NCBI RefSeq assembly: GCF_016887565.1
Contig: NZ_CP069396.1
Span: 10,336,001 to 10,400,000, forward strand
Source: Archangium violaceum
GTDB lineage: Bacteria; Myxococcota; Myxococcia; Myxococcales; Myxococcaceae
Length of the DNA: 64,000 nucleotides
Direction of reading: 5' to 3'
In this document: piece after piece, positions 1-64,000 of the stretch
Layout of the letters: each line of letters starts with the position of its first letter
How positions within the stretch are numbered: the stretch's first letter is position 1
The notes under the pieces: model-generated
Database searches by the model: none
Seen by the model: the letters and a program-made list of their open reading frames with translations, nothing else
Told to the model about the DNA's origin: nothing
Made by a program: the position numbers and the translations under genes

Positions 1-300
1 CAGGCTCATGAACGATCCGGAGCAAACCCCGGAAGAGCCGATGAACGCCTGCATGCCCCCTGACCAGGAGAGGTCAGAACCTCGGCGGTGGTGACGGCGG
101 GCCGTCCGGTGGGCAGGCGGACGCACGGAGGAAACCGGTCTGTCGGTCTTACCGTCTCCCGTCCAATGCGCCGCGTCACGTCCCGATAAGGCCGTGAAAT
201 CACACCCCCTTTCCCCGGAGCACCCTGGCACGCGGGATGCTCTCCCCCTGTTCGCGAAGACAGAGGGGCAGGACGGACGGGGTTGGGTGGGTTGGGAGTC
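1..300. other. Intergenic stretch with no supported gene
   Basis: I see no credible coding region here. The only open frames are short, lack a ribosome binding site and have no recognisable motif. The stretch lies downstream of the aconitase gene, and the window edge cuts off whatever lies to the left. Confidence 0.5.
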
Positions 301-336
301 GGGAGGGGCCGCTGGGGGGCGGCTCCTCCCGATTTT
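301..336. terminator. Strong hairpin just past the aconitase stop codon
   Basis: A 12-bp stem (301-312 with 319-330, one G-T wobble) encloses a six-base loop. On the + strand it is followed by GATTTTT, a classic intrinsic terminator for rightward transcripts. For the leftward aconitase mRNA the stem begins about 17 bases after the stop codon but lacks a U tract. It may therefore work in one or both directions. Confidence 0.5.
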
Positions 337-347
337 TCTCGTCTGGA

Positions 348-3080
<2,733 letters not shown>

Positions 3081-3123
3081 TTGTAAGTGCCGTCCTTCCT
3101 TACCGTCCGCTGGGATCGAGCGT

Positions 3124-3152
3124 CTTCTAGGCTCGTCGAAAGCGGCTTGCAA
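3124..3152 (-). promoter_or_regulatory. Candidate sigma-70 promoter of acnA
   Basis: On the minus strand TTGCAA (3152-3147) and TAGAAG (3129-3124) are separated by exactly 17 bases. Each matches the consensus hexamers at four of six positions. Transcription would start near 3117 and give a leader of about 37 bases carrying the acnA ribosome site. This is motif reading only. Confidence 0.35.
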
Positions 3153-3231
3153 AGGGTTCCTGCGGGGGGTTCCAGAGGAGAACGGATGGGGGACTTTCAC
3201 CGTCCGTCCGGGTCGACCGGCACCCCCGAGG

Positions 3232-4410
3232 TCACACGCTCGAGTCGCCCTCGGGCAGGGAGCGCTCCGCGAGGACGCGGGCGGTACGCCGCAGGCGCTC
3301 GGCGCCGATCCGCATCAGCGCGTCGCGCATGCCCGGCTGGCTGAAGATGTGCCGCTCGCACGCCGAGCGATCCAGCCGCAGCAGCAGGCACGGGACGTCC
3401 GCGCGCACCATCGCCGTCACCGGCTTGTCCAGCAGCAGGGAGATCTCCCCGAGTACGTCGCCCTCGCGCAGCACCGGGTAGGGCGTCTCATGGCCGTCCG
3501 GGTGCACGTGGTAGGGGGTGCACCGGCCGCGCAGCAGCAGGTAGACGGCGTCTCCGGTGGCCCCGGCGGTGAGCAGCGTCGTGCCCGCCTCCACCCGCTG
3601 GAGCCGGAACTCGCGCGCCACCACCCGCTGCTGCTCGTACGGCAGCAGCGAGAACATCGGGTGGGTGCGCAGCAGGTTGTCCACCGCGCGCCTGCGGCAG
3701 AAGGCCTCCACCACCCGCATCAGCAGCGGATGCCGGCCGGACACCTGCAACAGCCGCTCCCGCGTCAGCTCCAGCAGCACGGAGGGGACGGCCGCCACCA
3801 GGCCCGCCGGCCGGGGCCCCTCGGCCAGCAGCGTCAGCTCCCCGAAGGCCCCGCCCTCCACCACCGAGGGCCCCGCCTGCCGCGAGCCGTCCTCCAGCGT
3901 CCGCACGATGTCCGCGCGCCCCTCCACCATGAAGACCATCGACGCGCCCTGCTCGCCCTCGCGCACCACCGTCTGGCCGGTCGCGCACGTGCGCACCTCC
4001 ACCGCGTCGAGCAGGGCCACGAACGCGTCACGGTCCAGCAGCGAGAAGAGGGGCACCGACAACGCCGGGTTCTCCCGGTCCAGCAGGGCCTCCACCTCGG
4101 CGGACGTCAGCTCCCCCGGGCCCTCGGCATGGCGCGCGTAGAGGCCCGCGATGAGGGCCTGGGTGCGGGTGTGCGCCGGTTCGAGCCTCGTCAGCGCCTT
4201 GCACGCCACGATGGCGCGCAGCAGCTGACTGCCATGGGCCCAGGCCTTCGCGAGCCCCTCGTAACCGGCGATGGCCTCCTGGGTGCGCCCCTCCGCCTCG
4301 AACCGCCGGAACTCGGAGAGCGCCACGTCCAGGCGCCCCCAGGCGGCCAGTTGCCCGGCGCGATCCCTCTGCCGAAGAAAGCTGTCCGCTCCGTCCGCCA
4401 TTTGTCTCAT
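3232..4410 (-). CDS. Protein with two cyclic-nucleotide-binding domains
   Basis: The 392-residue cytoplasmic protein has a helical, TPR-like first third (about 1-130) followed by two cNMP-binding beta-roll domains (about 135-255 and 260-385). Each begins with an FSLL entry motif. The second has [11 protein letters not shown], which resembles the phosphate-binding cassette GE; the first has GAFGELTLL. No DNA-binding helix-turn-helix follows, so it is not a standard CRP regulator and probably acts as a sensor or scaffold. Two ATG codons four residues apart (4410, 4401) are possible starts and neither has a clear ribosome site. It follows the LigD gene on the same strand, with a strong hairpin between them. 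The ligand is unknown. Confidence 0.8.
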
Positions 4411-4497
4411 GTTCTCGGAGGGCGCACGCTACCACCGTACCTGGAATTGACTAGCGGTGTTTACCGTGTGAACTCCCAGACAGAGCACGCCCGACCT

Positions 4498-4540
4498 CGA
4501 GGCACCGCCGTATCGAATCTTGAGAAACGGAGGTGCCTCG
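4498..4540 (-). terminator. Long stem-loop after the LigD gene
   Basis: A 14-bp stem with one mismatch (4498-4511 with 4527-4540) closes a 15-base loop. On the minus strand it begins about 13 bases after the LigD stop codon. No U tract follows, so it may be a weak terminator or an mRNA 3'-end stabiliser. Confidence 0.5.
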
Positions 4541-4553
4541 CGCGCGTCCGAGC

Positions 4554-7214
4554 CTACCGCCGACGCTTCAGGGAAGAAGGGGGCAGCTTCTGCCCGCCGG
4601 CCAGGGCCGGGGCGAACAGGTCCCCCACCTTGTCCAGGCGTCGGCGCACCGTACCGAGGGTGAAGCGTGTGGGATCCAACCGCCGCGTCACCTCGGACCA
4701 CTTCAAGGGCGTGGACACCGGAGCGTGCGGCAGGGCGCGCAGGGAGTACGGCGCCACGAGCGTCTTGCCCCAGGCGTTCTGGTCCGCGTCCAGGTACAGC
4801 CGCCCCTGCCGCTCACGCTTGGCCCGCGCGGTGGTGGCCAGCTCCGGGTGCTCCCGGGCGAGCGCCTCGAATGTCGAGTGGGCGAACTCCCAGACCTGCT
4901 CGTAGGTGTGGCCGGGAGCGAGCGGCACCAGCACGTGCAGGCCCCGCTTGCCGGACGTCTTGGGCACGCTCGTCAGCTCCAACCCCTCCAGGTGGCGCCG
5001 CAACGAGGTGGCCAGCTGGATGAGGTCATCGAAGGTCCCATTGCCCGGGTCCAGATCGAAGAACACCCAATCCGGCTCCTCCAGGTGCCCGACCCGGCTC
5101 GACCAGATGTGCAGGGTGAGCGCGGACTGGTTGGCGAGCCACAGCAGCGACTCGGGCCGGTCCACCACCACGTGGGGCAGGTCTTTCGCCTCGTGGTGGT
5201 GGATGCACGCGGTGGTGAGCCAGTCCGGCGTGCCCTTCACGCCCTGGCGGAAGAAGCCCGGCTCGTCCACCCCTCGCGGCCACTGCTGCAGCGCGAGCGG
5301 CCGTCCGGCGAGCGCCGGCACCATCAGGGGCGCCACGTCCCGGAAGTAGGCGAACACGTCCGCCTTGGTGAAGCCCGGCTCGGGGAAGAGCACCCGCTCG
5401 CCATGGGTGAGCGCCACCAGCGGCGTACGGCCCTGCCTGGTGGTGGTGGTGGCCTCCTGCTCCTTGCGAGCCACGGAGGTCCTGCCCGCGGCCGCCGCGC
5501 CCCGGCGCACCTTGGTCCCGGTCCGCCGGTGGGGGCCTCGCGAGCTGGCCGCCTTCCGCCCCGAGTCACGCACCGGGGCACTGCGCGGCCGCTCCCGCAC
5601 GCACTCCTCGGGGCGCTTGTCACTGCGTAGACCCTGGAAGGAGGGATGGCGCAGACGGCCGTCCTCGGTCCACTCGGTGAAGGCCACCTGGGCCACGTAG
5701 CGGGGCTTCACCCAGCGCGCCTCCTCGTTGCGCAGGGCGTCCCGAACGAAGGGAGCGTCCTCCACCGGCGACTTCTTCACCACGTCGCGCGACAGACGCG
5801 AGAGCAGCTCGCGCCGCACCTTCGCGCTGTAGCCCGTGCCCACCTTGCCCGCGTAGTGCCAGCCCTCGCCCTCGCGCACCGCCACCAGCAGCGAGCCGAG
5901 CTCCGGCCGCTCGTTGGCCATGGGCGTGAAGCCCACGATGGCCACCTCCTGGTTGGCCTGCACCTTCAGCTTGAGCCACGTGGCGCTCCGGCCCGGCGTG
6001 TAGGGGCTGCCCACGCGCTTGGCCATGACGCCTTCCCATTCGTTGCGCCTCGCCTCCGCCAGCGCCTCGCTCGCGCTGCCCTCCACCCGCTCGGCGAGCG
6101 CCAGCGGTGGCTTCACCCGCGCGAGGAGCCGCTCGAGTCGCTCGCGGCGCTCCTCCAGTGGCAGGGCACGCAGGTCTTCCCCGTCGAGCCACAGCAGGTC
6201 GAAGATGACGAAGCGCTCCTCGGCGCCCTGGCCGAGCAGCTGGAAGCGCGAGCGGCCGTGCGCGTCCAGGGCCACGATCTCCCCATCCACCACCGTCTCG
6301 TGCTCGCCGAGCGTCTCGAGCGCCCGGGCGATGGCCGGGAAGCGGAGGGACAGGTCATTCGCGCCGCGCGACTGAAGCGCGACCCGGCCTCCCTGGAGCC
6401 CGGCGAGCGCGCGGAAGCCGTCGTACTTCACCTCGAAGCGCCAGTCGGCCCCCTCGGTGGCGTCCACCTGGGCCAGCGTCGCCAGCATGGGCGAGCCCAC
6501 CCGCTCCAGCAGCGCCTCGGGCGTGCGGACGCGCGTGGCCCGGCGCGAGGGACTCGCTTTTCGCGCGGACTTCTTTCGCGCCGACTTCGCGGTGGCGGCG
6601 CTCCGGGTGCGGCGCGTGGGCCCGCGGGTGGCGCGCTGTCCGGACTTCACGGACTCGGGGCGCTCCGCCGCGACGTCGTAGCCGGCCCGCTCGGTGCCGT
6701 CCTTTGCTTTGAAGCACAACCACTGCGCCTTCTTCCCACTGGGACGCGTGCGGATGAGGTGCCACTCCCCCTCGAGCTTCTGTCCGTGCAGCGCCACGTG
6801 CAGCCTCCCCCGAGCGAGCTGCTCGGAGGCCTGGCCCGGCGGCACCGTGTCGAAGGTGCCCGAGTCCCAGAGAATCGAATCGCCCGCCCCATAGCTGCCC
6901 TCGGGGATGCGGCCCTCGAAGGTGGCGTAGGCCAGCGGGTGGTCCTCGGTCTGCACCGCCAGCCGCTTGTCCGCGGGGTCATAGCTGGGGCCCTTGGGAA
7001 TGGCCCAGCTCACCAGCACCCCGTCTATCTCCAGCCGCAGGTCGTAATGCAGCCGCGTGGCGTCGTGCTTGTGCACCACGAAGACGGGTCCACTCCCTCC
7101 ACGCGGCGCCGGGACTTCCGGCGCGGGCTCGGAAGTGCTGGTGAAGTCACGCTTCTCACGGTAGGTACGCAATCGCTCCCGGGCGGAGCCACTGGGTCGT
7201 CGAGGGGTCGCCAT
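4554..7214 (-). CDS. ligD: Multidomain ATP-dependent DNA ligase LigD
   Basis: This is a non-homologous end-joining enzyme that processes, extends and seals double-strand breaks, normally with Ku. Domain order is phosphoesterase (about 35-185, with HKHDATRLHYDLRLE), ligase (about 235-540, with the nucleotidyl-lysine motif KYDG), then primase-polymerase (about 600-870, with FFDLDPG supplying metal ligands). A Lys/Arg/Ala-rich linker separates the phosphoesterase and ligase parts, and another basic linker precedes the polymerase. This PE-LIG-POL order is the Pseudomonas-type arrangement; mycobacteria use POL-PE-LIG. I chose ATG 7214; a GTG two codons upstream (7220) is equally possible. No ku gene is in the window. 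Confidence 0.92.
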   Translation of the reverse strand: MATPRRPSGSARERLRTYREKRDFTSTSEPAPEVPAPRGGSGPVFVVHKHDATRLHYDLRLEIDGVLVSWAIPKGPSYDPADKRLAVQTEDHPLAYATFEGRIPEGSYGAGDSILWDSGTFDTVPPGQASEQLARGRLHVALHGQKLEGEWHLIRTRPSGKKAQWLCFKAKDGTERAGYDVAAERPESVKSGQRATRGPTRRTRSAATAKSARKKSARKASPSRRATRVRTPEALLERVGSPMLATLAQVDATEGADWRFEVKYDGFRALAGLQGGRVALQSRGANDLSLRFPAIARALETLGEHETVVDGEIVALDAHGRSRFQLLGQGAEERFVIFDLLWLDGEDLRALPLEERRERLERLLARVKPPLALAERVEGSASEALAEARRNEWEGVMAKRVGSPYTPGRSATWLKLKVQANQEVAIVGFTPMANERPELGSLLVAVREGEGWHYAGKVGTGYSAKVRRELLSRLSRDVVKKSPVEDAPFVRDALRNEEARWVKPRYVAQVAFTEWTEDGRLRHPSFQGLRSDKRPEECVRERPRSAPVRDSGRKAASSRGPHRRTGTKVRRGAAAAGRTSVARKEQEATTTTRQGRTPLVALTHGERVLFPEPGFTKADVFAYFRDVAPLMVPALAGRPLALQQWPRGVDEPGFFRQGVKGTPDWLTTACIHHHEAKDLPHVVVDRPESLLWLANQSALTLHIWSSRVGHLEEPDWVFFDLDPGNGTFDDLIQLATSLRRHLEGLELTSVPKTSGKRGLHVLVPLAPGHTYEQVWEFAHSTFEALAREHPELATTARAKRERQGRLYLDADQNAWGKTLVAPYSLRALPHAPVSTPLKWSEVTRRLDPTRFTLGTVRRRLDKVGDLFAPALAGGQKLPPSSLKRRR

Positions 7215-7392
7215 ACCCACAGGGTTGGCACGCCCGGCCGTTCCGGCAAAAGCCCGCCCGGCGGTTCACTGCCCTGCTCTCTCCAAAGGAGATCCGAGGG
7301 AGGCTGGCGAGGAGGCGTCCGGCTGTCTGGGGGGCCCGCCAGCAGGGCGGAGACGTCGTCCGGGGGTGGGCCCCAGTGTACAGTGAGAAGCC

Positions 7393-8997
7393 ATGAATGA
7401 AGGTCAGCTGGATGACGTGATCACACTCACCCGGCAGAAACCCAGCGCAGGCGCTCAGTCCCGTCGCCGCGTTCCAGCCCTTACCATTGTCTCGCACCCC
7501 GACATGCGGCGGGTGGGTGAACGGCTCCTGCTGGGCGAGCTGCTCACCGGCGGGGAGGTGCACCTGTCGCGGATGGCGCCGGAGTTCGCGCGGCCCGGTG
7601 GCGGCGCGGGAGGGCCCCTCGGCGATCGCGGCCTGAGCAGGAAGCCGCTGCGCTTCGTGTCCGCCGGAGAGGGGCGGCTGCGGCTGCTCGTCGACGAGGG
7701 GGGCACCCAGGTGGTGGCGGGTGAGCCGATCCGGGGAGGCCGGGAGTTCGGACCCGAGGAGCTGACCCCGGGCGTCCCGCTCGAGCTCGCCGAGCGCGTG
7801 GTGCTCCTGCTGCACCTGATGGAGCCCGAGATGGACGAGCCCTCCACGGATCCGCTGGGCATGGTGGGTGAGAGCACGAGTACCCGGCGCGTGCGCGCAC
7901 ACATCGAGCAGATCGCCGACCTGGAAGTACCGGTGCTCATCCGGGGCGAGACGGGAACGGGCAAGGAGCTGGTGGCCCGGGCCATCCACGAGCGGAGCAA
8001 GCGCCGTGGCGAGCGGTTCATCAGCGTGAACCTGGGCGCCATCCCCAAGGAGCTGGCCGCCGCGGAGCTCTTCGGCGCGCACAAGGGCGCCTATACGGGC
8101 GCCACGAGGGAGCGCGAGGGCTTCTTCCGCGCCGCCCAGGGGGGAACCCTGTTCCTCGACGAGGTGGGCGAGGCTCCCCCCGAGGTCCAGGTGATGCTGC
8201 TGCGCGTGCTGGAGACGGGCGAGATGTACCCGGTGGGCGGGCACACCCCCGTCACCACGGACGTGCGCCTGGTGGCGGCGACGGATGCCAACCTGGAGGC
8301 GCGCATCCTCGAGGGACGCTTCAAGGCCCCGCTGCTGCACCGGCTGACCGGCTATGACATCCGCGTGCCGCCACTGCGCGAGCGCCGCGAGGACATCGGC
8401 CTGCTCGTCCTCCACTTCGCCCGCGAGGAGCTCGAGGCGATCGGCGAGTCCTGGCGTCTGAACCCCACCGACTCCTCCGCCGAGCCGTGGCTGCCGGCCT
8501 CGCTGGCGGCCCGCCTCGTCCGCTACTCCTGGCCCGGCAACATCCGCCAGCTGCGCAACCTGGTCCGGCAGCTGATCATCACCAGCCGGGGCCAGCCGCA
8601 CCTGCGGGTGGATCCCCGGCTCGAGCGCGAGCTGGGCTCCGTCACGCCCCTGCCCGCGGGACGCGCCCTCTCCACCCAGGAAACGCCGGCGCCCAGGACG
8701 CCCCCCGCGCCCCGCCGCAAGCCCTCGGACATCTCCGAGCAGGAGCTCCTCGCCGCACTGCGGGCGAACTCGTGGGATCTCAAACCCACGGCGGATCAGC
8801 TCGGCATCCCCCGCTCCTCCATCTATGACCTGATCGACCGCAGCAAGCACATCCGCACCGCGGGAGACCTGAGCACGGAGGAGATCACCCGCTGCCACCA
8901 GGAGTGCCAGGGCAACCTGGAGGCCATGGTGCAACGCCTGGAGGTCTCCAGGCAGGCCCTGCGCCGCCGCATCAAGGAGCTGGGGCTCGAGACCTGA
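7393..8997 (+). CDS. Sigma-54 activator with FHA-like N-terminus and two C-terminal HTHs
   Basis: This is an AAA+ enhancer-binding protein that opens sigma-54 promoters. Residues about 25-130 resemble a divergent FHA domain, which would bind phosphothreonine and so link it to Ser/Thr kinases; myxobacteria have many such proteins. The AAA+ core (about 155-390) has the Walker A motif GETGTGKE, the sigma-54 contact loop GAYTGA (the accepted Tyr variant of GAFTGA) and Walker B LFLDEVGE. The C-terminus appears to carry two Fis-like helix-turn-helix units in tandem (about 450-485 and 495-534), which is unusual. There is no receiver domain, so control is probably through FHA binding. Start ATG 7393. 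Confidence 0.88.
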   Translation: MNEGQLDDVITLTRQKPSAGAQSRRRVPALTIVSHPDMRRVGERLLLGELLTGGEVHLSRMAPEFARPGGGAGGPLGDRGLSRKPLRFVSAGEGRLRLLVDEGGTQVVAGEPIRGGREFGPEELTPGVPLELAERVVLLLHLMEPEMDEPSTDPLGMVGESTSTRRVRAHIEQIADLEVPVLIRGETGTGKELVARAIHERSKRRGERFISVNLGAIPKELAAAELFGAHKGAYTGATREREGFFRAAQGGTLFLDEVGEAPPEVQVMLLRVLETGEMYPVGGHTPVTTDVRLVAATDANLEARILEGRFKAPLLHRLTGYDIRVPPLRERREDIGLLVLHFAREELEAIGESWRLNPTDSSAEPWLPASLAARLVRYSWPGNIRQLRNLVRQLIITSRGQPHLRVDPRLERELGSVTPLPAGRALSTQETPAPRTPPAPRRKPSDISEQELLAALRANSWDLKPTADQLGIPRSSIYDLIDRSKHIRTAGDLSTEEITRCHQECQGNLEAMVQRLEVSRQALRRRIKELGLET

Positions 8998-9014
8998 AGG
9001 CGTCCGGAACACGG

Positions 9015-9038
9015 TTCGACACCGCTCGACATGTCGAG
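9015..9038. promoter_or_regulatory. TCGACA/TGTCGA palindrome cluster
   Basis: A perfect 14-bp palindrome, CTCGACATGTCGAG (9025-9038), is preceded ten bases earlier by another TCGACA copy (9016-9021). It lies between the sigma-54 activator and the small peptide gene. Related TGTCGAC copies occur between the two divergent kinase genes near 13.2 kb, which suggests a shared regulator. Confidence 0.3.
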
Positions 9039-9194
9039 ACCCGCTCCGACGGCCAGATTTCCCGGCAATCCCCGTGGGTAGAGGCAGCGCGAATGACCCA
9101 ACGGGACGGCATGCGCCTTGCTCTGGCCCGCGAGCGCCCGACATCGGGTAGATTGCCGGGCGCCACGACATTCACGAAGTCAGGAGGGGACGCC

Positions 9195-9386
9195 ATGCAG
9201 CCCGAGAAGACGTCTATCAGCGATGAGAACGCGAACGATCCGGTGCAGGGAGCGGCGCTGCGGGTGACGGCGAACGCGAGTCGCCAGGGCGCGAGCACTC
9301 CGAACACCACCTACAGCCTGGGCCGGGTGGGCTCGAGCGTGGATGATGGTGGTGGGCACACGGATCCGCCCGACGTGGACGGGTGA
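9195..9386 (+). CDS. Small 63-residue peptide of unknown function
   Basis: This short gene has a near-ideal ribosome site (AGGAGGGG, 9182-9189) five bases before ATG 9195 and ends at 9386. The peptide is hydrophilic, with no cysteine, no membrane segment and no signal peptide. It is rich in Ser, Thr, Asn, Asp and Gly and ends in an acidic GHTDPPDVDG tail. It lies between a sigma-54/FHA activator and a convergent kinase-TPR gene. I do not recognise a family. A modified-peptide precursor or a small kinase substrate are possibilities, but no maturation enzyme is adjacent. The upstream gap of about 200 bases carries the TGTCGA palindrome, so it could have its own promoter. Confidence 0.5.
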   Translation: MQPEKTSISDENANDPVQGAALRVTANASRQGASTPNTTYSLGRVGSSVDDGGGHTDPPDVDG

Positions 9387-9423
9387 GGGAGAGCACTCCA
9401 CCCCGGCCCTCGCGTCCGCATGA

Positions 9424-13089
<3,666 letters not shown>

Positions 13090-13404
13090 GGGAAGTCCCC
13101 CTGACGGCGGCGAGGAGCGCCATGCTACAGCGACGGGACCGGGGGTGCATGACCCTGGAGGGTCCGGCCAGCCACTCCTATCGTCCGAGAATCGAGGAGG
13201 CGGACGAGCCAGGACGTTCCGACAGGTTGAATGTCGACTGGGGCATGTCGACCGTCATGTCCCGACCCCCCGCGTCCAGGGACTCCGTCATCCACGCCAG
13301 TGGAGCATTCAGCCGGAACCCTGGCTGCCTACGGCGTTGTTTCATGACGGCCCGGCTCCTACTTTCCCTTCGGCAACCCGCCACCAGGACGAGGAACCGG
13401 GAAC
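13090..13404. promoter_or_regulatory. Divergent kinase intergenic region with TGTCGAC direct repeats
   Basis: This 315-base gap separates two divergent kinase genes and contains no gene. Two exact TGTCGAC copies lie at 13232-13238 and 13246-13252, spaced 14 bases, with a looser TGTCCCGAC copy beginning at 13258. The spacing would suit a repeated operator for a dimeric regulator. I cannot identify a convincing promoter. Confidence 0.35.
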
Positions 13405-16400
13405 ATGCGGGAGCACATCGAGCCCCAGCACGAGAGAGCGCGGCAACCGGGGTCCGAGGACGTCCTGGAGGAGGTCGACTCCGAGCTGGACTTCGGAGAC
13501 TCCTTCCTGGCGCAGGTGGCCCACTCCGTCCCCCAGGTGATGCGCAAGCCGAGACCCGGTGAGCGGATGGGCGGCAGGGACGGCCGCAGGTTCGAGATCC
13601 TCGAGGAGCTGGGAGGCGGGGCCATGGGGCTGGTGTTCCGCGCGCGGGACGCGGAGCTGCAGCGCGTGGTGGCGCTCAAGTTCCTGCTGCCGCGCGAGGA
13701 GGGGCCGGGCGAGAACCGCATGGTGGCGCTGCTCAAGCAGGAGGCCCGGGCGGTGGCCCAGCTCGACCACGAGAACATCGTCCGCATCTTCGACGTGTCC
13801 GAATGGGAGGGGGGCTCGTGGGAGCGACCGGTCCCCTTCCTGGTCATGGAGTGTCTGGAGGGAGAGCCGCTCTCCACGCAGCTCCAGCGGGGACTGCCCG
13901 GGCTCAAGCGCTCGGTGGAGATCCTCGAGAGCGTGGCCGCGGGACTGGCGCACGCGCACCAGCGGCACATCATCCACCGCGACCTCAAGCCCAGCAACGT
14001 GTTCATCACGCAGCGGGGGACGGTGAAGCTGTTGGACTTCGGACTGGCGTACCTCATGTCCTCCAGCTCGCCGGACGTGCCCAACCTGCCCACCGCGGGC
14101 ACGCCCCCCTACATGGCGCCCGAGCAGTGGAGGGGCGAGGCACTGGACGAGCGGACGGACATCTGGGCGGCCGGCATCCTGATGTACGAGCTGCTCACCC
14201 GGGAGCTGCCCTATCCGAGCGCCTCGCTCGAGGAGCTGCGCGAGCACGTGACGTCGGCGGCGCAGGTCCCCACCCTGCGCCTGCGCCACCCGGAGCTGCC
14301 CGAGGAGGTGGAGCGGCTCGTGGCCTCGGCGCTGGCCAAGGAGCCGGCCCGGCGCCTGGCCTCCGCCCAGGAGCTGCGAGAGGAGCTGCGGGAGCTCGCG
14401 GAGCGGCTCGGGCTGCGGCAGGAGGCGCCGAGGGCGGTGGAGTTCCAGCGCCGGACGGTGACACTGGTGTCCTGCCGGTTGACGGGGTTCGAGGGCTCGC
14501 TGGAGCAGCTCGACCCCGAGGACTTCAGTGAGCTGGAGGCCACCTTCCACCGGAGCTGCGCGGAGCTCATCCAACGGCACGGCGGCTCCATCGCCCTGTC
14601 CATGGGAGACGAGGTGCTGGCCTGCTTCGGCTACCCCCTGGCGCACGAGGAGGACTCGGAGCACGCGGTGCGCGCGGCGATGGAGCTGGTGCGGCACTTC
14701 GCGGAGGGACATGAGCCACTCCCCTCCCCGGATGCCCGGCTGGCCGTGAAGGTCGGCATCCACACGGACGTGGTGGCCCTGGACGAGCGCGCCGGGGGAC
14801 ACCGGGGACAGGCGCTCGCCATCCAGGGCGAGGCGCCGCGGATCGCCAGCTGGCTGTCGCGACAGGCCGAGCCCGGCGCGGTGGTCCTCAGCGGCACCAC
14901 CTGCAAGTTGGTGCGCGGGCTCTGCGAGCTCGAGGCGCTCGGCGGGCACGCCTTCGAGGGGCTGGCGGGAACGCTGAACGTGGACGTCTGCCGCCTGGTG
15001 CGCGAGCGGAAGGTGGTGTCCCGGTTCGATCGGTCGCGCGTCTCAGGCACGCTCACGCCGCTGGTGGGACGCGAGCGCGAGCTGGGACAGCTCCTCGACC
15101 ACTGGGAACGGGCGCGACAGGGCCACGGCGGCTCCGTCCTGCTCGTTGGCGAGGCCGGCATCGGCAAGTCCCGCCTCGTCCAGGAGGTGCGCGAGCGGGT
15201 GGAGACGGAGCCGAGCCTGTGCCTGCGCTGCCAGTGCTGGTCGCAGTCCAGCACCAGCGCCTTCCACCCCGTCATCGAGATGCTCCAGCACCTGTGCCAG
15301 GAAGACGGCTCCGCGAGGGACCTCCAGGAGCAGCTGCGAGGGCTGGCGCAGCGCTCGGGCGTGTCCCCGGAGCACATGCGGGTGATGGTCTCCTTCCTCT
15401 CGCTGCCATTGCAGGGCGGGGAGCCGGCCTCGTCCCAGCTCTCGCCGGAGCGGCGCAAGGAGCTGGTGCTCGAATCACTGGTGGCCCTGTTGCTGCGGGC
15501 CGCGCAGGACCGCCCGGTGCTCGTCGTGGTGGAGGATCTGCACTGGGCGGACCCGTCCACGCTGCAACTGCTCGGCTCCATGATGGAGCGCATCGCGCGC
15601 GCCCGCGTGATGGTGCTGCTCAGCGCTCGCCCCGAGTTCCAGCCCCCCTGGCCTCCGCCCGGGTTCAAACGGCTCGTGCTGGAGCGATTGTCGGCGGATT
15701 GCACGGCGAAGCTGGTGCGGGAGTCCGCGCACGGCACGCGATTGACGGAAGAGACGGTGCACCAGCTGGTGGCGAAGACGGATGGCATCCCGCTCTTCGT
15801 CGAGGAGATGACGCACATGGTGCTGGAGCGGGCGCCGGGCTCGGGCGAGCTGCCCTCCTCCATCCCGATGAGCCTGCACGAGCTGCTGCTGGCGCGGCTG
15901 GACATGCTGCCCTCGCGGCAGAAGGCCCTGGCCCAGCTGTGCGCGGTGGCGGGACGCGACTTCACCTTCCCCCTGCTGGCGGCGCTCACCCGGCACGAGG
16001 AAGGCGGACTGCGCAGGGACCTGGAAGGACTGATGGCCACGGGGCTGCTGCAGCGGCAGGAGGAGGAGGAAGAAGACTCGGTGCCGGGCTACCAGTTCCG
16101 CCACGCGCTCATCCAGGAGGCGGCCTACCAGTCCCTGCTGCGCAAGACGCGGCGCCACCACCACCAGCGGATCGCCCAGGTGCTGGTGGAGCAGTTCCCC
16201 GAACAGGTGGAGACACGGCCGGAGTTGCTGGCGCACCACTACACGGAGGCGGGACAGTACGCGCTGGCCATCCAGCACTGGTCGCGGGCGGGGACGCGCG
16301 CCAGCCAGCGCTCGGCCAACCTGGAGGCCATCAGCCATCTGAAGAACGCCCTGCGGCTGCTGCACCACCTGCCGGATGCCGTGCAGCGCAAGGAGCAGGA

Positions 16401-17466
16401 GCTGCAACTGCGGATGGCGATGGGCTACTCCTTGATACAGGTGCATGGCTTCAGCTCGCCCGACCTGGAACAGACGTTCGGACGGATACGGCAGCTCATC
16501 CCCGAGGTGGGGGATGCGCTGCCACGACTGGAGCTGTCGTCCTGGGCGCCGTTCTCCTACTACACCGCCCGGGCGGAGCTGACCCTGGCGCAAGAGTTCG
16601 CGGAGCGGATACTGAACGCGGGCGAACGACACCACGACCGGCAGCTGCTCGCCCTGGGCTACCGCATGCAGGCGACGAACCTCTTCACCTGGGGGCGGAT
16701 GCGGGAAGCCCGGACGAGCATCGAGCGCGCGCTGGAGTGCTCGGACTTCACACTCGAGGAGCACCGGGCCATGGCCCTGAAGCACCTGACCAACCCGCGA
16801 GTGGCCGTGCTGACGTATGGCTCCGTCGTCCTCTCGACCCTGGATCAGCCCGAGGAGGCCCGGCGCTACATGATGGAGGGACTGGAGCTGAGCGCGAGGA
16901 TCGGCCATCCCAACACCACCGCCTTCGCGCTGACCTATTGCGCCCTGGGATGCCAGCTGCGCAGGGACGCACCGGGCGTCCTGCGATTGACCGATGAGAG
17001 CATCGCGCTCAGCCGGGAGCACCTGTTCCGGGTGTGGTTGGGCATGTCGACGCTCTTCCGGTGCTGGGCGCTGTCCGAGCTCGGACAACCGCGGGAGGCC
17101 CTGGCGCTCATGAGCAAGGGACTCGAGCACTGGAACGTCTCGGGCTTCCGGATCGGCATGCCCCACAACCTCGCCATGCTGACGGAGATCCACCTGAAGC
17201 TGGGACAGGTACGGGAGGCGTGGACGATCATCAACGAGGCCCTGGCGGTCCCGGACCAGACGGGGGAGCGCTCCTACGAGCCGCAGCTGTACCGGCTGCG
17301 GGGTGAGATCCTCCGCATGCTCGGCCAGGAGGAGGCGGCCCGCGAGGACTTCCTCCGAGGGCTTCGCATCGCCCGGGAGCAGGGCACGCGCACCTACGAG
17401 CGCCACGTGATGGAGAGCCTGGCACGCCAGGCCGCATACGTCGGCGAGCCTGAGCATCCGTCGTAA
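13405..17466 (+). CDS. Kinase / class III cyclase-like / AAA ATPase / TPR fusion
   Basis: This 1353-residue signalling protein resembles the kinase-cyclase fusions described with TOMM peptide clusters, although no TOMM maturation genes are visible. Domains are a Ser/Thr kinase (about 62-330; K92, HRDLKPSN with D193, D211 of DFG), a class III cyclase-like domain (about 345-530), an AAA/NACHT-like ATPase (P-loop GEAGIGKS, 582-589; Walker B LVVVEDLHWAD) and C-terminal TPR repeats (about 950-1350). The kinase looks active. The cyclase does not: the first metal Asp is Arg358, and the Asn and Arg of the catalytic helix are Arg479 and Trp483, while D402 remains. It is therefore probably a pseudo-enzyme or sensor domain. 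A P450 gene follows 178 bases downstream on the same strand. Confidence 0.87.
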   Translation: MREHIEPQHERARQPGSEDVLEEVDSELDFGDSFLAQVAHSVPQVMRKPRPGERMGGRDGRRFEILEELGGGAMGLVFRARDAELQRVVALKFLLPREEGPGENRMVALLKQEARAVAQLDHENIVRIFDVSEWEGGSWERPVPFLVMECLEGEPLSTQLQRGLPGLKRSVEILESVAAGLAHAHQRHIIHRDLKPSNVFITQRGTVKLLDFGLAYLMSSSSPDVPNLPTAGTPPYMAPEQWRGEALDERTDIWAAGILMYELLTRELPYPSASLEELREHVTSAAQVPTLRLRHPELPEEVERLVASALAKEPARRLASAQELREELRELAERLGLRQEAPRAVEFQRRTVTLVSCRLTGFEGSLEQLDPEDFSELEATFHRSCAELIQRHGGSIALSMGDEVLACFGYPLAHEEDSEHAVRAAMELVRHFAEGHEPLPSPDARLAVKVGIHTDVVALDERAGGHRGQALAIQGEAPRIASWLSRQAEPGAVVLSGTTCKLVRGLCELEALGGHAFEGLAGTLNVDVCRLVRERKVVSRFDRSRVSGTLTPLVGRERELGQLLDHWERARQGHGGSVLLVGEAGIGKSRLVQEVRERVETEPSLCLRCQCWSQSSTSAFHPVIEMLQHLCQEDGSARDLQEQLRGLAQRSGVSPEHMRVMVSFLSLPLQGGEPASSQLSPERRKELVLESLVALLLRAAQDRPVLVVVEDLHWADPSTLQLLGSMMERIARARVMVLLSARPEFQPPWPPPGFKRLVLERLSADCTAKLVRESAHGTRLTEETVHQLVAKTDGIPLFVEEMTHMVLERAPGSGELPSSIPMSLHELLLARLDMLPSRQKALAQLCAVAGRDFTFPLLAALTRHEEGGLRRDLEGLMATGLLQRQEEEEEDSVPGYQFRHALIQEAAYQSLLRKTRRHHHQRIAQVLVEQFPEQVETRPELLAHHYTEAGQYALAIQHWSRAGTRASQRSANLEAISHLKNALRLLHHLPDAVQRKEQELQLRMAMGYSLIQVHGFSSPDLEQTFGRIRQLIPEVGDALPRLELSSWAPFSYYTARAELTLAQEFAERILNAGERHHDRQLLALGYRMQATNLFTWGRMREARTSIERALECSDFTLEEHRAMALKHLTNPRVAVLTYGSVVLSTLDQPEEARRYMMEGLELSARIGHPNTTAFALTYCALGCQLRRDAPGVLRLTDESIALSREHLFRVWLGMSTLFRCWALSELGQPREALALMSKGLEHWNVSGFRIGMPHNLAMLTEIHLKLGQVREAWTIINEALAVPDQTGERSYEPQLYRLRGEILRMLGQEEAAREDFLRGLRIAREQGTRTYERHVMESLARQAAYVGEPEHPS

Positions 17467-17643
17467 CCATGGCGGACCTGACGGGACACCTGCCCTCCGG
17501 GGCGGGGCAGGCGTCGGCCGTGCCCGGTGTGTATGCACCAGGCGACGGAGCCATGGCGCACACGTGCAGGTGGTTGCCACGGACTACCCTGCGCAACCTG
17601 TAAAACAGATGGGGCCCGGCGGGCCCGTCGGAGGGTGGGGCGC

Positions 17644-18945
17644 GTGGGATTCTTACAGGAGTTCGAGGCCATCGACGTGGGGAACCCTCGGGAGAGGGCC
17701 CAGCTGCTGTCGACGTGGATGGAGCGGAAGCCGCTCGACCTTTTTGGAGAGCTGCGGGACGCGCGGCCGATCTTCACCCCGATGCCGGGACAGGTGCTCG
17801 TCACCCGGTACGCGGACGTGAAGGAAGTGATGGAGCGGGAGGACGTCTTCTCGGTGCGGCTCTACCAGAAGCGGATGGACCCGCTGGTGAAGGGCTTCGT
17901 CCTCGGGCAGGACGACGCGGAGGAAGCGACACGCGAGCACGACATCTCCATCCTGCGGCTGGCGGTGAGCCGCGAGGACCTCCCCGCGACGAGGAGCTTC
18001 ACCGCGCGGGGTGTCGAGGCGACGCTGCGGACCGCGCGTCCCCAGGGCCGGCTCGACGTGGTCCGGGAGCTGGCCCGCCCCGTTCCCACGCGGTGGGCCC
18101 TCCAGTACTTCGGGCTCACCGGACTGGACGAGGCGACGCTGATGAGCCAGGCCCGGGCGCTGTTCCTGGACATCTTCATCAACACCTCCCAGGACCCGAC
18201 GATCCATCAGGAGGGGCTGGCCGCCTGTGCGAAGCTGACGGGCTGGCTCGATACGCGAATCGCCCGGCGGCGCCGCTGGCGGTGGTTGCGCCGGTTCTCC
18301 CGGAGCGAGAACGTGCTCGACCGGCTGCTGGAGATGCAGCGCGTGCGCGCCACGCGACTCGACGACGTGGCGATCCGCAATGCGCTGATCGGCTCCATCA
18401 CAGGGACGCTCGACAACGTCTCCACGAGCACCGCGAACATCTTCGACATGCTGTTGGATCGGCCCGAGCTGTTGCAGGCGGCGCGCATGGCGGCCCTGAG
18501 CGACGATGACCAGGCGCTGCGTCCCTATCTGATGGAAGCGCTGCGGTTCAAACCGCCGGTGCCCGCGCTCGTGCGGTATTGCGAGCGGACGTACTCGCTC
18601 GCCCAGGGCTCGCCGCGAGAGACGGTCATCGCGAAGGGCTCGGTGGTGGTGCTCCTGCTCTCCTCGGCGATGTTCGACCCCGAGGAGGTGGAGTCGCCGA
18701 TGGAGTTCCGCACGACGCGCCCCACGAGCAGCTACCTGCACTTCGGAGCGGGGCCGCACACCTGCCTGGGCCGCTACCTGGGCATGGTGCTCATCCAGGA
18801 GCTCTGCAAGGGATTGCTGTGCCTCCAGAACCTGCGCCGCGCCGAGGGCCCCGCCGGCCAGGTGACGCGTACCCGGGAGGGCTTCCCGGAGTCATTGGAG
18901 GTCCAGTTCGACAGCGGCACCCCGGCCGGAGTCACCGTCCACTGA
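17644..18945 (+). CDS. Cytochrome P450
   Basis: This is a soluble 433-residue bacterial P450 monooxygenase. The heme-cysteine loop is FGAGPHTCLGRY near the C-terminus and the K-helix ExxR is EALR. The I-helix reads GTLDNVST where most P450s have (A/G)GxxTT, so the oxygen-activating Thr is replaced by Asn or shifted; such changes occur in specialised biosynthetic P450s. The frame is open further upstream, but GTG 17644 follows GGAGGG (17630-17635) at ideal spacing. A poor promoter-like TTGCCA/TAAAAC pair lies about 40-70 bases upstream. No ferredoxin or reductase is nearby and the substrate is unknown. The preceding kinase fusion may regulate the same pathway. Confidence 0.88.
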   Translation: MGFLQEFEAIDVGNPRERAQLLSTWMERKPLDLFGELRDARPIFTPMPGQVLVTRYADVKEVMEREDVFSVRLYQKRMDPLVKGFVLGQDDAEEATREHDISILRLAVSREDLPATRSFTARGVEATLRTARPQGRLDVVRELARPVPTRWALQYFGLTGLDEATLMSQARALFLDIFINTSQDPTIHQEGLAACAKLTGWLDTRIARRRRWRWLRRFSRSENVLDRLLEMQRVRATRLDDVAIRNALIGSITGTLDNVSTSTANIFDMLLDRPELLQAARMAALSDDDQALRPYLMEALRFKPPVPALVRYCERTYSLAQGSPRETVIAKGSVVVLLLSSAMFDPEEVESPMEFRTTRPTSSYLHFGAGPHTCLGRYLGMVLIQELCKGLLCLQNLRRAEGPAGQVTRTREGFPESLEVQFDSGTPAGVTVH

Positions 18946-18972
18946 CCGCGTCAGCAACGGTGGCGCCCGGTG

Positions 18973-21225
18973 TCATGCTGGAGAGGCCTCCTCGATGGGT
19001 TGATAGGGCAGCTCCAGCGTGAACGTGGCGCCACGCCCGGGCCCGTCACTGTGGACCGTCAGGGAGCCCCCCAGCTCCTGGGCCGCCACGGCACTGGAGT
19101 GCAGGCCGAAGCCGTGTCCATCCGTCCGGGTGGTGAAGCCGTATTGGAAGATGCGCGTGAGCAGCTCCTGGGAGATGCCCATGCCGTTGTCCTGGACCAC
19201 GATGCGAACACGATCGGGCACGGGGAGCTCCAGCTTCACGGTCAGGATGCGCTGCTCCGCTGGCGTCGCATCCATGGCGTACTTGGCGTTGCTGATGAGA
19301 TTGACCAGGATCATCAGCACCTTGTGCTTGTCCGTCATCAAGGGAGGCAGGAAGAGCAGCTGCCGGACCTCCTTCACCTGGTGACGGGTGAGCGCGGCCG
19401 CGTTGATGCGCAGCGCATCGTCCACCAGCGACGACAGGTGGACGGACTCGTTCAGCCGGGGTGTGCGGGCATGGTTCTGCTGCACCTTGACGATATCGCC
19501 GATGTGCTCCGTGTACCGGCCCACATCCTCCAGCAGGGTGAGGATCTCCTGGCGCTCCTTCAACAGGTTCTGTCCCAGCTTGTTCAGGAAGGGCATGACA
19601 TTGCGCCCGCGCTCGTCCTGGGTGAGGAAGACCTGGAGGTCCGCCTGGTGCTCCTGGAGCAGGGTGGCCACCTTGCTCACGTGTTCCAACCGCAGCTCGC
19701 CCAACCTGTCCCGCGCCAGCTGGGAGGAGGTGTAGACGCTGTTGAGCACGTTGCCCACGTTGTGCAGCACGTTGGTGGCGATCTCCGCCATTCCCGCCTG
19801 CCGCGCCGTCTGCACCAGCTGCCCGTGGACCGTCTTCAACTCCCGGGTCCGCTCCTCGACGCGTTGCTCCAGTCCCTCGTTGGCCTGCCGCAACTGCTCC
19901 TCCCGCTGCTGGACCTTGTCGGCCATGGTCCGGAAGGCACCCGCCAGCAGTCCCAGCTCGTCCTCACGCGAGGTGTCCAGCGCCACCTGGAAGTCACCGG
20001 AGGCAACACGGTGGGTGGCCTGGGTGAGCGCCAGCAGCGGTTGGGAGATCTGGTTCCGGAGCACCTGGTACATGATGACCAGCTCCAGCAGAAGTGAGGC
20101 CAGGCCGAACAACAACACATAGCGCGCCGACCTCATGGCGGATGCGGTCACCACGCTCTTGGGCAGCACCGTGACGAAGTTCCAATCCGGCCCCTGCAGT
20201 CGGGCCACGGCGATGTACTCGCCATACTCGGGGAGCTCCAGGATGACCTCACCGGGCCGACGATTGCGCACCTTCTCGAAGAGGCTCCGCAGGTGGGCCC
20301 GCTCCTCCTCGGAAGCGAGCCGGGGGGGAACCCCACCGGCCGGCGGAGCGGTGCCCAGGATGTCGTAGCCCATGGTGGCGCCCCGCATGTCCAGCGCGGG
20401 ATGAGCGATGAGCTGGCCGTCATCGCGCACGAGCAGGTTGTAGGTGCCGGGCAGGTGGTCGTTGATGGAGCGCGTCAACAGCTCATCCAGCAGGATGTCA
20501 TGGGAGAACGACGCGACATGGCGCCCATCCATGTCCAGCGGAGTGTTCGCCGTGACCAACCAGTTCTGGGTGGGGGAGTACAGGTAGTTACCGGTCCAGG
20601 CCGTGTGCCGCAGCGGGTTCTTCGCGGGAGTGGTGATGGTGTAGTACTCGTACTCGAGTGTCGGGTCGTCCGTCGGGAGCTCCAGGGCCCAATTGGGTCT
20701 CGTGAGCCAGAACGTGATGACCGGTCCCTCCACCAGGGTGACGTAGGTATCCGTGAAGCGGGCGGTGAAGGCGGGCCCGTACTGAGTGATGACCTCGTAG
20801 GCGGCCAGGATGCGGCGGCGGAGCTCCGTATCGAGCTTCACGCCCGGGGGGACGAAGACGCTCGCCATCCGCGTCCCGTCGAAGCCCTCGGCGCGGGTGC
20901 GGACGGTGCCATCCGGCCACGGGGTGAACAGGCTGTCGAAGAGCGGATCTGGATCCTTCTGGCTCCAGGCCCGGATGCGCTCGTCCAGCGCCTTCCGGAG
21001 GAGGGCATGGTTGTCCTCCGCCAGCATGAAGATGGCCTGCTCCCGCTGACTGCGCTCCGCCACATGCCGCGCCAGCTGCTGGATGGCGTCCTCGCGCAGC
21101 GTGTGGAACATGTTCAGGTAGCTGGCGAGCGTGGTCAGGGCGATGACGATGCCAATGCGCACGCCCATCTGGATGAGGGTCGAGCGGGCCAGGGAGGCAG
21201 AGGGTCGGAGTGTGGGAGCTGCCAT
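18973..21225 (-). CDS. Membrane sensor histidine kinase with large periplasmic sensor and HAMP
   Basis: The 750-residue kinase has an N-terminal transmembrane helix (about 20-40), an extracellular Cache-like sensor (about 45-370), a second helix (about 380-400), HAMP (about 400-455), a coiled coil, and a transmitter. The phosphoacceptor region is the variant VLHNVGNVLNSV, a known subgroup that differs from the usual HELRTP. The ATP-binding domain has NLISNAKYAMDA, DNGMGIS and GHGFGLHSS. No response regulator is adjacent, so it is an orphan. Start ATG 21225 is preferred over a TTG five codons earlier. It is convergent with the P450 gene, 27 bases away. Confidence 0.88.
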   Translation of the reverse strand: MAAPTLRPSASLARSTLIQMGVRIGIVIALTTLASYLNMFHTLREDAIQQLARHVAERSQREQAIFMLAEDNHALLRKALDERIRAWSQKDPDPLFDSLFTPWPDGTVRTRAEGFDGTRMASVFVPPGVKLDTELRRRILAAYEVITQYGPAFTARFTDTYVTLVEGPVITFWLTRPNWALELPTDDPTLEYEYYTITTPAKNPLRHTAWTGNYLYSPTQNWLVTANTPLDMDGRHVASFSHDILLDELLTRSINDHLPGTYNLLVRDDGQLIAHPALDMRGATMGYDILGTAPPAGGVPPRLASEEERAHLRSLFEKVRNRRPGEVILELPEYGEYIAVARLQGPDWNFVTVLPKSVVTASAMRSARYVLLFGLASLLLELVIMYQVLRNQISQPLLALTQATHRVASGDFQVALDTSREDELGLLAGAFRTMADKVQQREEQLRQANEGLEQRVEERTRELKTVHGQLVQTARQAGMAEIATNVLHNVGNVLNSVYTSSQLARDRLGELRLEHVSKVATLLQEHQADLQVFLTQDERGRNVMPFLNKLGQNLLKERQEILTLLEDVGRYTEHIGDIVKVQQNHARTPRLNESVHLSSLVDDALRINAAALTRHQVKEVRQLLFLPPLMTDKHKVLMILVNLISNAKYAMDATPAEQRILTVKLELPVPDRVRIVVQDNGMGISQELLTRIFQYGFTTRTDGHGFGLHSSAVAAQELGGSLTVHSDGPGRGATFTLELPYQPIEEASPA

Positions 21226-21411
21226 GCGAAGATGGTTCAACCCCTACCGGAGCGGGATGTTTCCCCCCCATGCGCTCCAGGGTTTGTCCAGTGTCTGTCC
21301 AGCCCGAGGGAATGAGCCTCCCAGGGAGCGCTCCCGTCATCGGCCTCCCAGTCTCCGAGAGCACGAGGCTCCCCCCAGGTGCCCGCCCAGCTTGAAGCGA
21401 GAGGCAGACCC

Positions 21412-22194
21412 CTACATCTGCGCCAGCGCGTCCTGCGATTCGGGGAGGACCTGACCGCCATCCACGATGAGCGTCTGGCCGGTGATGTAGCCGGCCTCGC
21501 GGCTGGCGAAGAACAGGGCGGCATGGCCGATATCCTCGACCTCGCCCAGCGTGCCGAGCGGCACCGCCGCCGCCATGCCCTTCATGTATTCCGGGCCCAG
21601 TGCCTGGAGACCCTCGGTCACGATGTTGCCGGGCAGCACGGCATTGACCGTGATGCGGTATTTCGCGAGCTCCATGCAGGCGGTGCGCATGAAGCCCAGT
21701 TGCCCGGCCTTGGTGGCGCCGTAATGGGTCCAGCCGGGAAAGCCGGTCACCGGGCCCGTGATCGACGAGGTGATGACGATGCGCCCCTGGTCGGATTTCT
21801 TCAGATAGGGGATGCAGGCCTTCACCGCGAGGAAGGTGCCCTTGAGATTGGTCGCCATCACCTCGTCCCAGGTCTCCGGCGACATGTCCTCCATCTTCAC
21901 CTGTGGAAAGACGCCGGCATTGGCGCACAGCACGTCGATTCCGCCATGACGCTCGGCCGCCACCTGGGCCATCTTCTCCATGTCCTCGAACCGGGTCACG
22001 TCGGCGGAAAAGCCGCTGGCGGTGCCACCGGCCGCGACGAATTCCCGCGCCGTCGTCTCGGCCGCCTGGAGATCGCGCGCGACCACCAGCACCTTGGCAC
22101 CGTGCCGCGCGAAGACCCGGGCGATCCCCTTGCCGATGCCCTTGCTGCCGCCGGTGACGATGACCGATTTCCCCTTGAGCGATTCCGCCAACAT
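21412..22194 (-). CDS. Short-chain dehydrogenase/reductase
   Basis: This is a classical NAD(P)-dependent SDR oxidoreductase of 260 residues. It shows the cofactor motif TGGSKGIG, NAG in LCANAG, the catalytic Ser in ITSSITGP, YGATK supplying Tyr and Lys, and the C-terminal GQTLIVDGG. The start at ATG 22194 is fixed by an excellent GGAGGAAG site eight bases upstream. It is divergent from a GST gene, with 106 bases between. The substrate cannot be inferred. Confidence 0.9.
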   Translation of the reverse strand: MLAESLKGKSVIVTGGSKGIGKGIARVFARHGAKVLVVARDLQAAETTAREFVAAGGTASGFSADVTRFEDMEKMAQVAAERHGGIDVLCANAGVFPQVKMEDMSPETWDEVMATNLKGTFLAVKACIPYLKKSDQGRIVITSSITGPVTGFPGWTHYGATKAGQLGFMRTACMELAKYRITVNAVLPGNIVTEGLQALGPEYMKGMAAAVPLGTLGEVEDIGHAALFFASREAGYITGQTLIVDGGQVLPESQDALAQM

Positions 22195-22208
22195 GATGCG
22201 CTTCCTCC

Positions 22209-22238
22209 GGTTCCTGTACTCCAGGTTCTTGTGTTCCG
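22209..22238. promoter_or_regulatory. Tandem 15-bp imperfect repeat between SDR and GST genes
   Basis: Two adjacent 15-base units (22209-22223 and 22224-22238) match at 11 positions and share the core GGTTCyTGT. They lie in the divergent promoter region and could be an operator. The first unit is close to the SDR ribosome site. Confidence 0.25.
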
Positions 22239-22300
22239 GGTGAGTGTATAGGAGGAGTGCCTGTGATCGGACGCTTCGCGTATCCAGGAGGAGGAGCCCC

Positions 22301-22948
22301 GTGCTCAAACTGCACCACCTCGTGAACTCCCGTTCGCAGCGCATCCTCTGGCTCCTGGAGGAGCTGGGGCTCGACTACGAGCTCGTCATCTACCCGCGCG
22401 ACCCGAAAACGGGCTTCGCGCCTCCCGAGCTCAAGGCCATCCATCCGCTCGGCAAGTCCCCGCTCCTCGAGGACGATGGACGGGTGCTCGCCGAGTCCGG
22501 AGCCATCATCGACTCCGTCGTGCGCCGCCATGGGAAGGGGCGGCTCGCGCCCGCGCCGGACTCGGCCGAGTACGACGACTACGTGCATTGGATGCACTAC
22601 GCCGAGGGCTCGGCCATGCTGCCCCTCATGCTCAACCTCTATGTGGGACGTACAGGCGAGGCGGGCGCGCCGCTCATGCCTCGCATCTCCAGCGAGGTGA
22701 AGAACCACCTCGGCTACATCTCGGGAGCGCTGGGGAAGCGGGACTACCTGGTGGGCAACAGCTTCAGCGCCGCCGACATCCAGATGAGCTTCGTTCTGGA
22801 AGCAGCGCGGCCCACGGGCGCCCTGGAAACCTTTCAATCCTTTCCCAACCTCGGCGCCTATCTCGAGCGGTTGCACGCCCGCCCCGCCTATCAGCGCGCC
22901 CTTCAGCGTGCCGGGACCGCCAACATCGGCGGCACGAGCAAGCGCTGA
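22301..22948 (+). CDS. Glutathione S-transferase
   Basis: This 215-residue protein has an N-terminal thioredoxin-like domain with the cis-proline motif GKSPLL and the glutathione gamma-glutamyl contact ESGAI. A helical C-terminal domain follows (about 90-205), including GNSFSAADIQMSF, the usual N-capping/hydrophobic staple region. It would conjugate or reduce small electrophiles with glutathione in the cytoplasm. Start GTG 22301 follows AGGAGGAGGAG at correct spacing. It is divergently transcribed from an SDR gene, so the pair may respond to the same compound. Confidence 0.9.
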   Translation: MLKLHHLVNSRSQRILWLLEELGLDYELVIYPRDPKTGFAPPELKAIHPLGKSPLLEDDGRVLAESGAIIDSVVRRHGKGRLAPAPDSAEYDDYVHWMHYAEGSAMLPLMLNLYVGRTGEAGAPLMPRISSEVKNHLGYISGALGKRDYLVGNSFSAADIQMSFVLEAARPTGALETFQSFPNLGAYLERLHARPAYQRALQRAGTANIGGTSKR

Positions 22949-23042
22949 CGACTCGAGCAGGCAGGAAACGGCGGATGGGCGCCCCGGCAGGCCCGTACCC
23001 GATACGCCGGAGCGCAAGGACGGCTCCCGCCGGGGCCCGTGA

Positions 23043-24047
23043 CTACCTGCCCACGCTCCGACCGAGCGAGGCGAGCACCTCGTGGGCTTCCGCCACCATC
23101 GACGCGACGAGGGTGGCCGCCGGGCGCAGCTCGTGCACGTTGCCGCACGCCTCGCCCACCGTCAGGCCCATCTCCTCGAAGTCCCCCTCGGTCTGGACGG
23201 TGGGCAGGAGCGCGGAGAACCGGGGCATGGGCACGCGCTGACCTCCCATCTCGGTATGGCCGATGGGCTCGGTCGCCCGCAGCACCAGGGCCTCGGCCTC
23301 CCGCCCGGCCCACTCGCGCGCCACGCGGTTGCGCAGCACGCGCATGGCCTGGCCCGGCCATTCGGGGCCGAACAGCGTCGTGCGCACCGTGTCCCCTACT
23401 CCCGCGGCCAGCACCCGGCGCTTGTACTCGTCATGGGCCTGCGCCTCCTCACTGGCCAGGAAGCGGGTGCCACACCACACCGCTTCCGCGCCGAGCGCCA
23501 GCGCCGCCACCAGACCCCGGCCATCCACGATTCCCCCGGCGGCGATCACCGGCACGGGCTCCACCGCCGCCCGCACCGCTGGCAGCAGCGCGAAGGTGCT
23601 CGCCTCCGCCCGGTTGTGGCCACCAGCCTCCTCCCCCTGCGCGATGATCGCATCGACTCCCAGTGCCGCCGCGTCGCGCGCCTCCGCCACCGAGCCCACC
23701 TGGAGCCACACCCGCGTGCCCGCGCTCCGCAGCCGCTCCACGTGCGCGCGCCGGGGCAACGTCCAGAAGAACACCACCACCGCCACCCGCTCCTCGGCCA
23801 GCACCTCGACGTGGGCGTCCTCCACGAAGTCGCCAATGAGATCCACGCCAAAGGGGCGCGCGGTCAGCGCCCGGGTCGCCCGAACCATGGCGCCCAGGGC
23901 TGGGGGCGGCAGCATCGCCCCACCCAGCGTGCCCAATCCTCCGGCGTTGCTCACCGCGGCCGCGAGCGGAGGCCCCGCCACGAAGGCCATTCCGGCGCTG
24001 ATGATGGGAACGTCCAATCCGTACTGTTCGGTGATCCGGGTCCTCAT
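23043..24047 (-). CDS. Nitronate monooxygenase / NPD family flavoprotein
   Basis: This 334-residue TIM-barrel FMN enzyme is of the nitronate monooxygenase (2-nitropropane dioxygenase) family. Signatures include ISAGMAFVAG at the N-terminus, a central GVDAIIAQGEEAGGH with the catalytic His, and the FMN phosphate site PVIAAGGIVDGRG followed by LGAEAVWCGTRF. It would oxidise nitronates or nitroalkanes. ATG 24047 overlaps the TGA stop of the upstream gene by one base (TGATG), indicating translational coupling; a GTG one codon earlier is also possible. The partner upstream is a predicted diiron-type protein, which hints at a shared nitro or N-oxygenated substrate. Confidence 0.85.
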   Translation of the reverse strand: MRTRITEQYGLDVPIISAGMAFVAGPPLAAAVSNAGGLGTLGGAMLPPPALGAMVRATRALTARPFGVDLIGDFVEDAHVEVLAEERVAVVVFFWTLPRRAHVERLRSAGTRVWLQVGSVAEARDAAALGVDAIIAQGEEAGGHNRAEASTFALLPAVRAAVEPVPVIAAGGIVDGRGLVAALALGAEAVWCGTRFLASEEAQAHDEYKRRVLAAGVGDTVRTTLFGPEWPGQAMRVLRNRVAREWAGREAEALVLRATEPIGHTEMGGQRVPMPRFSALLPTVQTEGDFEEMGLTVGEACGNVHELRPAATLVASMVAEAHEVLASLGRSVGR

Positions 24048-25669
24048 CACGGGATCCTCCTCCACTCCTCGCCCAGGAAGGCGAAACATTCGCGATCCGT
24101 GCTCAGGGCACGCGCCAGGTTGTCGAACTGCTTGCGGCCGTACGCGGCGAATGCCTCCATCATCCGCAGCACCGCGCGCCGTTGCGCGTCGGTCGCGGGC
24201 AGGTGCGCCAGCGAGGTGGAGCAGGTGGGCTCCCGCCAGTCCGGCGCCATCTGGCCGTAGAGCAGGTGGTGTGTTCCCTGGAGATAGACGAGGGGCGGGC
24301 TCGCCGGGTGGTCCACCGCGAAGCGCTCCGTGAGCGCACGCAGGTTGCCGAAGAAGGCACGCGACATGAGGTGCACGGACATGAGGGCCCAGTACTTGAG
24401 CAGAGGATCGTTCGGGTGGCGCAGCGTCTCGCGCCGGAACTCGTGCAGGGCCTCCATCTCCGGCCGGCCGTACACCTTGTCGAAGAACCACCACTCGAGC
24501 AGCTTCGCGGGCGTCCAGGGGATGCGGGCATCCATCTCCAGCACCTCCCAGTCATGGAAGAACAGCTCGGCCTCGGTGGAGAACGCGCGGCGCAGGAAGT
24601 CCACCGTGGGAGTACCGGGTCCCGTGGCGGGCTCCGCCACCCGACAGTCCTGGAGGTAGAAGGCATGCAGCGCGCTGATGCGGGGGGCGAACAGCAGCGC
24701 CGCACAGCGCAACGCGAAGACCGCCTCCGGTCCCCGGGCCTCGCGCAGCAGCGCGGAGACGGGGTGGCCCACGAAGTCGGCGTGGTGGCGGTGCCAGGCG
24801 GCGATGAGCTCCCCCTGCTCCGTGAAGCTCTCGGGCCGGGGGTTCCACGTCGGCGCCGGAAGCCGCCCGGCCTGGTACTCGGCCAGTTGCTCACGTACCC
24901 CCCTCATGCGCTCGCGCCGTTCGCGCGACAGCAGCGGCTCCGGCCCACCGGCCTCCTCCGCCATCTGCACGAAGCGGTGCATGAAGTCGTTCATCTCCAC
25001 CGAGAGCGCATGCTTGCGCTCCACCAGCTTCAGGGCCCGCTCGGTCTGCTCGGCCGAGAACGCCACCGGCTCGAGCTCCGAGCCTCCCACGTGTCCCGAC
25101 TCCCGCTCCAGGTGGTGCATGCCGAAGTAGACCGGGGTGATGCCCGTCTGCTGCTTCACCCGCACCGCCTGGCGCGTCGTGGCGGAGAAGAGCAGGTTGC
25201 CATCCTTCTCGAGCTGCTCCACATGCAGGTAACGGTAGGTGGGCGCCACCGCCTCATCACCGACGACCTCCTGGATGCGCCGGCTCTCCACGGCACGTCC
25301 CGGGTCGAGCAGGGGCGACACCCAGAGCGCCCACATCAGTGCGCTGGCATGCCGGGTACCCCACAGCTCGTCGAGCTCCAGCCCGCGGAAGTCCGCCAGG
25401 AAGAGCCGCGCGTGCGTCCGGTCCTCCTGGACATGGTGGTTGATGGTGTCCTCGAGCTTCGTGTCCTGCCCCGGCGCCCTCGTGTCTTCGCGGAACGCGA
25501 GATAGCGTTCGTTGTAGAAGGGAAAGGACATCACGAAGCCGAACAGGGGGATGAAGCAGTCATAGTGGCGCCGCGAGTCCTTCAGCTGAGGGTCGCCAAT
25601 CCAACGGTAGAGTGGATGTCCCTCCAGCTCGCGGGAGAGGGTGTCCAGGTGTCCCAATGCAGCTCGCAT
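24047..25669 (-). CDS. Large protein with heme-oxygenase-like diiron signature (predicted)
   Basis: I recognise no exact family for this 540-residue protein. The first half has features of heme-oxygenase-like diiron proteins: QEDRTH (E82, H86) and HHLERESGH (H185, H186, E188/E190, H193) on predicted helices, spaced like two metal-ligand helices. The second half is Trp- and His-rich and helical. Members of this fold carry out N-oxygenation or C-C cleavage. ATG 25669 follows a good GAGGA site at eight bases; an in-frame ATG 22 codons earlier (25735) lacks one. It is translationally coupled to a nitronate monooxygenase and divergent from a LysR gene, so the LysR probably controls the pair. Confidence 0.5.
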   Translation of the reverse strand: MRAALGHLDTLSRELEGHPLYRWIGDPQLKDSRRHYDCFIPLFGFVMSFPFYNERYLAFREDTRAPGQDTKLEDTINHHVQEDRTHARLFLADFRGLELDELWGTRHASALMWALWVSPLLDPGRAVESRRIQEVVGDEAVAPTYRYLHVEQLEKDGNLLFSATTRQAVRVKQQTGITPVYFGMHHLERESGHVGGSELEPVAFSAEQTERALKLVERKHALSVEMNDFMHRFVQMAEEAGGPEPLLSRERRERMRGVREQLAEYQAGRLPAPTWNPRPESFTEQGELIAAWHRHHADFVGHPVSALLREARGPEAVFALRCAALLFAPRISALHAFYLQDCRVAEPATGPGTPTVDFLRRAFSTEAELFFHDWEVLEMDARIPWTPAKLLEWWFFDKVYGRPEMEALHEFRRETLRHPNDPLLKYWALMSVHLMSRAFFGNLRALTERFAVDHPASPPLVYLQGTHHLLYGQMAPDWREPTCSTSLAHLPATDAQRRAVLRMMEAFAAYGRKQFDNLARALSTDRECFAFLGEEWRRIP

Positions 25670-25749
25670 GCTCGGTTCCTCGTGGGGGCGCCGGACCTGG
25701 TCAGCGGCCAGCTCCCGAGGGTTGAACCGATACATCTGTTACAGGGATA

Positions 25750-25792
25750 CGAAAAACGGGGATTTGGTGGAATCATTCTTCCGAAAAACGGG
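25750..25792. promoter_or_regulatory. Two exact CGAAAAACGGG repeats upstream of LysR and coupled pair
   Basis: An 11-base sequence occurs exactly at 25750-25760 and 25782-25792, 32 bases or about three helical turns apart. It lies in the divergent gap between the diiron-type gene and the LysR gene. A+T is enriched here. It is a good candidate for the LysR operator or overlapping promoters. Confidence 0.4.
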
Positions 25793-25803
25793 AGAATGTG
25801 CCG

Positions 25804-26715
25804 ATGGATGTCTTTCAGGCGATGCGGGTGTTCGCGAAAGTGGTGGAGTTGGATGGCTTTTCGCGGGCAGCTCAACGGTTGGGCATCTCCGCCACGGCGG
25901 CCTCGCGGCTGGTGGCCGATCTCGAGGCGAGGCTGGGAGTACGGCTGCTGAACCGCACGACGCGCAGGCTGTACCTGACCGACAGCGGGCGGAGCTACTA
26001 CGAGCGGTGCACGCACATCTTGAACGACCTGGACGAGGCGGAGCTGACCATCGCCTCCACGGCGGGGCGGCCCCAGGGCCTGCTGCGGGTGTCGGCGCCA
26101 GTGTCCTTTGGCATCAAACACCTCTCGCCCCTGTTCCTGGACTACCTCGAGCGCTATCCGGAGGTGAAGCTGGAGCTGTCACTCGCCGACCGGCAGGTGG
26201 ATCTGGTCGAGGAGGGCTATGATCTGGCCCTGCGCATCACCCATGAGTTGAAGACGATGCTGGTGGCCCGGCCGCTGGCCCCGGCGCGGTTGGTGGTCTG
26301 CGCGGCGCCCGCCTATCTCAAGCGTCATGGGGTGCCACGCACACCGGAGGATCTCCGTCGCCACAAGTGCCTGTGCTACACCTACGACGCGGCGCCCGGC
26401 ACCTGGGAATTCGAGGGTCCATCGGGGTGCATCCGGGTCTCCGTGGAGGGCCCGCTCGCCACCAACAACGGAGACACGCTGCGCGCGGCGGCGCTGGCGG
26501 GCCGGGGCATCATCATGGAACCCACCTTCCAGGTGGGCGAGGACCTGAAGCAGGGCCGCCTCATCCGACTGTTGCCAGAGTACCCGTTGCGCTCCCTGAC
26601 CCTCTACGCTGTCTATCCGACCCGCCGCTACCTCTCACCCAAGGTCCGCACCCTCGTCGATTTCCTGGTCGAGCGCATCACCGAGCCCCTTCCCTGGGAC
26701 GCCTGGATGCGATGA
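25804..26715 (+). CDS. LysR-family transcriptional regulator
   Basis: This 303-residue protein has an N-terminal winged HTH (about 5-60, with FSRAAQRLGISATAASR) and a periplasmic-binding-like effector domain (about 90-290). It resembles the CrgA/DsdC-like group that often controls a divergent operon. ATG 25804 is preferred because GGGAGA lies eight bases upstream; the GTG at 25798 would sit only a few bases from it. It is divergent from the diiron/nitronate monooxygenase operon, which is its likely target. Confidence 0.9.
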   Translation: MDVFQAMRVFAKVVELDGFSRAAQRLGISATAASRLVADLEARLGVRLLNRTTRRLYLTDSGRSYYERCTHILNDLDEAELTIASTAGRPQGLLRVSAPVSFGIKHLSPLFLDYLERYPEVKLELSLADRQVDLVEEGYDLALRITHELKTMLVARPLAPARLVVCAAPAYLKRHGVPRTPEDLRRHKCLCYTYDAAPGTWEFEGPSGCIRVSVEGPLATNNGDTLRAAALAGRGIIMEPTFQVGEDLKQGRLIRLLPEYPLRSLTLYAVYPTRRYLSPKVRTLVDFLVERITEPLPWDAWMR

Positions 26716-26716
26716 G

Positions 26717-26935
26717 TCAAGCCGCGTCGGGCAGCGAGGGCGACGACTGCTCCAGGGGCACATGGCCCTCGGGGTCCTTCACCTTCGCGCGCCGCTCGTC
26801 GAGCTCCGCCCCCAGATGCTCGAAGGCCTCCTTGCCGATGACGCCTCGCTGGTAGGCCTTGAGGAGCGCGTCCTTCTCCACGATGAGCATGCGCCGCACC
26901 GCCAGGGAGCCAAGCCTGGTGGGGTAAGTCCTTTC
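26717..26935 (-). pseudogene. Tail fragment resembling the C-terminus of a Na+/H+ antiporter
   Basis: An open frame reads VRRMLIVEKDALLKAYQRG followed by V-I-G-K-E-A and a charged helix. This resembles the cytoplasmic C-terminal tail of CPA1 (NhaP-type) antiporters, which has the pattern ERDALL-x-LYRxGxIS. No membrane segments precede it: upstream the frame enters a hairpin-rich repeat and shows no further similarity. It is most likely a truncated remnant. A free-standing small protein from GTG 26899 (60 residues) cannot be excluded, though no clear ribosome site is visible. Confidence 0.4.
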
Positions 26936-27047
26936 AGGAGGGAGGTCCCGGTCGCGCTCGGGAGCAACTGGTCTGACTGTCAGACCAGTTCGTCCGGACC
27001 GCGACCGGAAGGTGCTCCTTCCTTTCCTGCAAGAGCACTCCTGAAAG
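26931..27047. repeat. 117-bp nested inverted-repeat element
   Basis: The ends CTTTCAGGAG (26931-26940) and CTCCTGAAAG (27038-27047) are perfect 10-bp inverted repeats. Nested inside are CCGGTCGCG (26948-26956) pairing with CGCGACCGG (27000-27008), and a perfect 11-bp stem with a three-base loop (26966-26976 with 26980-26990). A small side hairpin is formed by GTGCTC (27012-27017) with GAGCAC (27033-27038). It resembles a MITE or other structured mobile remnant. It sits between a DUF2381 gene and a truncated antiporter tail. Confidence 0.55.
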
Positions 27048-27087
27048 AACCTACTCCAGCAAGAACGATGGGCTCATGGGCACGCGC

Positions 27088-28038
27088 CTACGGGAACGTC
27101 ACACCCTCGAAGAACTCGCTCCTGGCGCTGCCATCTTCCCCGCGCAACTCGAGGGTGAAGATTCCTCGTGCCTCTCTCGCCGTCGCCTCCACCTCCACCA
27201 CGACGAGGCGCTTCTCTCCCGGCGGGATGGGCTCTCGCGACCACACGCCAGGAGCCTTCAACTCCACGTGCTCGGGGCCCGTCAGCACCGCACCCGCGGG
27301 CCGCCAGGGCGTCTGCCCTATGTTCCTCAGTTCCATCCGCACGGCCAGCCGCACCACCTTCAGCGCCCCCTCCACACGCTCGGTGTCGGAGCGGTAGCTG
27401 TAAGCCTGCGCACTCCTGAGCGTGCTACCTGGACGTGCGGTGACGTCTCTGGAGATGTCCTTGGAAACAATGCCCCCCGTGCCCATGAGCCCTTTGTCGA
27501 TGAGAACCGTGAGCCCCACCCGATCGCCGCACTCCGCCAGGAGCCGTGCCTTCTCTTCCTGGCACTGCTGGACTTCCGCTCGTGCCTGCTGCTCGCCCTC
27601 CCGGTAGGACAAGAGCGTGCGTGGATGGCGTGTCACCTCCACCTGCCGCTGGGCCTGGGTGGGGTGCACCACCAGTTCGAGGGTGGCGTTCATGGGGGCC
27701 GCTTCGTCCAGGAAGTAGACCGTCACTGGCACGCGCTCCCCAACCGCCAGCGCCTCCGTGGGAATGAGCGTGAGCGCATTCTCTCCTTGCAACACCACGC
27801 GGAACCACCGCTCCCGCCCGGCCAGTTCCACACGCCCCAACTGTGAGTCGAAGACCAGTGTGGTGGACAGTCCCGGATGGATGCACACCTCACCCGCCTT
27901 GCCTGGAGCATCCGCCATCAGCTCGATGTGGAGCGTGCCCACCTCGCAAACGGGAAGCGGAGTCCGTGAGGCGATATCGACGGGTGGTGCGGTGAGCAGC
28001 ACGAGCCCCAGCAGGGCAACAGATGACAGGGCGAACAC
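27088..28038 (-). CDS. DUF2381 family secreted protein
   Basis: This 316-residue protein belongs to a family expanded in myxobacteria (DUF2381, a Myxococcus paralogous family) whose function is unknown. It has an N-terminal signal peptide (about 1-20), beta-rich domains (about 30-140 and 190-315) and a central Glu/Gln/Arg helix (about 145-175) suited to a coiled coil. GTG 28038 follows GGAGG at ten bases. It lies 117 bases downstream of a Ser/Thr kinase gene on the same strand, probably in one operon. A second DUF2381 gene lies on the other side of that kinase. The family recurrently sits next to such kinases, so it may be a periplasmic sensor or partner. Confidence 0.8.
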   Translation of the reverse strand: MFALSSVALLGLVLLTAPPVDIASRTPLPVCEVGTLHIELMADAPGKAGEVCIHPGLSTTLVFDSQLGRVELAGRERWFRVVLQGENALTLIPTEALAVGERVPVTVYFLDEAAPMNATLELVVHPTQAQRQVEVTRHPRTLLSYREGEQQARAEVQQCQEEKARLLAECGDRVGLTVLIDKGLMGTGGIVSKDISRDVTARPGSTLRSAQAYSYRSDTERVEGALKVVRLAVRMELRNIGQTPWRPAGAVLTGPEHVELKAPGVWSREPIPPGEKRLVVVEVEATAREARGIFTLELRGEDGSARSEFFEGVTFP

Positions 28039-28155
28039 GGAGCGAAGACCTCCAGGGAGCGCGGACCAGACCGGAAACGTGGGCCTCTACCACACTTCCC
28101 ACCCGGTAGTGTGCGGGCCACGCCTGGCCTCGTCCATCCACATCCCCAGCTGGTC

Positions 28156-29892
28156 CTATTCGAAGCGGTCCACCACCCTGAGCCGTGCGACAGGGTCGAC
28201 CAGGATGATCCCCGACCCGCTGCCGGGCCTGAGTTCCAGGCCGACATTGTCACCTGTATCCAGCAGCTCCAGGCACACCTTGTACGTCTCCCCATTGGGC
28301 GTATGGGCCTCGGTGAAGCGGCCGTACACACGCCCCTCCCCGATGTAGAGCCTCCCGGAGATGCGGGTTTCGTCCGGCAATGCGAGCTGGCCCGAGGGCG
28401 TCCTCCAGTGGCCGGGTACGAAGACCGGAGTGTCTTCACGCACGGGAACGGACCTGCCCCGCACCAGGGACCATTCGACGGATGAGATCTCTCCAACACG
28501 CAGACCGAGCATGCGGGTCATGGTGTCCACGGCTCCGGCGGGACACTCCTGGGGAGGAGGCAGCGGGCGCATTGGAGGCACCTGCTGCTGTGCGCTCATG
28601 CAGGCCTGAAGGGCGGCGCCGGTGAGGCCAAGGCACGCGTTGCGCGCGGCGGCTCCCAGGTCCGAGGGCCGCGTTTCCCGCTGGGGGCCGGTCGTCTTCT
28701 GCTTCTTCACGGGGGCACTGTCCTTTCGGGGCGCCGCCGACGGGGCGACGGCCGCGGAGGTGGACTCCTCCAGAGGCGGAGCCGCGGCCCGTGCAGATTC
28801 CGGCCCCGGCCCCGGGGGCGCCACTTCCTGGCCAGCACTGGCTTCCCGCGTTGGAGACCCGGCGCGCGACACACCGGGTGGGGAGCGCGCGAGCCACCAG
28901 CCTCCCAGCGCCAGTCCCAACCCCACGCCCGCCCAGGCCACACGCCGCGACGCCCCGCGCGCCCGCCGCTCGCCGGCCGCGCGTGCCCTCTCGCGCAGTG
29001 GCACCTTCCAAGACTCGTCCGCCCGGGACCTCACCGCCTCCAACGCCTCGCACAGCGCCACGGCACCCGGGTAGCGCGCCTCGGGCGTCTTCTCCAACAG
29101 CCGCAGACACACCTCTTCCACCACCCGAGGCACTCGCGGGTTGACGATGTGCGGTGGCAAGGGCGCCCGGTGCAGCACGGCCTCCATGTCCACCCTCCCC
29201 TCCGCATCGACCCGGAAGGGGTCCCGCCCCGTCAGCAGCCGGTAGAGCACCACCCCCACCGCGTACAGGTCATCCCCCGGCCCGGCCCGGTAGTGCACGC
29301 CCTTCACTCCCGCGTTCTCCTCGCCGAAGCGCCACGCCTCGGGGCTGCGGTACTGGGGCGTGCCCGGGGGAAACAGGCCCTGGGTGATGGTGGGCGCCCG
29401 CGCGTAGTAGCCCACCCCGAAGTCCAACAGCACCGCCTGCCCGTCACGCTCGCGCACCAGGATGTTGGCTTCCTTCACGTCTCGGTGCACCACCTGCGCC
29501 TCGTGCACCACCGCCAGCGCACGCGCCACCTCCAGCACCCTGTCCACCACCCAGCACGAGTCCACGTCGTGCTCCCAGGCGTACACGTCCAGCGGCTGCC
29601 CCTCCACCAACTCCAGCTTCAGCCAGACGAAGCGGGGCTCCGTGTCGGGCCACTGACCAGCGCCCAGCTGGCGCACGAGGTTGGGATGCCGCAGGCGCGC
29701 CCCGATGGTGGCTTCGCGCCAGGCGCGCTCCTCACACTCAGCCAGGGGCATCATCTTGAGGGCGGAGCGGTAGCCCTCGGGGCCACGCACCCGGTACACG
29801 ATTCCAAAGCCGCCCGCCCCCAGCACGCCCTCCACCACGTCGGCGCCGATGCGCGTGCCCGGGGGCAGCGGTGGCGTCTCGAGCGCATTCAT
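28156..29892 (-). CDS. Transmembrane Ser/Thr protein kinase
   Basis: This 578-residue protein has a kinase domain (about 12-285) with glycine loop GAGGFGIVY, catalytic HRDVKEANIL (Glu replaces the usual Pro of HRDxKPxN) and DFGVGYY. A transmembrane helix lies near 325-345 (VAWAGVGLGLALGGWWLA). A Pro/Ala/Ser linker and a C-terminal extracytoplasmic domain (about 430-578) containing several cysteines follow. ATG 29892 has GGAGG four bases upstream; the frame extends 28 codons further but lacks a site. It is the first gene of a kinase-DUF2381 operon and is divergent from another DUF2381 gene, a layout common in myxobacteria. Confidence 0.88.
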   Translation of the reverse strand: MNALETPPLPPGTRIGADVVEGVLGAGGFGIVYRVRGPEGYRSALKMMPLAECEERAWREATIGARLRHPNLVRQLGAGQWPDTEPRFVWLKLELVEGQPLDVYAWEHDVDSCWVVDRVLEVARALAVVHEAQVVHRDVKEANILVRERDGQAVLLDFGVGYYARAPTITQGLFPPGTPQYRSPEAWRFGEENAGVKGVHYRAGPGDDLYAVGVVLYRLLTGRDPFRVDAEGRVDMEAVLHRAPLPPHIVNPRVPRVVEEVCLRLLEKTPEARYPGAVALCEALEAVRSRADESWKVPLRERARAAGERRARGASRRVAWAGVGLGLALGGWWLARSPPGVSRAGSPTREASAGQEVAPPGPGPESARAAAPPLEESTSAAVAPSAAPRKDSAPVKKQKTTGPQRETRPSDLGAAARNACLGLTGAALQACMSAQQQVPPMRPLPPPQECPAGAVDTMTRMLGLRVGEISSVEWSLVRGRSVPVREDTPVFVPGHWRTPSGQLALPDETRISGRLYIGEGRVYGRFTEAHTPNGETYKVCLELLDTGDNVGLELRPGSGSGIILVDPVARLRVVDRFE

Positions 29893-30035
29893 GGCGCCTC
29901 CGCACGAAGCGGGTGGCCCGCGCGCGAGCCGGAAGAGTTGGATGTCCAGGGAAGGAGATGCATGACGGGCGGACACCCTACCACTTCCGCGGTTGGATTC
30001 GTGACGTGACTTTTCAGATATGCTAGGGAATCGTC

Positions 30036-31076
30036 ATGCTCATGAATCCATCTCCTCGCATCCTCCGCGCCGCCCTCCTGCTCCCACTGCTGACGACCCT
30101 GCTGCTGACCACCGGTCCGGCTCTGGCCATCACCCAGCTGCCAGAGGGATGGAAGCCGGAGGTGCGCGAGCTGAACCTCCACGAGAATCCCCCCGCCGCG
30201 CAGAAGGAGGTCCGCGTGACGGAGGGAGTCCTGACGAGCCTCGAGGTCGATGACCCGCTCGACCTGGAGCGGACCACCCTCACGGGAGCCAGGGGGCGCA
30301 TCCAGATGAGTCAGCAGGGGCGGTATCTGCTGCTGCTCGATGTCACGGGCAGCCTGGAGCCCGGCGAGCGGCTGCCCTTGTCCGTGGCCTTCGAGGACGG
30401 CTCACGCGTGGAGCTGACCCTGGTGCGCGGCCATCAAGCGGGCGACATCCGAATCAAGCTCCACCGGCGCCCACCTCCCTCGCCGGAGGAGTCGAAGAAC
30501 ATGCTGGCGAAAACCCTGGCGGATTTCGCCCTGGACTACGAGGCGGACATCCTGAGCCAGGGTCGTCTCGACTGCGAGCCCCAGGAGCAGGAGACGCCAC
30601 GGATTGGAGCCGAGCCAGGGACGGTCGTCTACCATTGCAAGCCTGTCTCCACGTGCGGGCCGCCGAAGATGCCGTCCTTCCTCCACCGCCGTGAGCCCAT
30701 GGGGAAGCTGACCATCAATGGAGTGGAATCTGGCGGCATCGCATTGGGGATGCTGGCCAACAGCGTGGCCTATCAATCGAGCATACAGACAGTGCTGATC
30801 GTGTCCATGTTCAACGTGGACACGAAGCATCACTGGCGTCTGGGCGAGCACGCGCTGCGGCGGGAGGCCACCGGAGAGACAGTGCCCCTGCGCTTCGTCC
30901 GGGCGGCCGTCGCCGAGGATGGAGAGAACTCCAGCCCCTACGGGTTGATGGCGTTCGTGATCGACACGCCGCCCTCCCCTACCGAGCGCTTCGTGCTGGA
31001 GGCGCTCGAGAAGGACGGCGGCTCGCGCCGCATCCGCGTGGAAGGCATCACGTTCGAGCCGCCCACCAGGCCCTGA
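30036..31076 (+). CDS. DUF2381-like secreted protein
   Basis: This 346-residue protein has a clear signal peptide (about 1-31, ending ALA) and the same layout as the DUF2381 protein at 27088: a beta-rich N-terminal domain, a charged helix (about 150-175) and a beta-rich C-terminal domain ending in IRVEGITFEPP. An extra Cys-containing segment lies near 185-215. ATG 30036 follows AGGGA. It is divergent from the kinase gene, 143 bases away. With the other DUF2381 gene it brackets the kinase, so the three may form one signalling unit. The function is unknown. Confidence 0.7.
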   Translation: MLMNPSPRILRAALLLPLLTTLLLTTGPALAITQLPEGWKPEVRELNLHENPPAAQKEVRVTEGVLTSLEVDDPLDLERTTLTGARGRIQMSQQGRYLLLLDVTGSLEPGERLPLSVAFEDGSRVELTLVRGHQAGDIRIKLHRRPPPSPEESKNMLAKTLADFALDYEADILSQGRLDCEPQEQETPRIGAEPGTVVYHCKPVSTCGPPKMPSFLHRREPMGKLTINGVESGGIALGMLANSVAYQSSIQTVLIVSMFNVDTKHHWRLGEHALRREATGETVPLRFVRAAVAEDGENSSPYGLMAFVIDTPPSPTERFVLEALEKDGGSRRIRVEGITFEPPTRP

Positions 31077-31103
31077 GCTCGAGCTTCTCAGCGGCGTTGG
31101 AGT

Positions 31104-31126
31104 TCGCGGAGGAAGCCCCGTTCGAG
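31104..31126. repeat. Copy 1 of a 23-bp repeat flanking msrA (ydcF 3'-end remnant)
   Basis: This matches 31941-31963 at 22 of 23 bases. On the minus strand both encode the end of the same protein (LExGFLREL). Here only about 13 codons remain (LERGFLRELQRR then a stop at 31089-31091). It is therefore the leftover 3' end of a second YdcF-type gene, and the two copies flank the msrA gene as direct repeats. Confidence 0.6.
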
Positions 31127-31159
31127 TCTACTGTTGCTGGGGATGGGCGGCTCGCGGCC

Positions 31160-31852
31160 TCACCGCCGACGATGCGCCAGGGCCACCTGGGCCAGCTTCA
31201 GCATCCGCCGGCGGTCGGCCTCCGACAGCTCGAAGCGCTCGAGCTCGGCCGCCACCCCCTCCAGCTTCAACTGGCCGTCGACACATGCGTTGAGCCACAT
31301 CGCGACGGTGGAGTCCTCGAACTCGCGCTCGCTGTAGGCGCTGAACTCGCGCATCAGGTCCGTGTACCGGCGGAGGTAGTACTTCTGGTGGTAGTCCTCG
31401 GCCCGGTAGAACGTGGCCAGCGGCAGGATGGGAAGGAGCAGGGGCCCGCTCCTTCCCGCCATGGCCTGCCGCGCGGTCGCGAACGCCCACCGCTTCTGCG
31501 ACTCGTCGGCGTAGAAGATGGCGGCCATGTACTGGCGGCTGTAGGGCCGCTCGGTGGGATCCGCGTCCTTCCAGAAAGCGCCCAGCAACGTCTCATAGGA
31601 GATCCGCGCCGGGTCGTAGTCGATCTGCAAGGACTCCGTGTGGTCCCCGAGCCGCTCATAGATCGGAGCCGGCTGGGAGCCGCCGGTGTAGCCCACGCGG
31701 GTGCGGATGACTCCAGGTAGACGCCCGAACCGGGCGTCAGGGCCCCAGAATCAACTCAACGCGAGGGTGGCCGTCTCCACGCGGGTGGGAGCCATTGCGT
31801 CCACGGGCAGGAGCCGGGTGGCGGGAGCTTCGGCGTTCGGGGCTGGCTTCAT
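31160..31852 (-). CDS. msrA: Peptide-methionine sulfoxide reductase MsrA, probable selenoprotein (UGA at the catalytic Cys codon)
   Basis: MsrA reduces methionine-S-sulfoxide in proteins. Translation from ATG 31852, with a perfect GGAGGAA site, gives 33 residues ending ATLALS, then TGA (31753-31751), then FWGPDARFGRLPGVIRTRVG. This is the MsrA active site (S/G-C-F-W-G) with UGA exactly where the catalytic Cys belongs. The rest is intact to the stop at 31160: GYTGG, GDHTES, QYMAAIFY, YHQKYYLRR, and one Cys (NACVDG) that could act as resolving Cys. A hairpin just after the UGA suits a bacterial SECIS. Read through, the protein is 230 residues with Sec34. The alternative is a Cys-to-stop pseudogene; damaged genes do lie nearby. 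No selA, selB or selC is in the window. Confidence 0.75.
31720..31738 (-). promoter_or_regulatory. Candidate SECIS hairpin in the msrA mRNA
   Basis: On the minus strand GACGCCCG (31738-31731), loop GTT, and CGGGCGTC (31727-31720) form a perfect 8-bp stem inside the reading frame. It begins 12 bases after the UGA, placing the loop G 20 bases downstream. Bacterial SECIS elements have their apical loop about 16-37 bases after the UGA with a G at the start of the loop, and this fits both. I do not see the bulged U of the E. coli fdhF element. Confidence 0.55.
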
Positions 31853-31930
31853 GGCGTTTCCTCCACCTGCTTCTACGGATGAACCCGGCTCGAGGTTACA
31901 TTTGTTCCTCACCTCGCCACGGATGAGCAC

Positions 31931-32506
31931 TCAGCGAAGCTCGCGGAGGAAGCCCTGTTCGAGGTAGCGGGGTATTTTCTCACGCTCCCGGAGCACTCGA
32001 ACTCTCAGTTCGGGATCCTCGTTCCAGCGCTCTCGTGGGGTCCGGAAGTAATTGACAGCTCTTACCATCTTCTTCACGGACGGCCAGTAGCGTTCCAGGG
32101 TCATGAGGCACCGGCGAGCCGCGAAGAGCTTGGTGACCGCGATGACGCTACCGATGTTCTCCAAGCCCCATGCGCGCTCGATGATGGGCATTGCGAATTC
32201 GACGTTCTCCCCCGTGTTGGTCGATTTCTCCTCGGTGAGGATGTTCTCGTCAGGAACGCCGCGCTCCACGAGCAGCCGCCGCATGACTCCAGCTTCCGAC
32301 TCCATGAGCCTTCCAGTGAGCCCTCCCGTTGCGATGATCCTTCGGGCCAAACCGGTCCGCCACAGGTCCGCGGCAGCGTCGGCCAGAGACTCGCAGTGAT
32401 GGGGAGTGCCGAAAACGAACACCAGTTCCGCCGGCTCGAGTGGCGTGATCGGCATCACGTAGTCAGCGATCTCGCGAATTTCGTCTGGAGACAAATCGGT
32501 CCGCAA
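31931..32506 (-). CDS. YdcF/ElyC-like DUF218 protein, start region possibly frameshifted
   Basis: This is a cytoplasmic DUF218-fold protein of about 191 residues, related to YdcF. Visible motifs are LVFVFGTPHH near the N-terminus, IIATGG, the central STNTGENVEFA and VIAVTKLFAARRC. The YdcF biochemical role is unsettled (SAM or nucleotide binding suggested). The only standard start in frame is TTG 32506. Upstream the frame reads plausibly as ADSEFWQPTLLTRAF, and removing one G from the GGG next to ATGATG would join it to an ATG. A one-base insertion may thus have damaged the true start. G+C looks lower than in neighbours. A second copy of its last codons flanks msrA. Confidence 0.65.
   Translation of the reverse strand: MRTDLSPDEIREIADYVMPITPLEPAELVFVFGTPHHCESLADAAADLWRTGLARRIIATGGLTGRLMESEAGVMRRLLVERGVPDENILTEEKSTNTGENVEFAMPIIERAWGLENIGSVIAVTKLFAARRCLMTLERYWPSVKKMVRAVNYFRTPRERWNEDPELRVRVLREREKIPRYLEQGFLRELR
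31941..31963. repeat. Copy 2 of the 23-bp repeat flanking msrA
   Basis: This is the 3'-coding end of the YdcF-type gene and is nearly identical to 31104-31126. The two direct copies are 837 bases apart and enclose msrA, which suggests a past tandem duplication or an insertion beside ydcF. Confidence 0.6.
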
Positions 32507-32619
32507 AGAGAATGCTCTCGTAAGCAGGGTAGGCTGCCAGAACTCACTGTCAGCCCATCATGGGTCCGTCCCAACCCTACACCGCACCGGGAGGTGGAGG
32601 CATCTGCACGGCATTAGCC

Positions 32620-33070
32620 GTGTCCGAAAGCCCGCTGACACCGTTCGCCGAAGGGATCTGGTTGAGCGCCGCGCCCATGAGCGCTCTCGGAATGCAGCTC
32701 ACCTCCACGATGACGGTGATCCGTCTCGGAGACGGGAGCCTGCTCCTCCATTCGCCGGTGGCGATGACGCCGGAGCGCCGCGCGGCCGTCGAGGCGCTCG
32801 GACGCGGACCTCGTGCACAACATCGGTCGGCCTGAGCATCGGTGGACCAGGCTCTACACGCGGACCATGGGCTTCCATGACCGCGTCGCCCTGAGCCGGA
32901 TGATTCGTTGGACGGCGTTCTCCGATCGAGCCGCCGCGCGCAGGAGTCTTGAAGCCGTGCTGGCGCATCCGTTCGAGCGAATCGTCGTCGGGCACGGAGC
33001 TCCGCTCGGGGAGGGCGGTCGCGCCGCGCTCGCGCGGGCCTACGCGTGGTTGTTGCCGGCCACGGCGTAG
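32620..33070 (+). pseudogene. DUF4336-like metallo-hydrolase with an internal deletion
   Basis: The first part (32620 to about 32804) encodes AEGIWLSAAPMSALGMQL and then LGDGSLLLHSPVAMTPERR, the N-terminus of a DUF4336 (metallo-beta-lactamase-like) protein. It then shifts frame directly into ADLVHNIGRPEHRWTRLY and a normal C-terminus with IVVGHGAPL, ending at 33070. The central part of the fold, probably some 75-90 residues, is missing and the two halves are out of frame. It is therefore a deletion pseudogene. The two fragments show no other damage, so the loss may be recent. Confidence 0.7.
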
Positions 33071-33108
33071 CGACGCCTCAGGTTCTGCCGGGCTTGCCCG
33101 CTCCCACC

Positions 33109-33900
33109 TCAGCTGATGGTGGTGACGAGGCCTCCCTCGGCACGGAGCACCGCGCCGTTCGTCGCGGCGGACAGGGGGCTGGCCAGATAGGCGACCAGGC
33201 TGGCGATCTCCCCCGGATCGATCATCCGCTGCAGGAGCGAGGCCGACCGGTGCCTGGCGAAGAACTCGGCCACGATCTTATCGGCCGGGGCCTCGGGCTC
33301 AGTGGACACGCTGCGCAGGAAGTCGACGATGCCCTCCGAGTGCGTGGGTCCGGGTAGCACCGAGTTGACCGTCACCTTCGTGCCCTTCGTCAGGTTGGCG
33401 AGACCCCGCGAGATGGAGAGCTGCGCCGTCTTGGTCGTCGCGTAGTGGATCATGTCCGGAGGAATGGTGAGCGCGGACTCGCTGGAGATGAAGATGATGC
33501 GTCCCCAGTTGCGCTTCAACATGTCCGGGAAGTAGGCCCGCGACAGCCGCACGCCGCTCATCACATTGATGTTGATGTAGGAAAGCCAGTCGGCATCGGT
33601 GATCTCGGCGAAGGGCTTGCTCTCGTAGATGCCCAGGTTGTTGACGAGAATGTCGACGTCGCTCGCCTCCTTCTGGATCAAGGCCGCGCCCTCGGCGGTC
33701 GCCGCATCCGCCAGCACGCCGCGGATGTGCTTGCCGCCGGAGGAGCGGATGTCCTCCACCGCTCGGTCGAGCCTGGCCCGCGCGCGGCCGGTGATGATGA
33801 CCTCGGCGCCCTCGACCGCCAGCGTCCGCGCGATCTCGAGGCCGATGCCGGCCGTGGCGCCAGTGACCAGCGCGGTCTTCTTGTTCAATTGCAGGTCCAT
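33109..33900 (-). CDS. Short-chain dehydrogenase/reductase
   Basis: This 263-residue classical SDR has the cofactor motif TGATAGIG, LVNNLGIYE, the catalytic Ser in FISSESA and YATTK. ATG 33900 follows GGGAG at six bases; the longer frame upstream lacks a site. It is divergent from a LysR gene 126 bases away. The intervening DNA has a cluster of TTCAC/GTGAA half-sites, so the LysR is its likely regulator. The substrate is unknown. Confidence 0.9.
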   Translation of the reverse strand: MDLQLNKKTALVTGATAGIGLEIARTLAVEGAEVIITGRARARLDRAVEDIRSSGGKHIRGVLADAATAEGAALIQKEASDVDILVNNLGIYESKPFAEITDADWLSYININVMSGVRLSRAYFPDMLKRNWGRIIFISSESALTIPPDMIHYATTKTAQLSISRGLANLTKGTKVTVNSVLPGPTHSEGIVDFLRSVSTEPEAPADKIVAEFFARHRSASLLQRMIDPGEIASLVAYLASPLSAATNGAVLRAEGGLVTTIS

Positions 33901-33980
33901 GAGAACTCCCAGTCGGGTTTGAGGAAGGGGCGGCGTGAGCCGTGCCGTGGTGCTGACGGAATAACCCTTGCGTGCCGGGA

Positions 33981-34024
33981 TGAACATTCACAGGATGGTT
34001 GCAATACTTGTGAACGGGATTCAC
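33981..34024. promoter_or_regulatory. Cluster of TTCAC/GTGAA half-sites
   Basis: TGAA-CA-TTCA (33981-33990), TTCACA (33987-33992), TGTGAA (34009-34014) and TTCAC (34020-34024) form overlapping inverted repeats. TTCACA-N16-TGTGAA and GTGAA-N5-TTCAC are both symmetric. They lie immediately before the LysR start in the divergent gap and probably form its operator. Confidence 0.45.
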
Positions 34025-34026
34025 GA

Positions 34027-34947
34027 ATGGCGCGCATCCTCATGGAGCGCTCCGGCGAACTGGAGGTCTTCCTGCGAGTGGTGCAGGAGGGGGGATTCTC
34101 CGCGGCCGCCAGGAGCGTGGGCCTCACTCCGTCGGCGGTCAGCAAGCTCATCACCCGGCTGGAGACCCGGCTGGGCGCCCGCCTCTTCATGCGGACGACC
34201 CGGGCGCTGAGCCTCACCGAGGAAGGTGAGGCCTACTACCGGGCGGGACAGCGCATTCTCCAGGAGTTGAACGAGGCCGAGCAGGCCGCCGCCGCGGGCG
34301 CGGTACGGGGCCGCCTGCGCGTCAATGCGTCGCTTCCTTTTGGCTCCCAGTTCGTCGTCCCCGCCCTTCCCTCCTTCCTCGCGCGCTACCCCGACGTCAT
34401 CGTGGATCTTAGCTTGACCGATGACGTGGTCGACCTGCTCGCCCAGAAGACCGATGTCGCCATTCGCACGGGCGACCTGCCCGACAGCGCGCTGCTCGCG
34501 CACAAGCTCGGGCAGAGCCGCCGCGTCATCTGCGCCTCACCCGCCTACCTCCAGCACAAGGGCACGCCGAAGACGCCAGACGAGCTTCGACACCACGACT
34601 GCGTGACCTTCAACTTCCGGCGCGCCCGCAGTGGCTGGCCCTTCCGGGAGGCGGGCGGCATCACTCAACAGGTCGTCGCGGGAAGCGTGCAGGTGAACAA
34701 CGGCGAGACCCTGAAGCAGATGCTCCTGAACGGGGTGGGCATCGGCCGCCTGGGCCTGTGGCATGTGGCCGCGGAGCTCGAGGCCGGCCGCCTCGTCCCC
34801 CTGCTGGAGAAATACAATCCGGGCGACCTGGAGCTGATCCACGCCGTCCATGTAGGAGGCGGGCAGGTCCCGCACCGCGTGCGTGCCTTCATCCGCCACA
34901 TGGTGGACACGATGAAGGCCTCGCCGCTGGCGGGTGGGTCCCGGTGA
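34027..34947 (+). CDS. LysR-family transcriptional regulator
   Basis: This 306-residue protein has an N-terminal winged HTH (about 8-65, with FSAAARSVGLTPSAVSK) and an effector-binding domain (about 95-295). ATG 34027 is chosen; MERSGELEVFLR from ATG 34042 is an alternative, and neither has a strong ribosome site. It is divergent from an SDR gene and overlaps no other gene. LysR proteins in this arrangement usually regulate the divergent gene. Confidence 0.9.
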   Translation: MARILMERSGELEVFLRVVQEGGFSAAARSVGLTPSAVSKLITRLETRLGARLFMRTTRALSLTEEGEAYYRAGQRILQELNEAEQAAAAGAVRGRLRVNASLPFGSQFVVPALPSFLARYPDVIVDLSLTDDVVDLLAQKTDVAIRTGDLPDSALLAHKLGQSRRVICASPAYLQHKGTPKTPDELRHHDCVTFNFRRARSGWPFREAGGITQQVVAGSVQVNNGETLKQMLLNGVGIGRLGLWHVAAELEAGRLVPLLEKYNPGDLELIHAVHVGGGQVPHRVRAFIRHMVDTMKASPLAGGSR

Positions 34948-34995
34948 GCCCGAAGGCGCAACCTCGAGCACGGCCACCGCAAGCCGTGCCGAGCC

Positions 34996-35385
34996 TCAAG
35001 AGGTGGAGCGCCCGCCAATTTCCGGGAAGCGCTCGTAGGCCCGTTTGAGCGCGTCCAGGTGGGCGGGGTTGTCCAGGTCGAGCGGCGCGTCGGTGAGCCG
35101 CCACCACAGGTGGAACATGAGCGGCAATGGGGCTCGCCCGAAGAGGTGCACCATCGAGACCCGGGTCCCCAGCGCGTCCACGAGTTGATCAGCTTGCTCG
35201 AGCGCGCGCCGCCACTGCCGGGAGTTCCTGGGAAGATCATCCGCTACCTCGCCGAGGGGTTGCAGCACGACGATGTCCGGGTCCCCCCCACGCGTCCCTC
35301 CAGGGCCTCGATGATGGCGGGGGGCGGCACGTTAAATGGAACAGGTGGGCCATGCCTTGCGCGTAGACGGACAGGCTACCATCAG
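34996..35385 (-). pseudogene. Frameshifted remnant of an unrecognised gene
   Basis: Three reading frames give one continuous-looking protein: SLSVYAQGMAHLFHLT, then PVPFNVPPPAIIEALEG, then DPDIVVLQPLGEVADDLP and on to the stop at 34996. The second switch coincides with a run of seven C (seven G on the coding strand) at 35283-35289, where one extra base would restore the frame. The N-terminus is missing. I do not recognise the family. The similarity of codon use across the joins is the evidence that these belong together. Confidence 0.45.
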
Positions 35386-35488
35386 GCTGGCCGCCACCTC
35401 GGACGCTCTGCGCCTGGGGCACCGGTCCTGTTCGAGAATCGCGAGCGGGTTTAGCACCGAACGTGGAGTGCAGAGGAACAGCGCAGGG

Positions 35489-36346
35489 TCATCGGCGTCG
35501 TGAGCGCGAGGGCGGATCTCGGTCGCCATAAAGAACGAAGGCGGGGCTGAGGGGCAGGGGGGCGTGCGGGATGAGCGTCTCGACGAGGAAGCCATTGTCG
35601 CAGTACTCTGCGGCCTCGCCGCCGAACACTAGGCGCACTGCCTCCGCCTTCACGTCCCCGCTCAGGAACGAGGCGTCCTGGCCAGCCACCATCGCGAGCA
35701 CCACGTAGGCCGGGTGGGCGCGCCACCGGGTGAGGAGCCCTCCAGGGTACTGGCGCGTGAATGTTTCTCCGCCCACAGCCGCGAGCCAGGCTCGGAGCGC
35801 CTCCTCCTCTGGCCCCGAAGAGGCTATCTCTGACACCCACAGCTCCGGCCAGCGCTCGCGAGCGAGCCGGGCTGCGGGGCCCGGGTCGACGCGTCGGAAG
35901 CACACCTCCAGCCGCTCCATGGGCGGCTCCGCTCCTCGCCACAGGCGCTGCCAGTTGTGGCTGCCGCCCAGGCCCGACTGCTCGAAGCCCCCCCGCGCAT
36001 CCGCCTCGAACAGGAACTCCCCGGTGCTATCGTAGAGGTTGTACTGGAAACCCACCGTGCCGAGCTGCTCGGTGAGGCGCGCCAGGAGCGGTGCCTCCCC
36101 TTCCATGAGCAATTCGTAGGGCGCGCTCCGCAGGGCGCACCAGCCCGGCAAGGCGAGAAAGCCCGCGAGACCCCAGCGGGGGACGTCCTCGCCATGCCCG
36201 TACTGCATCGGATCGTAGGGCTCGGGCGTGCGCGGCGGGGGACGCACCTGGTGGCGCCCGGCCTCCTCGAGCAGCCGCTCCACCGCCGCTTCGAGCCGCC
36301 CGAGATCCGCCGTCTGCACGAAGGCGACGTTCATCCATTTTCCCAT
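35489..36346 (-). CDS. Hypothetical protein, 285 residues
   Basis: This is a soluble protein with no signal peptide or membrane segment. It has Trp/Tyr-rich stretches (GLAGFLALPGW, VGFQYNLYDSTGEFLFEAD, GGSHNWQRLW) suggesting a compact alpha/beta fold, and a basic tail (RSRRR). No catalytic motif is recognised. ATG 36346 follows GAGGTG at five bases; ATG 36334 is an alternative. It sits in a stretch of truncated genes on the same strand. Such orphan cytoplasmic proteins in accessory islands are often immunity-type proteins, but nothing here proves it. Confidence 0.6.
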   Translation of the reverse strand: MGKWMNVAFVQTADLGRLEAAVERLLEEAGRHQVRPPPRTPEPYDPMQYGHGEDVPRWGLAGFLALPGWCALRSAPYELLMEGEAPLLARLTEQLGTVGFQYNLYDSTGEFLFEADARGGFEQSGLGGSHNWQRLWRGAEPPMERLEVCFRRVDPGPAARLARERWPELWVSEIASSGPEEEALRAWLAAVGGETFTRQYPGGLLTRWRAHPAYVVLAMVAGQDASFLSGDVKAEAVRLVFGGEAAEYCDNGFLVETLIPHAPLPLSPAFVLYGDRDPPSRSRRR

Positions 36347-36653
36347 GGGACACCTCGGCTTTCCCCGGCCGCCTCACGCGCCAGGCCGGGGGCCAGGAGT
36401 CTGGCGTCAACAGACCGGAGAGTGGAAGAGGATGGAAGCGACGGATGCTGTGAAGCAGGTCGGGCTCTGCCCGGCCGTCCGCAACGACATCCTCCAGGCA
36501 GACGTAGTTGGCGACGAGCTCGGGGAATGCCTCATCCGGCAGCAGGCCGATGGCGCGGTCCAGCCAGACACGGAGCCCGGTGCCATCGAGCTTGTGGGCA
36601 TGGGCGCGCACCTTCGCGCGGTCGAACCGGGGCATCTTCTCGCGCCGGCTCAT
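36347..36653 (-). pseudogene. N-terminal part of a truncated gene
   Basis: ATG 36653 begins MSRREKMPRFDRAKVRAHA, followed by about 60 well-composed residues (LRVWLDRAIGLLPDEAF, ANYVCLEDV). After the phrase SIRRFHPLPLS the sequence loses protein-like character and runs, without a stop, far into the next gene in another frame. A C-terminal half therefore seems to have been deleted at the junction with the 285-residue gene. Its ATG overlaps the stop of an upstream fragment (ATGA), so the two were once an operon. Confidence 0.45.
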
Positions 36654-36820
36654 CGGTCGAACGCCGCCTTGGCTCGGACCATGTGGAAGCCCTTCGGTCG
36701 CCAACCGTCGAGCCGGGCACCCAGCGCGTCGGGATCCTCGTCGTATATCTTCATGCGCGTCAGGCAGTACACCTGCCGCGCGCTCCCCTTCCAGGACCCG
36801 CTGTGTCCTGTGACAACTCA
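36650..36820 (-). pseudogene. C-terminal fragment of a lost gene
   Basis: A short open frame ends KIYDEDPDALGARLDGWRP followed by KGFHMVRAKAAFDR and a TGA that overlaps the next ATG. It starts abruptly after an in-frame TGA with no start codon and no ribosome site, so only the end of a longer protein survives. The family is not recognised. Confidence 0.4.
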
Positions 36821-36848
36821 CGTCATGTCACGACGGGAGGTGATTGCC

Positions 36849-37532
36849 GTGTGTCTGTCCGTGGCTCCCGACAAGAAACCGGTGGAGTCGCTGGTGGCCA
36901 CCTTGGAGGATGTGTACGAGGCCGTGGGGCGCATGGCTCACGCCTTGTCATCCGTGCCCGAGCCTCTCCGCCTCCGGTGGCACTCGGGATGGGGACTGGC
37001 GGGGGGCGCCGCGGTGGGCGCCCTGCTCTTCGCCCTGGTTCATCTGGCTTCCGTGTCCCAATCTTCGAGCGGTCCGGAGCCTGTAGCGAACACCCCGCCA
37101 GCGCCAACGAGCCACGATGGCCAAGGCGAACCGACGGCTATTGGAAGGCCGGACCCCGTCAACGACGGTTGGCTCTCGGACAGCACGTCCCAAGGAGAAC
37201 ACGTGCTCGCCCGACCACTCCCGCGCGAGCCCCTCAAAGGACAGAAACGTCCACCCTGCACACGCTACACCGAGGTCGAGCTCATCGGCGCCTGCTGGGT
37301 GCCTCATAAGCTGAAGGCCCCCTGCCCGGATAACCTCTATGAGCACCAGGGCGAGTGCTACTTGCCCATGTTCAGCGTGAAGCCGCCACCCAGTCGCTCG
37401 GGCAGTGAGCGCGTCAGCGGCCCTCCTCGGCCCCTTCGGCTCGGGCGTCCTGAAGCCATGAGGAGAAGCGAAACGCGGTCCGAAGGCCCTCGTAGCCTGA
37501 TGCTTGTTATCGCCAGGGCTCTTTATCCCTGA
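36849..37532 (+). CDS. Membrane protein of the kind found beside myxobacterial kinases
   Basis: This is a 227-residue protein with a short cytoplasmic N-terminus, one transmembrane helix (about 50-70, GLAGGAAVGALLFALVHLA), a Pro/Ser linker and a Cys-rich C-terminal motif (RPPCTRY, GACWVPHKLKAPCPD, GECYLPM). I recall similar C-terminal motifs in myxobacterial proteins encoded next to Ser/Thr kinases, but no kinase is adjacent here, so it may be orphaned by local decay. GTG 36849 is preferred because GGGAGG lies eight bases upstream; ATG 36825 is in frame. The last 40 residues look less constrained. Confidence 0.55.
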   Translation: MCLSVAPDKKPVESLVATLEDVYEAVGRMAHALSSVPEPLRLRWHSGWGLAGGAAVGALLFALVHLASVSQSSSGPEPVANTPPAPTSHDGQGEPTAIGRPDPVNDGWLSDSTSQGEHVLARPLPREPLKGQKRPPCTRYTEVELIGACWVPHKLKAPCPDNLYEHQGECYLPMFSVKPPPSRSGSERVSGPPRPLRLGRPEAMRRSETRSEGPRSLMLVIARALYP

Positions 37533-37835
37533 CTTCTACCGTTTGAGACCTCGGGACCATCTCGGTAGACCGGACTATCTCATCATGTTCTCCAGCGGAG
37601 AACATGTCGGGCGCTCGTGGGGCCATTACCGCTTTCGCTCGGGCCCTAGTCTCTGAACCTTGCTGACCCCTCGGGACGAAACGTCCCTGCATGTCAGCCT
37701 TGGCTGCCGGTTGCCCTTCCCATGGGTTTTCCGGCAATTCACCCGATTGTCATTTGCTGCTCACGCAGCAACGGGCCTGTCAATAAGCCAGCCTTCGGAC
37801 CGCATCAAAACAGTAGGACTCCACTCATGCGACTG
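37533..37835. other. Convergent intergenic region with three hairpins
   Basis: No gene is seen. Inverted repeats are present: TCTACCG (37535-37541) with CGGTAGA (37563-37569); a perfect 10-bp stem with an AGC loop (37584-37593 with 37597-37606); and TTGCTG (37754-37759) with CAGCAA (37766-37771). None has a T tract. They may end transcription from both converging genes. G+C is lower than in flanking core genes. Confidence 0.45.
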
Positions 37836-39620
37836 TCAAGTCGCGCGTCTCGCGCCCACCACGGAGCGCTGGGTAATGTCGAGCACTGGCAGATACCGCG
37901 CGGTCTTGGGTTCGAACTGATGCACGATGGCGCTGCTATAGACCGTCGGCGTCAACATGCGGCCCAGCTCAATCACGAGCGCCACCGGTGCGGTCGTCAC
38001 GATGTGAATCGATGCGGCAGGATGCCTCTTCTGGAGGTGCAGGAGTGCGGCCCTGAGCTGCGCCACGGCCTGGGGCCCTTCCTCCGGGAGCAGGGGGCGC
38101 CGTCGTGACGGCTGCAATCGGTAGGTATGGGCCTTGATGCTGGATGCGAGAGCGCGAAGTGACTCCTCGGCAATGGCTGTCATGCCTTCGATTGCGAGCA
38201 ACACATCCTGCTTATCCGTCCCTCCTCCCGACATCCATGAAAGCTTGTAGCAGGGTTCCTTGACTGCCCTGGGCTCCAGTCCTGTGCCCGAGAATGGAAC
38301 CCAGCGGTGAAGGTTTGGATCGAGCTGATGAATCTGGATGGGACGAGCCCGAGCCATGCTGTCCAGGCAGCGGCCAAGATAGGCCGCAGCGGGATAGGGC
38401 AGCGTCGCGAAGACATGCAGGGTTCCCTGAATCGTGTTCAGCGCCTGCTCCACTCCGCGCTCGAGTTCGAGCAGGGTCTTTTCCCAGGCCAGCTTGTTGA
38501 CCGTGGCAGCGCGCAGACGCATGGACCTGTCAGAAGGGAGCCGCGGCGGGACTTTCACCACGAGGCCTGATGCGAAACCCACCGGAGGGCTGAATGACTG
38601 CTCGAAGCTCACGACCAGGGCGCCATCGTCCCATTCCGGTCGAACCGTGTTCCGGATGCGCTCCTGCCAGCCCGCCAGCGCGTCTCCCTGGAGGCAGTCG
38701 AGAAATCGCGAGTACCCTTCAGCCAAGGACCCCAGGGTGGCGGCCTTCTCCTCCTCGACGGCGATGCTCTCGCCATAGGCGTAGTAGCCACGGTGTGGAA
38801 TCCGAACCGCATCCAGGTACGTGGAGAAGTCGCCCAGGCGCTTTCCATAGGCGGCTTCGAACAGGGCCTCGAAGCGGTTGACCGCGTCGCGAGTCCAGGA
38901 GCGCCTCAGCCGCTCCTCGCCCTCCTCCACGCGACTGAGGAGCGGGAACAGGGCAAGTGGACGGGCCGGGTCGACTCCTCGCTTCAGTTCCACCGCCTGC
39001 CGCCCGAACTCCGTCACCCCGTGCAGCGACTGCTGGTTGAGCGTGAACGCCAGGACCAGCTTGTCAGGCAGAATCACCGTCGACACACTCCCGAGGTCCG
39101 AAATCCCCGTGCGAGAGTCGAGCAGGACATAGTCGTATCGCTGCTTCCACTCGGCCGCGAGCCGGGTGAATGCCTCTCCGCGTTCCTCGTAGAATCGAAC
39201 CCATGGGAAGTCGTGGACGCGCCTGGCATAGTCGCTGTCGAAGAGCCCCGCGCTCCAGAAGTCCAGCTTCGCCGCCGCGGCGGCTGTCGGCGCCCGGACA
39301 CGAACGGAGTAGCCATACCGGTCCGATTCCAAGACCGACGTGACTGCATCCTGAACCTTCTCCCCTCCAGAAAGCCTGCTGGCGATCTCGACAAAGGCGT
39401 CGATGGTCCCCCGCTGCCTCGAGAAAGGCTTCTGGCGTGGCCTGCCTTTACGCGGCGGCTCCGGGTCGAGAAAGTACCGGTGGAGACCTGGGGCTTCGAG
39501 GTCGAAGTCGACGACGAGCACACGCCGCCCTTGTTGCGCGAGCAGCGTGGCCACGTTCGCGACAGCCATCGAGCGGCCGACACCTCCCTTGTAGGAGTAG
39601 AAGGAGATGATCTCACCCAT
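37836..39620 (-). CDS. KGGVGR-motif ATPase fused to a SAVED domain
   Basis: This 594-residue protein has a ParA/MinD-type P-loop NTPase (about 1-330) whose Walker A is the variant KGGVGRS (K11-S17), with VDFDLEAPGLHRY and DSRTGISD as switch and Walker B elements. Residues about 394-590 match a SAVED domain with two halves: LHVFATLPYPAAAYLGR and IHIVTTAPVALVIELGR, ending in RYLPVLDI. SAVED domains bind cyclic oligonucleotides in CBASS and some type III CRISPR effectors. KGGVGR NTPases are known from multi-gene bacterial conflict systems. ATG 39620 overlaps the upstream stop by one base. No CD-NTase or CRISPR locus is near, so the signal source is unknown. Confidence 0.78.
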   Translation of the reverse strand: MGEIISFYSYKGGVGRSMAVANVATLLAQQGRRVLVVDFDLEAPGLHRYFLDPEPPRKGRPRQKPFSRQRGTIDAFVEIASRLSGGEKVQDAVTSVLESDRYGYSVRVRAPTAAAAAKLDFWSAGLFDSDYARRVHDFPWVRFYEERGEAFTRLAAEWKQRYDYVLLDSRTGISDLGSVSTVILPDKLVLAFTLNQQSLHGVTEFGRQAVELKRGVDPARPLALFPLLSRVEEGEERLRRSWTRDAVNRFEALFEAAYGKRLGDFSTYLDAVRIPHRGYYAYGESIAVEEEKAATLGSLAEGYSRFLDCLQGDALAGWQERIRNTVRPEWDDGALVVSFEQSFSPPVGFASGLVVKVPPRLPSDRSMRLRAATVNKLAWEKTLLELERGVEQALNTIQGTLHVFATLPYPAAAYLGRCLDSMARARPIQIHQLDPNLHRWVPFSGTGLEPRAVKEPCYKLSWMSGGGTDKQDVLLAIEGMTAIAEESLRALASSIKAHTYRLQPSRRRPLLPEEGPQAVAQLRAALLHLQKRHPAASIHIVTTAPVALVIELGRMLTPTVYSSAIVHQFEPKTARYLPVLDITQRSVVGARRAT

Positions 39621-40027
39621 CAGTGAAGCACCTCGACCGACCCGAACGCCGGGAAGCGACGCGTCGAGCCCTGGTCCGGCAGTGCTTCGCTGACGGAGCC
39701 CTTCCCTAGAGGAGGCGAGACCTCGCGTTCGCGAACGGCATCGACATGCTCTCGGAGGACATCGACCACTGCCTCCAGTGACAACGCTTCTCCAAGCCGC
39801 GCACGGATGTCGCCAGCCCCGGGTGCGACACGCTCCGCGAGGAACCTGCGATATCGCCGGAGGACCTCCGCATGGGACACCGGTGGGTCGGCCGTCTCGG
39901 CGCGGAGTATCAACAGCATGAGCACCAGCGGTTCGAGCACATCCACGCCCCCCCAGCCCCTGGGGTTCTTGAGCACCTGGTCGAGCTTCTCGTCGAGCCT
40001 CTCCGTGAGAGTCTTCCGCGCCGTCAT
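39620..40027 (-). CDS. Small helical protein of the KGGVGR-SAVED operon
   Basis: This 135-residue protein is of unknown family. It is predicted mostly helical and amphipathic: an N-terminal helix (TLTERLDEKLDQVLKN), a hydrophobic helix (LEPLVLMLLILRAE), then charged helices (HAEVLRRYRRFLAER, LEAVVDVLREHVDAVRE) and a loose tail. It could be an adaptor or death-like interaction domain linking the papain-fold protein to the ATPase. ATG 40027 overlaps the upstream gene's stop (ATGA), and its own TGA overlaps the ATPase ATG (TGATG). Such tight coupling implies stoichiometric production. Confidence 0.7.
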   Translation of the reverse strand: MTARKTLTERLDEKLDQVLKNPRGWGGVDVLEPLVLMLLILRAETADPPVSHAEVLRRYRRFLAERVAPGAGDIRARLGEALSLEAVVDVLREHVDAVREREVSPPLGKGSVSEALPDQGSTRRFPAFGSVEVLH

Positions 40028-40386
40028 AGCTTTCCCAGCTCGTCGGGAGCGACCGGTCGAATCGAGTGGCTCTCGGGCTCGTCGAAGAAGTGCTCCAGGT
40101 AGGTGGCCTCGTCGTGTCCAGGCGGGCCTGTCAGGGCGTCGACGTGATGAGCATCAACGGCCACCGTCACGTGATGAGACCAGCGGACGTCCAGGTCCTT
40201 GGGCTGGACGTACACAGCGCCCTCTGGCTCGATAACTCGCGCATGTGCCGCGCCATCGACTTCGAGCGCAACAGGAAGAATGGCCTTGGCCGCTCTCGCG
40301 CAGCGGTCCGAGGTGCGAGGGTGACGCCTCAAGACAGTGGCGACTCGCTTTTTCTGGCCGGGATTCCAGCGGATCATCGCCTCCAC
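40024..40386 (-). CDS. Papain-fold (Cys-His-Asp) small protein, candidate effector
   Basis: This 120-residue protein has an arrangement typical of minimal papain-like or NlpC-like domains: Cys29 at a helix start (RCARAAKAILPVA), His71/His72 in a strand (WSHHVTVAVD), and Asp83 (HVDALTG). It could be a peptidase, deamidase or transglutaminase-like effector. It is the first gene of a three-gene coupled operon with the helical protein and the KGGVGR-SAVED ATPase. The start is uncertain: GTG 40386 or ATG 40377, the latter with GGAGG only two bases away. It begins about 60 bases past the acs terminator hairpin. Confidence 0.65.
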   Translation of the reverse strand: MEAMIRWNPGQKKRVATVLRRHPRTSDRCARAAKAILPVALEVDGAAHARVIEPEGAVYVQPKDLDVRWSHHVTVAVDAHHVDALTGPPGHDEATYLEHFFDEPESHSIRPVAPDELGKL

Positions 40387-40445
40387 GATAACACTGCGCC
40401 CCCCATGACGGAGGAGCCCGGCTCAGCTCCGGCGACAAGTTCCCC

Positions 40446-40471
40446 GGGCCCGCCCTCGTCAGGGCGGGCCC
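40446..40471 (-). terminator. Terminator-like hairpin after acs
   Basis: A perfect 11-bp stem (40446-40456 with 40461-40471) encloses a CGTC loop, beginning about 15 bases past the acs stop on the minus strand. It lacks a U tract but is very stable. It separates acs from the KGGVGR-SAVED operon. Confidence 0.6.
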
Positions 40472-40485
40472 TCCCTACCCGAGCC

Positions 40486-42435
40486 TCAGCGCCCGCGCTG
40501 GGACTCGCGCTTCTCCAGTTCCAGGATCTCCTCCACCACCTGCGGCTCGGCCAGCGTGGTGGTGTCTCCCAGGCTGTCCGTCTGGCCCTCGGCCACCTTG
40601 CGCAGGATGCGGCGCATGATCTTCCCCGAGCGCGTCTTCGGCAGCCCGCTCACCACCCGGATGCGGTCCGGCGTCGCCAGCGGCCCGATGATGCGGCGCA
40701 CCTGCTCCTTCAGCGCCCCCACCAGCTGCTCCGAGCTCATCTCCTGCCCGCTCGGCTTCACCGTCACGTACGCGCAGATGCCCGTGCCCTTGATGTCGTG
40801 CGGGAAGCCCACCACCGCGGCCTCCGCCACCACCTCGTGCGCCACCAGCGCGCTCTCGATCTCCGCCGTGCCCAACCGGTGCCCCGACACGTTGAGCACG
40901 TCGTCCACGCGGCCCGTAATCCAGTAGTAGCCGTCCTCGTCGCGGCGGCACCCGTCACCCGTGAAGTACATGCCGGGGTACGCAGAGAAGTACGTCTCGC
41001 GGAAGCGCCGGTGGTCTCCCCAGATGGTGCGCGCCTGGCCCGGCCACGGCCGCTTGAGGCACAGGTTGCCCGAGACGTCATTGCCCTGGATCTCCTGGCC
41101 CTTCTCGTCCACCAGCACCGGCTCGATGCCGAAGAACGGCAGCGTCGCACTGCCGGGCTTGGTGGGCGTCGCGCCGGGCAGCGGCGTGATCAGGATGCCG
41201 CCCGTCTCCGTCTGCCACCACGTGTCCACCACGTCGCAGCGGCCCTCGCCCACCACGTCGTGGTACCAGCGCCACACCTCGGGGTTGATGGGCTCGCCCA
41301 CGCTGCCCAGAATCCTCAGGCTCTTGCGCGAGGACTTCTTCACCCACTGGTCTCCCTCGCGGATGAGCGCGCGCAGCGCCGTGGGCGACGTGTAGAGGAT
41401 GGTCGCCTTCAGGTCGTCCACCACCTGCCACATCCGGCTCGCGTCCGGGTACATCGGCGTGGACTCGAACATGACCGTCGTCACGCCGTTCACCAGCGGG
41501 CCGTAGATGAGATAGCTGTGGCCCGTAATCCAACCCACGTCGGCGGAGCAGAAGAAGACGTCGTCCGGGCGCAGGTCGAAGACGTACTCGTGCGTCATGG
41601 CCGCGTAGACGAGGTAGCCCGCCGTGGTGTGCATCACGCCCTTGGGCTTGCCCGTGCTGCCCGAGGTGTAGAGGATGAAGAGCGGGTCCTCGCTGGACAT
41701 CCACTCCACCGGACAGGTGGAGCGGTACTTGACCATCTCATCCTCGAGCCACATGTCGCGGCCGGCCTTCATGGCCACGGAGGTGCTGGTGCGGCGGCTG
41801 ACGAGCACCGTCTCCACCTGGGTGAGGCCGTCGAGCGCCTGGTCGACGATGGACTTGAGGGCCACGGCCTTGGGACCGCGCGGCGCCTCGTTGGCGGTGA
41901 CGACGATGCGCGCCCCCGAGTCGAGGATGCGATCACGCAGGGACTCGGCGGAGAAGCCGGCGAACACCACCGAGTGCACCGCGCCGATGCGCGCGCACGC
42001 CAGCATGGTGTAGGCCACCGCGGGCGACATGGGCATGTAGATGCAGACGCGGTCCCCCTTCTGCACGCCTTGCGCCTTGAGCACGTTGGCCACGCGCGCC
42101 ACCTGGTGCTTCAGCTCGCGGTAGGTGATGCGCTGATACTGCCCCGGCTCGTTGCCCGCCCAGATGATGGCCACCTTGTCGGGGTGCTTCTGCAGGTGCC
42201 GGTCCACCGCGTTGTGGCAGGCGTTGATCCGGCCACCGCCGTACCAGGAGAAGTCCACCTCCTGAAGGTCCACGTCGAGCACGTTCGTCGGCGGGTGGAA
42301 CCAGTCGAGCCGCTTCGCCTGCTCACCCCAGAAGCCAACGGGGTCCTCGATGCTCTGGCGATACAGGCGGCGATACTCGTCGAGACTCTTCACGCGGGCC
42401 TGCGCGGTGATGGGCTCCTTCGGCGCGAAAAGCAT
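40486..42435 (-). CDS. acs: Acetyl-coenzyme A synthetase
   Basis: This AMP-forming enzyme activates acetate to acetyl-CoA in the cytoplasm. The 649-residue length is standard. Motifs are [11 protein letters not shown] (P-loop), WWQTETGG (adenine/acyl pocket), [17 protein letters not shown] (hinge) and the C-terminal [11 protein letters not shown], whose Lys is catalytic and is acetylated in many bacteria. ATG 42435 follows GGGGGAG at five to six bases, so the long upstream extension of the frame is rejected. It is divergent from the CHASE2 cyclase gene. Confidence 0.96.
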
Positions 42436-42571
42436 GGTGTCTCCCCCAGGGGTCGGGATGGGTTGGATGGGGCGCTCCAAGGCAAGCCTCGTGCCCCACG
42501 TGGAAAGCCCGTGATTCCAGCAGGTTGCAGCATGCAGGCAAAGCACGGAGACGTCACGTGCGGAAACGGGC

Positions 42572-42586
42572 GTTACCTTCCGTAAC
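42572..42586. promoter_or_regulatory. GTTAC-N5-GTAAC inverted repeat between acs and cyclase gene
   Basis: A perfect 5-bp inverted repeat with a five-base spacer lies in the 191-base divergent region, about 40 bases before the cyclase start. It is a plausible operator. No convincing -35/-10 pair is visible. Confidence 0.25.
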
Positions 42587-42626
42587 ATACCGGGCACATG
42601 ACGCATCGTTCCATGCGAGCCACCCC

Positions 42627-45032
42627 GTGAAGCCCGACCTCCGCGTCTACGCCCTGCGGCTGCGCAACAGCTGGAAGTTCACGCTGCTGGTGACGGCGCT
42701 CGCCACGCTCTGCGCCGCGCTCTGCCAGAAGTACGACCTGTTGAACATGGGCGACGCCGAGCGCGCCTCCTATGACCAGGGCCTCACCTTCTTCGCCCAA
42801 GGGCACCCGCGCTCCCAGGACGTCGTCATCGTCGGCATCGACGACAAGACGCTGCAGGGCATCCGCGACAACGAGCGGTACGTGCGCAACTACGGCGTCT
42901 ATCCCTACTCGCGCAACCTCTGGGCCCGCGTCTTCGAGCACCTCGTGGACGAGGGCGCGCGCGCCATCGTCTTCGACGGTGTGATGGACGAGCGCGGCAC
43001 CGACGAGAGCAACGACCTCGCCCTCGCGCAGGTGCTGGAGGCGCGAGGCATCCCCCTCACGCTCGGCTTCAGCATCAACGCGGGGCAGCCCGCCCTCCCC
43101 CCGGTGCAACCCGTCAACCGGCTCCCCCGCCAGCCCACGCCGCCCCCCGCTCCCGCGCCGGACTTGCGCTCGGCCAGCGCGTCCGACGAGGACTTCGTCG
43201 AGGCGGTGCCCGCGGAGGGTGCCACCGGGGAGGACTTCGTCGAGATGGAGGCGCCTGCCGCCCTGACGCCGGAGGAGGTGGCGCGGGCGCTCGCCTTCCC
43301 CATTCAGCACCCCGGCATGTCCCTGCCCTCGCTGGAGCAGCGGTCGAGCGACAAGGGGACACGGCTCATGCGCCACCCGGTGCCGCCCCTGCCGGGACTG
43401 GTGCGCACCACGCCGGGCTTCGGGCTCGTGCTGCTGGAGGAGGACGAGGACGGGCGCCTGCGCCGCACCCGCTTCGCGTACTCGGACGGCTCCAACACCT
43501 ACGCCACGCTGTCGGTGGCCGCGGTGGCGGACATCCTCGGCGCCGAGCGCGTCGAGCTGGCGCCGGGCCGGCTGAAGATTGGCCCCCGCGAGCTGCCCAT
43601 CAACCCGGACGGTAGCGCCGAGCTGGACTTCGGCGGCGCGTGGAAGGACCGGTTCGAGGCGCTCAGCGTGTACGCGGTGCTGGAGGACTGGGCGCGCCAG
43701 GAGGAGCACCGGACGAAGGGCACGCCCTACGTGCCCGTCATCCCCGAGGGCACGTTCCGGAACAAGGTGGTGCTGGTGGGCGGGCTCTCCGTGGGCACCG
43801 GTGACGTGAAGGCCACGCCCTTCCAGAGCGAGGCCCCCGGGCTCGTCAAGCACGCGGTGATGCTGGAGGCGCTCCTGTCCGGCGGCTTCATCACCGAGGC
43901 CCCCTTCTGGGCCTCGCTCCTGCTCACCTTCTTCGTGGCGCTGCTGTCCGTGACCCTCATCACCCTCGCCCGCTCGCCGCTCTTGGAGATCGCCTGGCCG
44001 CTGCTGCTCTACTTCGGGTTCTTCCTCGTCAGCGGCGTGTTCCTCGAGCACGGCCAGGTGCACGTGCTGAGCGCCATGCCCACCTACGCGGGGGAGTTCG
44101 CCTCGCTGTCGGCGGTGGCCTTCAACCACATGTTCGCCAACCGCGAGCGCGAGCGGCTGCGCGAGGCCTTCAACCGCTTCCTGGACAAGACGCTGGTGGA
44201 TCAGCTCGTGGAGCAGCAGAAGCTGCCCTCGTTGGAGGGCGAGACGCGGGAGATCACCGCCTTCTTCTCCGACATCCGCGGCTTCTCCTCCTTCAGCGAG
44301 CGCTTCAAGGACGACCCGAAGGCGCTGGTGGCCCTGCTCAACCGCTACCTCACCCGGGTCAGCTCCGTGCTGATGGCGCACGGGGCCTGTCTGGACAAGT
44401 ACATCGGCGACGCGGTGGTGTGTCTCTTCGGCGCGCCGCTGGACATGAAGGACCACGCGGTGCGCGCCTGCCACGCCGCGCTCGCCGTGCGCACCGAGGT
44501 GGACGCGCTTCGCGCCGAGCTGAAGAAGGAGGGCCTGCCGGACGTCTACACCCGCATCGGTCTCAACTCCGCGGACATGTTCGTGGGCAACTTCGGCAGC
44601 GAGCACCTGCTCGACTACACCGCCATCGGGGATGGCATGAACCTGGCCTCCCGGTTGGAGGGCGCCAACAAGGCCTACGACACCGTCATCATGATCGGCC
44701 CGCGCACCTACGAGCTGGCGCGCGGGCACATCGAGGCGCGGGAGCTGGACCGGGTACGCGTGGCCGGCAAGGCGGAGGCGGTAACCGTGTACGAGCTGCT
44801 GGCCCGCGCCGGTGAGCTGTCCGCGGCGAAGCGCGCCACCGTGGAGCGCTACCACCAGGCGCTCGCGCTCTACCGGGAGGCCCGCTTCGAAGAGTCGTCT
44901 CGCCAGCTGAGAGAGGCGCTCGCGGCGGACCCGGAGGACGGCCCCAGCCGGACACTCCTTGCGCGCTGCGAACGTTACGCATTGAATCCCCCCGCCCTGC
45001 CCTTCGATGGCGTGGTGAGCCTGGAGAAGTGA
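42627..45032 (+). CDS. CHASE2-domain adenylyl cyclase
   Basis: This 801-residue membrane protein has an N-terminal transmembrane helix (about 15-35), a CHASE2 extracellular sensor (about 45-420, interrupted by an acidic/Pro-rich insertion near 155-225), two or three transmembrane helices (about 425-500) and a class III cyclase (about 540-720). Metal ligands are in SDIRGF and [11 protein letters not shown], and the catalytic Asn/Arg in [10 protein letters not shown]. The Lys of DKYIGD and Asp of LDYTAIGD are the ATP-selecting pair, so the product is probably cAMP. A short TPR-like tail follows. GTG 42627 is the best in-frame start, and a six-codon ATG reading frame ends on it. It heads an operon with two genes. 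Confidence 0.88.
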
Positions 45033-45034
45033 CC

Positions 45035-45607
45035 ATGAGCCGTCAGAGACGTCCCGCGCTGCTGGCGCTGGTGTGCATGATGACCGGAGGCTCGGCCCTG
45101 GCCGTGTCTCCTCCCAATGGCACGCTGTACATCAAGGCGAAGAACACCCACTTGAAGGCCTCGAGCAGCCCCACCGCGGACACGCTCGAGGTGCTGCAAC
45201 CCGGCAAGGCGGTCACCTACACGGCCCGCGTCCCCGGCTCGCCCTGGTGCAAGGTGCGGGTCGCCCTGAACAAGAAGGGCACCGTCGAGGGGTTCATCTA
45301 TCAGGCCAACCTCTCCGTCTCGCCGCCCTCGATGGAGGTGACGAGCAAGAACCCGGGCAAGCCACTGTCTCCGGAAGCGTTCGCCTCCTCGGCGGCGGCC
45401 ATCAAGGCCCTGGGGCCCGGGGCCATCGAGTACGGCAAGACGCTGAAGAAGCCCGAGAGCGTCGGGCAGCTCATCGCGCTCGAGAAGCTCGCCCGCTCCG
45501 TCGACGACAAGCAGGTGGCCGAGTACGCCCAGGAGGGCGGGCTGCCCACGGTGGTGGGTCTCACCCAGGTGGCGAAGACGTCGGCGAAGAAGGGAAGCAA
45601 GCGATGA
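45035..45607 (+). CDS. Secreted SH3-like domain protein
   Basis: This 190-residue protein has a signal peptide (about 1-23, ending ALA). An SH3-type beta domain (about 30-95) shows the bacterial-SH3 pattern: LYIKAKNTHLKASSSPTADT, then a Val/Leu strand and WCKVRVALNKKGTVEGFI. A helical C-terminal part ends in a Lys-rich tail. ATG 45035 follows GGAGAAG at eight bases, just after the cyclase stop. It is the middle gene of the cyclase-SH3-M48 operon and probably acts in the envelope, possibly binding peptidoglycan. Confidence 0.75.
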   Translation: MSRQRRPALLALVCMMTGGSALAVSPPNGTLYIKAKNTHLKASSSPTADTLEVLQPGKAVTYTARVPGSPWCKVRVALNKKGTVEGFIYQANLSVSPPSMEVTSKNPGKPLSPEAFASSAAAIKALGPGAIEYGKTLKKPESVGQLIALEKLARSVDDKQVAEYAQEGGLPTVVGLTQVAKTSAKKGSKR

Positions 45608-46683
45608 ACCGGCGCCGGATGACTCCCCTCGTGGCATGCCTGATGGTGGGTGGCCTCTCGAGCTGTTCCATGGTCCAGCAGCTCGCGCGCAACCCGGCTG
45701 AGACGCCGCAGGCGTTGAGCAGGTTGGGGCGGATCGAGGACGACCGCAAGAAGGCCGAGCGCCGCATCGACGAGGAGATGGGCAAGGACTGCATCGCACT
45801 GAAGGCGCGCACCATCTCCATCGAGGAAGAGTACGCCTTCGGCGGCGCGGTGAGCGTCAACTGGGTGAGCAAGGGGGGAGGACTCACCCAAAGTCGGGAC
45901 GCCGAAGCACTGCACGTGCAGCTCAACCGGATCGGCAAGAACCTCGCGGCCCAGTCCAGCCGGCCCCACCTCACCTGGACGTTCGGGGTGCTCCAGTCCG
46001 AGGGCGTCAACGCGGTGAGCGGGCCCGGGGGCTATGTGTTCGTGACCGAGGGGCTGCTCGCGCGGCTGGACAACGAGGCCCAGCTCGCGGGTGTCCTGGC
46101 GCACGAGATCGCCCACATCACGGGCAAGCACGCGCTGAACGAGTACCAGAAGTTCCTCGTGGACCAGTGCGAGGGCGCCGTGAGGGCGGAGAAGGCGAAG
46201 GTCACGGCGGATGCGTTGAAGCAGGCCGGACGCGAGCTCATGGGACCCGCGCCAGTGATCCCCCCTGGTGAATGGTCGAACCTGTTCAAGAGTCTCGTGG
46301 GCCATATCGACTTCGACGCGTTGAGCAAGGACGCCATCAAGGCCATCACCGATGGCGTCGTCGCGCGCATGTCCGACAAGGGCTTCAGCCAGGAGGACGA
46401 GTTCGCCGCCGACACCGAGGCCGTGAATCTGATGGCTGCGGCGGGCTACGCCCCCGAGGAGTACGTGGCCTTCCTGTCGAAGCTGCCGGACAGCGGGCTC
46501 TCCACGGCCCACCCCAGCAAACAGAAGCGGCAGTCCCGGCTGAACAAGTACCTGGAGCAGCTGCGCGAGCCCGCCAGGAACAACGAGTTCACCACCTCCG
46601 TGGACCTCTCCCAGACGAAGGTCGTGCCCCTGCGCGACACGCTCCAGTCCCGGCACACGGGCACCGCCGCCCGCTCGAACTGA
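45604..46683 (+). CDS. M48-family metalloprotease lipoprotein
   Basis: This 359-residue protein has a lipoprotein signal (GGLSSC, Cys near 21). A zinc peptidase domain (about 90-330) carries HEIAH (GVLAHEIAHITGKH) and a downstream EFAADTEAV that supplies the third ligand Glu, typical of M48/BepA-like periplasmic proteases. The central insertion between these motifs is long. Its ATG overlaps the upstream stop (ATGA), so it is coupled to the SH3-like gene. It is likely to work in envelope quality control or peptidoglycan-associated proteolysis. Confidence 0.88.
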   Translation: MNRRRMTPLVACLMVGGLSSCSMVQQLARNPAETPQALSRLGRIEDDRKKAERRIDEEMGKDCIALKARTISIEEEYAFGGAVSVNWVSKGGGLTQSRDAEALHVQLNRIGKNLAAQSSRPHLTWTFGVLQSEGVNAVSGPGGYVFVTEGLLARLDNEAQLAGVLAHEIAHITGKHALNEYQKFLVDQCEGAVRAEKAKVTADALKQAGRELMGPAPVIPPGEWSNLFKSLVGHIDFDALSKDAIKAITDGVVARMSDKGFSQEDEFAADTEAVNLMAAAGYAPEEYVAFLSKLPDSGLSTAHPSKQKRQSRLNKYLEQLREPARNNEFTTSVDLSQTKVVPLRDTLQSRHTGTAARSN

Positions 46684-46716
46684 GCGGCGGTCCCCCTTCG
46701 GAGAGAGGAGCCCCAC

Positions 46717-47343
46717 TCACCCGAGCCGGCCAGGCTCCAGGTTCAGGAAGTGGAACCGTGCGACGTAGCCGGTCCCCTTGGGGCTGCACGCATACAGCCC
46801 CGCGTTGGCCACCGCCCCCGGTCCGTCCTCGTGCAGGTGCGCCATGCGGATCTGCGACCAGCGGGTGCCGTCCAGGGACGTCTCCACGAGGTAGTCCGCG
46901 CCCTCCCGGCGGATGCGGAAGGACACCTCATCCACCTCCTGGGGCAGGTCCTGGGTGGCCCAGTCCGAATACCCCTGGTTCGTCACCACGGAGCCCAGGC
47001 GGTTGGGGCCATGCGGCTCGAACTCCACCGAGGTCTTCAGCCAGCAGTCCGGTGAGAAGCGCACCATCAATCCCGCCTGGTCGTACTGGTGCACCGGCTG
47101 GAAGCGGACGCGCGTGACGAGCACGAAGTCTCCCTCCACTGGCGCGTGGAGGAAGTGCCCGTTGTCCACCTGGAAGCCGTAGTGCGTGCGCTGCCAGTAG
47201 TCCGTCGCCGCGTCGGGAGTGAGCACGAGCCCCGGTTGTCCGGGCCGCACGGACCAGTGCTTCGGCTCGTGGAACCAGCGCAGGCGCGGCTCGAGGGTGG
47301 GGCTCGTGAAGGACTCGCGAAGGGGCGGGAACGAGGAGGTCAT
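46717..47343 (-). CDS. DUF1349 family protein (concanavalin-like fold)
   Basis: This 208-residue cytoplasmic beta-sandwich protein is of the DUF1349 family. Characteristic stretches are DYWQRTHYGFQVDNGHFL, YDQAGLMVRF, and WCLKT-like CWLKTSVEFEP, then YVARFHFLNL near the end. The family resembles LamG/glucanase lectin folds but no enzymatic activity is established. ATG 47343 has no clear ribosome site; instead a pentanucleotide repeat lies just upstream. Confidence 0.8.
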   Translation of the reverse strand: MTSSFPPLRESFTSPTLEPRLRWFHEPKHWSVRPGQPGLVLTPDAATDYWQRTHYGFQVDNGHFLHAPVEGDFVLVTRVRFQPVHQYDQAGLMVRFSPDCWLKTSVEFEPHGPNRLGSVVTNQGYSDWATQDLPQEVDEVSFRIRREGADYLVETSLDGTRWSQIRMAHLHEDGPGAVANAGLYACSPKGTGYVARFHFLNLEPGRLG

Positions 47344-47352
47344 GGTGGAGAA

Positions 47353-47376
47353 GGAGTGGAGTGGAGTGGAGTGGAG
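47353..47376. repeat. GGAGT pentanucleotide tandem repeat
   Basis: Four GGAGT units plus GGAG run through 47353-47376, ten bases upstream of the DUF1349 start on its coding strand (as ACTCC units). A change in copy number would alter the leader spacing. This is a simple sequence repeat that is uncommon in such DNA. Confidence 0.7.
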
Positions 47377-47390
47377 CCTATGGGAAGGGC

Positions 47391-47753
47391 TCAGGGACGC
47401 CAGCTGATCTCCACCAGCACCCCGCCCGGAGCGCGGAAATAGAACAGCAGGGCACCGCGCCTCTGGTCGAGCGGGGAGACGTTCTCGACGCCAGCGGCGG
47501 TGAGCCGCTCGTGGAGCGCACGAACCGCCTGCTCCGTCTCCTGCAGGAAGCCGATGTGGAAGTCGGTGGGGTATTCGGTCGGGCTGTCCTTGCGGAACTG
47601 ACTGAGGACGAGGACGAAGCCGCTCTCGTCCCTCAGGATGGACATCGCGTCCCTCCCCTTCGTGGTCTCGCAGCGGAAGCCCAGGAAGGCTTCGAAGAAG
47701 TCGCGAGCCCCGGGCACATCCGAGACGAACAGATCGAGGTGATTCAACCGCAT
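47391..47753 (-). CDS. VOC/glyoxalase-fold protein
   Basis: This 120-residue protein has paired beta-alpha-beta-beta-beta units of the vicinal-oxygen-chelate fold. It shows MRLNHLDLFVSDVPGARDFF at the start, FHIGFLQ in the middle and FYFRAPGGVLVEI at the end; His4, His near 72 and the final Glu are in metal-ligand positions. It may be a glyoxalase, dioxygenase or resistance-type binding protein. ATG 47753 is preferred because AAGGAG lies six bases upstream, whereas it abuts ATG 47759. It lies 47 bases upstream of the DUF1349 start on the same strand. Confidence 0.82.
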   Translation of the reverse strand: MRLNHLDLFVSDVPGARDFFEAFLGFRCETTKGRDAMSILRDESGFVLVLSQFRKDSPTEYPTDFHIGFLQETEQAVRALHERLTAAGVENVSPLDQRRGALLFYFRAPGGVLVEISWRP

Positions 47754-47859
47754 GGCCATCTCCTTCAGGAGGTTCGGCGCGGTCGGGATGACCGGCCAGT
47801 GCCCGGAAGGGTCGCCATTCGAGATGTCGTGAGGCGTTCTCATGAAACCCACCCGAGCG

Positions 47860-47877
47860 CCCTGTGCACACACAGGG
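47860..47877. promoter_or_regulatory. CCCTGTG-CACA-CACAGGG inverted repeat
   Basis: A perfect 7-bp inverted repeat lies in the 290-base divergent gap between the VOC gene and allA. A second hairpin (GGATCGG 47933-47939 with CCGATCC 47953-47959, then T5) follows. The first may be an operator for either gene. No other gene is seen in this gap. Confidence 0.3.
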
Positions 47878-48043
47878 ATTCTCGTCGTGGGTTCTCGCGC
47901 AACGCGCGGAGCAGAGCTTCCCGGGTGGGAAGGGATCGGGCTCACCAGAAAACCGATCCGGCCTTTTTCGACGGTGGGGAAGCTAGGGGACGGCCTCCCC
48001 GCAGTCAACGTCGCCCGTCCGCCCTGCGATAGACTCCGCCCGC

Positions 48044-48544
48044 ATGCCCATCCAAGCGCGGCCACTCACACGAGAGGAGTTCGCCCCTTTCGGCGACGTC
48101 ATCGGGCTGGAGCTCTCCGGTGGCTCCAGCGCCAACCAGGGAACGGCCACCCGGTATGATCGGATTGCCCAGCTCACCAGCAGCCGCCCGGGGGCCCAGC
48201 CCAACCTGGCCGTCTTCCGCTCGGTGGCCAAGGCCCTGCCCTTCGAGGTGCGCCTGCTGGAGCGCCACCCCTGCTCGACCCAGATGTTCGTTCCGCTGGC
48301 GTGCCGGCGCTTCCTCGTGGTCGTGTGCCCGGACGACGCGCGCGGTGAGCCGGACGTCTCACGCCTGCGCGCGTTCGTCTGCGGCCCCGGCCAGGGCGTC
48401 AACTACCGCGCCGGCGTCTGGCACCACCCCATCATCGCCCTCGACGGGCCGGCCGACTTCCTGATGCTCGCGTGGGAGGACGGCTCGGCGCGGGATTGCG
48501 AGGAGCGCCCCCTCGCCTCGTCCCTCCTCGTCACGAGCGATTGA
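48044..48544 (+). CDS. allA: Ureidoglycolate lyase
   Basis: This 166-residue enzyme would split ureidoglycolate into glyoxylate and urea in purine/allantoin breakdown. It matches the AllA cupin family: LTREEFAPFGDVI at the start, QPNLAVFRS, the conserved ERHPCSTQMFVPL, and VWHHPIIALD with the metal-site His. ATG 48044 has no strong ribosome site. It is divergent from the VOC gene and convergent with a phospholipase D-type gene. No other allantoin gene is visible in the window. Confidence 0.9.
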   Translation: MPIQARPLTREEFAPFGDVIGLELSGGSSANQGTATRYDRIAQLTSSRPGAQPNLAVFRSVAKALPFEVRLLERHPCSTQMFVPLACRRFLVVVCPDDARGEPDVSRLRAFVCGPGQGVNYRAGVWHHPIIALDGPADFLMLAWEDGSARDCEERPLASSLLVTSD

Positions 48545-48557
48545 GCCTCGCGCGCGC

Positions 48558-49823
48558 TCAGAGAATCTTGCGGAAGGCGTACAGCACCCGCTCGAAGAGC
48601 TTCTGCCACAGCGGCCGGCGGCGGAACACGTCCAGGTCCACCTCCCGGCAGCCCTGACAGTCGTTGCGGAAGGACTCCTCCAGCAGGCGCCCCAACCGCG
48701 GGTCCGCGAAGACGGCGTTCACCTCGTGGTTGAAGAGCAGCGACAACCGCTCGAGGTTGAACGAGCCGATGGTGCCCCACACCCCGTCCACCACCGCCGT
48801 CTTCGCGTGCAGCACGCAGCGCTCCCACTCGAAGATGCGGACTCCGGCGGTGAGCAGCTTCTCGTAGAAGGCGCGCGTGGCGTGCACCAGCCAGGGGTGA
48901 TCGCTCTTCGCGTTGAGCAGCAGGCTCACCTCCACCCCACGCTGGGCGGCCTCGCGCAGCGCGGCCACCATCCTCCGGTCCGGGATGAAGTAGGCGGCGG
49001 CCACCAGCACGCTGCGCTTCGCGCGGGAGATGGCGTGCAGGTACGCGCGGTGGATGCTCCGGCGGCTGGAGAGCACCGCCAGCCCCACCTCTCCCTTGCG
49101 CTGCCGCGAGGCCTCACGCCGCCGCCGGTGGTTCTCGCGCCAGGTGCGGAACCGGTCCTGGAACGCCATGCGCCAGGTGGCCACGAAGCGGCGCTCCAGC
49201 TCGTGCACCGCCGGCCCCTCCACCTGCAGCACGTCGTCGCGCCAGCAGGCGCCCCCCTCGCCCTCGGGGGCCCAGTGGGCGGAGATGTTCACCCCACCGA
49301 TGAAGGCCACCTCCCCGTCCACCGCGAGGATCTTCCGGTGGTCGCGCCGCAGCAGGTGCCGCAGGCCCCGGCTCAGGCTGTTGAAGGGCTTGAAGGGGCG
49401 GATGTCCACCCCGCGCGCGCGCAGGGATGCGAAGAAGTCGCGCCGGCTCGTCCACGAGCCCAGCGCGTCGTAGAGCACCTTCACGTGCACGCCGCGCTCG
49501 GCCGCCTCCACCAGCGCTTCCCCGAACAGCTCTCCCACCGCGTCGGAGATGAACATGTACGTTTCGAGGTGGATGTAGCGGCGGGCCCCCCGGATGGCCG
49601 CCAGCATGGCCGGGTAGGCCTCCACGCCATCGCGCAGCAGCTGGCAGGCGTTGCCCCGGAGCGGCGCGTGCTCACGCGGCAGGTAGTAGCGGGCGAGCAG
49701 CCTGGAAGAGACCTGGGGGCTCCATACCGGCGCATGAGCAGGCGGACACTCAACCTCCTGCTCCGGCTGTTCCCCGGTTCGCGTCCTGACTTCCGAGCCG
49801 ATCCCCACCTCCCGCTCACGCAT
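48558..49823 (-). CDS. Phospholipase D superfamily, cardiolipin synthase-like
   Basis: This protein of about 421 residues has two HKD motifs: RRDHRKILAVDGEVAFIGG and VLHAKTAVVDGVWGTIGSFN, each the HxK-x4-D phosphotransfer site. It would join phosphatidyl groups to make cardiolipin or a related lipid at the membrane. It lacks the N-terminal transmembrane helices of ClsA, so it resembles ClsB. The start is uncertain: ATG 49823 is used here, and a TTG at 49892 would add 23 residues; neither has a clear ribosome site. Confidence 0.85.
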   Translation of the reverse strand: MREREVGIGSEVRTRTGEQPEQEVECPPAHAPVWSPQVSSRLLARYYLPREHAPLRGNACQLLRDGVEAYPAMLAAIRGARRYIHLETYMFISDAVGELFGEALVEAAERGVHVKVLYDALGSWTSRRDFFASLRARGVDIRPFKPFNSLSRGLRHLLRRDHRKILAVDGEVAFIGGVNISAHWAPEGEGGACWRDDVLQVEGPAVHELERRFVATWRMAFQDRFRTWRENHRRRREASRQRKGEVGLAVLSSRRSIHRAYLHAISRAKRSVLVAAAYFIPDRRMVAALREAAQRGVEVSLLLNAKSDHPWLVHATRAFYEKLLTAGVRIFEWERCVLHAKTAVVDGVWGTIGSFNLERLSLLFNHEVNAVFADPRLGRLLEESFRNDCQGCREVDLDVFRRRPLWQKLFERVLYAFRKIL

Positions 49824-49925
49824 GGTGCTGAAAGGGTGGGAATGAACGGGCGATCCGGCAACCACCCGAGCCCGCCCCGGGGTCTTCCCCAAGGCGGTTG
49901 AAACGTCAGCTGACGGACAGCTTCG

Positions 49926-51563
49926 CTACAGCCCGAGCTCGGCGCGCTTCATCTCCGCCATGTAGGCGCAGCGCTGATCGTAGTCGCCCGGGAAGTACTG
50001 GCGGGTGTGGTCCAGCGTGGCCGAGGCCGCCTGCCAGTTGCTCTGGTTGACGTAGCTCTCCACCTCCAGCATCAGCTTGGCGCAGACGCGGTCCAGCTCC
50101 TTCTGCGCATCCTTCACGCGCTCCTGCGCCTCGAAGTAGAGGTCCGGCTTGGGCTCGGGGTGGGCCTCCAGCAGCATCCAGGCCTCGCGGAAGGACTTCC
50201 ACGCCTCGTAGCGGTTGCGCGCGCCCACCGCCGCCGTCTCCATGTTCTTGCGGCCCCGGCTGTACGCCTTGCGCGCCTCGTCCACCAGCTGCTCGGGCGG
50301 AATCTCCGGCAGCAGCACCTTCTCCAGCCAGACGTTCCACACGCGCCAGGACTCCTCGCCCGGCGGGTTCTTCGTGTTGTCGAAGACGATGCGGTTCGTC
50401 TCGCCCTTCTTGAGGATCTGCCAGGGGATGACCACCTCGAGCATGCGATCCTGGCTGGCCAGCGTGTCCGCGGGCACCTTGGCCACGTTCACGCCGTTGA
50501 CCGTCACCTCCACCTCGCCGTCGGAGATGCCCTGCGCTTGGTAGTGGAGGATGCCCAGCACGCGCGTGGCGGCGGTGTACTCCCAGTCGAACACCTTCTG
50601 GTCCGAGTTGTCCCACGTCACGCCATCGCCGTAGCCGAAGGAGTCCTCGATGGGCGTGGAGCTGAGGGTGGTGGGCTCGGGACCGCGCTGCACCTGGTTC
50701 TCACCGCCGAGCACCAGCCAGTACACCACGCCCATGAGACCCAGCGCCGTCACCACGGCCGCGCCGATGATGCCGCGGCGCACGTTGATGCTGGCGTCGA
50801 TCCAGAAGAGCTTCAGCTGCGCCGCCAGACCCGGAGTCTCGCGCCGGATGCGGGCGCGCTCGGCGGCGGACAGTCCACCACCCCCCTTGTCCGGAGGGGC
50901 GGAGCGCGCCACCGCATTGGACGTGGGACGACGGCGCGGGGCCTCGGGAGCCGAGGCCGGAGCGCGCGCCAGGGCGGCGCCGGACTGCCCACCCGCGCGG
51001 GTGGGACGGGGCGGCGCACCCGTGGATGAGGTGGCCGGCAGGCTGGGACGGGTGGCCGTGCGTGGCGCCGCGTTGAGGGCCTGGATGGGGCGGGTGGTGT
51101 TGAGCCGCGCCTCCTCGAGATCCTCCTCGTTGGCGCCCTCGGGAGCCAGGGCCTCGCCCTTGTTGCGGTTGCGCTGGCGCGCCACCGCGTCCACCGACAC
51201 GATGCGCGTGCTGTTGCCGTCGAACGTGGCGTTGGCGTCGGTGATCGGCTCCGGCGCGGCGAACTCGTCGCTCATCGGCTTGAAGACGAACACCACCGGC
51301 CCGAGCGAGAGCTTGTCTCCCTCCGCCAGCGACTGCTTCTCCTTCACCGTCCCGCCGTTCACCTGGGTGCCGTTGGAGCTGCCCAGGTCCTCGACGAAGT
51401 ACTGGCCGTCCTCGGAGAAGATGCGGCAGTGGCGGCGGGAGATGCCCGCGTCGTACAGGACGACGTCACACTCGGCGACCCGGCCGATGAGGACGGAGTC
51501 CTGCTCGAAGGTGAACTCCTTCCCGGCCTCCTTGCCCTCGGCGATCGTCAGCTGGAAGCTCAT
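49926..51563 (-). CDS. FHA-domain transmembrane protein
   Basis: This 545-residue protein has an N-terminal FHA domain (about 1-95) with VLIGRVAECDVVL, GISRRHCRI and LGSSNGTQVNG, the full phosphothreonine-binding set. A long Ala/Pro/Arg linker follows (about 120-245), then one transmembrane helix (about 275-297). The extracytoplasmic part combines a beta-sandwich and a helical, TPR-like tail (about 420-545). It probably binds a phosphorylated partner of a Ser/Thr kinase. It is the last gene of a WYL-WYL-FHA operon, seven bases after the preceding stop. ATG 51563 follows GAGG. Confidence 0.85.
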   Translation of the reverse strand: MSFQLTIAEGKEAGKEFTFEQDSVLIGRVAECDVVLYDAGISRRHCRIFSEDGQYFVEDLGSSNGTQVNGGTVKEKQSLAEGDKLSLGPVVFVFKPMSDEFAAPEPITDANATFDGNSTRIVSVDAVARQRNRNKGEALAPEGANEEDLEEARLNTTRPIQALNAAPRTATRPSLPATSSTGAPPRPTRAGGQSGAALARAPASAPEAPRRRPTSNAVARSAPPDKGGGGLSAAERARIRRETPGLAAQLKLFWIDASINVRRGIIGAAVVTALGLMGVVYWLVLGGENQVQRGPEPTTLSSTPIEDSFGYGDGVTWDNSDQKVFDWEYTAATRVLGILHYQAQGISDGEVEVTVNGVNVAKVPADTLASQDRMLEVVIPWQILKKGETNRIVFDNTKNPPGEESWRVWNVWLEKVLLPEIPPEQLVDEARKAYSRGRKNMETAAVGARNRYEAWKSFREAWMLLEAHPEPKPDLYFEAQERVKDAQKELDRVCAKLMLEVESYVNQSNWQAASATLDHTRQYFPGDYDQRCAYMAEMKRAELGL

Positions 51564-51570
51564 GGCAACC

Positions 51571-52494
51571 TCAGACTCCTAGCACGGCCTTCGCCGCCCG
51601 GGCCACGGCCGCACGGGCCGAGGCGGGCTCGAGCACCTCGGCCTCGCCGCCGAACGATAGCACCCACTGCGTCAACCAGCGCTCATTGTCTCCCGCGACC
51701 CGCACCTCGACGCCTCCGTCCGCGAGCAGGCGGGCGTCCTCGCCGAAGCGCTCCCGGACATAGGGCGCCACCAGCTTGGAGAAGCGCACCCGGACGGCCG
51801 CGTCGGTCCGCGCCGGGTTGGGCACCTGGGCCCGGGCGTCCTCCCGGGGCTGGAAGAGGGTGTCGGTGACGGCCAGCCCCTCCATCCGGTCCACCCGGAA
51901 GAGCCGGTCGTCCTGACGGTTGAGGTCCCACGCCTGGAGGTACCACTGGCCGCGGTGGCTGAGCAGCTCGTGGGGCCGGACGCGGCGCGACTCGGGAGCA
52001 CCCCGGCCGGGGGTGACATAGTCGAACGTCACCTCCAGCCGCGCGTGGATGGCCCGGGTGAGCGGCCCCAGCGCCTGCGGGGCCTCCAGGGCGGCGTCGA
52101 TCTTCCGGTACATCGCCCGGAAGCGCTCGTGCGTGCCCGGCGGCAGCACGCGCTCGAGCTTCTCCACGGCGCTGCTCAGCGCGTCGCCCGCGGCCGGACG
52201 CAGCAGCTCCGCCGAGGCGGCCAGGGCCGAGGCCTCGCCCAGGGTGAGGCGCGGCGGCGCGGACAGGCGCTGGTCCAGGTCCACGTAGACGCGGTCGTTC
52301 TCGACGTAGATGTCGATGTAGTCGTCCGGGTTGAAGGGCGGCCGGCCCACGCAGGTGAGCAGGTCCAGGTCCTCCAGCAGGTGCTCCCGGCTGACGTTGA
52401 GGGCGCGCGCCAGCTCCTCCACGGTGATGCCGGGGCGCGAGGACACGTAGGGCACGAGGAACAACAGGCGGCGCAGACGCTCGTGGACACTCAT
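51571..52494 (-). CDS. WYL-domain transcriptional regulator (PafC-like)
   Basis: This 307-residue protein has an N-terminal winged HTH (about 5-60, VSSRPGITVEELARALNVS), a WYL domain (about 140-220, including HRGQWYLQAWDL) and a C-terminal WCX-type extension (about 235-305). WYL proteins sense nucleic acids or nucleotides. In actinobacteria the PafB/PafC pair activates DNA-damage genes. Its ATG overlaps the upstream WYL gene's stop by four bases (ATGA). The tandem arrangement matches pafB-pafC. Confidence 0.87.
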   Translation of the reverse strand: MSVHERLRRLLFLVPYVSSRPGITVEELARALNVSREHLLEDLDLLTCVGRPPFNPDDYIDIYVENDRVYVDLDQRLSAPPRLTLGEASALAASAELLRPAAGDALSSAVEKLERVLPPGTHERFRAMYRKIDAALEAPQALGPLTRAIHARLEVTFDYVTPGRGAPESRRVRPHELLSHRGQWYLQAWDLNRQDDRLFRVDRMEGLAVTDTLFQPREDARAQVPNPARTDAAVRVRFSKLVAPYVRERFGEDARLLADGGVEVRVAGDNERWLTQWVLSFGGEAEVLEPASARAAVARAAKAVLGV

Positions 52495-53507
52495 GCCGCC
52501 ACCTCACGAACGCCGTGCTTCTCGAGGATGCTCGTGGCCATCTCCTTCACCCGCGTCCGGGCCTCCTCGGGAGACTCCACGCGGCACGCGGGCCCGAGCT
52601 GCAGGCAGAAGCGCAGGAAGCCATCCAGGAACGTCACCGGCAGGTCCACGAGCACGCCCTCCCCCTCCGTGGCCGGGGCCACCGTGCCTCCGGGGAAGAG
52701 CGAGGCGGCGCGCGAGGCCAGCTCGCCGGTGAGGCGCAGGCGCACGTCCACACGCGGGTGGAAGCGGTGCTGCCAGGGGTAGCTGGCGACGTGGTCGTCG
52801 AAGGCGAAGCCCTCGGGCACCTCGAAGTCCGGAGAGCGCGGCCGGGCGGTGTTCACCTTGAGCGAGCGGATGCGGTGCACCTGGAAGGTGCGCACCTCCT
52901 GCCGCAGGTGGCAGTAGCCCACCAGCGTCCAGCTGCCCCGGCGCAGCACGAGCCCGTACGGGTCCACCTTGCGCTCCGTGGACTCCGGCCGCTTGGGCGA
53001 CACGTACGTCATCTGCACCCACTTGTGCCCGGCACACGCCTCCCAGAGCTGCTCCAGGTGCGCGGCGAGCTGGGGGCTCGCCTGATCCGTGCCCAGCTCC
53101 ATGCGCACACGCGGGGTGGGCAGCGCGTTGCCGGCGAAGAAGCCGATCTTCCGCAGGGCGTGCGACAGGTCATCCCGGCCCGGGAAGGCCCCGGAGGTGA
53201 GCGCGGCGCTGCCCGCCGCGTAGAGGACGGCCAGTTCCTCCTTGGTGAGGTCCACCTCGGGCAGGTAGTAGGCGTCGCGGTTGACGATGTAGCCGTCCTT
53301 CCGCTCGTCATCGCCCTGGATGTAGGTGAGAGGGAAGCCCAGTTCGAGCAGTTCCGCTTTGTCCCGCTCGAACTTGCGTTCGGCGGCGTCGTCGGAAATG
53401 CCCATGTAGTCGTGGGGGAAGTGCTCGCGCAGCTCCGCCCAGGAGATGGGTTCCCGAGCGTCCAGGAACAGCGCGACGAGATCGAGGAGGCGTTCGGTCC
53501 GGTCCAT
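52491..53507 (-). CDS. WYL-domain transcriptional regulator (PafB-like)
   Basis: This 338-residue protein has an N-terminal winged HTH (about 1-75, MDRTERLLDLVALFLDARE), a WYL domain (about 145-225, with GSWTLVGYCHLR) and a WCX tail. It is the first gene of the WYL-WYL-FHA operon. ATG 53507 matches the family start; the frame continues 14 codons upstream into a non-family sequence. No clear ribosome site is seen. The pair probably acts as a heterodimer. Confidence 0.87.
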   Translation of the reverse strand: MDRTERLLDLVALFLDAREPISWAELREHFPHDYMGISDDAAERKFERDKAELLELGFPLTYIQGDDERKDGYIVNRDAYYLPEVDLTKEELAVLYAAGSAALTSGAFPGRDDLSHALRKIGFFAGNALPTPRVRMELGTDQASPQLAAHLEQLWEACAGHKWVQMTYVSPKRPESTERKVDPYGLVLRRGSWTLVGYCHLRQEVRTFQVHRIRSLKVNTARPRSPDFEVPEGFAFDDHVASYPWQHRFHPRVDVRLRLTGELASRAASLFPGGTVAPATEGEGVLVDLPVTFLDGFLRFCLQLGPACRVESPEEARTRVKEMATSILEKHGVREVAA

Positions 53508-53841
53508 CGGAAGGTTTCGACAATGCGCAAAAGCGTCAGGTCGGGTCAAGGCAGGGAGCCAAGACGACGGGCTCGTGCCCGCTCACGCTCCGTACGAGCG
53601 TGGATCTACCCGGCCCCGGCGGGTCTGAACAGCTTTTTGCTGAACACGCGAGCAGGTGTGTCTTTTGGCGAGCGAAACCGACTTGTGAACGGAGGGCAGG
53701 CGTGCTCGGCCCCTGGACTCGCACCCGGCGCGTAACTGGGATATTCCTAGGAATCGACGACGTGCGCGCCTGGCCGGGGCGGGCTCGTCCGGCGGGATGC
53801 CCCGCGGAGGGGCGGAACGCACTACCTGGAGAGGACCCACC
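53508..53841. promoter_or_regulatory. Divergent intergenic region with palindromes
   Basis: No gene is seen in these 334 bases. They contain CACGCTC-N5-GAGCGTG (53584-53602) and a perfect 12-bp palindrome ATTCCTAGGAAT (53743-53754), which lies about 88 bases before the secreted protein's start. Both could be operators. The local A+T peak around the second suggests a promoter, but no pair of hexamers is convincing. Confidence 0.35.
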
Positions 53842-54315
53842 ATGAAGCGCTCCACCCTCATCATGAAGGCATGGCTCGGGCTGGCGCTGGCGGTGGGACT
53901 CGTCTGCGTGGCCGCCGCCCCCCGGCAGGCCCAGGCCGAGCCCCTCTACTTCGCGCTGGAGGTGCGGCGCGAGGGCCGGCTGGTGGCCCAGCCCAAGCTG
54001 CTGGGAGAGACGGGCCGCACCGTGCGCGCCGAGCGCCGCAAGCCGGGCGCCAGCGAGCCCGACTACCGGCTGGTGCTGACGCCCACCGCCGAGGGCGAGA
54101 CGTTCCACCTGGAGCTGGACCTGGTGCTCCCCGAGGTGAAGGGGCACTCGCAGCTGGCGCTGCTGCACGGGCAGGAGCGCAAGGTGCAGCTGGGCCGCTA
54201 CCCCGGCGACCTGGAAGTGTCCCTGCTGCTCATGAAGGTGGACTCGCCGGAGTTCCGCGCGCTGATGGACCTGGCCGCGGATCCCGAGGACCGCGGCTCC
54301 GGCCGGGCCATCTGA
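53842..54315 (+). CDS. Secreted hypothetical protein, 157 residues
   Basis: The protein has a signal peptide (about 1-32, ending AQA) and a mature beta-rich domain of about 125 residues with repeated hydrophobic strands (PLYFALEVRREGRLVAQPK, YRLVLTPTAEGETFHLELDL). No cysteine, catalytic or anchor motif is present in the mature part. ATG 53842 follows AGAGGA at eight bases. It is convergent with proB. The family is not recognised; a periplasmic or surface-exposed binding protein is likely. Confidence 0.75.
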   Translation: MKRSTLIMKAWLGLALAVGLVCVAAAPRQAQAEPLYFALEVRREGRLVAQPKLLGETGRTVRAERRKPGASEPDYRLVLTPTAEGETFHLELDLVLPEVKGHSQLALLHGQERKVQLGRYPGDLEVSLLLMKVDSPEFRALMDLAADPEDRGSGRAI

Positions 54316-54334
54316 GCCTCACCCCACCCGGGCC

Positions 54335-55462
54335 TCACAAGACGGCCAGGTCGTCCCGGTGCACGGCCTCGTCGAGGTACCAGTACCCGAGCACCGACTC
54401 GATGTCCGCGCTCTTGAGCCCCGCGATGCGCCGCAGCTCGCCGTCTTCATAGGCGCTGAGCCCGCGCGCGAACGCCTGCCCCTGGTCATCCACGAGGTCC
54501 ACCGGGTCTCCCCGCCCGAAGTCCCCCTCCACGGCGCGGATGCCCGAGGGCAGCAGGCTGCGCTTGCCGACGACGATGGCCTCGCGCGCGCCCGCGTCCA
54601 CGATGAGCCGCCCCTTGGGCTTGAGCGCGTGGGCGATCCACGCCATGCGCGCGCTGCGCCGGGTGCCGGGGGTCTCGAAGAGGGTGCCCACGGGCTCACC
54701 CGACAGCACGGCGCGCAGGCGGCCGGGCACGGCGCCCGAGGTGATGATGCAGCGGACGCCGAGCTCGGTGACGCGGGCGGCGGCGCGAATCTTGGTGGCC
54801 ATGCCGCCAGTGCCCACCTGGGAGCCGGAGCCACCGGCCAGGGCGAGCAGCTCGGGGGTGACGGCGTCCACCTGGGGGAGCAGCCGGGCGTCCGGGTTCT
54901 TGCGCGGGTCCGCCGTGAAGAGGCCCTCCACGTCCGAGAGGACGATGAGCACGTCGGCCTCCACCACGCCCGCCACCAGGCCGGCCAGGGTGTCGTTGTC
55001 GCCGAACTTGAGCTCGTCCACGGAGACGGTGTCGTTCTCGTTGATGACGGGCACCACGTTGGCCCCGATGAGGCGCTCCAGCGCGTGCTTCACGTTCAGG
55101 TAGCGGCGCCGGTCCTGCACGTCCCCGTGCGTCAGGAGCACCTGGGCCACGCGCCGATCCGCCCGGCCGAACGCCTCCTCGTACGCCTGCATGAGACGGC
55201 TCTGGCCCACCGCCGCGCACGCCTGCTTGCCGGGGATGTCCTTGGGACGGGCCGACAACCCCAGCCGCTCGACGCCCAGGGCGATGGCGCCGCTGGACAC
55301 CACCACCAGCTCCCGGCCCTGGGCCGCCCAGAGCAGATCCTCACCCAGCGCCTCGAAATGGGCCCGGTTGAAGCGGCCCGTGGCGTTCGTCAGGGCGTTG
55401 GTTCCAATCTTCACCACCACGCGCCGAGCGGCGCGCACCGCGTCTCGTCCAGAGAGATTCAC
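54335..55462 (-). CDS. proB: Glutamate 5-kinase
   Basis: This enzyme catalyses the first step of proline synthesis, ATP-dependent phosphorylation of glutamate. The 375-residue protein has an amino-acid-kinase domain (about 1-250: VVVKIGTNAL, VVSSGAIALG, PVINENDTVS, FGDNDTLAG) and a C-terminal PUA domain (about 275-365). GTG 55462 (MNLSGRDAV) fits the family start; the frame extends upstream without family similarity. No proA lies next to it, so the proline genes are split here. Confidence 0.93.
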   Translation of the reverse strand: MNLSGRDAVRAARRVVVKIGTNALTNATGRFNRAHFEALGEDLLWAAQGRELVVVSSGAIALGVERLGLSARPKDIPGKQACAAVGQSRLMQAYEEAFGRADRRVAQVLLTHGDVQDRRRYLNVKHALERLIGANVVPVINENDTVSVDELKFGDNDTLAGLVAGVVEADVLIVLSDVEGLFTADPRKNPDARLLPQVDAVTPELLALAGGSGSQVGTGGMATKIRAAARVTELGVRCIITSGAVPGRLRAVLSGEPVGTLFETPGTRRSARMAWIAHALKPKGRLIVDAGAREAIVVGKRSLLPSGIRAVEGDFGRGDPVDLVDDQGQAFARGLSAYEDGELRRIAGLKSADIESVLGYWYLDEAVHRDDLAVL

Positions 55463-55709
55463 GCGCCCAAGGTACACGGAGCGCGTGTCCCAAGCACGGG
55501 GACAGCCGGGCAGGCCTCGCACCCGCCCCCTGACATCCCCCAGATATCCCCTCTACCCGGAAGCACGCGCCCCGAGTGCGTGTTGTCAGATATCGGTCCG
55601 CGGAACAGTCAGGGGTGAATCCGGGGCAGAAGGCCCCTATCCTCTGGTTGAAGGCGAGACCGATGGCGGTGCGCGGACGCCCTTCCACCCGCGCGGGAGA
55701 AGGACTCTT

Positions 55710-57464
<1,755 letters not shown>

Positions 57465-57519
57465 GCCCCCGGGCCCCGGGGTTGCGGGCCGGCACCGGGC
57501 ACTCTACAGTCCCGGTGCC

Positions 57520-57960
57520 GTGCTCATGCCGCTCTCCCTGTCCTCCCTGTCGCTGCTCGCTCAGGTCAACATCCCCGGCATCGGGCCGGAGCTCGAGAAG
57601 CCCGCCTCGTCGGTGGACCCGAACTATTTCGAGCTGCTCGAGCGCAACAGCCACCTCGTCTACCCCGCCCTGGCCGTGCTCGTGCTCGGGCTGGTGACGC
57701 TCGCCATCCTCCAGGCCTCCAAGGCCCAGGACATGGACGGCGCCGCCAAGGCCGAGTTCAAGAAGCTCATCGTCGACGAGCTGCGCCGCTACCCCGCGGG
57801 TCTCGAAACCCCCGAGCTGGCCGGCGCCGTGGGGCTCGACCGCAGCAAGCTCGTGCGCCTGCTGGACCAGATGCAGCAGGATGGCGTGCTCATCTCGCAC
57901 ACCACCACCCAGCGCCAGACCGTGTGGCGGGTGAAGGGCGTGGGCGTCCGCACCTGGTGA
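57520..57960 (+). CDS. Membrane-anchored winged-helix protein
   Basis: This protein of about 146 residues has one transmembrane helix (about 45-65, YPALAVLVLGLVTLAIL) and a cytoplasmic C-terminal winged-helix domain (about 85-140: ELAGAVGLDRSKLVRLLDQ, GVLISHTT, VWRVKG). It could sense or regulate at the membrane. The start is GTG 57520 or ATG 57526; neither has a good ribosome site. It follows hflX on the same strand by 55 bases and is convergent with gpsA. Confidence 0.65.
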   Translation: MLMPLSLSSLSLLAQVNIPGIGPELEKPASSVDPNYFELLERNSHLVYPALAVLVLGLVTLAILQASKAQDMDGAAKAEFKKLIVDELRRYPAGLETPELAGAVGLDRSKLVRLLDQMQQDGVLISHTTTQRQTVWRVKGVGVRTW

Positions 57961-57979
57961 GGCGCCCCCCTCCCCCGCA

Positions 57980-58981
57980 TCACGTCAGCTCGGACTTGGG
58001 CTGACGCGTCATCAGCTCCACCACCGCGGCGCGGGCGTTCTTGCCCTCGTAGGCGATGGCGTACACCTGGTCGCAGATGGGCAGCTCCACGCCCAGCTTG
58101 CGCGACAGGTCCCTCGCGCTCTTCGCCGTCTTCACGCCCTCGGCCACCTGCTTCATGTCCCCCAGGATGTCCTGGAGCGAGCGGCCCCGGCCCAGCTCCA
58201 TCCCCACGTGCCGGTTGCGGCTGAGCTCGCCGGTGCAGGTGAGCACCAGGTCCCCCATGCCCGACAGCCCCGAGAGCGTGAGGGGGTTGGCCCCCTTGCG
58301 CACCGCCAGGCGGGTGATTTCCGCCAGGCCCCGGGTGATGATGGCCGCGCGGGCGTTGTGGCCCATGCCCAACCCATCCGCCATGCCGGCGGCGATGGCG
58401 ATGACGTTCTTCAGCGCTCCGCCGTACTGCACCCCCACCACGTCATTGGAGGTGTAGGAGCGAAACGTCTCCGTCTGCAGCGCCTTCTGGCAGCGCACGG
58501 CCACCTTCTCCCAGTGCGAGGCGATGGTGACGACGGTGGGCATGCGCTGCGCCAGCTCCTTGGCGAAGCTGGGGCCGGAGAGCACGGCGATATAGGGGTG
58601 GTACTGCTCCGGCAGGCAGTCCTCCAGCAGCTCCGTCATCGTCAGGAGCGTCTCGTTCTCGATGCCCTTGGCCACCGTCACCAGCGGCGCGTGCACCGGC
58701 AGGTACGGCAGCGCCCTGGCCACCACCTCGCGCGTGGCGTGGCTGGGCGTGGCCAGCACCACCAGCTCCGCCCCCGCCAGCGCCTCCTCCTGGCTCGTCG
58801 AGGCCCGGACGCGCGGCGAGATGGGGATTCCAGGCAGGTAGGTGGGGTTCTCGTGGCGGGTGTTGATGGCCTCGACAAGCTCGGGCTCCCGCCCCCACAA
58901 GCCCACCTGCTCGCAATTGACCGCGAGCACGTTGGCGAGGGCGGTACCGAAAGAGCCGGAACCAATGACACTGGCGCGCAT
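57980..58981 (-). CDS. gpsA: Glycerol-3-phosphate dehydrogenase [NAD(P)+]
   Basis: This enzyme reduces dihydroxyacetone phosphate to sn-glycerol 3-phosphate for phospholipid synthesis. The 333-residue protein has the Rossmann motif GSGSFGTALA, LSGPSFAKELA, the catalytic Lys in YGGALKNVIAIA and the C-terminal GMGDLVLTCTGELSRNR. ATG 58981 matches the family start. It stands alone between a winged-helix gene and a lipoprotein gene. Confidence 0.95.
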   Translation of the reverse strand: MRASVIGSGSFGTALANVLAVNCEQVGLWGREPELVEAINTRHENPTYLPGIPISPRVRASTSQEEALAGAELVVLATPSHATREVVARALPYLPVHAPLVTVAKGIENETLLTMTELLEDCLPEQYHPYIAVLSGPSFAKELAQRMPTVVTIASHWEKVAVRCQKALQTETFRSYTSNDVVGVQYGGALKNVIAIAAGMADGLGMGHNARAAIITRGLAEITRLAVRKGANPLTLSGLSGMGDLVLTCTGELSRNRHVGMELGRGRSLQDILGDMKQVAEGVKTAKSARDLSRKLGVELPICDQVYAIAYEGKNARAAVVELMTRQPKSELT

Positions 58982-59137
58982 GGAGCGAATCTCCGGGGGA
59001 GCGAGGAAGGGGGCGCAGCTTAGTCCACCCCCTCACGTGTCGGACAACAACCAGGCCGCACTTCCTCGTGGCCACGCGGGGGGCGGGTCGGTCTACCATC
59101 CGCCGCTTCCACACGGGTGCGCGAGGAGGAGCCAGGG

Positions 59138-59698
59138 ATGAGGGCAGGCAGGGGCGTGGCGGTGATGCTGGCACTGGCGCTCGGCGCCTGCCGCTCGAGG
59201 GACTCGGGCCCGGCGGACGCGGGCGTGCTGCCCCCGCCGAGCGCCCTCTCCTGCGAGGCGCTCCTGTCCCCCGAGGTGCGCGAGGCCCTGCCCGGCTTCT
59301 CCGTGAAGGAGGAGCGCCCGTGCCCCACCTGCGGTCCGCTCTGCACCTTCCGCTCCGCGGAGCAGAAGGACACCGCCGTCTCCATCGCCTACGACTGCCG
59401 CAAGCGCCCCGAGGGCACCGAGCCGCAGGACCTGCTCGTCCCCGCGCTGCGCGCCGGAGGCACCGAGGTGCCCGCGCTGGGCAAGGCCGCCGTCCGCCGC
59501 GAGCCCGTGCAGGGCATGCTCCAGGTCTCCACCTGGGACGACGACACGCCCTGCGGCATCGTCGTCACCTGGCTGGGCAAGGACAAGGAGCGCGCACTGG
59601 ACATCGCCCGCCTGACGCTCTTCGCCACCACCCCCGAGCGCCTCATGCGGGCCGGCGAGCCTCACGCCACTCCGGCCCCGGATGCCGGCCCGCCCTGA
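59138..59698 (+). CDS. Secreted lipoprotein of unknown function
   Basis: This 186-residue protein has a lipobox (LALGAC, Cys about 18) after a short hydrophobic segment. The mature part has a Pro-rich start, a CPTCGPLC cysteine cluster and several strands, then a Pro/Ala tail. It may form disulfides in the periplasm. ATG 59138 follows AGGAGG at seven bases. I recognise no family. A hairpin lies three bases after its stop. Confidence 0.75.
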   Translation: MRAGRGVAVMLALALGACRSRDSGPADAGVLPPPSALSCEALLSPEVREALPGFSVKEERPCPTCGPLCTFRSAEQKDTAVSIAYDCRKRPEGTEPQDLLVPALRAGGTEVPALGKAAVRREPVQGMLQVSTWDDDTPCGIVVTWLGKDKERALDIARLTLFATTPERLMRAGEPHATPAPDAGPP

Positions 59699-59700
59699 AG

Positions 59701-59720
59701 GACCCACCCCGAGGTGGGTC
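59701..59720 (+). terminator. Hairpin after the lipoprotein gene
   Basis: A perfect 8-bp stem (59701-59708 with 59713-59720, loop CCGA) is followed by a second, weaker CCCACC/GGTGG stem. There is no T tract. It probably ends the lipoprotein mRNA before the two-component operon. Confidence 0.5.
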
Positions 59721-59796
59721 GGCATCCCACCCCAGGTGGAATCGACGACACCTGACGCGAGCACCCGGCGCGCCGTGGGGGTAAAGGAGAGGGGCC

Positions 59797-61320
59797 GTGC
59801 AGAGCTCACCCCCCTCCGTCATCCTCAGCTTCCGGCGCACCTTCGCGCTGCTCATCGTCCTGGTCGTGCTGCCGTCGGCCGGGCTGTCCGGCTTCGGCGT
59901 GGTGGCCATCATCAATGAGCGCGCCGCGGTGGAGAAACGCCTGGAGGCCGCCTGGCAGGGCACGCTGGAGACACTCGAGGAGGAGCTGCCCGCGGCCTTG
60001 AGGGCCTCGGACTTCGAGCTGGTGGAGGGCAAGCCGCGGCTGCTGGCCCCCGATGGACGCCTGCTGTCCACCCAGGACTCCTTCCAGGTGGAGGGCAAGG
60101 AGGTGCGCACGGCGAACGCGGAGCTCGCCTCGGCCCTGCAGGCCGTGGGGTTCTCGTCCACGGTCTTCCCGGCGGGCACCTCCCACTTCTCCCTCATGGT
60201 GGGCGGGCACGCCGCGCTCATCGCCGCCGAGCGCCGCGGGGACGTGGTGCACGGCGTCCGTCTGTCCCAGGAGGCCGTGGAGGCACTGCTCGCCGAGCGG
60301 GCCGAGAGCCAGGTGACGTCCAGCGAGCCGGTGCGCTTCGTCCTCATCGGCCGCCAGGAGCCCACGGGCGAGGGGCTCATGGGAAAGCTGGCGGCCGAGG
60401 TGGCCCAGGCCCGGGCCAGCGCGCTCGGGCCGCAGGTGCTCGCCGACCAGGTGCTGCCCCCACCGCTGCAGGACTTCCGGCTGGGCGTGGTGCCCACCGG
60501 GGAGGACCCGGTGGCGAGCGCCTCCACCCGCAACCGCGTGGTGTACGTGGTGCTGCTGGCCCTCTTCTACCTCACGCTCACCTTCGGCGTCGCCTACACC
60601 GGCCGCGTGCTGTACCGCGAGGCCAAGCTGTCGCGCATGAAGACGGACTTCGTGTCGCTGGTGAGCCACGAGCTGCGCACCCCCGTCACCTCCATCCGCA
60701 TGTTCATCGAGACGCTCGCGCTGGGCCGCGTGAAGGACCCCGCCCAGATACAGCAGGTGCTGCAGATGCTCACCCAGGAGACGGAGCGGCTGAGCATCCT
60801 CGTCGAGCGGGTGCTGGACTGGGCGCGCATCGAGAGCGGACGCAAGGAGTACCACCGGGAGACCCAGCCCGTGGCCGCCGTGGTGGACACCGCCGTGGCC
60901 GCCTTCCGCGCCCAGCGTCTGGAGGGCGACATGCGGCTCACCGTGCACGTGCCCGACGCCCTCCCCCCCATCCAGGTGGATCGCGACGCCATCGCCGGCG
61001 CGCTGCTCAACCTGCTGCAGAACGCCTACAAGTACAGCGGCGAGGACAAGCGCATCGCCCTCTCGGTCCACTCCCAGGGGAAATGGGTGGGACTGACGGT
61101 GGAAGACCATGGCGTGGGCATCTCGCCACGGGACCGTAAACGCATCTTCGAGCGCTTCTACCGGGTGGACAACCTGCTCACGCGCAAGACGGAAGGCAGT
61201 GGATTGGGACTGGCCATCACCAAGCGCATCGTGGAGGCTCACGGCGGGCGCATCACCGTGAAGAGCGAACCGGGCAAGGGCAGCCGCTTCACCATCCAAC
61301 TCCCCGTGGCAAAGGCATGA
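59797..61320 (+). CDS. Membrane sensor histidine kinase
   Basis: This 507-residue kinase has two transmembrane helices (about 17-40 and 250-270), an extracytoplasmic sensor of about 200 residues and no obvious HAMP. Its transmitter has [11 protein letters not shown] (phospho-His), [18 protein letters not shown] and [11 protein letters not shown] 59797 follows GGAGAGG. The response regulator gene overlaps its stop (ATGA). It pairs with the OmpR-type regulator downstream to form a two-component system of unknown signal. Confidence 0.9.
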
Positions 61321-62009
61321 GCGACAAGCCTCGACGCATCCTGGTGGTGGAAGACGACCTGGCCATCCTCACCGGGCTGTCCATGAACCTGAAGTTCGAG
61401 GGCTACGAGGTCCTCCAGGCCCAGGACGGCCGGCAGGGCCTGGCACGCGCGCTCGACGAGGCGCCGGACCTGCTCGTGCTGGACGTCATGATGCCCGAGC
61501 TCAACGGCTTCGAGGTGCTCAAGGAGCTGCGCCAGCGCGGCCGGGACACCCCCGTGGTGGTGCTCAGCGCCAAGGGCTCGGAGATGGATAAAATCCTCGG
61601 CCTCAACCTGGGCGCGGACGACTACGTGGCCAAGCCCTTCGGGTTGCAGGAGCTGCTGGCCCGCATCAAGGCCGTGCTGCGCCGGCGCTACCCCGTCTCC
61701 GGACAACCCCCACCGCTCGCCTTCGGGGACGTGCAGGTGGACATGGCCGCCAAGACGGTGACGCGCGGTGGACAGCCCGTGGAGCTCACGGCCCAGGAGT
61801 TCAAGCTGCTGGCCCACTTCCTCGGCCACCCGGGGCGCACCTTCAACCGCGAGGAGCTGCTGAGCGCCGCCTGGGGCTACGACTACGTGGGCAGCGCGCG
61901 CACGGTGGACAACTTCATGCGCCAGCTGCGGCTCAAGCTGGAGCCCGACCCCGAGCAGCCCCGGCACTTCCTCACCGTCCGAGGGCTCGGCTACCGCTTC
62001 GAGCGCTGA
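61317..62009 (+). CDS. OmpR-family response regulator
   Basis: This 230-residue protein has a receiver domain (about 8-122; phospho-Asp in LVLDVMMPE, Lys in YVAKPFG) and an OmpR/PhoB winged-helix DNA-binding domain (about 135-228, ending [10 protein letters not shown]). Its ATG overlaps the kinase gene's TGA, so the two are coupled and it is surely the cognate partner. The outer-membrane protein gene downstream is a possible target. Confidence 0.93.
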
Positions 62010-62065
62010 GGGACCCTCCATCGGACGGAGTTGACGCTCCGCCTGACGCTCCCTATGAGGTGCCG

Positions 62066-63937
62066 GTGGGTTCAGCGCATCCATGGACATGGCTGGGCGT
62101 CCTGGCCGCGTGGGCCGGAGCAATCGGAACGGCGCACGCGACGGAGACGGACCAGTACTTCGCGATCGGCAAGTCTCCACGGGACTCGCTGGCCGTCCTC
62201 GACGAGAAGGTCAACCGGGAGATTCTCGGAGCCTTGGAACTCGTGAATCGAGGGGCCTGGGACAGCACCTCGTGCGAGGACCTCGCCTACCGCGTCCACC
62301 AGCGGTTCCGCATCTCGGGGCTCCACAAGATAGAGCTCTGGGCGGAGCACACGCCGCGCATCGAGCGGGTGCCCGCCGACGACGCCTACGCGCGCTTCCA
62401 GAAGGAGGACTCCGTCTACCGCAATGACCGCCTCTGGGACTGGGGCCTCACCTTCGGCGTCAAGGCGACGTTCAACGTCGCCGGCGTCCACATGGGCGCG
62501 GACAAGCTCTCCCACTTCTTCCAGACGGGATGGAAGTACCACGAGCTGTTCCTCGAGGACCGTCAGGCGGGAGTCCCCGAACGCGAGGCCCTCGAGCGGG
62601 CCATCCAGTACGGCGTGGAAACGGAGCGGAGTTCCCTCGGCCTGGCGACGACGGGCGTGTTCTCCTTCGGAGACCTCGAGGCCAACTACCAGGGGTTCCT
62701 CTTCTACCGGAGCCTGTGCCAGACGGAGAACCCGCGGCTCTTGAAGACCTCCGAGGGCTGGCGGCTCACGCGCCCGTTCGACTGGCGCGAGTACATCTCC
62801 CCCCGGTTCGACGAGAGCTACTACAACTCCGCCTTCACGCCGAAGCGCTGGAGCGAGGTCCGCACCAACCTGCGGCGGGACTACTGCCCGAAGCTCGACA
62901 GCGAGGCGTTCCGGGAGCACTACTGGCGCTACTCGCGCTTCCCTCGCGGCGCCGACGAGCTCAACGCCCGCTACGTCCAGGAGCTGATCGCCCGCGGTGA
63001 GCTTCCCCGGCAGGAGGACTACTCCCTCTGGGCCGCCTGCGGCCGGAGCCGGCCGGACTTCGGCTCGGGCGAAGTGGCGGCCGTCGGGGGAAGCCCCGGG
63101 CCCATGCCGCGTTACGAGACCCCGCGTTTCGACGACGCCATCCTCCGGCCCGTGTTCGAGCTCGCCGGTGGCGGCTTCCAGGGGGCCCGCGCCGATTGGA
63201 ACGCCCTGCTCCGGATGCGATTCCAGCTCCGGGAGACCGTGGTGCCAGAGGACGCGTGGGACTCCGTGCGGACCCCGGAGTACCTGCTCTGGGCCTCGCT
63301 CGATGGGACGCTCGCGATGACTCCCGGGCCCCTGGGCGGTGGCCTGCGCGCCGAGCTATCCCATGCCGACCTCCGCCTCACCCCGGTGGAACAGCGCTTC
63401 GAGCTCAACGACGCGGCCGACGGCGGCATGCTCGCGGTCGGCGTGGTGCTGGCTCCAGCGCGTCTCACGCGCTTCCTCGCGTTGGACCGGAAGCTGGGCG
63501 TCACACTGTCCGCGGCCGGAGTCCGCGCGCGGCTGGGGACGAGCCTCGGCGAGCGGCAACGGACGCGGGTGTTCGCCTCGCTCGCGCTGGAGGCGCTCGG
63601 GTACAAGGCGGCCCTCCACCTGTCCGAGCTGGACGCCTTCCATGGAGTGCATGTCGCCACCCTGGCCGCGGAAGCCGGCGCGGAGCTGCTCCTCGGAGAG
63701 CGCTTCCGGCTCGGACTCGTCCTGGGCGGACGCGCGGAGCTCGGCCTGGGGTGGAGCCACGGTGGCCGCCGGTTCTCCGCGCCTTCGGACCTCGGGGCGT
63801 ATGCCGAGGGGCAGGTGGACATGACGCGCCACCTGCGCCTGTTCGTCCGCGGACAGCTCGACGCCCTCCATGAGCCCGAGCCGGGCCGGCTCCTCTCCAC
63901 GCCCGCCCTCCTCGCCGGCGCCGCGTTCAGGTTCTGA
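62066..63937 (+). CDS. Exported protein with probable outer-membrane beta-barrel C-terminus
   Basis: This protein of about 623 residues has a signal peptide (about 1-25) and a soluble N-terminal domain (about 30-300) with GADKLSHFFQTGWKYHELF and SLGLATTGVFSFGDLEANYQG. The C-terminal half (about 350-623) is a series of amphipathic strands ending in Phe (GAAFRF), typical of outer-membrane barrels recognised by BamA. The start is GTG 62066, which has GAGG five bases upstream, or GTG 62060. I recognise no family. It follows the two-component operon on the same strand by 56 bases and may be regulated by it. Confidence 0.65.
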   Translation: MGSAHPWTWLGVLAAWAGAIGTAHATETDQYFAIGKSPRDSLAVLDEKVNREILGALELVNRGAWDSTSCEDLAYRVHQRFRISGLHKIELWAEHTPRIERVPADDAYARFQKEDSVYRNDRLWDWGLTFGVKATFNVAGVHMGADKLSHFFQTGWKYHELFLEDRQAGVPEREALERAIQYGVETERSSLGLATTGVFSFGDLEANYQGFLFYRSLCQTENPRLLKTSEGWRLTRPFDWREYISPRFDESYYNSAFTPKRWSEVRTNLRRDYCPKLDSEAFREHYWRYSRFPRGADELNARYVQELIARGELPRQEDYSLWAACGRSRPDFGSGEVAAVGGSPGPMPRYETPRFDDAILRPVFELAGGGFQGARADWNALLRMRFQLRETVVPEDAWDSVRTPEYLLWASLDGTLAMTPGPLGGGLRAELSHADLRLTPVEQRFELNDAADGGMLAVGVVLAPARLTRFLALDRKLGVTLSAAGVRARLGTSLGERQRTRVFASLALEALGYKAALHLSELDAFHGVHVATLAAEAGAELLLGERFRLGLVLGGRAELGLGWSHGGRRFSAPSDLGAYAEGQVDMTRHLRLFVRGQLDALHEPEPGRLLSTPALLAGAAFRF

Positions 63938-63961
63938 GCCCCGGGGGCTGGCGGACGCGCC

Positions 63962-64000
63962 CTACCCCTCCGCCACGCCGATGTGCCGCGAGTCCTCGGG
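63962..64000 (-). CDS. Possible C-terminal end of a gene running out of the window
   Basis: On the minus strand the last bases read as PEDSRHIGVAEG then TAG, an open frame continuing past the window edge. The composition is protein-like but too short to identify. It would be convergent with the outer-membrane protein gene. Confidence 0.35.
   Translation of the reverse strand, partial: PEDSRHIGVAEG

Follow-up and report, generated by a model that had tools for sequence, protein, structure and literature searches.

A predicted selenocysteine-containing methionine sulfoxide reductase A of the CoMsrA type in the myxobacterium Archangium violaceum

CoMsrA is a selenocysteine (Sec)-containing methionine sulfoxide reductase A (MsrA) from the strict anaerobic clostridium Clostridium/Alkaliphilus oremlandii, and its structure has been solved (PDB 4LWJ and others). 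Its C-terminal helical domain is essential (PMC4333827), Sec confers a 20-fold higher activity than Cys, and glutaredoxin serves to recycle the enzyme (PMC4333827, PMC4479559). Enzymes of this type are characterized by reduction through glutaredoxin rather than thioredoxin and by activity on methionine-S-sulfoxide. A Sec-MsrA is also listed for Syntrophobacter fumaroxidans, an anaerobe with 31 selenoproteins (PMC1794560); here the comparison is with that listing, and the organism's lineage was at the time grouped with the myxobacteria in the Deltaproteobacteria. Classical MsrAs, including those of E. coli and M. tuberculosis, use Cys as the catalytic residue.

Bacterial Sec insertion is directed by a SECIS hairpin past the UGA codon. 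The published bSECIS model describes an apical loop of 3-9 nt with a G in its first two positions, a stem of 4-16 bp, a distance of 16-37 nt from the UGA, and a minimum free energy of -7.5 or lower (PMC13188914). The locus described here lies in a 64,000-nucleotide stretch of the Archangium violaceum genome (the window), and its features are collected in Table 1.

Table 1. Coordinates of the msrA locus and of related features elsewhere in the genome
Feature	Position	Strand	Details
msrA selenoprotein gene	31160..31852	-	230 residues, predicted Sec at residue 34; translation, Pfam PMSR 6.8e-36
msrA protein domains			catalytic, ~residues 24-161; C-terminal helical, ~residues 162-230
UGA codon 34	31751..31753	-	putative Sec at catalytic position (SUFWG)
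Bacterial SECIS element	31708..31753	-	46 nt including UGA; lower stem UGAUUCUGGG/CCUGGAGUCA plus 8-bp upper stem; -27.9 kcal/mol, z -4.6
SECIS upper stem	31720..31738	-	GACGCCCG/CGGGCGUC; apical loop GUU 31728-31730, loop G 20 nt past UGA
Ribosome-binding site	31860..31864	-	GGAGG, seven bases before the msrA ATG
Shortened ORF	31160..31696	-	178 aa, GTG start, without catalytic residue; mechanical ORF list
Putative ECF-sigma-like promoter motif	31874..31899	-	GTAACC-N16-CGTA, conserved
DUF2381 protein	27088-28038	-	
Ser/Thr protein kinase	28156-29976	-	adjoins the DUF2381 gene
DUF2381-like ORF	30036-31076	+	
selD	C1:9518168-9519094 (locus L204:567-1619)	-	UGA in CAGUAAK
Candidate selC island	C1:5182909-5205071 (loci L202, L203)		~22 kb, identical 92-bp direct repeats at its ends
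Recombinase-like ORF in selC island	L202:614-1357		
DUF2381-like ORF in selC island	L202:4811-5605		

Reading frame and protein family of msrA

The msrA frame consists of 33 codons, an in-frame TGA at codon 34 (LS-U-FWGPDARFG), 196 further codons, and a terminal TGA. The in-frame TGA occupies the catalytic Cys slot of the MsrA motif GCFWG, and the same codon is TGA in all five other copies found in the family. The GGAGG ribosome-binding site also precedes the msrA genes of close relatives. An earlier note on this DNA had claimed a UGA at the catalytic Cys, a good ribosome site, and an intact 196-codon downstream frame, all of which are borne out by the translation and the comparison with relatives. 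Its expectation that routine annotation would shorten the gene also proved correct: the only ORF that a mechanical list gives for the region is the 178-aa one. The recoded reading rescues an active site that ordinary gene annotation drops.

The Archangium protein scores 124 bits against Pfam PMSR (PF01625; cut-off 23.7) and carries the motif SUFWG. Against the NCBIfam equivalog domain TIGR00401 it reaches 102.5 bits, below the curated cut-off of 108.1, so its assignment to the CoMsrA type rests on Pfam, the solved structures, and the fold. Among solved structures, its best matches are without exception C. oremlandii Sec-MsrA, aligned at full length over residues 25-227 with an E-value of 1e-45 and ~39% identity. 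In an AlphaFold2 model (pLDDT 94, pTM 0.88), 203 residues superimpose on 4LWJ at 2.2-2.3 A with a VIA Z-score of 26.6, whereas classical MsrAs align over about 140-145 residues with Z-scores near 17 (best 17.8). Helices span residues 164-229 of the model, and the longer alignment with 4LWJ points to a C-terminal helical domain.

CoMsrA and the Archangium protein have in common a catalytic Sec, which is predicted for the latter, a short active-site loop, the C-terminal helical domain, and a full-length match in sequence and fold. They differ in host, one a strict anaerobic clostridium and the other a myxobacterium, whose lifestyle is judged here from its taxon, and in a cysteine, C190, which CoMsrA lacks. 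Classical Cys MsrAs, including the two encoded elsewhere in the same genome (L055 and L056), share the catalytic-domain fold and a GCFWG-like motif but have a catalytic Cys, the longer loop RQGNDVGTQY, and no helical domain. The protein is therefore of a kind already known, a Sec-MsrA of the CoMsrA type, here in myxobacteria.

An MsrA-fold selenoprotein could instead act mainly on another substrate, such as free methionine sulfoxide or a different oxidized compound. Such a specialization would suit a third MsrA paralog beside two Cys enzymes, a score just under the TIGR00401 cut-off, and a loop five residues shorter than RQGNDVGTQY of the genome's Cys MsrAs. However, the nearest relative of solved structure, CoMsrA, acts as a peptide-methionine sulfoxide reductase with the same helical domain (PMC4479559), and it aligns without gaps in the shortened loop. 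A different main substrate is accordingly considered improbable, and peptide-methionine (S)-sulfoxide reductase remains the preferred reading of the activity.

SECIS element and conservation of the UGA codon

The 48-nt stretch that begins at the UGA folds into a nearly complete hairpin of -27.9 kcal/mol, and none of 200 dinucleotide shuffles is as stable. The upper stem is formed by GACGCCCG-GTT-CGGGCGTC, which starts 12 bases past the UGA. The earlier note had described this 8-bp stem, its GTT loop, and the 20 bases between the UGA and the loop G, and both the sequence and the fold agree with that description. The fold is larger than the note saw, as the UGA and its adjoining bases pair with CCUGGAGUCA in a lower stem. 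The note had also called for a bacterial SECIS search: loop, stem length, spacing, and stability all fit the bSECIS model (PMC13188914). An Rfam search at E-values up to 1 gave no match.

Comparison across relatives adds evidence for the structure. Among the TGA-bearing sequences, 80% of cells in the upper stem are paired, versus 72% in shuffled alignments and 22-58% in versions slid along the sequence. Both sides of a pair have changed in 55 cells, against 20.8 in shuffles, and the compensatory changes in the upper stem include UA replaced by GC at columns 19/31 and GC by AU at columns 23/27. The covariation score of 0.239 exceeds that of every slid version and the shuffled value of 0.111, and none of 500 shuffles scores as high. 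Kinship inflates counts of double changes, yet the slid controls retain this kinship and score far lower. In the six sequences with Cys, pairing at the same stem positions drops to 35% of cells, double changes are absent, and the stem is broken. The presence of the hairpin with TGA and its absence with Cys is direct evidence for a SECIS element.

The hairpin is nearly invariant in the five closest copies. Within it, 8 of 11 amino-acid-invariant codons are identical in five close relatives compared with 56 of 102 elsewhere, a difference in synonymous-site conservation that is not significant (p = 0.21). Support from covariation therefore rests on the wider set.

To build that wider set, 85,000 species genomes were scanned, and 80 more relatives came from Nitrospirota, Chloroflexota, Planctomycetota, Bacillota, desulfobacteria, and other groups. 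Across 87 sequences from many phyla, the catalytic codon is TGA in 81, TGT in three, and TGC in three, and it specifies solely Sec or Cys. The set does not mirror natural proportions, since its sequences were picked for their similarity to members with UGA, which probably enriches it for Sec forms. The frame past the UGA is open in all sister genomes, and dN/dS values of 0.26-0.57 indicate purifying selection. One match with a single TGA (G095) was rejected as a Sec form, as it is a classical Cys MsrA with the TGA elsewhere.

These comparisons bear on the simplest alternative, in which a Cys codon (TGC or TGT) became TGA by mutation or sequencing error and msrA is dead. A lone stop in an otherwise intact frame has the look of a fresh nonsense mutation, and the two ordinary Cys MsrA genes could serve as back-up. 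However, the same TGA recurs across several genera and phyla, in genomes independent of one another, the downstream frame is under purifying selection, and a covarying hairpin accompanies the TGA and is gone with Cys. The earlier note had named inactivating changes in sister strains as evidence against a selenoprotein, and none were seen; the relatives it proposed for alignment retain the UGA with its hairpin or carry Cys without one. A pseudogene or sequencing error was rejected as having a negligible chance of being correct, and a Sec codon remains the reading of the in-frame TGA.

Selenocysteine apparatus and gene neighborhood

The genome, a single 13.2-Mb contig, contains a complete Sec apparatus, and all four genes for which the earlier note had suggested a search were found. 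The tRNA-Sec gene selC has the anticodon TCA, and selA and selB score 575 bits (cut-off 268) and 328 bits (cut-off 242), respectively. SelD scores 379 bits, and its own UGA makes selD itself a selenoprotein gene. Family-wide, tRNA-Sec is present in 83 of 92 genomes and SelA in 84 of 92, which makes Sec decoding an old trait of the family.

The UGA could conceivably be read through or suppressed with another amino acid, independently of selenium, or could serve purely as a regulatory selenium sensor. Decoding of UGA needs a selenium supply, so expression will track selenium, as a regulatory role would have it. Against this stand the full Sec apparatus with its UGA-containing SelD, a SECIS that fits the published bacterial model (PMC13188914), and the position of the UGA at the catalytic residue, where Cys is the sole replacement in relatives. 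Selenium-free readthrough or a purely regulatory UGA is thus highly improbable, and the active-site residue of MsrA is almost certainly selenocysteine, as judged from sequence and its conservation.

The selC gene is itself associated with a stretch that looks, from its sequence, like an island integrated in selC. The bounding repeats correspond to most of selC, and the native 5′ end of the tRNA is absent from the lower copy. One ORF in this stretch resembles, by eye, the N-terminal region of a tyrosine recombinase and is interrupted by IS21-like istA/istB. The island also contains a DUF2381-like ORF, a member of a family of unknown function that occurs in the window as well.

The neighbors of msrA encode a DUF2381 protein, a DUF218 protein, a short-chain dehydrogenase, and a LysR regulator. 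Comparison of the flanks with five other family loci found no common neighbor, save one short and probably spurious stretch in L052. The msrA gene therefore has no operon partner and stands alone.

Upstream of five msrA copies (that of the window and L019-L022) is the motif GTAACC-N16-CGTA, in a region that otherwise aligns poorly. It occurs once in the window, where none is expected; genome-wide, its 5 sites compare with 4 for a reversed control, and no regulon emerges. The motif resembles GTAACC-N16-CGAA, recognized by sigma-F, an ECF factor of Caulobacter (PMC3511200). The title of a reference cited in that paper places msrAB of Neisseria gonorrhoeae under the control of an ECF factor. By analogy, it is reasonable to suppose that an ECF factor might place msrA under stress control. 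This promoter-like motif and C190 are small novelties that serve as leads only.

Catalysis, recycling, and distribution

It is very probable, from the sequence comparisons and the predicted fold, that msrA encodes a CoMsrA-type, Sec-containing peptide-methionine (S)-sulfoxide reductase, with SelB- and hairpin-driven Sec insertion at residue 34. Conservation of the TGA, the covarying SECIS, the Sec apparatus, and downstream purifying selection all support the earlier note's proposal of a selenoprotein MsrA. In the proposed mechanism, SelB would bind the hairpin directly past the UGA and carry Sec-tRNA to the ribosome, and Sec would be inserted at residue 34. The selenolate would then attack the sulfoxide of oxidized methionine, aided by Glu73 (equivalent to CoMsrA Glu55), and methionine would be released.

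The Archangium protein has no canonical resolving cysteine, so recycling probably occurs through glutaredoxin/glutathione, as in CoMsrA, or via C190. Both this glutaredoxin route and a gain in activity from Sec over Cys are expected by analogy with CoMsrA. C190, the one non-catalytic Cys, lies in the helical domain and is kept in four of six family copies; its presence means that the protein is not a strict 1-Cys MsrA, in which the catalytic Cys/Sec is the only such residue. It is hypothesized, as a doubtful but conceivable extension, that C190 is the resolving residue and forms a selenenylsulfide with Sec34, which would mean that the helical domain, once a structural brace, has become part of a redox relay, and that an ECF sigma switch acts through GTAACC-N16-CGTA in these large-genome myxobacteria.

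Many other homologs have no further Cys or end in a C-terminal CPL or CPV tail. Such Cys-Pro tails end the MsrA of L057, L062, L065, L066, L068, L074, L076, L097, L110, L112, L134, and others, and are missing from the Archangium protein. The tail Cys may be the resolving Cys for Sec in these relatives.

Sec-msrA is present in six of 96 family genomes, and each copy contains a single TGA, always at this shared codon; the remaining genomes have ordinary Cys MsrA only, or none. A tree of all 87 sequences groups the five closest family copies in a single clade (support 99), with no supported deeper placement of that clade or of L023 and L090 relative to it. Horizontal transfer of Sec-msrA is possible from this sequence pattern. 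In the literature collection searched, no paper brought selenoprotein, MsrA, and myxobacteria together.

With this gene, myxobacteria join the organisms with a CoMsrA-type Sec-MsrA. The 81 Sec and six Cys sequences provide a clean natural contrast for SECIS requirements in the MsrA family. The patchy presence of the gene, despite near-universal tRNA-Sec and SelA, offers a case of selenoprotein gain and loss within one family.
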